Source: Erysipelotrichaceae bacterium NK3D112 (GTDB lineage: Bacteria > Bacillota_I > Bacilli_A > Erysipelotrichales > Erysipelotrichaceae). From it: a stretch of 34,525 nt of DNA. This document shows positions 1 to 34,525 of the stretch, piece after piece. The notes beneath the pieces are model-generated. The model searched no databases and had not been told where the DNA came from. It was given only the letters and a program-made list of their open reading frames with translations. Where the stretch lies: positions 1 through 34,525 of the forward strand of contig JNJQ01000022.1 in the NCBI GenBank assembly GCA_000701725.1, read 5' to 3'. How positions within the stretch are numbered: the first letter of the stretch is position 1; each line of letters begins with the position of its first letter. Made by a program: the position numbers and the translations under genes.

Positions 1-197
1 GACCGATGGAAGGCATTAACGTAAATCCAAAGAGCCTGAAAAGAAACTCTCACGGCGTAAGTAATTTCATCTATAACCGCAACCGGATTCTATGGGCTAC
101 CAGAAACAATCCTTCTATTCTTGCCATTCCGCGTTCCAAAGAAGAAATACACAATCACACTGGTAAAAAACGCGGTCCTTACAAGAAATCAAAATAA
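1..197 (+). CDS. ISL3-family transposase, C-terminal end (cut by window start)
   Basis: The reading frame is open from the window edge to TAA at 195-197, so only the last ~65 residues are visible. The piece P-M-E-G-I-N followed by K-R-N-S-H-G-V-S-N-F and R-N-R-I-L-W-A-T matches the C-terminal signature of ISL3 transposases (EGxN ... KR..yGy.NF..fr.RIL). A basic GKKRGPYKKSK tail follows. The glutamate in MEGIN would be the third acidic catalytic residue of the DDE domain; this is a family expectation. The gene presumably starts upstream of the window, so the ATG at 6 is not its start. A terminator follows at 222-251. Confidence 0.72.
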   Translation, partial: PMEGINVNPKSLKRNSHGVSNFIYNRNRILWATRNNPSILAIPRSKEEIHNHTGKKRGPYKKSK

Positions 198-221
198 CAA
201 TTCATTAATGAGTGCAAGCAG

Positions 222-251
222 CTCTCCGCATAAAAAACCCGGAGAGTTTTT
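222..251 (+). terminator. Rho-independent terminator after the ISL3 transposase
   Basis: CTCTCCG (222-228) pairs perfectly with CGGAGAG (240-246) across an 11-nt A-rich loop, followed by five T (247-251). It lies 25 nt after the transposase stop. Confidence 0.75.
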
Positions 252-280
252 ATTCACTCTCCAGGTCATTTTTCTACTGG

Positions 281-334
281 TCCCCCGTGAGGTCCCCCAT
301 CAAATCCCCCATGAAATTTGACTAGCCCCCACGA
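281..334. repeat. Three 12-bp tandem repeats (TCCCCC-type) plus one diverged copy
   Basis: Units beginning TCCCCCGTGA, TCCCCCATCA and TCCCCCATGA start at 281, 293 and 305, exactly 12 bp apart. A diverged copy GCCCCCACGA starts at 325. The array lies in the gap between the transposase terminator and the PTS operon, so it may be subterminal DNA of the IS (transposase binding sites). That role is inferred; no IS end was defined. Confidence 0.55.
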
Positions 335-355
335 AGTTTGGTTACCCACCAATAT

Positions 356-395
356 CGCAAAAAGACTTTTCCGTTTTCAGGAAAAGCCTTTTTTC
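356..395. terminator. Bidirectional terminator-like hairpin
   Basis: CTTTTCC (366-372) pairs with GGAAAAG (380-386) over a 7-nt loop. T-rich tracts follow on both strands (CCTTTTTT on plus, GTCTTTTT on minus). It can end minus-strand transcripts from the PTS operon, whose last gene stops at 567. The rest of the 198-566 gap holds only the 12-bp repeats and a weak long-range inverted repeat (491-498 with 539-546). Confidence 0.6.
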
Positions 396-566
396 CGACA
401 AGATCTGCATTTTTTTCAAAGGCTGCATTCCCCCATCTGCTGCCTCTGCCGCCGAATACCAATATCTGTTCATACCATCAGAACTGATACCCTGAAGATA
501 TAATCTTTGACAAACTTCCATCACATGATGATTCAGACTCTTCAGGTATGAACAGACCGGCAGGTG

Positions 567-848
567 TTATTCTTTTTCAGCAGCTTCGAGAATCTTTTTC
601 ACATTGGCAGTGCCGTTGCGGATGCCGATATGACATACTGCTGAAGCAAACATGAAGAACAGCGCGAGAATGATGCTGATAACACCAAGAATGACACGCT
701 TGGGCTCAGACTGAAAAGCGAACCAGGAAGCCAGGATTCCAAGTGCGGAGAAGAGAACCGATGCCCCGCGCCATAACGCGATTCTTCTTAAGGCCATGCT
801 CTGCATACCGGCTTCCTGAATGAGTTTTTCCTTTTTTTCTTTGCTCAT
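567..848 (-). CDS. Small two-helix membrane protein at the end of the PTS operon
   Basis: A protein of about 93 residues beginning MSKEKKEKL (start at 848; an ATG two codons upstream is also possible). It has a charged N-terminus, then two hydrophobic segments (roughly residues 27-45 and 51-74), then a charged C-terminal tail ending AAEKE. I do not recognise a family. It is not the DUF956 (ManO) protein often found in mannose PTS operons. It is the last gene of the run of five, 107 nt after EIID, with a perfect 13-bp hairpin in between, so it may be expressed at a lower level than the PTS genes. Its ribosome site is weak. Confidence 0.6.
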   Translation of the reverse strand: MSKEKKEKLIQEAGMQSMALRRIALWRGASVLFSALGILASWFAFQSEPKRVILGVISIILALFFMFASAVCHIGIRNGTANVKKILEAAEKE

Positions 849-868
849 ATGCATTTAACCAGAATAAG

Positions 869-906
869 GTAAAGGCTGCAGATCGCCACTTTACTGCAGC
901 CTTTAC
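869..906 (-). promoter_or_regulatory. Perfect 13-bp intercistronic hairpin between EIID and the small membrane protein
   Basis: GTAAAGGCTGCAG (869-881) is the exact reverse complement of CTGCAGCCTTTAC (894-906), with a 12-nt loop. Only a broken T-rich stretch follows on the minus strand, so it is more likely an attenuator or a 3'-end stabiliser for the upstream PTS mRNA than a full terminator. Confidence 0.6.
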
Positions 907-955
907 ATACATGGAAACAGAAAAGGAGAATTTTTGAGCTGTTCCCAGGGCTTTA

Positions 956-1798
956 TTAATAAGCCAGACCCGGATCGAAGAAGCCGACAAGCACGCCGAC
1001 AAATGCGATCACTACAAGCAGCAGCATTACCTTGAGCGGTGAAAGACGCTTTTTGGACATCAGCCACCAGCAGAAGATAACCACAACTGCTGTCAGGAGT
1101 CCCGGGAATACGCTGTCGAGCTTTTCCTGCAGGACCATGTATGCTTCGCCTGCACTGTTGTACAGCGCAAAGCTTGTTTTAACGGAAACCCATGTTGCAG
1201 ATACTGCACCGATGACGATGCCGCCGAGTGTTGTTACTGCTTCACGGATCGCTTCACCGATGTCGCCGATCAGGAATTCAACAGCCTTTGTACCGAGTTC
1301 ATATCCCTTGTAGTACAGCAGCTTCATTCCGAAGTAAGCGAACAGGTTCCAGACAACGATATAGAAGATTGCGCCGAGCGGTGAACCGCCGGTGGACATG
1401 CCCATGGCAATACCGAGCAGAATCGGGATGACTGTACCGACAACCAGGGAGTCGCCGATACCTGCGATCGGACCCATCAGACCTGCACGCAGACCGTTGA
1501 TGGTTTCATCATCGACATCTTCTGAGCCGTTGGCTCTTGCTTCTTCAAGACCGGCAGTGATACCGACAACGACGGCACCGAACTGAGGCTCAGTGTTGAA
1601 GAATGCTGTATAGGTGTTCATGGCAGCGGCCTTGCGGTCTTCATCGCCTGCGTAGAGTTCCTCCACCAGCGGCAGCATGGAAACCAGGTAGCCGAATGTC
1701 TGCATGTGTTCCTGTGAGAAGCAGGTCAGGTTGCCGTAATACCAGTTATGGAAGGATTTCGACAGCGCCTTTTTGGAAAGTTTCTTTGTTTCAGTCAT
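956..1798 (-). CDS. PTS system mannose/fructose/sorbose family, EIID membrane component
   Basis: A 280-residue EIID protein that, with EIIC, forms the membrane channel of a mannose-type phosphotransferase system. It carries family hallmarks: N-terminal W-Y-G-N-L and a Q-x-x-G-Y-L segment, F-F-N-T-E-P-Q-F-G near residue 75, G-P-I-A-G-I-G-D-S in the middle, and C-terminal transmembrane helices. The start is ATG at 1798 (MTETKK), one nucleotide after the EIIC stop and behind GAGGAGG. An upstream in-frame start at 1822 would overlap EIIC and lacks that spacing. Length is normal for EIID. The transported sugar cannot be told from sequence alone. Confidence 0.93.
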   Translation of the reverse strand: MTETKKLSKKALSKSFHNWYYGNLTCFSQEHMQTFGYLVSMLPLVEELYAGDEDRKAAAMNTYTAFFNTEPQFGAVVVGITAGLEEARANGSEDVDDETINGLRAGLMGPIAGIGDSLVVGTVIPILLGIAMGMSTGGSPLGAIFYIVVWNLFAYFGMKLLYYKGYELGTKAVEFLIGDIGEAIREAVTTLGGIVIGAVSATWVSVKTSFALYNSAGEAYMVLQEKLDSVFPGLLTAVVVIFCWWLMSKKRLSPLKVMLLLVVIAFVGVLVGFFDPGLAY

Positions 1799-1799
1799 C

Positions 1800-2645
1800 T
1801 CAGATTTCCTCCTCGTCATCATCGAAATCCGCAGCGCCTGCAGCGGCCGGCTTTCTCAGCTGGAGCAGCTTCAGTTTATAGATCAGGATTGCAAACATAC
1901 CCGCAACAACAGTGGAGGAAACCAGATTGATTCCCATGGAGGCGGCAAGTGTGAATCCGAACAGATACGGAATGAAGTCTGCTGCGTTTCTGACAATCTG
2001 CTTCAGCAGGATCGCAATACCTACGCAGGGCAGAAGTGAACCGACTGTGAACAGTGTCTTCATGGCAATGCCGTCCATCGGCAGCGCAACCTTGATTGCA
2101 TCTACAACGTTAGCGCCGAGTTTGCACATGATGACAGTAGGAATCAATGAGAAAACGATATGGGAGATCCAGGGCAGAACCATGTCAACCAGGTAAAGCT
2201 TCTTGTAATCTCTCTTTTCGACTGCTGCCCAGCCGATGTGCTGCCACAGAAGGTTCATGGTTGCTGTACCGTAGAACAGGACTGTACCGACTGTACCGAC
2301 CATGGTTCCGAAAGAAGTGGCCAATGCGGCGCCATCTGCGGAGGAAGCTTCAAGGCCATAGCTCTTGAGCGCAACCATTGCCAGAGGAATACCGATATAG
2401 GAAACGGCACGGACATCCGCGGATACTGTTCCGCCGGGTGTGACCAGTGCGATGTAGACAACCTGCATTGCTGTACCTACCATGATACCGGTAGGAATAT
2501 CTCCGAGAATGATACCGCAGACAAGGCCGCCGATCAGAGGTCTTCCCAGTGTGTAGTTACCGATGGAAGTGCCGCCGAGACCGGGCATACTTGACAGTGA
2601 TGCGAATAAGCCAAGCAGAATCGCCTGGAACCAACTGATAGTCAT
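1800..2645 (-). CDS. PTS system mannose/fructose/sorbose family, EIIC membrane component
   Basis: A 281-residue polytopic EIIC. It opens with a hydrophobic helix followed by S-S-M-P-G-L-G-G-T-S-I-G-N-Y-T-L-G-R-P, and continues with G-D-I-P-T-G-I-M-V-G-T-A-M-Q, the conserved EIIC substrate-path region. About eight or nine hydrophobic segments are visible. The protein ends in an acidic tail (D-F-D-D-D-E-E-E-I) whose codons also encode the GAGGAGG ribosome site of EIID, a compact coupling of the two genes. It lies 30 nt downstream of EIIB in the same operon. Confidence 0.93.
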   Translation of the reverse strand: MTISWFQAILLGLFASLSSMPGLGGTSIGNYTLGRPLIGGLVCGIILGDIPTGIMVGTAMQVVYIALVTPGGTVSADVRAVSYIGIPLAMVALKSYGLEASSADGAALATSFGTMVGTVGTVLFYGTATMNLLWQHIGWAAVEKRDYKKLYLVDMVLPWISHIVFSLIPTVIMCKLGANVVDAIKVALPMDGIAMKTLFTVGSLLPCVGIAILLKQIVRNAADFIPYLFGFTLAASMGINLVSSTVVAGMFAILIYKLKLLQLRKPAAAGAADFDDDEEEI

Positions 2646-2675
2646 AATGTTTCTGTCTCCTTATATCAATCAGAT

Positions 2676-3176
2676 TCAGTCATTGAAGCCGAAGCGGGAA
2701 CGGAACTTTGTCCAGTTGCCGATTGCTTCTTCCTTCAGAAGCGCAAATTCAACTTCATATCCGGCTTTCATGATCTTTTCCAGTGCCTCAGCCTCTTCCT
2801 GGGTGATGGACTGGTTGTTGCCGAGTTTTGTTGCACCGGGTCTGTCATTGCACGGACCGATGATGACGGTTTTGACTTCACTGGGTCTGAAGCCCTGTTC
2901 GACAAGGATCTTTTCCATGTCGAGCGGATTTTTGGTAATCAGGAAGTAATTATCCTTGGACGCAAGAACCTTTGCGCTCTTTTCCTTGAATTCATCGAGT
3001 GACCAGACAAATGTTTTCTTGCCTGAAGCGCTCTTGTATGCAGCTTTAAGAACCGGATTCTTGGCAGCAGCGTTGTTGACGGCAATCAGGCCGTCGCACG
3101 GATACTCAAGAGCCCATCTTGTGCATGTCTGACCGTGAATCATACGGTCGTCAACTCTGACAAATGATACTGACAT
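2676..3176 (-). CDS. PTS system mannose/fructose/sorbose family, EIIB
   Basis: A 166-residue cytoplasmic EIIB that accepts phosphate from EIIA and passes it to the incoming sugar. The N-terminal V-R-V-D-D-R-M-I-H-G-Q motif carries the phosphorylated histidine (His14), as in the sorbose/mannose family, and the chain length is typical. The ATG at 3176 follows AAGGAG. It is a separate polypeptide from EIIA, unlike the fused EIIAB of E. coli ManX. The gap to EIIA is 13 nt, consistent with one transcript. Confidence 0.94.
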   Translation of the reverse strand: MSVSFVRVDDRMIHGQTCTRWALEYPCDGLIAVNNAAAKNPVLKAAYKSASGKKTFVWSLDEFKEKSAKVLASKDNYFLITKNPLDMEKILVEQGFRPSEVKTVIIGPCNDRPGATKLGNNQSITQEEAEALEKIMKAGYEVEFALLKEEAIGNWTKFRSRFGFND

Positions 3177-3189
3177 TATTTTCTCCTTC

Positions 3190-3624
3190 TTAGATGTCGT
3201 CGCTTTCTTCTTCCACTGCGACTGTGAATTCCTGGATCATTTCCTTCGCTTCCGCAACCATTGCGGTTCTGACATGCTCTTTGAAGTCTTCCGCGAAGTC
3301 TTTGGTCAGGATTGTGCTGAGTACAAGCGGCAGGTTCATTCCTCCGACCATGACAGTCCTGTCAAGCAGTCCTTTTTCTGCGATGACATTGGCTGCGGTT
3401 GTGAGCGGCGAACCGCCGACGATATCGGCGAAAAGCGCGATTTCGTCTTCGTCTGTGATGTCTTTGAGAATTTCACGGACATTGTCTGCGAATTCATCGG
3501 CTCCCATTCCGTTTTTCAGGCTTGTTGAAAGAACATCCTCGCGGGATGAGCCGGCAAGCATTTCGATTGCTTTGTGCAGACCGGGTGCGAATTCCCCGTG
3601 GCTGACAAGAAGTACATACCTCAT
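3190..3624 (-). CDS. PTS system mannose/fructose-type EIIA
   Basis: A 144-residue EIIA. The motif V-S-H-G-E-F-A-P-G-L near the N-terminus carries the active-site histidine (His9) phosphorylated by HPr, and A-D-I-V-G-G-S-P is the conserved EIIA-Man loop around residue 68. The C-terminus is acidic (V-E-E-E-S-D-D-I). The ATG at 3624 follows AAAGGAG at good spacing. This is the first gene of the PTS operon. It is separated from the upstream regulatory operon by a strong terminator, and its leader carries the ATGACA-N2-TGTCAT palindrome. Confidence 0.93.
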   Translation of the reverse strand: MRYVLLVSHGEFAPGLHKAIEMLAGSSREDVLSTSLKNGMGADEFADNVREILKDITDEDEIALFADIVGGSPLTTAANVIAEKGLLDRTVMVGGMNLPLVLSTILTKDFAEDFKEHVRTAMVAEAKEMIQEFTVAVEEESDDI

Positions 3625-3706
3625 AATGATTCTCCTTTCTGTTCTGTTAATTTCAGTTTAAGAAAAATGAAAGCGGTTCATCATGTGCTATCTGTCACCA
3701 AAACAG

Positions 3707-3720
3707 ATGACAGATGTCAT
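3707..3720. promoter_or_regulatory. Palindrome ATGACA-GA-TGTCAT in the PTS promoter region
   Basis: An inverted repeat with 6-bp arms around a 2-bp centre, 83 bp upstream of the EIIA start. TGTCA at 3693-3697 forms a further inverted pair with part of it. The same core occurs upstream of the two-component operon (8117-8130). The size and symmetry suit a NarL/LuxR-type response regulator dimer, so I infer it is the site of the regulator encoded at 5080-5736. No convincing sigma-54 -24/-12 element was found. Confidence 0.55.
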
Positions 3721-3735
3721 GATTTCCGATCAAGG

Positions 3736-3768
3736 AAAAAGCCCGTCCGGGAAACCCGGACAGGCTTT
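3736..3768 (-). terminator. Terminator of the regulatory operon
   Basis: On the minus strand AAAGCCTGTCCGGG pairs with CCCGGACGGGCTTT (arms 3755-3768 and 3738-3751, one mismatch; 3-nt loop), followed by a T tract. It lies directly after the stop at 3779, ending the regulatory operon before the PTS promoter. Confidence 0.88.
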
Positions 3769-3778
3769 GGAATGCATC

Positions 3779-5080
3779 TTATTTCTTGAGGAAGCGGTTG
3801 ATATCGCGCTGGATTCTGAGCAGCTCATCCTCATTGACAGGACCGTCTGCGATCATTTCCGAAACAGCTGTATCCGCCATTGTCATCGCCTGCTCATATT
3901 TGGAGAAATACGGTATGGATACTGCTGATGACATGATTTCATGAATTGATTCTTTATCAAAAATAATACCGCCCGGAATGCTTTCTTTCATAAAAGCGAC
4001 GGTCTCCGGCGACTCTGCCACTGCCTGGAGCGGTGAAATGCCGGAGGAATCGCGCATCATGTCCTGCTGCAGCTCAGCGTCTGAACTCAGCATTTTCGCA
4101 AACTCCCAGGCAGCTTCGCTGTGTCTGGTACGGGCGCTGACTCCCAGCAGCATCGTATGAAGTTCGGAATAATTTCCACCCCACTTGCCTGCCGGCATCG
4201 GAATGCCGTCCCATTCAAAACCCGAATAGACTTTCACACGCCAGGGGTACGGCTGATAGCCCCTGTATTCGGAATAAAGGAACGGACGGAATGCGACATT
4301 GCCGATGTCAAAATCCCTGGCTGTCACCGTATAGCCCTGATTGAGTTCCGTGATCCTGCGGGCAAAGCGGATTGATTCCAGAACGCGGGAATCAAGAAGA
4401 CGGCACTGGCTGCTGTCTTTGGAAAACAGAGAGAATCCGTTGGAATACAAGGCATTGAGCCATGTATATCCATAGACGCCATATGTATGATTCTCTACGT
4501 CTGTCACCTTTTCACAGATGTCATAGAAGTCATCCCATGTCCAGTCGCTTTCAGGGAACGCAATCCCCTTTTCTTCCAGCAGTGTCTTGTTTACAAACAT
4601 GATGGTCGGCACGCTTTCCTGGGGAAGCGCATACTGGATGCCGTTGTATCTGCCTGCTTCAAGGCATGGGGCATAATAGCTGCCGGGATCGAAATGGCTG
4701 TCCGTTCTGATCATATCCGAAAGATCTGCAAGCGCTCCGGCAGAAGCCAGCAGGCTGAAATCCTCCGGCAGAACAAAATACAGATCCGGTTCGGTTCCCT
4801 TGAGAATCTGTTCCGCCAGCCATTCGGAATATTCATCCGAAACGATGCCGCTGACATATTCAACCGTGATGTTGGGATGGAGTTCTTCAAAGCGGGCAGC
4901 CGCCTGATCGAGAATCCGGTAGGAATCGCTGTTGGGTGTGCCCCAGTAGCTGCCGGAATAGACACCGATCTTCAGTACATAGTCCGCTGAGGAATAATTC
5001 AGCCAGACAGAGCCGGAAAGCATAATGAAAAGGGATATGATGAGAATCAGTTTTGAGAGCAGCTTTTCACGCTGGCTCAT
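3779..5080 (-). CDS. Membrane-tethered extracellular solute-binding protein, family 1
   Basis: A 433-residue protein with a hydrophobic helix at about residues 9-26 and an extracellular type 2 binding-protein fold: K-I-G-V-Y-S-G-S-Y-W-G start, A-A-A-R-F-E-E-L-H-P-N-I-T-V-E-Y, G-T-E-P-D-L-Y-F-V, and a family-typical C-terminal helix region (A-A-W-E-F-A-K-M-L). There is no lipobox cysteine, so the first helix probably stays as an anchor. It overlaps the response-regulator stop by one base (TGATG). No ABC permease is nearby. I infer a ligand sensor or accessory protein for the histidine kinase rather than a transporter subunit, although pairing with distant permeases is possible. Confidence 0.82.
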   Translation of the reverse strand: MSQREKLLSKLILIISLFIMLSGSVWLNYSSADYVLKIGVYSGSYWGTPNSDSYRILDQAAARFEELHPNITVEYVSGIVSDEYSEWLAEQILKGTEPDLYFVLPEDFSLLASAGALADLSDMIRTDSHFDPGSYYAPCLEAGRYNGIQYALPQESVPTIMFVNKTLLEEKGIAFPESDWTWDDFYDICEKVTDVENHTYGVYGYTWLNALYSNGFSLFSKDSSQCRLLDSRVLESIRFARRITELNQGYTVTARDFDIGNVAFRPFLYSEYRGYQPYPWRVKVYSGFEWDGIPMPAGKWGGNYSELHTMLLGVSARTRHSEAAWEFAKMLSSDAELQQDMMRDSSGISPLQAVAESPETVAFMKESIPGGIIFDKESIHEIMSSAVSIPYFSKYEQAMTMADTAVSEMIADGPVNEDELLRIQRDINRFLKK

Positions 5081-5736
5081 CAGTCAGCCATTCCTTTCTG
5101 CACCGCCCAGATTGCCAGCTGCGTGCGGTCGCGCAGTTCCAGCTTCATCAGGATGGAGCTGATATAATTGCGCACAGTTCCTTCCGAAAGGTACAGCGTT
5201 GTGCTGATTTCACGGTTGGAAAGTCCGCGGCCGACAGCCCGGATGATTTTGAGTTCACTCTCATTGAGCAGATCTGCCAGCTCATCACTGACCAGGATAA
5301 TATCTTCCCTTCTGGCCATTTCAGAAAACTGGCGGATGACCTTGGTCGCAATTTCCGGATTGATCATCGCTCCGCCGCTTAAGGCAAGATGGATCGCCTC
5401 CATCAGTTCCGCTTTGGAGCAGCCTTTCAGCAGATATCCGGAGGCACCGTATTTCAAGGCGCCGTATACATATTCATCATCATCAAAGGTTGTCAGCACA
5501 ATCACTTTGACATCGGGGTATCTGCTTTTGATGAGTCTTGTTCCTTCAACCCCGTCCTTGCCCGGCATGCGGATGTCCATCAGCACCGCGTCCGGCATTG
5601 TTTCATTGATACTGGCAAGTGCTTCATCCACGCTGGCCACAGCGCCTGTCACTTCTATTTCATCAGATGATTTCATGATGATGGAAAGAGAATCTCTGAA
5701 CAGTTCCTGATCATCAACAATTAAAATTCTGGTCAT
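5080..5736 (-). CDS. NarL/LuxR-family response regulator
   Basis: A 218-residue cytoplasmic regulator. The receiver domain has the acidic pair D8-D9 and the phospho-acceptor D54 in V-L-M-D-I-R-M-P; K-V-I-V-L-T-T-F-D-D follows. The C-terminal LuxR helix-turn-helix reads L-S-N-R-E-I-S-T-T-L-Y-L-S-E-G-T-V-R-N-Y-I. The chosen ATG (5736) sits one nucleotide after the kinase stop and behind CAGGAGGA. A longer frame starting at 5778 would overlap the kinase and lacks that signal. It is the obvious partner of the adjacent kinase. The likely targets are the two ATGACA-N2-TGTCAT palindromes (inference). Confidence 0.93.
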   Translation of the reverse strand: MTRILIVDDQELFRDSLSIIMKSSDEIEVTGAVASVDEALASINETMPDAVLMDIRMPGKDGVEGTRLIKSRYPDVKVIVLTTFDDDEYVYGALKYGASGYLLKGCSKAELMEAIHLALSGGAMINPEIATKVIRQFSEMARREDIILVSDELADLLNESELKIIRAVGRGLSNREISTTLYLSEGTVRNYISSILMKLELRDRTQLAIWAVQKGMAD

Positions 5737-5737
5737 T

Positions 5738-7066
5738 TTATTCCTCCTGCTGTCTTCTTCGAACCGGCAGAGACGCAATCACATAAAATCCCTTTTTGCC
5801 GTCATTCGGGTCATCTGCACGGTTGCCGTAGGTAAGCGATCCGCTGAGCAGATCGAGCCTTTCCTGCATGTGGCGCAGGCCGAATCCTTCCGTGACTGTC
5901 TGACAGCCGCTGCCGTTGTCGCGGATATCCACCGTCAGGATATCATCATGCCGACGCAGACAGATCTGGATCACATCCGCATGGCCATGGCGGACGGCAT
6001 TGGTCATGCATTCCTGGATAATGCGGTAAAGCGTATCCTCTTCATCCACGGCAAACTCCAGCTTTCCGGCAAACTGCTCATAGATGACTGCGACATTTGT
6101 TGTTTTCTGGAATTTGGCAATCATCTCACGCAGTGTGATTTCCAGTCCCTGCTTCTGAAGAGAGTCAGGCCGCAGTGCCTTAATGGAAGCACGCACGTCG
6201 TTAAGGCCGTCACGGGCGCTTCTTGTCACAGCTTCAATCCGCTTTTTTGATTCTTCCGGACTGGCTTCAAAAAGTGCGAGGGATGCCTCAGATCCCATAA
6301 TGATGCCGGTCAGCGTATGGCCAAGGGTATCATGAATCTCCCTTGCCAAGCGGTTGCGCTCACGGATTTCCGCCATTCTTTCCAGCTCAAGAGCGAATTC
6401 ACGAAGCTTACGGTTGGCTTGCCTCAGCTGCTCATTCAGACTGACAATCCGCTCATTCTCCGCCTTCTGGGATGTAAACAGCATAACCATGTAGTAGACA
6501 AACATGATGATATTGGCGGAAACAAGAATGGTTTCCATCAGTGAGATGAATGTTCTTACCGGCTGGCTGTAATAGCTCAGCCAGGATGCAAATGCGATTC
6601 TGTCCGCCGCCAGCGGAATGATGTCATATCTTCCGATGACAAAGACAGAAACCAGAACGATCATCAGGATTACCCTTCTGCCGTTGTTCTCCATATAATT
6701 GACCAGATCTGCCAGCACAACCAGAGCAATGCCGCTGTAATAGAAATTCAGACCTTCGATGATTCCGATACAGAGAATGATCTCCGCAATGATAAAGCAG
6801 AAACGTACAACCGGTGAATCATGGCGGATCACGTTCTTGGTCATACTGACACAGATCAGCGCCGCAAACAGGAGTATTGTCTGCACCGGCATCCGCCAGG
6901 GATGATTGGGGATGACACCTGCTTCCGAAAGAAATTCATATGCCTGGAAATGGCGGGCAATCCGGAAAGCGGTGGCGTTTGAAACCAAGCTGTAGAAAAC
7001 AACAGTCACAAAGTTCAGGTAATACATATGAATGACTGTCAGATTCAGATTGCGGTCATTGTTCAT
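5738..7066 (-). CDS. Membrane sensor histidine kinase, HisKA_3 (NarL-type partner)
   Basis: A 442-residue kinase. About six hydrophobic helices fill residues 15-197. A coiled-coil linker (~199-238) leads to the dimerisation helix with phospho-accepting His245 in R-E-I-H-D-T-L-G-H. The ATPase domain has its N-box at 351-361 (Q-E-C-M-T-N-A-V-R-H-G), D-N-G-S-G at 383-387 and G-F-G-L-R-H-M at 394-400. The ATG at 7066 overlaps the stop of the upstream binding-protein gene (TGATG), the same coupling used at the other junction. A GTG at 7075 is less likely. It has no large extracellular sensor domain, so signals may arrive through the tethered binding proteins encoded on both sides. Confidence 0.93.
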   Translation of the reverse strand: MNNDRNLNLTVIHMYYLNFVTVVFYSLVSNATAFRIARHFQAYEFLSEAGVIPNHPWRMPVQTILLFAALICVSMTKNVIRHDSPVVRFCFIIAEIILCIGIIEGLNFYYSGIALVVLADLVNYMENNGRRVILMIVLVSVFVIGRYDIIPLAADRIAFASWLSYYSQPVRTFISLMETILVSANIIMFVYYMVMLFTSQKAENERIVSLNEQLRQANRKLREFALELERMAEIRERNRLAREIHDTLGHTLTGIIMGSEASLALFEASPEESKKRIEAVTRSARDGLNDVRASIKALRPDSLQKQGLEITLREMIAKFQKTTNVAVIYEQFAGKLEFAVDEEDTLYRIIQECMTNAVRHGHADVIQICLRRHDDILTVDIRDNGSGCQTVTEGFGLRHMQERLDLLSGSLTYGNRADDPNDGKKGFYVIASLPVRRRQQEE

Positions 7067-8049
7067 CACTGCCACCCCGAAATGCCGAATCGATAGACAT
7101 TTTCTTTCGTGACCAGTTCAACCGGAATGATGATTTCCTTTTCCACCTCATTTCCGTTCAGTATTTCATAGGCAGCTCTGGCTGCTTCTGAAGCAAGTCT
7201 GCCGGGAAACTGTGCACAGGTGGCGGTCATCATCTGTTCCGCGACCATGGTCTTGGCTTCCGGTGAGCCGTCAACGCTGTAAACAAGAATCTCTCCGGAG
7301 AGGCCGGCACCTTCAATGGCCGCCATGGCGCCGAATGCGCTGGGATCATTGAGTGCCATCACCACATCCGCCTCGGGATGTTCCCTGAGAAGCTCTGCCA
7401 TAACCGGCATGGCATTTTCAATCTGGCCGTCCGATTCCCCGGATCCGACAATCCTGAATTCAGGATGCGAAGCCAGCGTATCGGTAAAGCCTTTGATCCT
7501 CTGCCGTCCGGAAATCGCCGTGATATGCTCCAGCAGAAGGATATCGGCACCCGTGCGGTTTGCCAGCAGATGCTCGGCACAGAGCACACCGGCATGGTAA
7601 TTGTTTGAAACAACGGAACAGGTCACAAGATCTGAATTCTTTACTTCCGTATCAATTGCGATCACGGGAACACCCGCCTCGTTGGCATAGCGGATCCCCT
7701 CTTCCACCTGATCCCAGTCGACACAGGTGATGAAAATCACTTCAGCTCCTGATTCGATGAGCTCTTTGATTTCCTCGTTCTGTCTCTGCTGGTTCATCGT
7801 GCCGTCCCTGGTCAGAAGCACATCGCCGTTTTCTTCCAGGAAAGCTCTGATCTGGCTGTCCACAACCTTGTAATAGGGATTGTTCATCGTCATGTAGGTT
7901 GCGCCGAAAACATGCTGCTTTTCCACCTGGGCACGTGAAATATCATCGCTGCTGAGAAACAGCACATTAACTGTTGCAAGCAGAATCAGCAGCGGAATCA
8001 ATATCATGCAGACTCTGCCTGTCTTTTTGTTTAAATCTGTAAGCTTCAT
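7066..8049 (-). CDS. Membrane-tethered periplasmic-binding-protein-like sensor (sugar-binding, type 1 fold)
   Basis: A 327-residue protein with an N-terminal hydrophobic segment (about 12-32) followed by a Peripl_BP_4-type domain related to ribose/galactose-binding proteins. Visible family features are F-G-A-T-Y-M-T-M-N-N-P-Y-Y, Q-N-E-E-I-K-E-L-I-E-S-G-A-E, V-P-V-I-A-I-D-T-E, and N-D-P-S-A-F-G-A near residue 240. It lacks a lipobox, so it is probably a signal-anchored extracellular receptor. It is the first gene of the operon ending at 3779 and is translationally coupled to the kinase. Receptor-plus-kinase pairs are known, for example XylFII-LytS in clostridia. The sugar is not predictable. 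Confidence 0.85.
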   Translation of the reverse strand: MKLTDLNKKTGRVCMILIPLLILLATVNVLFLSSDDISRAQVEKQHVFGATYMTMNNPYYKVVDSQIRAFLEENGDVLLTRDGTMNQQRQNEEIKELIESGAEVIFITCVDWDQVEEGIRYANEAGVPVIAIDTEVKNSDLVTCSVVSNNYHAGVLCAEHLLANRTGADILLLEHITAISGRQRIKGFTDTLASHPEFRIVGSGESDGQIENAMPVMAELLREHPEADVVMALNDPSAFGAMAAIEGAGLSGEILVYSVDGSPEAKTMVAEQMMTATCAQFPGRLASEAARAAYEILNGNEVEKEIIIPVELVTKENVYRFGISGWQ

Positions 8050-8135
8050 AATGTATCAATATTTTAATATGCTGAATCATGCAGGCACAAAAGTTTAAAT
8101 TCCGCCGGCAAAAAATATGACATTTGTCATATTTT
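8050..8135 (-). promoter_or_regulatory. Promoter and palindromic operator of the sensor operon
   Basis: The core ATGACA-TT-TGTCAT (8117-8130) is extended by AAAAT and ATTTT on its two sides, giving a 24-bp inverted repeat (8112-8135) that is symmetric except at the central two bases. About 30 bp downstream on the minus strand lie a plausible -35 (TTGTGC, 8085-8090) and an A/T-rich -10 (TATTAAAAT), then the ATG at 8049. The operator position upstream of -35 fits activation by a response regulator, here autoregulation (inference). Confidence 0.55.
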
Positions 8136-8191
8136 CAAACGGCCAGTCCCTTTTACTAAGCACGCATGATGTATTTCATAATACGCAAAGA

Positions 8192-8324
8192 TGCAGTTAT
8201 GGGAACTAAAAACTGCAATTCTTTTGTGCAGCACCCCGCCCGATTTCAATCCAATATGGATGGACTTCAGAGTGCCTGATCAGCTTTTGTCTTTCGAACT
8301 GTATGTATTGAAACATACATACAG
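8192..8324. repeat. Two inverted repeats in the 8.05-8.5 kb gap
   Basis: Within a 475-bp gene-free stretch, TGCAGTT (8192-8198) pairs with AACTGCA (8211-8217). CTGTATGTAT (8299-8308) is the exact reverse complement of ATACATACAG (8315-8324) with a 6-nt spacer. Neither is followed by a clear T tract. They could be operators or RNA hairpins. I see no credible coding frame here on either strand. Confidence 0.5.
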
Positions 8325-8464
8325 CCTTTCTCGCATCTCGCAGCGTACGATTCTATAACGCATTCGGGGATTTTAATGCAGTGAGTGGTTTCGTCATAAT
8401 AAAGATTCATGGGGGAATACTTTCATTCAAAAATACAAATGACTGCCTAAAGAACATCGATTGC

Positions 8465-8497
8465 AAAAAAAGACCCATCCTGTACATGAATGAGTCT
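8465..8497 (-). terminator. Terminator of the mgl operon
   Basis: On the minus strand AGACTCA (8491-8497) pairs imperfectly with TGGGTCT (8471-8477), followed by a run of seven T. It starts 28 nt after the mglC stop at 8525. Confidence 0.7.
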
Positions 8498-8524
8498 TCT
8501 GATGTGTATATACGGATCAGCGGA

Positions 8525-10192
8525 TTACTTCTTCTGAACGTATTTCAAAGAGTCGAGTGTAACAGCTGCGAGGATAATGATACCTTCAAATATGAACTGA
8601 AGGTTAGCATCGACACCCAGAATTGTCAGACAGTATGTCAGACCTGTGAAGATCAGAACACCGACAACAACACCGGAGATCTTACCAATACCACCGGTAA
8701 AGGAGACGCCGCCGACAACACAAGCGGCAATGGCATCCATATCCCAGCCCTGACCATAAGCAGCAGAACCGGAGCCTACCATTCGCATACATTCAAGCCA
8801 TGCACCGAAGCCATACAGAACACCAGCCATCATGAATGCACATAATGTGACTTTGAAAACATTGATGCCGGATACGGAAGCAGCTTCGGAGTTTCCGCCT
8901 ACTGCATACAGATATTTGCCGAACTTTGTTTTGTTCCACACAAACCAGATAATGGCAACTGCCGCAATCGCCCACAGGATGATTGTCGGGAATTTACCGA
9001 TTCTCGGGATGAACATAGCCGGAATTTCATTGTCGATTGCACCGAAGGATACACCTTTTGTAGCATATGTAACTGTACCGAAGATAATCAGCATGTTGGA
9101 CATTGTACATACGAACGGGTGGATCTTGAACCGTGCTGTAAAGAAACCGGCAATCGTTGTAAAGCACACACATAAGATAATGCATAACAGCAGAGCAAGC
9201 AGTGCTTTGCCCAGCATCGGATACGAGCTGAAATCAAAGATGTGGCCGAATACAGTACCGGTATTGATACCCTTATGCATGATGATTGTAGCTGTACACA
9301 TGCCCATACCTACCATACGTCCGATGGAAAGATCGGTACCGGTAAGAAGGATCAGTCCTGCTACACCAAGTGCAAGGAACATACGCGGAGAAGCCTGCTG
9401 TAAAATATTCAGGATATTTGTCATTGTAAACAGGTTTGTACCTTTTACAACCGGTGCGATAATACCGAGGAAGATAAATACTGCACTGATGACAATGTAC
9501 AGGCCATTGTTCAGGAAGAACTGTTTCCGATTGAATGTATACCTCCGGTTCTCGCGCTTCTGAGCCTGATTCTGGGCGAATGTGAACCTGGATCTTCTGA
9601 GCAGGTCGATCATATGGTATTCTTCCGTGAATGCCGTATGGAGCCGGTCCTTGCATGCCTGAAGTTCCTTGTCATAATTCATCTTTGCATCAAACAGCCT
9701 GTTTTTATTTACATAATTCTCGTCTTTTAATTCCTGGCCGGAAAGACCTGCGGAATTCTGTTTGTGAAGAGCATTGATCTCAGCAACTCTTGCATTGTAT
9801 TTGGCAAGAGCAGCCTCTTTTTCAGCCGCGACACTGGCTGCAACCTTATCGTAGTACTCACTTTTGAAGTGATCTTTCAGATAAGCTTCGCCTTCCGCAA
9901 TCAGAGCGGTGATTTCCGACTTGTTTGCCGCTTCAACTTTTTTCGCCTCTGCAATTGCTGCATTTGCTTCGCTGATAATATTGCTTCTTTCGCCGCTTGT
10001 TAAAGCCTTGTTTTCTTTTGCAAGCTGAATTCTGTTTTTCAGTGTAACGATCTTTTCTTCACCGTCTAAACGCAAAGCATCGATCTTTTTCTGTATTTCA
10101 GCTAAATGCTGTGTGATCGGTTCAAGGAGCGCAGCTTCCTGCTCAGCAGTCAGGATCCTTGGATCCGATGGTTTATTATTATTCTGACTCAT
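8525..10192 (-). CDS. mglC: Galactose/methylgalactoside ABC permease MglC with ~220-residue N-terminal extension
   Basis: A 555-residue protein. The C-terminal ~335 residues align well with E. coli MglC (G-T-D-L-S-I-G-R-M-V-G, W-N-K-T-K-F-G-K, A-I-A-A-C-V-V-G-G-V-S-F-T-G-G, and an end of A-V-T-L-D-S-L-K-Y-V-Q-K-K) and would form the transmembrane channel. The first ~222 residues are extra: polar, rich in Ala, Glu and Lys, and predicted by eye to be helical or coiled-coil, with a basic stretch (R-R-S-R ... K-R-E-N-R-R) just before the first membrane helix. No internal stop or better start separates the two parts. The gene follows mglA after 16 nt. The extension's role is unknown. Confidence 0.9.
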   Translation of the reverse strand: MSQNNNKPSDPRILTAEQEAALLEPITQHLAEIQKKIDALRLDGEEKIVTLKNRIQLAKENKALTSGERSNIISEANAAIAEAKKVEAANKSEITALIAEGEAYLKDHFKSEYYDKVAASVAAEKEAALAKYNARVAEINALHKQNSAGLSGQELKDENYVNKNRLFDAKMNYDKELQACKDRLHTAFTEEYHMIDLLRRSRFTFAQNQAQKRENRRYTFNRKQFFLNNGLYIVISAVFIFLGIIAPVVKGTNLFTMTNILNILQQASPRMFLALGVAGLILLTGTDLSIGRMVGMGMCTATIIMHKGINTGTVFGHIFDFSSYPMLGKALLALLLCIILCVCFTTIAGFFTARFKIHPFVCTMSNMLIIFGTVTYATKGVSFGAIDNEIPAMFIPRIGKFPTIILWAIAAVAIIWFVWNKTKFGKYLYAVGGNSEAASVSGINVFKVTLCAFMMAGVLYGFGAWLECMRMVGSGSAAYGQGWDMDAIAACVVGGVSFTGGIGKISGVVVGVLIFTGLTYCLTILGVDANLQFIFEGIIILAAVTLDSLKYVQKK

Positions 10193-10208
10193 CTTCTATC
10201 TCCTTAGG

Positions 10209-11714
10209 TTACATATACTTCGCGCTTAATCTCAGCAGTTCTTCCTGGTTTGTCTCCTTCGTATTGACGATTCCGGATAAGTGTCCGGCAGACATGACAC
10301 CAATACGATTTGTGATACCAAGAATCTCAGGCATTTCAGATGATACGACAATAATCGTCTTTCCCTGTTTTGCCATATTGATGATCAATTCATAGATTTC
10401 ATATTTGGCACCGACGTCAATACCTCTGGTCGGTTCATCCATCATGAATACAGCCGGATCACGTTCAAGCCATTTGCCGAAGATTACCTTCTGCTGGTTA
10501 CCGCCTGAAAGACTGGAAATACTGTCCTCCGGACCCATGCATTTCGTATGCATAATCGCGATTTCCTTCAGGGTTGCTCTGTGCATTTTGTCATCCGAGA
10601 GAGCAATTCCATTCTTATAGTGATTCAGATTCGCGATACAGGTATTAAATGTCAGATTGCCTTTCTGGAATATACCGTTTGCTTTACGTTCCTCTGTGAT
10701 CAGTGCAAAGCCATGATCCATGGCGTCTTTTGAACTGGCGAAGTTCATCAGCTTGCCTTCATAGTAGACACGGCCGGCAGCTCTGGTACGGATACCGAAG
10801 ATTGTTTCCAGCAGCTCCGTACGTCCGGCACCAACCAGTCCGTAGAGGCCGAAGATCTCTCCCCTCTTTACTTCAAAGGAAATATCCTGCAGATACGGCT
10901 CATATTTTGTGGAAATATTCTGAATTGAGAGAACCGGTTCGCCCGGCACATTGTCTACCGGCGGGAAACGGTTATCCAGTGAACGACCTACCATGGCTGC
11001 GATCAGTTCATCCATATTTGTATCTTTTGTGCTCTTTGTCAGAACCAGCTGGCCGTCACGAAGAACAGACACTTCATCACAGATTTCAAATACTTCATCC
11101 ATCTTATGAGAAATATAAATCATGGAAATACCCTGACTTGTCAGATTTCTCATAATCCGGAACAATTTCTTTACTTCCGGCTCTGTCAGTGATGATGTTG
11201 GCTCATCAAGAACAATAATTTTCGAATTATAGGAAATTGCTTTTGCAATTTCACACATCTGTCTTGCAGAGACAGACATATGTCGCATAGGCTGCGTCAG
11301 ATTGACTGTCATATCCAACCTTCTGAACAAAGCAGCCGCTTCATTCTTCATTCTGTTTTCATCAATGATTCCGGAATTGGTCGGATAGCGTCCAAGGAAT
11401 AAATTATCCACAACACTGCGATCCAGACACTGGTTAAGTTCCTGGTGTACCATTGCCACACCGTTTTCCAAAGCTTCTTTCGGTCCTGAGAAACTGATCG
11501 GATGGCCATCAAGTTCTATTTCCCCTTCGTCCTTAGTGTAAATACCGAAGAGACATTTCATCATGGTTGATTTACCGGCACCGTTTTCACCCATCAGGCC
11601 CATAACGGTACCGCGTTTTACATCCATGTTAATATGATCCAGTACTCTGTTACGCCCGAAAGACTTGGACATACCACGGATCGATAAAATTATATCGTCT
11701 TTCTTTTCGGTCAT
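10209..11714 (-). CDS. mglA: Galactose/methylgalactoside ABC transporter ATP-binding protein MglA
   Basis: A 501-residue double ATPase that drives MglC. The first domain has Walker A G-E-N-G-A-G-K-S-T (42-50) and Walker B V-L-D-E-P-T-S-S-L. Its signature is degenerate (V-S-A-R-Q-M-C), as usual for this subfamily. The second domain has the typical altered Walker A G-L-V-G-A-G-R-T-E, the signature S-G-G-N-Q-Q-K and Walker B M-M-D-E-P-T-R-G-I-D-V-G. Length and architecture match MglA/RbsA/XylG proteins. The assignment to galactose rests on the companion MglC and MglB. It lies 128 nt downstream of mglB with a hairpin between, and 16 nt upstream of mglC. Confidence 0.93.
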   Translation of the reverse strand: MTEKKDDIILSIRGMSKSFGRNRVLDHINMDVKRGTVMGLMGENGAGKSTMMKCLFGIYTKDEGEIELDGHPISFSGPKEALENGVAMVHQELNQCLDRSVVDNLFLGRYPTNSGIIDENRMKNEAAALFRRLDMTVNLTQPMRHMSVSARQMCEIAKAISYNSKIIVLDEPTSSLTEPEVKKLFRIMRNLTSQGISMIYISHKMDEVFEICDEVSVLRDGQLVLTKSTKDTNMDELIAAMVGRSLDNRFPPVDNVPGEPVLSIQNISTKYEPYLQDISFEVKRGEIFGLYGLVGAGRTELLETIFGIRTRAAGRVYYEGKLMNFASSKDAMDHGFALITEERKANGIFQKGNLTFNTCIANLNHYKNGIALSDDKMHRATLKEIAIMHTKCMGPEDSISSLSGGNQQKVIFGKWLERDPAVFMMDEPTRGIDVGAKYEIYELIINMAKQGKTIIVVSSEMPEILGITNRIGVMSAGHLSGIVNTKETNQEELLRLSAKYM

Positions 11715-11772
11715 TACTCGTACCCCTTTTACTCATTGCATAATGATTTTCAAAAATCGATGATAATCAGCA

Positions 11773-11796
11773 GGGGGATAACTTACGCTATCCCCC
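11773..11796 (-). promoter_or_regulatory. Intercistronic hairpin between mglB and mglA
   Basis: GGGGGATA (11773-11780) and TATCCCCC (11789-11796) form a perfect 8-bp stem with an 8-nt loop, without a following T tract. It lies 47 nt after the mglB stop. In binding-protein transporters such a stem commonly protects the 3' end of the binding-protein mRNA and gives it higher expression than the ATPase and permease. That role here is inferred. Confidence 0.65.
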
Positions 11797-11842
11797 TTTG
11801 ATAACAGTTATTTCAGATCAGAAATTATATATTTATTCTTAA

Positions 11843-13123
11843 TTACTGATTCAGAATGGATGTATATGTAGCTGCGTTATCAGTCTTGATCATGTTGATA
11901 GCGAAGCCATCATATTCGCTCGGGTTGGTGAGCTTGTTGGAAACAGAAGACTCACTCTGTCCGTCGCCGCCTACCATCTGATCAACACCAGCGAGGTTCA
12001 GTGTCTTCGCATAGTTGTTCAGCTGAGGGTTATATGTGGAACTCAGGAAGTTATCGGATGCATTATATGTGTCGATCCAGATCTTCTTTGTCGGATGAGC
12101 TGCTTCATCAAGCTGGTTGCTGATCGGAGCATAAATTGCTGTAGCATCCAGGAAATCCTGATAGTTGTCAGCTGTAACTGCAAGGTTCAGAGCATAGAAT
12201 GAACGGTCTGCTTCAGAATACTTATAGTCTGTATCTGTCAGAACGTTGCCTGCATCATCAGGAGTAGCGATACCTGTCATGATGTCAACGCCATCGAGGA
12301 TGTTTCTCATAACTCTGAGTGTCAGGTAAGCCTGAACGTCAGCGTGCTGGGAAATTGTTCCGCCGAAGCCGTCAGCGATAGCTGCAACAGCGTCAGAGTT
12401 TGCATCATAACCGAATGTCGGAATACCAGCTTCCTTGGACCACTTGTTGAATACAGCCATGCCCATGCCATCGTTGTTGGAAACAACTACATCAATCTGA
12501 TCACCGAAGTCACCTACCCATGCAGAGACAGTGTCACCAGCTGTAGCAGCATCCCATGTAGCACCTGCAGCACTCTTCATTTCATGAGAAGCAAGTTCAC
12601 GGACTTTCAGACCAGCAAGTTCGCCGTCCTGTACGTGTGTGGAAGAACCGTCTTTGTTGACTTCGATCGGTGCGGAGTCGATTGCGCCGTCAACTTCAAC
12701 AGCTGTACCGAGAGCCTTACGGGCGCCTCTTGTACGTGCGATGGAGTCATTGTGTCCGATGTCACCGATGCAGAGAACATAACCGATGATACCGTCACCG
12801 TTACGGTCGATTGTGTCTTTGTGATCTTCGATATACTTTGCGATCATTTCGCCCTGGAGTTCAGCACCCTGGTTAGCATCGAATCCAACATAATATGTGT
12901 TTTCGTTGAATGTTAATGCGTCCATGTCGAGTGCGCCTGTGGAGCTGTTGGACGGCTGACGGTTATACCAGATCAGCGGTTTTTCGTTGTTGGCAACTGT
13001 TGCTGAAGATTCGCCTTCGGAGCTTTCGCCTTCAGAGCTTCCGCCCTGAGCGCCACTGTCTGAGCATGCTGCAAGAGACAATGCCATTACGCCGGCGAGT
13101 GCAAGTGAAAAAATCTTTTTCAT
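11843..13123 (-). CDS. mglB: Galactose/glucose-binding lipoprotein MglB, circularly permuted
   Basis: A 426-residue lipoprotein: signal peptide with lipobox L-A-A-C (Cys20), then a Gly/Ser/Glu-rich linker to about residue 45. The mature domain begins where classical MglB is about 90 residues in (K-P-L-I-W-Y-N-R-Q-P-S matches V-V-F-F-N-K-E-P-S) and runs to the classical C-terminus (~residue 326). The segment equivalent to the classical N-terminus follows at 347-424 (I-D-T-Y-N-A-S-D-N-F ... F-A-I-N-M). Sugar-binding equivalents are kept: D357, F359, N410, H124, D126, R130, W190, N217 and D240. The calcium loop D-R-N-G-D-G (106-111) is kept too. Start: ATG at 13123 after GGGAGG; an upstream in-frame start at 13153 would precede the ribosome site. 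Confidence 0.92.
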   Translation of the reverse strand: MKKIFSLALAGVMALSLAACSDSGAQGGSSEGESSEGESSATVANNEKPLIWYNRQPSNSSTGALDMDALTFNENTYYVGFDANQGAELQGEMIAKYIEDHKDTIDRNGDGIIGYVLCIGDIGHNDSIARTRGARKALGTAVEVDGAIDSAPIEVNKDGSSTHVQDGELAGLKVRELASHEMKSAAGATWDAATAGDTVSAWVGDFGDQIDVVVSNNDGMGMAVFNKWSKEAGIPTFGYDANSDAVAAIADGFGGTISQHADVQAYLTLRVMRNILDGVDIMTGIATPDDAGNVLTDTDYKYSEADRSFYALNLAVTADNYQDFLDATAIYAPISNQLDEAAHPTKKIWIDTYNASDNFLSSTYNPQLNNYAKTLNLAGVDQMVGGDGQSESSVSNKLTNPSEYDGFAINMIKTDNAATYTSILNQ

Positions 13124-13178
13124 TTTTATTCCTCCCAAAATATAAAATAACAAAAGATTAAAGTTTATACATTGTAGT

Positions 13179-13240
13179 GTTCCGGAACTAAATGTAATCG
13201 CTTACAGATATTATTATAAAATGTTTATTTTCCTTGACAA
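13179..13240 (-). promoter_or_regulatory. mgl promoter with cre/LacI-type operator
   Basis: On the minus strand TTGTCA (13235-13240) and TATAAT (13213-13218) are 16 bp apart, a good sigma-A promoter. Six bases after the -10 lies TGTAAGCGATTACA (13193-13206), which fits the CcpA cre consensus TGWAANCGNTNWCA at every position and also suits a local LacI-family repressor. Next comes the 10-bp palindrome GTTCCGGAAC (13179-13188). The placement over the start site predicts repression, probably by carbon catabolite control. Confidence 0.72.
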
Positions 13241-13328
13241 GTGAATTGACTCTTCAGAGCTGCAGAAAAATTTTTATATTATATAACATAACGAGTTAAT
13301 ATATCATTTTTGTGAAAAATTTTTCATT

Positions 13329-13353
13329 AAAAAAGGACATATTCTGCCCTTTT
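13329..13353 (-). terminator. Terminator after the hypothetical gene at 13.4-14.05 kb
   Basis: On the minus strand AAAAGGGCA and TGTCCTTTT form an imperfect stem followed by a T run (13329-13332 region). It lies ~75 nt after the stop at 13428 and upstream of the mgl promoter. Confidence 0.55.
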
Positions 13354-13427
13354 CGCCTGTTCGTGTCATGATTCGCAATTCATGTTATTTGGAAAGATCT
13401 GTTTTCCGGATATCCTCTGTTATTCTG

Positions 13428-14051
13428 TTATATTGTGGTCCTTCCGTTCTTCACGGCTTCAAGAATCTTGTCACCATCTTTGATTTTATTCACATATACA
13501 GCTTCCATGACTTCTGCGAAATCCGCAAATTCTCTGTCACATTGAAACTGTCTCGGTACTTTCCGTGTGATGAATTCAATATCATTTGCCAACCGGAAAG
13601 CCGTATCCTGATCGCTTACTTTCTTTAACCCGAACAGTACTGAACGATATGCCGGACTGTTGCCTGAGAGTTCCAGAAAACGATTGGCAAAGTCATACCA
13701 CTCATCTTCAACAATTTCATCTCTGTCAAAGCTCGCAAGAAACAGTTCGTTCATATAACCGAACATTTCCTTTTCAATCAGGCGTCTGTTAAGAATATTG
13801 ACAGTTTCTCTTCCTGTCGCCTTAATCAATGACCATGCATGGAAAAACCTGTCTTTTGTTTCATCCGGATATTTTCCGAAGCGGCGGTAGAGAAGTTCCA
13901 GCCTTCTCTGATCAGCTTTTGAATCCGGATTCTTTTCCAGAATGGCTTTCAAACAGGCTTCTCTCTGACCAGCGCTGCTGATCTCATAATAATGTGCCGG
14001 CCAATCCTTCAGATAATCCTGATTAACCTTCGTTTTATTGTTCCACAGCAT
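13428..14051 (-). CDS. Hypothetical cytoplasmic protein
   Basis: A 207-residue, mostly helical and charged protein with no signal peptide or membrane segment. It is rich in aromatic and acidic residues (for example D-E-W-Y-D-F-A-N-R-F) and has alternating helices throughout. I do not recognise a characterised family; it resembles uncharacterised small helical proteins of Firmicutes. It stands alone: its own terminator follows, the divergent esterase remnant begins just upstream, and the ATG at 14051 has no strong ribosome site. The composition resembles its neighbours and gives no sign of recent transfer. Confidence 0.6.
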   Translation of the reverse strand: MLWNNKTKVNQDYLKDWPAHYYEISSAGQREACLKAILEKNPDSKADQRRLELLYRRFGKYPDETKDRFFHAWSLIKATGRETVNILNRRLIEKEMFGYMNELFLASFDRDEIVEDEWYDFANRFLELSGNSPAYRSVLFGLKKVSDQDTAFRLANDIEFITRKVPRQFQCDREFADFAEVMEAVYVNKIKDGDKILEAVKNGRTTI

Positions 14052-14154
14052 ACATGATTGTTCTGCAGGGCTTCAGATATCCTGCTTTCTCCAGTCATCA
14101 TTATACCCGAATGTCTGTATTTCAAAAAGATAACTCATCTTCCCTATAATCCTA

Positions 14155-14354
14155 TCAATGCGAACCGCTCAATCGCTGCCGCACTGAAAGAAGCGGGAGC
14201 CGATGTGGTTTATGAGGAAGGCGAAGGAATCCATGACTGGGTCTTCTGGAACACATACATCCAGCATGTGCTGAAATGGCTGGATATCCATATGGATTAC
14301 AAGGCAAAAGAACTGCGGGCACCTGATCCTTCTGACAAATCCGCAGACCGGTAA
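14155..14354 (+). pseudogene. Remnant of a tributyrin-esterase-like alpha/beta hydrolase (C-terminal end only)
   Basis: The frame encodes N-A-N-R-S-I-A-A-A-L-K-E-A-G, then V-Y-E-E-G-E-G-I-H-D-W-V-F-W-N and V-L-K-W-L before TAA at 14352-14354. This is the end of an esterase of the tributyrin-esterase/S-formylglutathione-hydrolase type. G-I-H-D-W holds the catalytic histidine. The nucleophile serine, the aspartate and the whole N-terminal two thirds are absent, and the DNA just upstream (14052-14150) does not supply them. A terminator follows, so it looks like the surviving 3' end of a deleted gene. Confidence 0.65.
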
Positions 14355-14388
14355 TACGAAACACCATCCGGTATTCTGTACACATATT

Positions 14389-14432
14389 AAAAGGCTTTCC
14401 GGGAACTGACATCCTTTCCGTGAAGCCTTTTT
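14389..14432 (+). terminator. Terminator behind the esterase remnant
   Basis: AAAAGGCTT (14389-14397) pairs with AAGCCTTTTT (14423-14432), ending in a T tract. The reverse strand also reads as a stem with AAAGCC...TTTT, so it may serve minus-strand transcripts as well. Confidence 0.6.
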
Positions 14433-14517
14433 CATATGGTGTATGTTAATACCCTCCATTCAGCTGAAAGGCAGGGTTCAGTTTTAAAACAGAGCCTGAC
14501 TGAAATACTGTGATGCA

Positions 14518-16359
14518 CTAGTTGAAGATGCCATCCACGATCTTTTCAAAATCCGTGCGCTTTTCCAGCTGACTGATCAGACCGAATGCCTGCGAGACAT
14601 GATCGGTGATAATGCCGTCCGCTTTGCTTAACAGGAAGTGTTTCTGGGAAGCAGGTTCATTCGGTGTCCATACCAGTACTTTCTTTCCCTGCCTATGGAT
14701 TGCATCCATGGCAGAAGCTGTCGCCGATTCTTCTTCAAGTCCGAGATAATCGCAGTTGAGTGCGGCTGTATTTCCGAATGAGAGGAATGTCAGATATCCT
14801 GTCTGAATTTCCGGATATGTCTTTTCGGTATAGTCGATCAGATCATACTGCAGGGAAATCAGCACACACTGATCTTCCATGCCTGCTTCCCGGACGATCC
14901 GCACGGTATCATCCGCCATCTGTTGATCGGCTGTATTCCCCTTCAGTTCAATAAACAATACAATTTTGTCTCTGGAAGCTTCCAGCATTTCCTCAAGTGT
15001 CGGCACCGGCTCCCCATCCACACGCAGTGCACGGACTTCTTCCAGTGTCATGTCCTCCGGTCTTTGATCAACACCTGCAGTACGCAGAAATGTCGAATCA
15101 TGGTTCAGCACATAATAACCGTCTTTTGTACGCTGGATATCAATCTCACTGCCGTATGCGCCAAGGGCCGCGGCTTTCTCCAGTCCTGCCACACAGTTTT
15201 CCGCGCCTTCACTTCCACCTGCCCTGTGGGCAATGATGGGACACGTGATCTTCGGCGGGAAGATATCATCGAATGCCTTGTTTCCAAGATACGAAATCAC
15301 AATGACGCCGGCAATACCCAGAACACAGGCCCCGATCAGATACGGATGGCGCTGGTGTTCCTGCACCGCGTATGTGATATCCGGCTCTTCCTTATATTGG
15401 TAATAGAGTTCTGTAATGCGCATCAGATAAAGCGGTACGGCAAAAATACCTGCGAATGCGAAGGCAGCCGAAGCGTTCATACAAACTGCCAGCAGCCAGA
15501 ACCGGCGCATTCCTTCCGTACTGACTCCCAGAAAATACAGCGGTATTCCCAGAAGCACCAGCCCGAGCAGGATCATGATCGCCGCACATGACAGAAAGTA
15601 TACACAATTGTTTTTGGTGTAGTTCTTCCAGTTTTTCTTCATCAATGAGCGGGAATCCATGAGCGAGCGTCTGACCGGAAGATCCTCGAGCAGGATCCCG
15701 TGCAGCGAGAACATATTGGCCAGACCGATGAGTGTGAAAACCACGATAGCAACAATATACAGCGCATTGTAAAGCGGTGTCGTCTCAATTACCGAAGTGA
15801 TGAATGTCGGTATGTAAAGTCCGTTTGTCAGGGAGATTGATATGCCGAATCCCAGAATCGGCGCAAGCAGTGCGATATACAATACAATGACGATGCCTGC
15901 CGGACAGAAGAATCTGCGGATATCCTCAATACTTTCCTTCATGCATTCCCATACCGTGAATTCTTCCTGTTTCAGCCGTTTGCCGCTGAACAGGATCATC
16001 GTGTTCAGGTCAAATGCCACATAGAGAAACAAGGTAACAAGCGCCATCACAATCAGCAGGATACCCTGCCAGGTTGTGAACAGGAACAGGAAATCACCGC
16101 TGCTGACCGCGACTCTTCCGGTCGAGTGCAGCGTCCATCGCATTGCTGTGCTCAGACCAAGCAGCAGAATTCCCAGCACCGCCTTGGATACGATCTGATA
16201 TCTCATGATATCCGGTATTGCCTGCAGATACGGCAGTACTGTGTTTTGCAACTGCTTTCGTTTCTGTTTTTGCTTTTGCTTCTGTTTCATCTTTCCATCT
16301 TCTTCCGACAGATATTGTACCAAAAATGTCATGTCTGGAGATAACGGGTTGGCATCCAA
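14518..16359 (-). CDS. Membrane glycerophosphodiester phosphodiesterase (GDPD with N-terminal membrane domain)
   Basis: A 613-residue protein. After a basic low-complexity start (repeated Lys-Gln), about seven or eight membrane helices form a GPDPase-type membrane domain. The last ~240 residues are a GDPD barrel: I-A-H-R-A-G-G-S-E-G-A-E-N-C (catalytic His and Glu), E-I-D-I-Q-R-T-K-D-G with a following N-H-D, E-L-K-G, and a final G-I-I-T-D-H. It should cleave glycerophosphodiesters or (lipo)teichoic-acid-type polyglycerophosphate at the outer membrane face; the substrate is inferred. The start is uncertain: a later ATG at 16290 (MKQKQ) is equally plausible, because a TACAAT -10-like box lies between the two. 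Confidence 0.9.
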   Translation of the reverse strand: MDANPLSPDMTFLVQYLSEEDGKMKQKQKQKQKRKQLQNTVLPYLQAIPDIMRYQIVSKAVLGILLLGLSTAMRWTLHSTGRVAVSSGDFLFLFTTWQGILLIVMALVTLFLYVAFDLNTMILFSGKRLKQEEFTVWECMKESIEDIRRFFCPAGIVIVLYIALLAPILGFGISISLTNGLYIPTFITSVIETTPLYNALYIVAIVVFTLIGLANMFSLHGILLEDLPVRRSLMDSRSLMKKNWKNYTKNNCVYFLSCAAIMILLGLVLLGIPLYFLGVSTEGMRRFWLLAVCMNASAAFAFAGIFAVPLYLMRITELYYQYKEEPDITYAVQEHQRHPYLIGACVLGIAGVIVISYLGNKAFDDIFPPKITCPIIAHRAGGSEGAENCVAGLEKAAALGAYGSEIDIQRTKDGYYVLNHDSTFLRTAGVDQRPEDMTLEEVRALRVDGEPVPTLEEMLEASRDKIVLFIELKGNTADQQMADDTVRIVREAGMEDQCVLISLQYDLIDYTEKTYPEIQTGYLTFLSFGNTAALNCDYLGLEEESATASAMDAIHRQGKKVLVWTPNEPASQKHFLLSKADGIITDHVSQAFGLISQLEKRTDFEKIVDGIFN

Positions 16360-16452
16360 AAGAGAACATTCATCAGAAACTTCCGATTGAAAACGATTAA
16401 ACCGGCAGTGTATTTCCGGCAGCTGAAGCGTTCAGGTATGGTTCTGCCACGT

Positions 16453-16499
16453 AAAAAGGCAATGGTTCCAAGGATACCCTCCTTTGAATTCATTGCCTT
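16453..16499 (-). terminator. Terminator of the large surface protein gene
   Basis: AAGGCAATG (16491-16499 on minus) pairs with CATTGCCTT (16456-16464), nine perfect base pairs around a long inner loop, followed by TTTT. It starts 58 nt downstream of the stop at 16558. Confidence 0.75.
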
Positions 16500-16557
16500 G
16501 AATTTCATTCATCCGCGGATTTATCCCGTGTCAGTCCTGGAATTTTCCGGAATGTTT

Positions 16558-19500
16558 TTAATTGGATGCTCTCTTGCGTCTTTCGTAAATCAGGATCAGC
16601 GAGAGGATTGCAGAGACCGTCAGAACACCGGCATAAATTCCGGCATTTGATGAATCAGCGGTATTTGCGGAAGATGTGTTCTGATTGTTTCCGGACTGAT
16701 CGGAAGGAGCAGGCTTAGGCGCAGGAGTTGGTTCCGGTGACGGAGTCGGATCGGCAGGAGTGTCTTCATCCGGATTATTAAGTTCTTCAACATCCCAATA
16801 CTTGTAATACCATTCAGGCAGGGTCTTCAGAGGTCTGTATTTCTCTGCCGGCTGATCTTCGTCCACAACCTCTTCACCTTCAAGAACTCTCACGCCCAGA
16901 TTCGGGCATTTGTCACGTAGAGGAGCACCGAGTTTTCCGAAATCAAACGTTGCTGTGCTTCCGAGTTTCAGACCTGAGAAGCTTTCTTCACCGTAAACTT
17001 CAAGCGTTTCACTGTTATAGAATACAACTTTGCCGCTTCTTGGTTTTATGCCGTATCCTTTGATCTCAACCGTATATGAATCATTGTCCTTACTGTATCT
17101 GTAATCATAGTCGGTATCACTGATCACAGTGATGCCCGCTGATAAATCAACAGGTATTTCCGTCTGGATTTCTTCTTTCGGATATTTCGATGAGCTGCCG
17201 ATGAGGGCAATTGTATACTCAGGCTCATCAGCCATTGTATCCGGAATCGTCACTGTAATGACATCCGTATGACCGGGCAGCAGTTTTTCAAGATTCTGTC
17301 TTCCGAGCGAAATATATTCAGATGATACTGTATTCTGCACATTCTGAACTCTGAGGGCAGAGCTTTCAGACTTGATGACTTTGCGGGCATACACATCCAC
17401 ATAATCAATCGGCACAAGACCGTTGTTTCTGAATTCAACGCTGATTTCAGCATGTGTGGTTCCGTCCAGTTCACGTGCATTGTCAAGTTCCGCATTTGTC
17501 AGGGATACATGCGTGTTTTCAGCGCCGACCTGGATGTAGAGGTTGCTGACACCGTCAACGAATTCTCCGTTTGCAGCGGAGTATTCCTGGGTTGAGTATA
17601 CGATCACAGGCTCATCATCACCGACAAACACACCGTCGAAGTAATTGACATTCGTATTTTCCGCAACATCCGTTATATCCGTTCTTCCGTATTCCGTCGA
17701 AGCGCTGCTGATCCGGGCATAGCCGGACAGATTCTGTGATGTGCCTTCGGATTTCAGATAACCGATCACATTTGAGCCATTCAGATCACCGATCAGCTGA
17801 TAGGTTGCCTCAGGCATTCCCTCTTTATCCGACTGCGGGAAAATCTGATCCGCATTGTCATTATTGGTACCATTGGCGGTATATAAAGCCCCGTCCCGCA
17901 TGAATGTCAGGGTTACAGTTCCGTCAGTATTTGCAAATGCGCCGTTCCATGCGTTTGAGAATGTTCTCTTGATTCCTCCATCAGAAATCACATTGACTGT
18001 TTTTGAACCGCTTGCTTCAACCGAGTACGCGGCAGCGGGCATGACTGCGCCGCTTTCGCTGAAGTAATACTGGCCGCCGTCAAATCTTATGATCCGTCCG
18101 GCAACGTGATCAACCACTTCGGGTTCCCAGTAACCACCCTCAGGATTATATTCGAACACCAGGATGTCATGCTCACTGTTCTCAGACAGTCCGGCAGGGT
18201 CTTCCTCAGGATTTGTGTATGCGAACACATGCGGATAAAGGGCTTCGCTCTTCGCATATCCGACAGCCGAACCGCCGAGAAGATATTCATTGCTTTTGGA
18301 AACGATTTCGAAGTTTGTCCAGCGGTTGAACTCAACATCGTATTTTGCAAAGCACAGCTGCATATCAGAAACAGCATCCCTGAGTGTAAGATTTGCAGAT
18401 TGGGCATCCGTTCCCCTTAACCAGGTCGCATACAGCGAGTCATATTCCGGTCCGCGGGTCAGACGGGGGCTGAAATCTCCGCCGGTATCTTCGATATGAT
18501 CCTCATCTATATCCAGAACGACCGGTTTCGGTTCGGTAATATACTTAGTGTCATGATGATAGATTGAATACAGCAGTTCCCCCTTCTTTCCGGGTTCTCT
18601 GCTGTCATTGTTTCCAACCAGCAGAATCAGAGCTGTATCATGTTCGCCTTCATAGAGATTCTTGATCTGGATTCCGTTTTCAGGATGAATATTATCTGCC
18701 AGCTTTGTGGAGAAGCTTCTGTCTCCGAGCATATGACCGTCAGATCCGGCATAGAGTTTCGCATGATCCTCATCAGGCTGATCAAGATTTTGCGTATGCC
18801 ATATGGTTTCGCCGGATGTTTCATTGACTTCATATATCTGATTGGCGTATCCGCTCGCGACCAGATTTTCAATTTCATTATTCATCCTCTCCTGCACATT
18901 CACCGTATCAGGCAGTGTCAGGGTTTGTTTTCCGTCTTTTATTTTGCCCTCTTTGAAATCAAGGCGGCCTTCAGTGAATTTGAATTTGAAAATCGTTCTT
19001 CCGAATAATTTTGCCTTCAATCCGACCTCGCCGTCCAGATAGCAGTCTTTTGCCTGCTGTACCGGCATAAACTGGAAATTCGCCATAAATGTGGCAGATC
19101 CGTAAATACCGGCCGATAACAGACAGCCGATACCGATACCGCCATACAATTCAAGTCCTGAAAGGAATCCAAGCTGAAGATCCACCTCAAACGGTGTCTT
19201 TCCTTCCGGCTCAACAGTAAACTGAACAAGTCCCTGAACACCCAGGGTGATCGTGATACTGTATGTGAATACGGAATACTGGCCTGCCTGTTCAATTCCC
19301 GAGCCGAGATAGAACTGCAGCTGACCGCCCATCTTCCGCGGATTATCATCATAAGAAACCGCATATCCGCCGACGGACCAGACCAGACCAAGGCTGCCGC
19401 GTTCGTGTTTTGATTTTTCATCTTCCCATGATTCATATACCTTGCCGTGGGCGAGTGATGTAAACTCACCTCTGGAAGCTTTCTCCCAGAAGCCCTGCTC

Positions 19501-20166
19501 ACTGGAATTCCATCCGATACCGAGAACACTGTGCCCGTCAGGGAAATGCTTGTATGTGCAAGGCATCGGGATCACATTGATTTCAAAACCCGCTTTCGGC
19601 ATAAAACTGCTCATATCAATGGCTATGCCTTCCTTGGGACCGAATGACATATCCACACTTTCAAATAACTGCCTTGCCTCATTCTGCTTGACAATGATTC
19701 CAAGCATCGTATCAACGATGACTTCATTCCAGTCCCATACACGCACCCTGATACCGCAATCTGCAGGCAGATCGTATGAATTTCCTGCATATGTATCGCA
19801 TACTCCGCCGCCCATTGCATCCCCGAGCCGGGTTTCCTGGCCATCCTGTGTTATGGAAGAAACCTCGATAACCATTGCTCGAGGTGCGAGCCAGTCATCA
19901 TATTCAAAATGCAGGTTCATCGGAGCGTCAGTTCCGTTATCGACCGTAAAAATATCGTTCCAGACATCTTTCTCAACACCGCCGTATGACAGAGTAACGG
20001 ACTTTATATGCTCTGATCCTTTACCATTATGAACTGTATCATTTTCTGTATGATCCTCTGCAGATACGGGTAGTGAGGCGGAAATGAGGAGTGAAAACAC
20101 GAACAGTGTTTTTAACAAAAAACCGAATACCTGATTGAATCTCAATGTAGCGCTGTGTTTTTTCAT
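16558..20166 (-). CDS. Large secreted surface protein (1202 aa) with anchor-like C-terminus
   Basis: A 1202-residue protein with an N-terminal signal peptide ending near V-S-A-E (residues 1-36). A long beta-rich ectodomain of unknown function follows. Parts near residues 910-1070 look like Ig/CARDB-type beta-sandwiches (H-A-E-I-S-V-E-F-R-N-N-G). A Pro-rich spacer lies at about 1135-1155 (T-P-S-P-E-P-T-P-A-P). The tail has N-T-A-D-S at 1168-1172, a hydrophobic helix (~1177-1194) and E-R-R-K-R. This is sorting-signal layout, but with N-T-A-D-S where LPxTG would be. The ATG at 20166 follows AAAGGA. Few cysteines and no recognisable catalytic motif were seen. It is transcribed alone. Confidence 0.8.
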   Translation of the reverse strand: MKKHSATLRFNQVFGFLLKTLFVFSLLISASLPVSAEDHTENDTVHNGKGSEHIKSVTLSYGGVEKDVWNDIFTVDNGTDAPMNLHFEYDDWLAPRAMVIEVSSITQDGQETRLGDAMGGGVCDTYAGNSYDLPADCGIRVRVWDWNEVIVDTMLGIIVKQNEARQLFESVDMSFGPKEGIAIDMSSFMPKAGFEINVIPMPCTYKHFPDGHSVLGIGWNSSEQGFWEKASRGEFTSLAHGKVYESWEDEKSKHERGSLGLVWSVGGYAVSYDDNPRKMGGQLQFYLGSGIEQAGQYSVFTYSITITLGVQGLVQFTVEPEGKTPFEVDLQLGFLSGLELYGGIGIGCLLSAGIYGSATFMANFQFMPVQQAKDCYLDGEVGLKAKLFGRTIFKFKFTEGRLDFKEGKIKDGKQTLTLPDTVNVQERMNNEIENLVASGYANQIYEVNETSGETIWHTQNLDQPDEDHAKLYAGSDGHMLGDRSFSTKLADNIHPENGIQIKNLYEGEHDTALILLVGNNDSREPGKKGELLYSIYHHDTKYITEPKPVVLDIDEDHIEDTGGDFSPRLTRGPEYDSLYATWLRGTDAQSANLTLRDAVSDMQLCFAKYDVEFNRWTNFEIVSKSNEYLLGGSAVGYAKSEALYPHVFAYTNPEEDPAGLSENSEHDILVFEYNPEGGYWEPEVVDHVAGRIIRFDGGQYYFSESGAVMPAAAYSVEASGSKTVNVISDGGIKRTFSNAWNGAFANTDGTVTLTFMRDGALYTANGTNNDNADQIFPQSDKEGMPEATYQLIGDLNGSNVIGYLKSEGTSQNLSGYARISSASTEYGRTDITDVAENTNVNYFDGVFVGDDEPVIVYSTQEYSAANGEFVDGVSNLYIQVGAENTHVSLTNAELDNARELDGTTHAEISVEFRNNGLVPIDYVDVYARKVIKSESSALRVQNVQNTVSSEYISLGRQNLEKLLPGHTDVITVTIPDTMADEPEYTIALIGSSSKYPKEEIQTEIPVDLSAGITVISDTDYDYRYSKDNDSYTVEIKGYGIKPRSGKVVFYNSETLEVYGEESFSGLKLGSTATFDFGKLGAPLRDKCPNLGVRVLEGEEVVDEDQPAEKYRPLKTLPEWYYKYWDVEELNNPDEDTPADPTPSPEPTPAPKPAPSDQSGNNQNTSSANTADSSNAGIYAGVLTVSAILSLILIYERRKRASN

Positions 20167-20380
20167 TGTTGGCTGTGTCCTTTCGTCTTTTTACCGGTAA
20201 GGTTGGAAATGGCGGAGGGAATGAACCATGCATCCCTGAGGTGAATGTGCTTTTGAACTGTCACGCGGCGCATCATGCATGCACTCCGCAGCGAAAAACA
20301 GTTCATTTCCCGATGAATCATCTGCTGTTATTGATTGTTCATAATCATTTGCATTCCAATGCAGACTGTTAAACATTTTT

Positions 20381-20408
20381 ATTATATTGAAAACCCTACC
20401 AAGATCAA
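20381..20408 (-). promoter_or_regulatory. Promoter of the large surface protein gene
   Basis: On the minus strand TTGATC (20403-20408) and TATAAT (20381-20386) are separated by 16 bp. This leaves an untranslated leader of roughly 200 nt before the ATG at 20166. The leader contains repeated GCATGC/GATGCAT words but no riboswitch class that I recognise. The remainder of the 20167-20614 gap holds nothing else I can support apart from the plus-strand promoter near 20563. Confidence 0.6.
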
Positions 20409-20538
20409 TTGTCCAATTCCACATTGACATATTTCTGTAAAAAATGTCTGCTCAGAAGAGAACTCCCCTGCTATTCAGACTGCATGCAAAAGCTCCGGCT
20501 GAGTCACAAAAAGAAATTTCATGAACATTCCGTTTTCC

Positions 20539-20571
20539 ATGACTTCAGCAGATCAGCTAAGGTATGATAAT
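20539..20571 (+). promoter_or_regulatory. Probable promoter of the TfoX-N gene
   Basis: ATGACT (20539-20544, 4 of 6 to TTGACA) and TATGAT (20563-20568, continuing AAT) are 18 bp apart, about 50 bp upstream of the ATG at 20615. Confidence 0.4.
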
Positions 20572-20614
20572 ACTGTAGACAAAAGATCACTCAGATGATC
20601 ATGGAGACATCATT

Positions 20615-20929
20615 ATGGCATCAGGCAAAGACTATCTGGATTTCATTCTCAGTCAGCTCTCAGAACTGGATGATATTTCCTGGCGGGCAATGATGGGAGA
20701 ATTCATTATTTATTATCGGGGCAAGGTGATCGGCGGGATCTATGACAACCGCTTTCTGGTGAAACCGGTCGAATCCGCAAAGCTCATGATGCCGGATGCA
20801 CATTACGAAGCGCCCTATGAAGGTGCAAAGGAAATGCTGCTGGTCACTGATGTGGACAGCAGGGATTTCCTGAAAGCACTGGTGGAAGCGATGTATCCGC
20901 AGCTGCCGGCCGCAAAGAAAAAGAAGTAA
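20615..20929 (+). CDS. TfoX N-terminal-domain protein
   Basis: A 104-residue protein matching the TfoX/Sxy N-terminal domain: R-A-M-M-G-E-F-I-I-Y-Y-R-G-K-V-I-G-G-I-Y-D, then a Lys-Pro-Val motif, and a C-terminal helix before a Lys-rich tail (K-K-K-K). In proteobacteria TfoX controls competence, but stand-alone N-domains in Firmicutes have no established role, so I give none. There is no TfoX C-terminal domain, which is normal for this short type. GGAGA lies upstream of the ATG. It is followed 28 nt later by a small membrane protein gene in the same direction. Confidence 0.85.
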   Translation: MASGKDYLDFILSQLSELDDISWRAMMGEFIIYYRGKVIGGIYDNRFLVKPVESAKLMMPDAHYEAPYEGAKEMLLVTDVDSRDFLKALVEAMYPQLPAAKKKK

Positions 20930-20957
20930 GCAAACAGGAATTTGCAGGAGGAATCAT

Positions 20958-21236
20958 ATGTGGCTGGTTTCAGGATTGGCATCGATCATCACTGCTGTTT
21001 TAAATCTGATCTCATGGACACAGGGCAAAGAAACAAGCTATTACAGGTTTGCAAGTGTTTCTTTAACTGCGCTGACAATGTGTGCTTTCTACAGCGACGG
21101 TGCAAAAAGAGTCATGGCTGAAGACTGGGGCGGATTAATGGATATCATGCCGGCAATGTCTTCAGCGCTATGGGTATGTGTCATCGCCTCGATACTGATT
21201 AACGGTATTACTTTGTTTGCAAAGAAAAGCAGATAA
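20958..21236 (+). CDS. Small membrane protein, unknown function
   Basis: A 92-residue protein with about three hydrophobic segments (1-18, 28-46, 65-86) and a Lys-rich C-terminus. GCAGGAGGAATCAT immediately before the ATG is an excellent ribosome site. It is probably co-transcribed with the TfoX-N gene. A perfect hairpin (GTACGCTT/AAGCGTAC, 21251-21269) without a T tract follows it. I do not recognise the family. Confidence 0.72.
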   Translation: MWLVSGLASIITAVLNLISWTQGKETSYYRFASVSLTALTMCAFYSDGAKRVMAEDWGGLMDIMPAMSSALWVCVIASILINGITLFAKKSR

Positions 21237-21250
21237 ATTCAGGTTTTCCG

Positions 21251-21269
21251 GTACGCTTCAAAAGCGTAC
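21251..21269 (+). repeat. Perfect 8-bp inverted repeat after the small membrane protein gene
   Basis: GTACGCTT and AAGCGTAC are exact complements with a 3-nt loop, 14 nt after the stop codon. No T tract follows, so it is an mRNA-end hairpin or an operator for the next gene rather than a standard terminator. Confidence 0.6.
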
Positions 21270-21384
21270 TGAACATACGTTCAAAATATTAAGAAATGCC
21301 CGGTCAGAAGGACTGTCCTGTTTTGGTGAAAATGTACCAGAATAGAACGAGCCGTGTAAGCAGTTTGCGGAAAATGCGGGAATC

Positions 21385-21840
21385 ATGGCTGTGTCTGAAA
21401 TGAATGAATCACAGACACATATTCAGCAGGAATCAAACATGAAAAACAAAAAGTTCATTTATATCGGAATTCTGATCGCTGCAGTGATCGCAATCGCTCT
21501 GATCCTGTCCAATCGGACCAGCTCTTTCTTCAGAGTGGACAACAATGATGACAATACAATCAGTATTACCGCCCAGAAAGCAGCCGCTGAATCAGGCGGA
21601 GTGGGATATATCACGATCGCAGAAGGTCAGGAACTCTACGTCCGCGCCAATATGACAGACGGAAGCACGGTTAAAACTGAACTGCTTCCCAGAGAAGTTG
21701 ATGCGACCACAAAAGTCCTGATGGAAGAAAACATCACCGGAATCGATGCGCAGTACTTTGAACTGCCTGCAGGCGATTATACAATCCGTTTCACCGCCGA
21801 AAAAGGCGCGGAAGGAACGATGGATATCAGCGCAAAATAA
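21385..21840 (+). CDS. Membrane-anchored hypothetical protein
   Basis: A protein of 151 residues, or 133 if it starts at the ATG at 21439 (MKNKKFIYIG), which is preceded by AGGAA and gives a cleaner N-terminus. One hydrophobic helix (about residues 24-42 of the long form) is followed by an extracytoplasmic beta-rich domain ending in G-T-M-D-I-S-A-K. The C-terminal part (G-D-Y-T-I-R-F-T-A-E) resembles small binding or stalk domains, but I do not recognise a family. A terminator follows. Confidence 0.65.
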   Translation: MAVSEMNESQTHIQQESNMKNKKFIYIGILIAAVIAIALILSNRTSSFFRVDNNDDNTISITAQKAAAESGGVGYITIAEGQELYVRANMTDGSTVKTELLPREVDATTKVLMEENITGIDAQYFELPAGDYTIRFTAEKGAEGTMDISAK

Positions 21841-21865
21841 TTTACAGGTTTAGGCATACTGATTA

Positions 21866-21914
21866 AAAACTCCCTTCTCACAGCTGTAAGTACATGTGCG
21901 GAAAGGAGTTTTTT
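21866..21914 (+). terminator. Terminator after the anchored hypothetical protein
   Basis: AAAACTCC (21866-21873) pairs with GGAGTTTT (21905-21912), the pairing extended by CTT/AAG, and six T end the structure. Confidence 0.7.
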
Positions 21915-21991
21915 CAGTTATTCAATTCAAACGGATCAGAAATACAGCATGCAAAGATCATTCTTCAGACATGCGGTTCAGCGTGGACTGC

Positions 21992-22115
21992 TCATCTTTC
22001 ATCCATGGCATACAAAGCAAGCTTGGCATAGAAATCCTCGAAAATCCATGTGGAATCAACTTCGTCATACACACGGATGTGTTCCGGCAGTTTTATGCTT
22101 TTTTCAGAACGATCT
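21992..22115 (-). pseudogene. Short protein-like remnant overlapping the tlpA-like gene end
   Basis: A frame on the minus strand reads K-L-P-E-H-I-R-V-Y-D-E-V-D-S-T-W-I-F, then E-D-F-Y-A-K-L-A-L-Y-A-M-D-E-R and a stop at 21992-21994. The residue mix is that of a real protein end, but there is no start codon: a stop lies upstream in frame inside the end of the tlpA-like gene. It may be a decayed downstream gene. I cannot assign a family. Confidence 0.35.
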
Positions 22116-23325
22116 GAACCTCATGTGTATCCTGCGCAACGGCAAACTCTTCTGTGCATGCCGCATAGCCTTCCGGCGCTTTCTGAATATGAACCGTATA
22201 CTGTCCCTGCTCAGCTGCGAATGATGCTGTGCCGGTTTCATCTGTTTTGGAGAACATGCAGGTGACGTCATCGCAGAACTGAACTCTTGCGCCTTCTACC
22301 GGAGCGCCGCTCTCATCTTTGACAATGACACGGTAATCCTTCTTGTCTGACTCAGCTGCGGGCTGTGCGGAAACTGCGGATACTTCCTCATGGTTCAGAA
22401 GACTGTCGATTGTCTTTTCATACTCGGAAATATCACCCGGCACGCCGATTACGGGACAGGTCAGAATCTTTCCTTCCCTGTCCACAAAGAATGATGTCGG
22501 GAATGAATCGATCGCAAGTTCATCCATGCCTTCATACGGCAGAAGATTGATATATGAAAGGTTCTTTTCCCTGATCAGGGCTTTGCATTCGTAATTCTTG
22601 TCATCCGCGTCATCGCAGATGCCGATGATGGCGGCATTCTTCGCTTCCAGACGGCGATGCATATTGCCGAGCTCTTCCAGTTCGCCTTTGCACGGTCCGC
22701 ACCAGGTTGCCCAGATGTTGATCATCGTCACCTCATGTGAACCGAAAAGATCTTCACTCTTCACGGAATTGCCGTCGACATCTTTTGTTTCAAAATGAAT
22801 GGTTTTGCCGACAAGATCCGCGCCTTGAATCTGCGGACCGATATATTCCGCATTTTTCATTGCGTCAATCCATACCTTCTGCAGTGTACGGAACTCTTCC
22901 GCGAATTCCGGACTCTGCGCCTTCATGAAGGCTTCTTCACTGTCGTGGTCGGTAACTGCATAGTATGTGATGTCCTTGTATCTGCCGACTTCAATGAATG
23001 AGTCATCGGATACACTTCCCATCTGCATCTTCTCTTTGATTTCCTTGATGCTTAATCCGCCCTCTATGCCGATGATGACCAGCAGCACACCCATGGCATC
23101 AGCAGCTTTCTGACTGTCTTCCTCACTCATTTCACCGCCTTTTGCTTTCTTTCCCATCGCCGCCAGTTCTTCGGCGCTGGTTGCGAAATAAGTGCACATC
23201 ATGAAATATGTGCCGTCTCCCCTGCCTCCGATTTCCATCGGTGAAAGCATTCCCTTGGTATGCTCAAATGCCTCAGGCCAGTTCATGCGGAATCCCATTT
23301 TATAAAATGTCACAGTTTTTGCCAT
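22093..23325 (-). CDS. TlpA-like thioredoxin-fold protein with extra N- and C-terminal domains
   Basis: A 410-residue protein. The centre (~165-315) is a TlpA/redoxin fold with W-A-T-W-C-G-P-C (Cys209, Cys212), followed by the family cis-proline segment D-S-F-P-T-S-F-F. The N-terminal ~160 residues are an unrecognised domain with no signal peptide. The C-terminal ~75 residues look like a carboxypeptidase-regulatory/SpaA-type beta-sandwich (G-A-P-V-E-G-A-R-V-Q-F, D-E-T-G-T-A-S-F), which is usually extracellular. The cell location is therefore unclear. The start is ATG at 23325 (MAKTV) after GAGGAAG. A TATAAT box at 23352-23357 is a likely -10. It appears to be a single-gene unit. Confidence 0.85.
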   Translation of the reverse strand: MAKTVTFYKMGFRMNWPEAFEHTKGMLSPMEIGGRGDGTYFMMCTYFATSAEELAAMGKKAKGGEMSEEDSQKAADAMGVLLVIIGIEGGLSIKEIKEKMQMGSVSDDSFIEVGRYKDITYYAVTDHDSEEAFMKAQSPEFAEEFRTLQKVWIDAMKNAEYIGPQIQGADLVGKTIHFETKDVDGNSVKSEDLFGSHEVTMINIWATWCGPCKGELEELGNMHRRLEAKNAAIIGICDDADDKNYECKALIREKNLSYINLLPYEGMDELAIDSFPTSFFVDREGKILTCPVIGVPGDISEYEKTIDSLLNHEEVSAVSAQPAAESDKKDYRVIVKDESGAPVEGARVQFCDDVTCMFSKTDETGTASFAAEQGQYTVHIQKAPEGYAACTEEFAVAQDTHEVQIVLKKA

Positions 23326-23431
23326 GATCTTCCTCACTTTCCATGTCACTTATTATAAGTTTATCTGTTGAAACTCCATACAGTTTCTATCCTTATATTA
23401 TATTTCAAAAGATGAAGATCAAGGTATTGCT

Positions 23432-25675
23432 TCAGCGTGCCATGCGCAGAGCGTAATCAATCGCATTGACAAGGCTCAGCTCATTGCTTTCACCTTTGCC
23501 GGCATGCGGGAAATCCGTGCCGTGGTCAACGGATGTGCGGATGATCGGCAGACCGAGGGTGATGTTCACGCCTTCCACTGCCTTCCATGTCTGCTTTGTG
23601 CGGTCATATACAAATCCGATCGTCTTGGTCGGAATATGTCCCTGATCGTGATACATGCATACGATGATGTCATACCAGCCTCCCAGCATCTGGGAGAAGG
23701 CGCTGTCCGGCGGTAAGGGACCGATCGCATCGATTCCTTTTTCGCGTGCTTGCTTGATGGCGGGGATAATCTCGTCGATCTCCTCTCTTCCGAAAAGGCC
23801 GTTCTCTCCGGCATGCGGATTCAGTCCGCATACACCGACTTTCGGATTCTCAATGCCAAGATCCTTGCAGGCCTGATACGCCAGCTGAATCACTTCCATG
23901 ACTCTGTCCTTCTTCACCCTGTCGCAGGCTTCTCTTAAGGAAACATGGGTTGATACATGTACAACCCGGAAGTCATGGTGGGCAAGCATCATTGTGTATT
24001 TCTTTGTATTTGTATATGTGGCATAGATTTCTGTATGGCCGTCAAAGTGCTTTCCTTCATCAGCCAGCGCCAGATTCATCGCTTCTTTATTCAATGCGTT
24101 TGTCACGGTGGCATCGATCTTCTTTTCCATGGCCAGCTCAATCACGGTGCGCACGGATTCAAAGGCTGCCCTTCCGCCTTCTTTTGAGACTTCGCCGATT
24201 TTAAAGTTTTTTACATCATCGATCAGATCCAGATGATATACATCGATGGTGCCGTATTCAAACAAGGCGTCATTCACATCTGAAACCGGATGAATGATGA
24301 TTTCAGGATGACTGACAAACTTCTTTGCCTGTTCCAGGATCTTCGCATCCCCGATGACAAGCGGACAGCAGCGCTCATAAAGAGACGGATCGCTTAATGC
24401 CTTGACGGTGATCTCCGGGCCGCTGCCGGCCGGATCACCCATGGTGATGCCGATGATCGGTCTTTTTTTCATGTTTACCTCCAGCTGTTTCTGCAGTTTT
24501 ACCAGCAGTTGCTCATCACCGAATCCGCCTGACTTTGTGATCAGATATCCTTTTCCTTCGGTATTGGTGTATTGGGCAAGCACCGTGCCGGGTGCCATTT
24601 CCTTTAACGGCGTCAATGTTTCAATACCCAGGGCTTTGACACATCCAAGCAGCGTGTCCCCGCCGATGATCATCAGGGTTGAATGCGGCTTCTGTCTGAT
24701 CAGACATGCGGCAGTCATTCCCATATGCCGGGCGATTATCTGAGCTGCGTTATCAGCCTTATCGTCTGCGGTTACGGTTTCATCGAGCGTATCAATGACC
24801 GCCAGCGGTGTCTTTGTCTCATGCAGGAAGGCGCTGACAAACTGTTCCGTGTCTGTCTGATTCCACTCTCCGCGAAGAATCTTATGTACAGGCAGATGCA
24901 CTCTGCAGGCGTTGTGATCTTCCGCATACTGCAATTGTTTCAAAGTCACTTCATTCATGGAGCCCGACAGAACAATCAGTTCTTCCGATAATCCTTCACA
25001 TTGAATTGTGCTGTCTGCTTTGTCTGCGCCTGGAGGATATTTTTCCAGCAGTCCCGCACAGCCTGCCGCGATCAAAGGGCTCTGAGGATCCGCAAAGATC
25101 TTTGCGGCCAGCGTTTCCATCTCCTCATCACCGGTGCAGTCATATACGGCAATGCCTTCTGTTTCCGCATTCAGGCTTACGGAAACATCCGACTGCAGAT
25201 GAATCAGACGGTCGATTCTGCTCTGTTTGACGGGATTTCTGACATCCTTCGCAAAGATGCTTTCACTTAACGGCCTGCCGTTGACATAGTGAATGCCGTT
25301 TTTTGTAATGCGGCCCATTTTCGGCCATGCCGGCACAAATGATAATGTCTTCTGTCCGGATTCCTTCAGTAATGCGCTCAGTTCAGCACCGACGTTTCCC
25401 CGAAGACCGGAGTCTGTTTTCTTGTAGAAACGGCGAAAGCCGGCGCTCATTGCGTCTTTGACAAGATCGGATATGATCCGGTATGCATCAGTGCTTTTCA
25501 TATGTCTTGTGTCGGTATTGATGACAAACACATCCCTTTTGAAATCAGCGGGAATGCCCGTATTTGCGGCAAGGACGGTCACTTCATATCCTTTTTTGGA
25601 AAGCTGAACGCCGGTATCCAGCGATCCGGTCAGATCATCCGCAAGGATCAGTAATTTTTCACTTCGTTCACTCAT
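23432..25675 (-). CDS. Fusion of four-carbon acid sugar kinase (DUF1537) and PdxA-type 4-phospho-threonate/erythronate dehydrogenase
   Basis: A 747-residue protein. Residues 1-~400 are a DUF1537 acid-sugar kinase (L-A-D-D-L-T-G-S-L-D-T-G; K-K-T-D-S-G-L-R-G-N-V-G; I-I-G-G-D-T). Residues 402-747 are a complete PdxA-family dehydrogenase (I-T-M-G-D-P-A-G-S-G-P-E; metal-binding His in D-G-H-T-E, H-V-S-L-R and H-D-Q-G-H). DUF1537 kinases phosphorylate threonate or erythronate, and PdxA2-type enzymes oxidise and decarboxylate the product to dihydroxyacetone phosphate. The fusion would do both steps. Met402 (ATG at 24472) keeps a perfect GGAGGT site in the frame, so free PdxA may also be made. The start overlaps the LarA-like gene (ATGA). 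Confidence 0.92.
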   Translation of the reverse strand: MSERSEKLLILADDLTGSLDTGVQLSKKGYEVTVLAANTGIPADFKRDVFVINTDTRHMKSTDAYRIISDLVKDAMSAGFRRFYKKTDSGLRGNVGAELSALLKESGQKTLSFVPAWPKMGRITKNGIHYVNGRPLSESIFAKDVRNPVKQSRIDRLIHLQSDVSVSLNAETEGIAVYDCTGDEEMETLAAKIFADPQSPLIAAGCAGLLEKYPPGADKADSTIQCEGLSEELIVLSGSMNEVTLKQLQYAEDHNACRVHLPVHKILRGEWNQTDTEQFVSAFLHETKTPLAVIDTLDETVTADDKADNAAQIIARHMGMTAACLIRQKPHSTLMIIGGDTLLGCVKALGIETLTPLKEMAPGTVLAQYTNTEGKGYLITKSGGFGDEQLLVKLQKQLEVNMKKRPIIGITMGDPAGSGPEITVKALSDPSLYERCCPLVIGDAKILEQAKKFVSHPEIIIHPVSDVNDALFEYGTIDVYHLDLIDDVKNFKIGEVSKEGGRAAFESVRTVIELAMEKKIDATVTNALNKEAMNLALADEGKHFDGHTEIYATYTNTKKYTMMLAHHDFRVVHVSTHVSLREACDRVKKDRVMEVIQLAYQACKDLGIENPKVGVCGLNPHAGENGLFGREEIDEIIPAIKQAREKGIDAIGPLPPDSAFSQMLGGWYDIIVCMYHDQGHIPTKTIGFVYDRTKQTWKAVEGVNITLGLPIIRTSVDHGTDFPHAGKGESNELSLVNAIDYALRMAR
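24472..24482 (-). promoter_or_regulatory. Internal ribosome-binding site and ATG at the kinase/PdxA junction
   Basis: On the minus strand GGAGGT (24477-24482), four bases, then ATG (24470-24472) lie in the open frame of the fusion gene, encoding L-E-V-N-M. This is a fully canonical initiation site exactly where stand-alone PdxA proteins begin. It suggests either a second product or a recent loss of the stop between two once-separate genes. Confidence 0.7.
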
Positions 25676-26976
25676 ACGAAATCTTCCATGAAACCTTCTT
25701 CGTCAAACTGCAGTTCATACGGCTCACTCAGGATTTCGATTTCCGGAATTGATTTCAAAGACTCTGCCAATGGTTCGGAAACCTCAAACTCATTCAGTGA
25801 GAGCGTATCATGGATTCTTACGATCCTTGCCTTTGCATAATCAATCCGCGCACAGGTGCGCATAGCCGTACGCAAAGCGTCATAGTCGTTTTTCCTGTAG
25901 AACGGGATTTTTCCGCCGTCAATCATCAGGTTGGTTGTCACATTGACCCAGGTGCTCTGCCAGTCCACGGAATTCAGACATCTTGCGGTTGTGATATCCG
26001 CCAGTCCAAGTCCGCATGCATTATGGTGGCTCTGTTCGCTGAGTCCTCTGATGAAAAGTCTTTGTGCATGGAAGTCATCCTTGAAATAAGGCATGAAGCC
26101 TCTGCCTGTCACATTGGGGTCAGCCCCTTCCCCGGAGATATCCTTGCCGATGCGGTCAATGATCAGCACATCGATATGATCGAACATAAAGCGCGGGAAG
26201 CGTCTTCTCGCAATTTCAAGCAGTTCCCTGTCTCCGTCGATGATTTCTTCTTTCGGATATACTTTGATTTCCGAGATCTGATCATATGCGTTCTGCACAA
26301 CGCCGACGCCGAAGACCACATTCATCTTTTCAAGGAATACAGATGCGGAAGCGGGAATATTCTCTGCGAAGGTGTCAAATCCGCGCATATGCAGAGCTGA
26401 GCAGCCTTTGTGCTTGGCCAGTCCGATCGCCATCATTTTCAAAAGACCGCTTTCATGTTCACCTTTAAAGTCCGTATGCGGTTTGACTTTGTTGTATATG
26501 ACAATCCCGTCCGCCTCATATGCATTGCGGTCGCAATATACCGGTGTCTTCACATCATCATTCAGATTACCGATCTGCACCACATCCATGGAGGCAGAGA
26601 TCGGAACACCAACTGCCTCTTCCGTGATTCCGTATCCGCTAAGGATTTCCAGATTGCCTTCTGCGGTTCCGCCGCCATGGCTTCCCATGGCCGGAACAAT
26701 GAAAGGATCCGCACCCCATTCTTTGAGCTGATCACAGATGCATCTGACAATAAGCGGATTATCGGGAATGCCTCTGGAGCCGACCGTCACGGCGATCCGC
26801 TTTCCTTTGACCGCTGAAGCATAATCATGTTTTGAAAATTCCTGTTTCAGATGAGACGGAATATCTTCGATTCTGTCCCTGGCATAATTCTGGCGGATTC
26901 TGACCATCTTCGGCACAACGACTTCATCGAGTCCCTGGATGGGGACCGGAATGTCCGGAAAAGCAATTGTATGCAT
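25672..26976 (-). CDS. LarA-like (DUF2088) lactate racemase family protein
   Basis: A 434-residue protein of the nickel-dependent racemase/epimerase family. Residues matching the LarA active site are present: His100 in G-S-H-G-G-G-T, His167 in K-P-H-T-D-F-K-G, Lys180 in G-L-L-K-M-M (the lysine that carries the NPN cofactor in LarA) and His189. It should isomerise a 2-hydroxyacid. Given the 4-nt overlap with the acid-sugar kinase/PdxA gene, the substrate may be a threonate or erythronate stereoisomer (inference). NPN synthesis genes larBCE are not in the window. The start at 26976 follows CAGGAGGTC; a longer frame from 27099 lacks such a site. Confidence 0.85.
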   Translation of the reverse strand: MHTIAFPDIPVPIQGLDEVVVPKMVRIRQNYARDRIEDIPSHLKQEFSKHDYASAVKGKRIAVTVGSRGIPDNPLIVRCICDQLKEWGADPFIVPAMGSHGGGTAEGNLEILSGYGITEEAVGVPISASMDVVQIGNLNDDVKTPVYCDRNAYEADGIVIYNKVKPHTDFKGEHESGLLKMMAIGLAKHKGCSALHMRGFDTFAENIPASASVFLEKMNVVFGVGVVQNAYDQISEIKVYPKEEIIDGDRELLEIARRRFPRFMFDHIDVLIIDRIGKDISGEGADPNVTGRGFMPYFKDDFHAQRLFIRGLSEQSHHNACGLGLADITTARCLNSVDWQSTWVNVTTNLMIDGGKIPFYRKNDYDALRTAMRTCARIDYAKARIVRIHDTLSLNEFEVSEPLAESLKSIPEIEILSEPYELQFDEEGFMEDFV

Positions 26977-27097
26977 GAGCTGACCTCCTGGCACTGATCT
27001 ATTGATTGTTACAATTATGGAATCCGCGGAAAAGACAGGACGCCCTTCTCTTTTGCGGATGAAGCTGTTTTGGTTTTGTCTGATGTATTCCGGCTTC

Positions 27098-27103
27098 ATT
27101 ATA
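27098..27103 (-). promoter_or_regulatory. Candidate -10 box of the LarA-like/acid sugar operon
   Basis: TATAAT on the minus strand, 122 bp upstream of the ATG. No good -35 is visible (ACATAT at the right spacing), so an activator may be needed. No cre match was found. Confidence 0.4.
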
Positions 27104-27154
27104 TCGTATTCACTAATGCATATGTTTTCGTTTCTGTGTCCGGCATCATTCCAT

Positions 27155-27190
27155 GAAAAGAGACTTCTTTCCCGTCTGGAATGAAGTCTC
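27155..27190 (-). terminator. Terminator of the S9 peptidase gene
   Basis: On the minus strand GAGACTTC (27183-27190) pairs with GAAGTCTC (27160-27167), followed by TTTT. It lies 27 nt after the stop at 27217. Confidence 0.8.
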
Positions 27191-27216
27191 CTTAATTCTG
27201 ATATAAAGTCAGTTTG

Positions 27217-29205
27217 TTACTGCTTGTTTTTTACGTACTTGTCAAACCATTCCGTGATTTCTTTCAGTCTTCTGATTCTGTGTTTCGGCTTTCCGCTTCT
27301 GCTCAGTTCATGGTTTTCGCCATGGAACAGGCACATCCTTGCGGGAACGCCATGCATCAGCAATGCCTGCAGCATCTGCACCGCATCCGCCATCCAGCAT
27401 CTGTAGTCCTCATCGGACTGAATGAACAGCATCGGTGTCTTCACTTTATCCGCATATGCGAGCGGTGAATGTCTCCACATTTTTTCCGGACTGTTCCAGG
27501 GATCGGCCTGGATCGCGGAGAGATTGTGATAATAGCCGATATCGGTGGTCAGGCACTTGGAGATGTAATTGGAGATCGATCTCTGCGATGCGATCGCCGC
27601 GAATCTGTCCGTGTGTCCTGCAATCCAGTTGGCCATGAAGCCGCCGTAGCTGCCGCCGGTCATCGCGATGCGCTGCGCGTCAATCTGAGAAACCCTTGCC
27701 AGTACCTGATCGGTGAATTCCATCAGATCGTTATAATCTCTGACGCCGTAATTGTCGCCATAGATATCCGCGAATGCGCCGCCCTTGCCGGAAGAGCCTC
27801 TGGGATTGCAGAAGAAGACAATATATCCCTGCGCTGCCCAGTACTGCATTTCATGGAAGAATCCTTCGCCATAAGCGACCTGCGGTCCGCCATGCACATC
27901 CAGGATGGCGGGATATTTCTTTTCTTTGTCAAAGTCAGCCGGATAAAGCACCCATCCGTCGATTTCAGTGCCATCGCTGTCCATGAATGTGAAGTGCTCC
28001 GTTTCAGCGATTTCATGTTCGCTGACATATGCCTCATTGAATGAGGAGAGCTTTGTGACCTTGCCGTCCTTTTTCATATAGACTTCCTGCGGTCTGTCTT
28101 TCTCCATGCCAAGGAAGTAAACGGGACCGCATCCGGCGGCGCAGCTGACAATATTGATCTCATCAATCAGTGTTTCAATGTCTCCCGAAAGATCCATCGC
28201 TCTGAAGACGGAATGATATCCGATTGTCTGCACAAAGTAGATTCTGTCTTTTGCGAACAGGGACTGTCCGCCTCCGGCAATATCGCTGCCGATACCGCCA
28301 AGGCTGGGATCGGGTTCTGCCAAAAGATCAAACGAACCGTCTTCATGGCAGAGATAGAATTCCGGGTTTTCGGAAGTTCCGTATGTTTCGCCCGTGGCGC
28401 CAAGGAATACGATTCTTTCATTGCAGAAGACGGCGCCGGAGATGCTGTATCTGTTTTCCAGTTTCACTTCGGTAACGGTTCCGTCTTTGAGATCGCGGAT
28501 ATACATTCTGGATTTCTGCGGATTGACTGTTTCGAATTCATTGCCCCAGTAAATCACTCTGGTCTTGTCTTCATTGACCGAAAAGCCATGCAGGTCAAAA
28601 TACTGGTCGGTCAGTTTTTCCTGTGTGCCCGCTTTATTGTCAATCAGGAACAGTCCGGCACGGAGTTTGTTGATAACACCGCGGCCGTTGAACCAGAACG
28701 GAAGCTCATCAAATACGGAATAATCCCTTTCCTCTTCCCATGCCGCAAGAGCTTTTTTCTTTTCCGCCTCATCCATATCTGCAAAGTCAGGCAGACTCAG
28801 ATTGACGGTTCCCTTTACAAGGTAGCGCTCATTGCCCAGCGGGAAAAGACCGCTTGCCGCAAAGGGCAGAACCATGAATTCACTCGCCTCACCGCCATCC
28901 AGGGAGATTCTGTTATAAACGGTATAAACGATTCCGTCCTTTGCCGGATGCGCGTTCAGTCTGTCCCCGGGGAACAGAATTGTGTTTTCATCAAGGAAAC
29001 ACGGCGCCTTGCCGTTTTCGGATGCGGTCAGACGGAAGAATGACGGCGTATGCGCTTCGTCATACACCCAGATATCGGTTTTATATGCATTCTTTTCGAC
29101 ATCCCCTTCCGTCACCGTCACTGCCAGTTTCTTTCCCGAGGGTGAGACAACCGGATCGGAAAGTTTTCTGACTGCCGCGAAATCCTCAATTCCCACTTTC
29201 TTCAT
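27217..29205 (-). CDS. S9-family (prolyl oligopeptidase-type) acylaminoacyl/dipeptidyl peptidase
   Basis: A 662-residue cytoplasmic serine peptidase. The N-terminal ~400 residues are a beta-propeller (repeated S-R-M-Y-I-R-D-L-like strands; opening D-P-V-V-S-P-S-G-K-K-L-A-V-T). The C-terminal alpha/beta-hydrolase domain has nucleophile Ser519 in G-G-S-Y-G-G, Asp600 in S-D-E-D-Y-R and His632 in E-N-H-E-L-S. It should remove acylated residues or dipeptides from short peptides. There is no signal peptide. The start at 29205 follows GAAGGAATC, and a TATAAT lies at 29239-29244. It is transcribed alone, separate from the LarA-like operon downstream. Confidence 0.92.
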   Translation of the reverse strand: MKKVGIEDFAAVRKLSDPVVSPSGKKLAVTVTEGDVEKNAYKTDIWVYDEAHTPSFFRLTASENGKAPCFLDENTILFPGDRLNAHPAKDGIVYTVYNRISLDGGEASEFMVLPFAASGLFPLGNERYLVKGTVNLSLPDFADMDEAEKKKALAAWEEERDYSVFDELPFWFNGRGVINKLRAGLFLIDNKAGTQEKLTDQYFDLHGFSVNEDKTRVIYWGNEFETVNPQKSRMYIRDLKDGTVTEVKLENRYSISGAVFCNERIVFLGATGETYGTSENPEFYLCHEDGSFDLLAEPDPSLGGIGSDIAGGGQSLFAKDRIYFVQTIGYHSVFRAMDLSGDIETLIDEINIVSCAAGCGPVYFLGMEKDRPQEVYMKKDGKVTKLSSFNEAYVSEHEIAETEHFTFMDSDGTEIDGWVLYPADFDKEKKYPAILDVHGGPQVAYGEGFFHEMQYWAAQGYIVFFCNPRGSSGKGGAFADIYGDNYGVRDYNDLMEFTDQVLARVSQIDAQRIAMTGGSYGGFMANWIAGHTDRFAAIASQRSISNYISKCLTTDIGYYHNLSAIQADPWNSPEKMWRHSPLAYADKVKTPMLFIQSDEDYRCWMADAVQMLQALLMHGVPARMCLFHGENHELSRSGKPKHRIRRLKEITEWFDKYVKNKQ

Positions 29206-29315
29206 AAAATGATTCCTTCTTTCTAATGTCCTGAATCGATTATATATGAATTATCGCCGTTCAAAAACGGATGCGCACCTGACATGGCATGGCTTCCGTT
29301 CTGTTTCGGCAACAA

Positions 29316-29345
29316 AAAAGCTGTAACAGCATATTCTGTTACAGC
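29316..29345 (-). terminator. Terminator of the HAD phosphatase gene
   Basis: On the minus strand GCTGTAACAG pairs exactly with CTGTTACAGC (arms 29336-29345 and 29320-29329) over a 6-nt loop, followed by TTTTTT. It starts 9 nt after the stop at 29355. Confidence 0.9.
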
Positions 29346-29354
29346 CATGGTTCA

Positions 29355-30473
29355 TTATTCAGCGGGTGTGTACTGCTGTGCCGCCTTTGTGATGCCTTCC
29401 GGATAGATGACGGAGAAGTCATTCTTCATGGAAATCGGTGTATATCCCTTTTCCGTATATTCCGCTGACTTCTTTTCCCAGTCCGCGGTGCCCCATTCTC
29501 TCTCGTTGTCATCGGCGACGATCATATATGCCTCTGCCTTATACGGATTTCTGGAATCGATCGCATAGTTCATCATGCTGGTGTCGCTGCCGCTGTTGCC
29601 GAATGCGAGAACCGGACGCTGACCGATTTCCTGTTCGATGTAGATGGTCTTGTTGCTGTTGAGGTTCTTCTGCACGAATCCGCCTGTCAGGATGAGTTCA
29701 TCGCCATCCTCATATTTGTAATTCATGTTGGAGGATTCCTCTTCATGACCTGCCTGCTTGACTTCGAAATCAGTACCGATGACATGTTCCGGTGTCACGT
29801 AGTCCTTGATCGGGGAATTTGCCACGATGGCACGGGTTGTTGTGCGCTCTGTGCCGCTGATGACATAGATCGTGAACTGGTTGTCATACAGATATTTGAC
29901 AAGCTCGACCATCGGCAGATAGAAGTTGTCGATATATCTCATGTTGTTGAAGCTCTGTGTCTTCTTCTGACCGAACTCAACGGCATAGTTATAGAATTCC
30001 TCAACGGTCATTCCCGCATATGCTTTTGCGAAGTTGCGGGCAAGTGTTTCGTCCGCGACATAGCCCGGCTTGATCGCCGCAGCCACTTCCTTGAGCTCAT
30101 CGGAGACCTTGTCAGGATGATCATGTAAGCAGTACTCAATGAACATCATGGTGTCATAGTATGTGTAGTAGGTTTCGCATGCCAGTGTGCCATCCATATC
30201 AAATACCGCAATACGGTCTTCAACAGGGATGAAATCCATGCTGTTTTCATCAGTCACGGATGTGACATAATCGATCAGCTTCTGCTTCGGAACAGATCCT
30301 TCGGACCAGAGTGTCAGCGGTTCTGTGATGACTTCCGCGTCCGCAGTCGGTTCCGCATCAGCCGGTGCCGCGCTTCTTCCGGAGGCGAATACGGCACCGA
30401 TCACAAGCAGTGCGATGAGCTCAATAATCGCTGCGCACCGCCAGAAATTCAGTTGTTTCTTGGTGTTTTCCAT
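29355..30473 (-). CDS. Membrane-anchored extracellular HAD-superfamily phosphatase
   Basis: A 372-residue protein with a single N-terminal helix (about residues 14-31) and an Ala/Glu-rich linker, then a HAD domain: F-D-M-D-G-T-L (nucleophile Asp92 and acid Asp94), I-S-G-T-E as motif II, a lysine region, and G-N-S-G-S-D-T as motif IV. No lipobox is present, so it should remain tethered outside the cell and hydrolyse phosphate esters there. The substrate is unknown; the large cap (residues ~100-200) is like that of phosphoserine-phosphatase-type HADs. It is a single-gene unit. Confidence 0.87.
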   Translation of the reverse strand: MENTKKQLNFWRCAAIIELIALLVIGAVFASGRSAAPADAEPTADAEVITEPLTLWSEGSVPKQKLIDYVTSVTDENSMDFIPVEDRIAVFDMDGTLACETYYTYYDTMMFIEYCLHDHPDKVSDELKEVAAAIKPGYVADETLARNFAKAYAGMTVEEFYNYAVEFGQKKTQSFNNMRYIDNFYLPMVELVKYLYDNQFTIYVISGTERTTTRAIVANSPIKDYVTPEHVIGTDFEVKQAGHEEESSNMNYKYEDGDELILTGGFVQKNLNSNKTIYIEQEIGQRPVLAFGNSGSDTSMMNYAIDSRNPYKAEAYMIVADDNEREWGTADWEKKSAEYTEKGYTPISMKNDFSVIYPEGITKAAQQYTPAE

Positions 30474-30708
30474 ATCTTTTTCTCACTCTTTCTAATGAAT
30501 CTATATCATTATTTCATTGCTTTTTAAAACTGCAAGTGTATTTTTCCCACGAAAGCCTTTTCATCGGATATTATTTCCCTCAGCGCAATCTTCTGAACCT
30601 TCTCATCATCCTGAGGTGGCACAAGGAACGGATTTCAGCTATTATATTTAAGATATTTGGATTCTGATCATTCTGTGAATCCGTTCGGCAGATGGAGGAA
30701 GTGATCAG

Positions 30709-30747
30709 ATGATTGCCGTAAACGTGTTTGAATGCCGTAAGAGGTAA
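30709..30747 (+). CDS. Twelve-residue leader ORF before the membrane protein gene
   Basis: ATG at 30709 follows TGGAGGAAG at ideal spacing and encodes M-I-A-V-N-V-F-E-C-R-K-R before TAA at 30745-30747. Its last codons (AAG AGG TAA) form the ribosome site of the next gene, whose ATG is 5 nt after the stop. This arrangement predicts translational coupling. Whether the peptide itself matters is unknown. Confidence 0.4.
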   Translation: MIAVNVFECRKR

Positions 30748-30752
30748 ACGAT

Positions 30753-31457
30753 ATGAATTTCAAAATTTTTGCAGTCAATTTAATTGTTCCGCTGCTGACT
30801 GTCCTGGCAATTGCAGCGATCACCGGATGTTTCAGACTGAAGGAGAAAGACTCCATCAAAGCTGACGTGTTTGAAGACTTTGTCGGAATCTGGAATACGG
30901 AAGAAAACAATCCGGCATCCGCCGGTCTGGAATCCTTCTTCCGCAAATTCATCGGACTGTTTATCAAATCCTATGAGTATGAGAAATACAAGGAGACTTC
31001 CAGCAGACAGAAGTATCACTTTTACAAGCTTCTGGTTCTGATTGTCATTCTCAGTATCCCCTTTCTGATGCTGGTTCTGATCAACGGACAGGACTGGATT
31101 CTCAAAGACACCGAGTGGAATAATATTTATCTCTATACTGTGGTTCTCGTGCCGCTGATCTTTGCCTATCTGATCAACAAATATGTCAGAATCGCACAGT
31201 ATCACGACATCTGGTACCGTCATTTGAAGAACAGGCATCAGATGGAATGGCGCATGATGGTATTCGTCAAGGATTACGAATTGTTCAGGGCAGGTCTGAA
31301 ATCCGATCAGCCGGATCTTTCCGTCCAGTCGCTGAAAATCGATTTCATCAATGACATATGTGATTACTGGAAGGCGGCTTCCGACATCTCCGAATCGGAA
31401 GCGAGAGAAGAAAATATCTTCCAGGATCTCAAAGGTCTGTTCAGCAGTAAGGAATGA
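30753..31457 (+). CDS. Membrane protein of unknown function
   Basis: A 234-residue protein. The N-terminal hydrophobic helix ends in A-I-T-G-C, which could be a lipobox or simply a membrane helix. A charged stretch (25-85) follows, then two strong helices (about 90-110 and 122-142), and a C-terminal soluble region with Y-H-D-I-W-Y-R-H and M-E-W-R-M-M motifs. The pattern of two central helices followed by a W-R-rich helix recalls DUF4231/SLATT-type membrane proteins, but I cannot assign it. A probable promoter (TGGCAC, 17 bp, TATTAT) lies near 30620-30650. A terminator follows at 31464-31490. Confidence 0.7.
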   Translation: MNFKIFAVNLIVPLLTVLAIAAITGCFRLKEKDSIKADVFEDFVGIWNTEENNPASAGLESFFRKFIGLFIKSYEYEKYKETSSRQKYHFYKLLVLIVILSIPFLMLVLINGQDWILKDTEWNNIYLYTVVLVPLIFAYLINKYVRIAQYHDIWYRHLKNRHQMEWRMMVFVKDYELFRAGLKSDQPDLSVQSLKIDFINDICDYWKAASDISESEAREENIFQDLKGLFSSKE

Positions 31458-31463
31458 GCATTG

Positions 31464-31491
31464 AATGCGGACGATACGTCTGCATTTTTTT
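31464..31491 (+). terminator. Terminator after the 234-residue membrane protein
   Basis: AATGCGGACG (31464-31473) pairs with CGTCTGCATT (31477-31486) with one G-T pair and a 3-nt loop, continuing into a T run. Confidence 0.85.
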
Positions 31492-31534
31492 AACGCATCA
31501 GAAGCCGCAATACACCCGCGGATTCATAATATTT

Positions 31535-31584
31535 GAGTGCACAGGATGATTGCATCTGCACTCATGCTTCACATCGTTTATAAT
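31535..31584 (+). promoter_or_regulatory. Promoter region of the MscS-family gene with inverted repeat
   Basis: TATAAT at 31579-31584 lies 28 bp before the ATG at 31613. The inverted repeat GAGTGCA (31535-31541) / TGCACTC (31557-31563) overlaps the expected -35 position (CTGCAC), where a bound protein would block or control the promoter. Confidence 0.5.
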
Positions 31585-31612
31585 GGTTGTACAGAATTCA
31601 GAGGTTGATATC

Positions 31613-33064
31613 ATGTTTGAAAATGAAGAGCTGAGAAAATGGCTTCTGTTTGTGGTGCTGATTGTAATGACATGGGGAGCACTGCAGCTGAACAAAACGG
31701 TGTTCGGCCTGATGCGCAGGAAGAAAAACGAACTCAAGACAGAGTTCTTTAAACGTTTCAATGTTGCGGTCATTCTCATTGTCGCTGTGATCCTCGGCTT
31801 CTGGATTTTCGGAGCGCTGGGGCAGCTGTGGAAAACACTGCTCGGCGGAACCGCGGTCATCACTGCCGTGCTCGCCTTTACCGCCCAGGATATCATCAAG
31901 GATATTCTTGCCGGTTTTATGATCAGTGTTTACAAGCCCTTTGAGATCGGCAACCGGATTGAGCTGGAAAACGGAACCGTCGGCATTGTCAAAGACATCA
32001 CCATGCGTCATGTCGCCTTGAGCCTTCTTGACAATACGGTATGCGTCATTCCCAACTCCAAGCTCAATGCGATGTCAGTCATCAATTACAGCTATCAGCA
32101 GGGACTCAAGGCAAAGCAGTTCTCCTTCCATATCGCCTATAACAGCGACGTGCGCAAGGCAATCAGCGTGATCCGCGAAGCGATCAAGAGCTCCTCTTAT
32201 ACAGTGCCGGGCATCCGAAAAGAATACGGCATGGATTACGCTCCCGTTTATTTCATGGATTTTGAAAGCAGCAGCCTGCTGCTGAAAACAACCGTTTACT
32301 ACCCTCCCGAAGTATCGACCGAAGTCATGACATCAGATGTCAATCTGCGCGTTGATCTGGCACTGAATGAGAACAGCATCGAAATTCCTTACAACTTTGT
32401 CAATGTCGTAAGCCGTGTTCCCGCCGAGAAGGAAAACAGCGGCAAACTCGTACGCGCCGGCAGGCCGTTTGTGACCGAAGACATGATTGTGCGGGCTGAT
32501 GGCACCGGCATGAAGGAAGCGGTTGAAAAGACCGAGAAGTTCGGCAAGGACTGCCAGCTGACAGGTAAAGAAGTTCTCCGTCTGCGCCTGCTCTCGGAAG
32601 AAGCATTGACGATGATGCGCAGCATTCTCCAGAATTCGGATGCGTATTATCATATCGGCCGTCAGAAAGACACCTATTACCTGCATCTGAAATCCCATCT
32701 GAATCTTGATCAGGAACAGAGACAGCAGCTGCTGTCCGTATCCTCAACCGGCACCAACGCCGCTCCGATGGGACTGATGGCCAAGATCAGCTGGATGATC
32801 CGTACGACCCAATACGATAAATCACCTGCCCAGGCTTCATTGATGAACCTCGGACTGATCAAAGGTCCGGATGCGGAAGGCACGCTTGCCAGCTGGTCGT
32901 TAAAAGAATATAAAGAACAGCTCAACACCAACAAGGAAAAGAATACGGAAGCCGCGGCAGCTCTTGATGAACTGAACCGTTCCATCGTTTCCAGCATCGC
33001 CGATGACGTCAGTGTCAAAATCACCCGTACCAGTGTCGATCTGATCATCAAGAAAACATTCTGA
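31613..33064 (+). CDS. MscS-family mechanosensitive channel with C-terminal GHKL-like extension
   Basis: A 483-residue protein. Helices at about 10-28 and 48-70 and the pore helix (75-110: G-G-T-A-V-I-T-A-V-L-A-F-T-A-Q-D-I) precede the MscS beta domain (F-E-I-G-N-R-I-E; V-I-P-N-S-K-L-N) up to ~265. Typical small MscS proteins end near here. A further ~200 residues follow. The stretch 322-375 (L-R-L-R-L-L-S-E-E-A, then Y-Y-L-H-L and L-L-S-V-S-S-T-G) and the final strand V-S-V-K-I-T-R-T-S-V resemble a degenerate GHKL ATPase that lacks the N-box asparagine. The start at 31613 follows AGAGGT; an upstream ATG at 31550 lies in the promoter. It should act as an osmotic release valve. Confidence 0.87.
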   Translation: MFENEELRKWLLFVVLIVMTWGALQLNKTVFGLMRRKKNELKTEFFKRFNVAVILIVAVILGFWIFGALGQLWKTLLGGTAVITAVLAFTAQDIIKDILAGFMISVYKPFEIGNRIELENGTVGIVKDITMRHVALSLLDNTVCVIPNSKLNAMSVINYSYQQGLKAKQFSFHIAYNSDVRKAISVIREAIKSSSYTVPGIRKEYGMDYAPVYFMDFESSSLLLKTTVYYPPEVSTEVMTSDVNLRVDLALNENSIEIPYNFVNVVSRVPAEKENSGKLVRAGRPFVTEDMIVRADGTGMKEAVEKTEKFGKDCQLTGKEVLRLRLLSEEALTMMRSILQNSDAYYHIGRQKDTYYLHLKSHLNLDQEQRQQLLSVSSTGTNAAPMGLMAKISWMIRTTQYDKSPAQASLMNLGLIKGPDAEGTLASWSLKEYKEQLNTNKEKNTEAAAALDELNRSIVSSIADDVSVKITRTSVDLIIKKTF

Positions 33065-33074
33065 CAGGAACAGA

Positions 33075-33117
33075 AAGATCCCGCCTCCCTTCTCTTCTGA
33101 AGAAACGGGATCTTTTT
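33075..33117 (+). terminator. Terminator of the MscS-family gene
   Basis: AAGATCCCG (33075-33083) pairs perfectly with CGGGATCTT (33106-33114), ending in a T tract, 11 nt after the stop. Confidence 0.88.
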
Positions 33118-33193
33118 TCATTTCCTTTGCACAGCCTGATAAACAGGCACACAAACGTATTACGCCTCATTTCCGGCATGTATGGAGCCAAAA

Positions 33194-33213
33194 GAAAACC
33201 GGCATTGAGCCGG
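33194..33213 (-). terminator. Terminator of the small membrane protein gene
   Basis: On the minus strand CCGGC pairs with GCCGG (33199-33213 overall) over a 5-nt loop and runs into TTTTCTTTT. It lies 21 nt after the stop at 33235. Confidence 0.7.
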
Positions 33214-33234
33214 CGGTAAAATCGATGTCCGTAA

Positions 33235-33789
33235 TTAACGGCGTCTTGGATCTCTTTCAAGCGTATGACCGTAGCTTGCCACGTGGTAGGCAAGATACTT
33301 CATGACCGCATAGAGCACAAATGTCAGGCTGAATGTTGTCGTGGAGCCGCCGAGCTTTGTTCCGGCGACAGTCAGATTGGAAGCCATGAAACTCATGACA
33401 AGTGAGCTTGCGATACCGACCAGACCTGCGATCACCTCATAACGTGCCGCTGATTTGAAACTGTCAACGCACTTCTGCGAGAACGGTCTCTCCTCTTTGC
33501 ATTCAGTCAGTGCCGCTCTTGTTTTGAGCGCTCCCAGAATTGAGAGAATCACTCCGATCAGGCTGGCTGCCAGAACGCCGAGAATGACGGGCTTGAGGGC
33601 ATCCATTTCAGCCGGTGTCATTTCTCCGCCGCTGATTGTGATGGCATTGCCCGATTGCGCTGCGAGCTCGGAAAAGCTTGGGGAAAGCGCGATCACAACA
33701 AGGCTTGCTGTCAATGCCATTGCCGCAATCACCATAAACACCATAACAATGGTGCAGCATACTTTCAAAAATCCTGCTGTTTTTCTCAT
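33235..33789 (-). CDS. Four-helix membrane protein, possibly DUF2975-like
   Basis: A 184-residue protein with four hydrophobic segments (about 7-35, 66-86, 115-135, 148-166). The cytoplasmic stretch E-E-R-P-F-S-Q-K-C-V-D-S-F-K before helix three resembles the P-F-t-x-x-n motif of DUF2975 proteins, which in Firmicutes often accompany a small Cro-type regulator; none is seen here. The start at 33789 follows AAAGGAGGAATTCAC, an excellent ribosome site. A longer frame from 33837 would include that site and is rejected. Its function is unknown. Confidence 0.7.
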   Translation of the reverse strand: MRKTAGFLKVCCTIVMVFMVIAAMALTASLVVIALSPSFSELAAQSGNAITISGGEMTPAEMDALKPVILGVLAASLIGVILSILGALKTRAALTECKEERPFSQKCVDSFKSAARYEVIAGLVGIASSLVMSFMASNLTVAGTKLGGSTTTFSLTFVLYAVMKYLAYHVASYGHTLERDPRRR

Positions 33790-33889
33790 GTGAATTCCTC
33801 CTTTTCTCATTCTACAACGCTTTGACCATTCTTTCACATATTCTTAAAGAAATTGAATGATCTGTCCCCTTTTCCTTGCCTCAGGGCGG

Positions 33890-33958
33890 ATGATTAACGG
33901 AAAATAAACATGGCTATCTGACCGGTGCGGATATTATCTGCGACGGCGGCTGTATCGC
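33890..33958 (+). pseudogene. C-terminal remnant of a short-chain dehydrogenase (SDR)
   Basis: The frame reads H-G-Y-L-T-G-A-D-I-I-C-D-G-G-C-I-A, the standard SDR C-terminal motif (Y-x-T-G-x-x-x-x-x-D-G-G). The Rossmann fold and the Y-x-x-x-K active site are absent. After 33958 the frame runs into an arginine-rich sequence unlike an SDR end, so the tail is also shifted or replaced. It lies in the 33790-34149 gap between a membrane protein and the IS1595 element and looks like the residue of a gene removed during IS activity or deletion. Confidence 0.55.
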
Positions 33959-34074
33959 CAGCGGTGCCAGCGCATTCTCCCGCTGAAAACCATTGCCACT
34001 CTCCCCTTTCATAGCAGCGGTTTTCACGTTTCATATTCACAAAGACCATAAGGAGTTCAGTTCATACGGTCATA

Positions 34075-34108
34075 ACAGGACAATCACATCAGACTGCCCT
34101 GTTTTTTA
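34075..34108. terminator. Hairpin with T tract next to the IS1595 element
   Basis: ACAGGACAATC (34075-34085) pairs with GACTGCCCTGT (34092-34102) with two mismatches, followed by a T run to 34108. It reads best as a plus-strand terminator. Confidence 0.5.
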
Positions 34109-34115
34109 TTTAATA

Positions 34116-34525
34116 GGTGGTAATTTGCACTGCGTTGGTGAATAACCGCTTATTTACTGGATTTTTTAGACATTACATCGCGAAATTTCACCACTCGTGT
34201 CGAATTTAGTGCCATATTGATGAATAAATCGATCTTCTCATATCGGTCTCTTGGGGCTGATAGAAGGAATGCAATCAAGTTCATCCAGTCCTGAAGATTC
34301 TCTCTGTTGTACCCGCCATGTGCTCTCATAAAGCGTTTGGCAAGAGAGTGAATCTCATTGATTGGATCGAGTGGATTCTCTTCATCCGGAAGCTCATTCA
34401 ACTTTTTGGAATCATATATCTCATGAGTCAGATTAAGCTTCTCTATCAGTACAGAATGGGATCTTTCCCCGTCGTGAATCAAATGAGAACCCGGTTTGAT
34501 GTGAGGACCCAAAGCTGTCCAGGTA
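34116..34525 (-). mobile_element. IS1595-type insertion sequence, partial (continues past the window)
   Basis: Defined by the transposase end at 34150. GGTGGTAATTTGC at 34116 lies 34 bp beyond the transposase stop and begins with GG as IS1595 ends do, so it may be the terminal inverted repeat. The other end is outside the window and the repeat could not be confirmed. Confidence 0.4.
34150..34525 (-). CDS. IS1595-family (ISXO2-like) transposase, C-terminal part, cut by window end
   Basis: About 125 residues are visible, entering from the right edge in frame (T-W-T-A-L-G-P-H-I-K) and ending K-K-S-S-K. Family features are G-S-H-L-I-H-D-G-E-R-S-H (the second acidic catalytic residue region of ISXO2-like transposases), N-P-L-D-P-I-N-E-I-H-S-L-A-K-R-F, H-G-G-Y-N-R-E-N-L-Q-D-W-M-N-L, and a conserved tail with V-V-K-F-R-D. 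The true start lies outside the window. No frameshift is seen in the visible part. Confidence 0.8.
   Translation of the reverse strand, partial: TWTALGPHIKPGSHLIHDGERSHSVLIEKLNLTHEIYDSKKLNELPDEENPLDPINEIHSLAKRFMRAHGGYNRENLQDWMNLIAFLLSAPRDRYEKIDLFINMALNSTRVVKFRDVMSKKSSK

Follow-up and report, generated by a model that had tools for sequence, protein, structure and literature searches.

In Clostridium, the XylFII-LytS system combines one tethered type-1 receptor with a LytS-type kinase and has an ABC importer as its output, and in Geobacillus the AraP-AraS-AraT system associates a type-1 sugar-binding protein with a two-component pair, again with one receptor and an ABC importer as output. In the BT1754-type hybrid sensors of Bacteroides, the receptor is fused to the kinase in one protein and there is no second receptor.

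A system in which two receptors feed a PTS has been demonstrated genetically for LevQRST of Streptococcus mutans (PMC3043104). Designs of this type in dental bacteria date back to the 2000s. In strain UA159, the four Lev proteins are SMU.1963c-1966c, SMU.1964c and SMU.1965c being given in PMC3353171. The genetic study gives the gene order levT-levS-levR-levQ, followed by levDEFG, and describes the activation of fruA and levDEFG by LevQRST with fructose or mannose as inducers; LevQ and LevT are sugar-binding proteins with a membrane anchor, LevQ being required for activity and specificity while LevT has a modulating role, and LevS contains up to 5 helices, mutations in its last two membrane segments changing signalling (PMC3043104). 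The same study notes no ABC transporter near levTSRQ in S. mutans (PMC3043104). Two other reports assign LevS to the HPK7 class and LevR to the NarL class (PMC3353171) and indicate that fruA of S. mutans requires a dyad at -72 to -59 (PMC9241797). Similar operons are listed for S. gordonii, S. sanguinis, two lactobacilli, C. acetobutylicum and Dorea longicatena (PMC3043104), so that this design was already known beyond streptococci.

Here we report a set of genes from Erysipelotrichaceae bacterium NK3D112, a gut bacterium, that are conserved in a defined order and share a common palindrome. The window, i.e., the whole stretch of 34,525 nucleotides that was analysed, corresponds to a complete contig (C21), the assembly comprising 3.15 Mb in 95 contigs. 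We consider, with a probability of roughly four in five, that the locus encodes a LevQRST-type four-component sugar sensor controlling a PTS through the palindrome, with fructose or mannose as the signal. The initial annotation held a two-receptor version feeding a PTS to be unfamiliar, a view that cannot be maintained since S. mutans LevQRST agrees with the locus in gene order and in the classes of its kinase and regulator (PMC3043104, PMC3353171). What is new here is the breadth of the system in the bacterial order to which the window belongs, the operator prediction and the link to a fructanase. Regarding Erysipelotrichaceae, a search of the open-licence literature for such a sensor yielded the S. 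mutans paper alone, in which this family is not named.

Organization of the locus

The receptor operon and the mannose-family PTS have all their genes on the minus strand of the window. In the direction of transcription, mglB-mglA-mglC is followed by a hairpin, the four-gene operon (8049-3779), a second hairpin and the PTS genes IIA-IIB-IIC-IID (3624-956). The products of the four closely spaced genes of the operon are, in this order, RbsB-like, a kinase of the HisKA_3 type, a regulator of the NarL type and an SBP_bac_1 protein. This order and the tight junctions between the genes were correctly described from the start: all four ORFs were found on the minus strand with their domains assigned by Pfam, and the sequence reads TGATG at both the RbsB-like/kinase junction (7068-7064) and the regulator/SBP junction (5082-5078), while 1 nt separates the kinase stop codon (5740-5738) from the regulator ATG (5736). 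On the same strand, an intrinsic-terminator-like hairpin lies 3' of the operon (3733-3768; -25.2 kcal/mol, z -6.2) and a terminator-like hairpin lies between mglC and the operon (8463-8502; -14.7 kcal/mol, z -4.6).

The first gene (8049-7066, minus strand), the positional counterpart of levT, encodes an RbsB-like tethered type-1 receptor of 327 aa (Peripla_BP_4, E 4e-45, Pfam) whose nearest solved structures are ribose-binding proteins, the AraP structure 6sw4 and the BT1754 fructose-binding domain 2x7x being also among its structure matches. Its AlphaFold2 model (pLDDT 92) has a single N-terminal helix (residues 2-40). Residues N57, D133, R184, N234, D260 and Q280 align with N13, D89, R141, N190, D215 and Q235 of E. 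coli RbsB, which we take to be sugar-pocket residues of the latter; five of the six are invariant in 29 sequences and N57 is nearly so. At the position of RbsB R90, presumably a ribose contact, the protein has T134. As the pocket is kept except at this position, the RbsB-like protein is probably a working receptor with altered specificity.

The last gene (5080-3779, minus strand), which corresponds to levQ by position, encodes a tethered type-2 receptor (SBP_bac_1, E 6e-28, Pfam) that is nearest, among solved structures, to Lmo0181 (cycloalternan) and AbnE (arabino-oligosaccharide); its AlphaFold2 model (pLDDT 88) has an N-terminal helix at residues 3-30. The sequence and both models bear out the earlier proposal that the two binding proteins carry an N-terminal membrane helix and no lipobox, each having one N-terminal hydrophobic helix. 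Lipobox-like motifs occur in none of 29 members of the RbsB-like family and in two of 33 members of the SBP family (loci L040 and L045). Elsewhere in the genome of the window, one other RbsB-like and two other SBP profile matches were obtained, all of them weak and partial.

The sensor histidine kinase, the counterpart of LevS, can be read from an ATG (7066-5738, minus strand) or from a conserved upstream GTG (7075-5738). The GTG is probably the start, with the ATG as the alternative, because related kinases mostly start with MA[IV]M and the kinase gene overlaps the first gene by 10 nt in 35 of the 43 related loci with the complete gene order. The protein contains HisKA_3 (E 4e-20), which we equate with the HPK7 class, and HATPase_c domains (Pfam). 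About 5-6 hydrophobic segments fall within residues 6-203 and there is no large external domain, as the initial annotation had anticipated. The regulator (5736-5080, minus strand), the counterpart of LevR, consists of a receiver domain (Response_reg) and a GerE HTH domain and has NarL-type NCBIfam matches.

Downstream, the mannose-family PTS comprises, on the minus strand, IIA (3624-3190; EIIA-man), IIB of the mannose/sorbose family (3176-2676; PTSIIB_sorb), IIC of the same family (2645-1800; NCBIfam-level annotation) and IID of the mannose family (1822-956; annotation match). These subunits score far under the curated cut-offs of all named sugar subfamilies, so that annotation does not set the transported sugar.

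The adjoining mglBAC importer

An absence of permease genes had also been noted. This holds for the conserved unit but not for the window, where domain matches identify an ABC importer of the galactose/glucose type, mglB-mglA-mglC (13123-8525, minus strand), directly upstream of the receptor operon and outside the conserved unit. As mglBAC ends 475 nt before the operon on the same strand, both receptors could in principle serve it, either as extra binding proteins or as a galactose sensor. We regard this as very unlikely: mgl already has its own lipoprotein binding protein, whereas the two receptors carry membrane helices and no lipoprotein signals, a terminator-like hairpin follows mglC, no exact palindrome of the kind described below was found near mglB in the window, and none of the 55 related loci (48 fetched loci and 7 named contigs) contains mglC. 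With a terminator in between, no predicted operator and no conservation of the association, service to mglBAC was rejected and the evidence says that mglBAC is a unit separate from the receptor operon.

Conservation in related genomes

Of the 148 genomes examined from the order of the window, 49 yielded the kinase (E <= 1e-40), but only 3 of the 19 listed under the same genus did so, its distribution being thus patchy. The nearest named contigs come from genomes of uncultured Erysipelotrichaceae, whose kinases share 67-97% identity with that of the window. For comparison of the neighbourhood, 48 related loci were drawn from 48 other genomes, some of them closely related; a simple script predicted the ORFs, which were then assigned to classes by blastp comparison with the proteins of the window, a procedure that can miss divergent or frameshifted genes (L065, L083).

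A survey of related genomes for the four-gene order beside mannose-type PTS genes, as suggested in the initial annotation, gave a clear outcome. The order RbsB-like protein, kinase, regulator, SBP is complete in 43 of the 48 loci and is hence not due to chance. In four of the five incomplete loci, the contig stops next to the missing gene, and in the fifth, L065, the gene set is broken or was unrecognised. A mannose-family PTS is present in 38 of the 48 loci, mostly downstream and in L040, L041, L043 and L047 upstream. Among the ten loci lacking it, the sequence on the downstream side is shorter than 1.2 kb in five; in the others (L038, L039, L048, L057 and L059), no PTS was found downstream in at least 7.4 kb each.

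No full-length match to the kinase was found outside the window's order among 395 genomes sampled from the class and 392 from the phylum. The weaker matches obtained there (genomes G161, G187 and G207) have no adjoining receptors and were set aside; a kinase of L. salivarius was likewise rejected as Lev-type, as it adjoins an ABC transporter pair without receptors. In a Butyrivibrio match, a fructose PTS subunit is joined with a binding domain in one protein, and a Monoglobus match is associated with an rbs-type importer. A search of plasmid sequences returned no named Lev relative.

A palindrome as predicted operator

Two copies of the palindrome TGACA-N2-TGTCA are located in the window, one 84 nt before the IIA start (3708-3719; palindrome search and weight matrix) and the other 69 nt before the first receptor gene (8118-8129; palindrome search), and both are predicted operators of the regulator. 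The palindrome, whose extended form is ATGACA-N2-TGTCAT, occurs with its 2-nt spacer in 70 exact copies in the 884.5 kb of loci, against 0-3 copies for each of the spacers 0, 1 and 3-7. Of the 70 copies, 60 precede IIA or the first receptor gene. When spacers of 0-4 nt are allowed, 38 of 42 loci have the palindrome ahead of IIA and only 18 of 50 have it ahead of the first receptor gene. Scoring with a weight matrix, derived from the same IIA sites to which it was then applied, gives at least 15 bits for 38 of 42 IIA upstream regions and for 19 of 50 of those of the first receptor gene. The upstream regions of the other six genes give no match at all (0 of 41-55 for each gene, none reaching 12 bits), and 10 of 249 control ORFs score as matches.

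Across the complete genome to which the window belongs, nine places carry the palindrome, compared with two for a reversed control pattern. Two of the nine are those of the window. The remaining seven were rejected as further targets, being inside ORFs or beside other regulators: four are within ORFs, two lie together and adjoin a TetR-like regulator, and one is found where an ORF for a Crp-like regulator begins, next to a MATE-like gene (gene names read from the sequence).

Since the sites of NarL-type regulators are not readable from the protein, the binding of this regulator to the palindrome is a prediction, and another regulator might occupy the palindrome while the kinase/regulator pair controls unrelated genes. 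This appears improbable considering that the palindrome tracks the upstream regions of IIA, of the first receptor gene and of the fructanase gene (see below), as opposed to the remaining genes of the set and the control ORFs, and that a dyad is also required at fruA of S. mutans (PMC9241797). As 38 of 42 loci have the palindrome ahead of the PTS and the neighbourhood is conserved, the initial proposal of tethered receptors acting with one kinase on a PTS is supported in silico, and the sensor very probably activates the neighbouring sugar-uptake PTS.

Fructanase genes and the signal sugar

A large GH32 protein, predicted to be secreted, is encoded in seven related loci (L044, L046, L050, L057, L060, L069 and L079). 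GH32 was assigned by Pfam in L079, L046 and L060 and by blastp in the other four (57-72% identity to the catalytic region of L079), and all seven proteins start with a signal-peptide-like stretch, as read from the sequence. The palindrome is found 89-108 nt upstream of the GH32 gene in 7/7 loci, exact in L057, L060 and L069 and with one mismatch in L044, L046, L050 and L079; a weaker GH32-like match of 466 aa in L053 has no palindrome. Four GH32-family matches exist in the genome of the window. None has an exact palindrome nearby in the stretches fetched, and a site with one mismatch accompanies only one of them, at a distance of over 1 kb, so that the predicted regulon is here restricted to the receptor operon and the PTS.

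Because a fructanase and a PTS constitute the published LevQRST regulon, fructose/fructan or mannose is the likeliest signal. A LevQRST-like design might nevertheless respond to another sugar in this bacterium, such as galactose or a sugar from host glycans, with fructose sensed only in the fructanase-bearing relatives. The missing fructanase beside the palindrome in the window's genome, the adjoining galactose/glucose-type importer and the proximity of the SBP to binders of other oligosaccharides (cycloalternan, arabino-oligosaccharide) are in favor of such a shift; however, IIB, IIC and IID share 64-79% identity between the window and the PTS-bearing fructanase loci L044, L046, L050, L060, L069 and L079, which suggests the same transported sugar. 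We therefore see a change of sugar as a real yet lesser possibility and retain fructose or mannose as the preferred signal.

More speculatively, the two receptors could divide the input, as the nearest solved relatives of the SBP bind oligosaccharides and those of the RbsB-like protein bind single sugars. The SBP_bac_1 protein might then sense fructo-oligosaccharides and the RbsB-like protein free fructose or mannose, the kinase acting as a coincidence or ratio detector of polymer versus monomer. This is a rather doubtful proposal; if true, a comparison of polymer and monomer would precede the switching on of the PTS and, in relatives, of the fructanase as well.

Comparison with known systems and proposed mechanism

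With XylFII-LytS, the locus shares a tethered type-1 sugar-binding protein that would act through a kinase. It differs by its two receptors, its HisKA_3 kinase and its PTS, and assignment to that type was rejected on the kinase class, the number of receptors and the lack of mglC in the related loci. Similarly, AraP-AraS-AraT has a type-1 sugar-binding protein adjoining a two-component pair, with one receptor and an ABC importer as output, in contrast to the two receptors and PTS found here. The BT1754-type sensors use the type-1 sugar-binding fold as sensor domain, with fructose as ligand, but their receptor is fused to the kinase whereas receptors and kinase are separate proteins in the window.

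The likeness to LevQRST is more extensive. Indeed, the window has an HPK7/HisKA_3 kinase with several membrane helices and little external sequence, a NarL-type regulator like LevR, two N-terminally anchored sugar-binding proteins flanking the kinase/regulator pair, and the order T-S-R-Q followed by a mannose-family PTS, as in levTSRQ-levDEFG, with the SBP_bac_1 and RbsB-like proteins matched to LevQ and LevT by position. Moreover, in relatives of the window, the predicted targets are a PTS and a secreted GH32 fructanase, with a dyad as the predicted operator. Differences are the origin of the window in Erysipelotrichaceae and not Streptococcus, its lack of a fructanase target and its adjoining mgl importer. 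The system would thus be of the LevQRST type, a likeness argued from order, domain class and regulon rather than from alignment.

We propose that two extracellular sugar-binding proteins, each anchored by one N-terminal membrane helix, would bind the sugar, most likely fructose (from fructans) or mannose, and that receptor occupancy would be passed, through a putative receptor-kinase contact, to the membrane region of the kinase, which is itself almost devoid of an external domain. The kinase would then phosphorylate the NarL-type regulator, which is predicted to bind ATGACA-N2-TGTCAT and to activate, rather than repress, the downstream mannose-family PTS. The regulator probably also activates its own receptor operon and, in relatives, would in addition control the secreted fructanase.

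Implications

This analysis extends LevQRST-type sensing to roughly one in three genomes sampled from the window's order (49/148), and the sharp operator prediction makes the regulon testable in gut bacteria. Finally, the difference in fold between the two receptors could help to address the division of labour between them that was left open in the work on S. mutans.

The mglB Gene and Other Loci

The product of mglB (11843-13123, reverse strand) is circularly permuted in its Pfam domain order, its N-terminal part corresponding to the second half of Peripla_BP_4 and its C-terminal part to Peripla_BP_7; over its length it aligns collinearly with Tp0684 of Treponema (5jx2; E 2e-86). This permutation is already known, since passages of PMC4990184 describe it, along with its occurrence in Gram-positive bacteria. 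The MglC-like permease (8525-10192, reverse strand) carries about 220 additional N-terminal residues ahead of its membrane domain, which, as judged by eye, are mostly charged and coiled-coil-like.

The 1202-aa ORF at 16558-20166 (reverse strand) had no Pfam match at E ≤ 0.001. In the window's genome, on contig C1, an exact TGACA-N2-TGTCA lies within the coding sequence of a candidate second mannose-family IIA, named by eye (L086:4711-5136).

Plasmid pNP243 of Butyrivibrio fibrisolvens carries a gene (L145:5739-8951) whose annotation is fructose PTS IIC subunit. Its 1070-aa product has, at the C-terminal end, a type-1 sugar-binding domain that is a relative of the window's first receptor, and is possibly a receptor-transporter fusion.

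The Putative Promoter Region Upstream of IIA

In several related loci (L045, L060, L056 and others), inspection by eye of the sequence upstream of IIA showed extra degenerate half-site copies together with a CcpA-like cre element, 30-80 nt past the first palindrome. As read by eye, these elements occupy the stretch that separates the palindrome from a TAGAAT-type -10, an arrangement that suggests tandem activator sites combined with catabolite repression.

Follow-up and report, generated by a model that had tools for sequence, protein, structure and literature searches.

Does the sugar-binding lipoprotein gene of Erysipelotrichaceae bacterium NK3D112 encode the parts of the glucose/galactose-binding protein MglB in swapped order, and, if so, how did this order arise? 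A sequence-only reading of the window (the whole stretch of 34,525 nucleotides that was analysed) had proposed that the product of its mglB homologue is a circular permutation, which starts about 90 residues into E. coli MglB (EcMglB), runs collinearly to the classical C-terminus and then adds the classical N-terminal part after a linker. Our comparative analysis confirmed this observation. The first 280 mature residues of the window protein correspond to the part of classical MglB that runs from residue ~83 to the C-terminus and the last 80 to residues 5-83, and the second, ordinary N-terminal segment that might have preceded residue 46 is absent. The cut at classical residue ~83, shared by the window gene and Treponema, is designated here CP1 (Table 1).

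Table 1. Features of the CP1 gene, its product and the adjoining genes in the window.
Feature	Coordinates	Strand	Description or basis
mglB homologue, CP1 sugar-binding lipoprotein	11843..13123	(-)	426 aa + TAA
Start and stop codons of the mglB homologue	ATG at 13123; TAA at 11845-11843	(-)	
Shine-Dalgarno GGGAGG	13131..13136	(-)	7 nt before ATG; sequence
Lipoprotein signal peptide, lipobox LAAC, C20 (residues 1-20)	13064..13123	(-)	sequence
Ser/Gly/Glu-rich linker, low-complexity (residues 21-47)	12983..13063	(-)	sequence; model pLDDT < 50 up to residue 37
Segment A (residues ~48-326)	12146..12982	(-)	classical MglB ~83 to C-terminus; profile and structure match
Calcium loop D106-G114 (classical 134-142)	12782..12808	(-)	D134, N136 and D138 kept
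Linker, old C-terminus to old N-terminus (residues 327-345)	12089..12145	(-)	alignment; low pLDDT 329-331
Segment B (residues 346-426)	11846..12088	(-)	classical MglB 5-83; profile-profile comparison; Pfam PF18610
mglA, sugar ABC transporter ATPase	10209..11714	(-)	Pfam ABC_tran x2
mglC permease, 555 aa, ~220 aa N-terminal extension	8525..10192	(-)	NCBIfam MglC matches 222-555 only
Second sugar-binding protein, classical order	7066..8049	(-)	Pfam Peripla_BP_4 full length
Histidine kinase	5738..7075	(-)	Pfam HisKA_3, HATPase_c
LuxR-type response regulator	5080..5778	(-)	Pfam Response_reg, GerE

The swapped order was apparent in profile searches of several kinds. Of Pfam Peripla_BP_4, only positions 94 to 256, its end, were matched, and Peripla_BP_7 (PF18610) followed at the C-terminus of the window protein with 107 bits against a cut-off of 36.8. 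Thirteen classical MglB proteins, that of E. coli and unpermuted relatives from the same phylum, were combined into a profile, which aligned to the window protein in the order 83-173, 180-282 and then 4-40. In a phmmer comparison with the structures of TpMglB-2 of Treponema pallidum, the match was full-length and colinear (55-434 to 19-385, E 1.8e-86). The NCBIfam MglB equivalog NF011924, a model in classical order, scored the window protein at 92 bits, below its curated cut-off of 420. All the permuted forms scored (the window protein, L031, L027 and L034) fell far below this cut-off, and automatic annotation therefore probably misses or misnames them. The window protein is about 90 residues longer than EcMglB because its linkers are enlarged; hence the earlier statement that nothing had been lost or duplicated is valid for the fold and fails for the length. 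Inspection of the linker between segments A and B by eye for a remnant of a signal peptide showed none.

As such, the CP1 permutation is not new, because the same cut point was described by Brautigam et al. 2016 (PMC4990184), who solved TpMglB-2 (Tp0684), noted the permuted topology in treponemes as well as in many Gram-positives and proposed for it the names Type Ic and Cluster Bc. The window gene is a further member of this group. TpMglB-2 (PDB 5jx2, 6bgc, 6bgd) shares with the window protein the cut, the order of parts, the lipoprotein nature and the MglA/MglC-type partner genes, as well as the change of N256 to Gln and the altered calcium site, both listed for TpMglB-2 in the same paper (PMC4990184). 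The two differ in that D357 of the window protein (D14 of E. coli) corresponds to N311 in TpMglB-2, in the longer linker between segments A and B of the window protein, and in the host, which belongs here to the class Bacilli. TpMglB-2 binds glucose with a conformational change (PMC4990184); sugar binding has been shown in vitro for TpMglB-2 alone of the two, and for the window protein it is a prediction.

An AlphaFold2 model of the window protein, built with 26 same-order sequences, reached a pLDDT of 86.7. Its best structural match was glucose-bound TpMglB-2 (6bgc_B), at Z 49.4 and an rmsd of 2.1 A; 44% of the 363 superposed residues are identical, and model residues 41-425 lie on residues 6-377 of the chain. 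Classical glucose/galactose-binding proteins matched only model residues ~44-325 with their residues ~79-307 (Z about 23), which is what an aligner bound to chain order should give for a permuted protein. Thus, the profile alignments, the model and the crystal structures of the homologue together bear out the permutation, its compatibility with the fold and the integrity of the sugar site; the superposition on TpMglB-2 extends over the whole length.

The sugar site is preserved. The contacts D14, F16, N91, H152, D154, R158, W183, N211 and D236 are identical in the window protein, i.e., nine of the ten contacts in Table 2 of PMC4990184; the tenth, N256, is replaced by Gln and corresponds to Q259, which supplies the one equivalent that the first reading could not find. 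K92 of MglB corresponds to R55. The calcium loop, described earlier as intact, is present and keeps D134, N136 and D138, but Q142 is replaced by Gly and E205 by Asp, as in TpMglB-2. With an ordinary fold and an intact sugar site, the window protein should bind and deliver sugar like any MglB: the model suggests a two-lobed "Venus flytrap" that would take up sugar in its cleft and pass it to MglAC. E. coli and Salmonella MglB (PDB 2gbp, 3gbp) share with it the fold, the sugar contacts, the calcium loop and the mglBAC operon; they are, however, unpermuted, soluble in the periplasm and devoid of the lipid anchor that the window protein probably carries.

The genes mglA and mglC lie directly downstream of the window gene, likewise in the relatives checked, and the adjacency of a double-ATPase MglA and the permease MglC identifies a CUT2-type sugar ABC transporter operon. 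In MglA and MglC trees, the transporter of the window clade groups apart from E. coli Mgl. MglC homologues across the clade, including those of the unpermuted L173 and L189, comprise 526-696 aa, against 332-383 aa in the majority of the classical mgl operons inspected within the class (L185 has a frame of 620 aa) and 336 aa, without an extension, in E. coli. The N-terminal extension of about 220 aa, common to the permuted clade and Treponema, is charged, probably cytosolic and coiled-coil-like. Directly downstream of mglC, window positions 5080-8049 look like a sugar-sensing system, in which the binding protein is, judged by its position, the probable sensory partner of the adjoining kinase and regulator. 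A 1202 aa open reading frame at window positions 16558-20166 had no Pfam match at E 0.001.

Three other explanations of the window gene were weighed. The C-terminal 80 residues could have been taken from a different gene and have converged on the same position, a possibility that Brautigam et al. 2016 (PMC4990184) raised because of the low identity (13%) between the CP1 tail and the EcMglB N-terminus. Since single-sequence profile matches of the tail were indeed weak, a profile was built from 30 CP1 tails and compared with the classical profile. This hhalign comparison gave one alignment to exactly EcMglB 5-83 (probability 94.9, E 4.3e-8), whereas 20 column-shuffled tails gave E values of 0.037-0.7. 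Furthermore, the C-terminal pieces of relatives cut elsewhere (CP2, see below) are homologues of the CP1 tail and align without a break to EcMglB 5-131 (E 5e-18 for CP2a, 1e-18 for CP2b). FastTree trees of the whole protein, of the shared core and of the N-terminal piece alone, for which all sequences had been rotated into classical order beforehand, recovered the same main groups, so that the appended piece and the remainder have a common history. The convergent acquisition of the tail, rejected by the profile-profile comparison, is accordingly very improbable, and the claim that the appended part is the classical N-terminus has held.

The genome is a draft of 95 contigs, and an odd order could also stem from a broken or misassembled locus with a decayed, non-functional gene. 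This is barely credible for an intact reading frame that has a Shine-Dalgarno sequence, an in-frame linker, a conserved sugar site and mglAC downstream, and whose new N-terminus carries a signal peptide with lipobox. The genome holds no second copy, the other two matches being signal peptides, and the search for homologues of the same order that had been recommended found intact ones, 65-68% identical, in the same genus and family, which contradict decay. A role as a sensory or chemotaxis receptor instead of a transport protein would fit the histidine kinase, response regulator and second binding protein 4-8 kb downstream, and EcMglB has both roles, as TpMglB-2 may (PMC4990184). The kinase, however, has its own adjoining binding protein in classical order, and mglA-mglC immediately follow the window gene, an arrangement that its homologues repeat in the loci inspected, which leaves the receptor role improbable. 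The window protein would serve a glucose/galactose-type ABC importer (MglB-MglA-MglC) as its lipid-anchored binding component. Its new N-terminus lies before N-lobe strand 4 (~83), and the old N-terminal residues, about 80 in number, follow after a linker at the C-terminus. The window gene almost certainly encodes such a circularly permuted protein of Type Ic / Cluster Bc and belongs to a clade in which this protein has been re-cut repeatedly.

A search with PF18610 in the phylum and class of the window genome revealed relatives cut at two other points. These CP2 and CP3 proteins (L031 and L027; L034) resemble the window protein in fold family, operon position and extended MglC. CP2 proteins, found in about 20 uncultured Bacilli species of one family (L027-L033, L049-L062 and others), are cut through the calcium loop (classical ~130-138): they begin at its end, just after the lipobox, and finish just before it, in the order 126/138-307 and then 2-134 of the classical profile, and the ligands of the loop are partly lost. 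The AlphaFold model of CP2b (pLDDT 91.5, pTM 0.87) matches residues 66-377 of TpMglB-2 with its residues 27-347 (Z 34). The family of uncultured Bacilli designated f8 (L027-L033, L045-L062, L091-L099) contains both CP1 and CP2 versions, some as tandem pairs. In a comparison with the CP2 model of L031:700-1947, PDB 5er3, a binding protein of Rhodopirellula baltica, reached Z 20.6 and ribose-type proteins about 16. A further natural permutation may accordingly have gone unremarked in 5er3; it was absent from the matches of sequence searches with A1 or RbsB.

CP3 is represented by one draft genome (L034:1168-2364, strand (-), 385 aa from its Met) and starts and ends near classical residue ~176. 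Residues 54-154 of its open frame match residues 175-277 of the Salmonella glucose/galactose-binding protein (i-E 3.9e-19) and residues 225-383 match residues 10-160 (i-E 1.6e-17). The gene encodes a signal peptide with lipobox of its own and a linker in frame, and mglA-mglC follow it, all of which argues against misassembly. Its two congeners L037 and L038 carry in the same operon slot a protein of classical order, 45-53% identical to the CP3 halves. The residue equivalent to the sugar-stacking F16 of MglB (window 12049-12047) is Asn in L034, L037 and L038; that branch may therefore bind another sugar.

By E. coli residue numbering, we take CP1 to be cut in the N lobe, where the classical N-terminus also lies, and CP2 and CP3 in the C lobe; only the latter two would thus move the lipid anchor across the hinge. 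The earlier suggestion that the window protein carries its anchor on another surface is reasonable, with the qualification that this surface still belongs to the N lobe.

In a tree of 36 rows, likewise made from re-ordered sequences, CP3 grouped with L037 and L038 (100/99), CP1 with CP2 (100/98), and CP1 with CP2b to the exclusion of CP2a (99/97). One clade of all permuted proteins was rejected (p-AU 0.014); CP3 is not of one origin with CP1 and CP2. Monophyly was rejected neither for CP2a and CP2b together (p-AU 0.147) nor for CP1 (0.476), and the tree fits a derivation of CP1 from CP2 as well as the reverse; the MglA and MglC trees did not resolve the deep order or polarise CP1 against CP2. 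At least three events are needed: one from classical order to the common ancestor of CP1 and CP2, one change from either of these to the other, and one from classical order to CP3. A return of L037 and L038 to classical order would be a less simple, though conceivable, history.

The likely route would be a tandem duplication beside mglA, after which the first copy would have gained a new signal peptide and start, and the second a stop. The raw material for it exists, as tandem binding-protein genes beside mglA are common: classical pairs lie directly upstream of mglA in L184, L185, L186 and L187, and CP2 pairs upstream of mglA in L096, L098 and L055/L062 (one genome). Fused or over-long intermediates with both termini were not found; the CP2 proteins of 481-529 aa contain no repeated segment, and their extra length sits between the matched parts. 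Altogether, in the clade with the enlarged MglC, the binding protein has very probably been cut at ~83, ~130 and ~176, about one beta-alpha unit apart, beside mglA-mglC, with at least two independent origins from classical order and at least one further re-cut, with a permuted and a classical version (about 50% identity) in the same slot within one genus and with the anchor shifted from the N to the C lobe in CP2 and CP3.

Taken alone, the window gene adds one more member to a topology known since 2016, and the doubt raised in that year is resolved, since the segment at the end proves to be the original N-terminal part. Among open-licence papers, literature searches for further natural cut points in the MglB family yielded the 2016 paper alone, and the CP2 and CP3 cut points, which we found described in none of them, are the part that deserves the attention of specialists. 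Profile libraries in classical order miss such permuted binding proteins. The fold is known to tolerate permutation from man-made proteins, such as biosensors and a permuted lobe of the Thermotoga ribose-binding protein (PDB 7qsp), and folded glucose-binding proteins that nature has permuted could serve as scaffolds for glucose sensors. Together with its relatives, the window gene forms a natural series, in which the same protein is opened at three points and the unpermuted form is still present in sister genomes. This series makes it possible to test how permutations arise, whether by the route of tandem duplicates, why the transporter tolerates or favours them, and whether an anchor on the N lobe or on the C lobe matters for the delivery of sugar to the permease.
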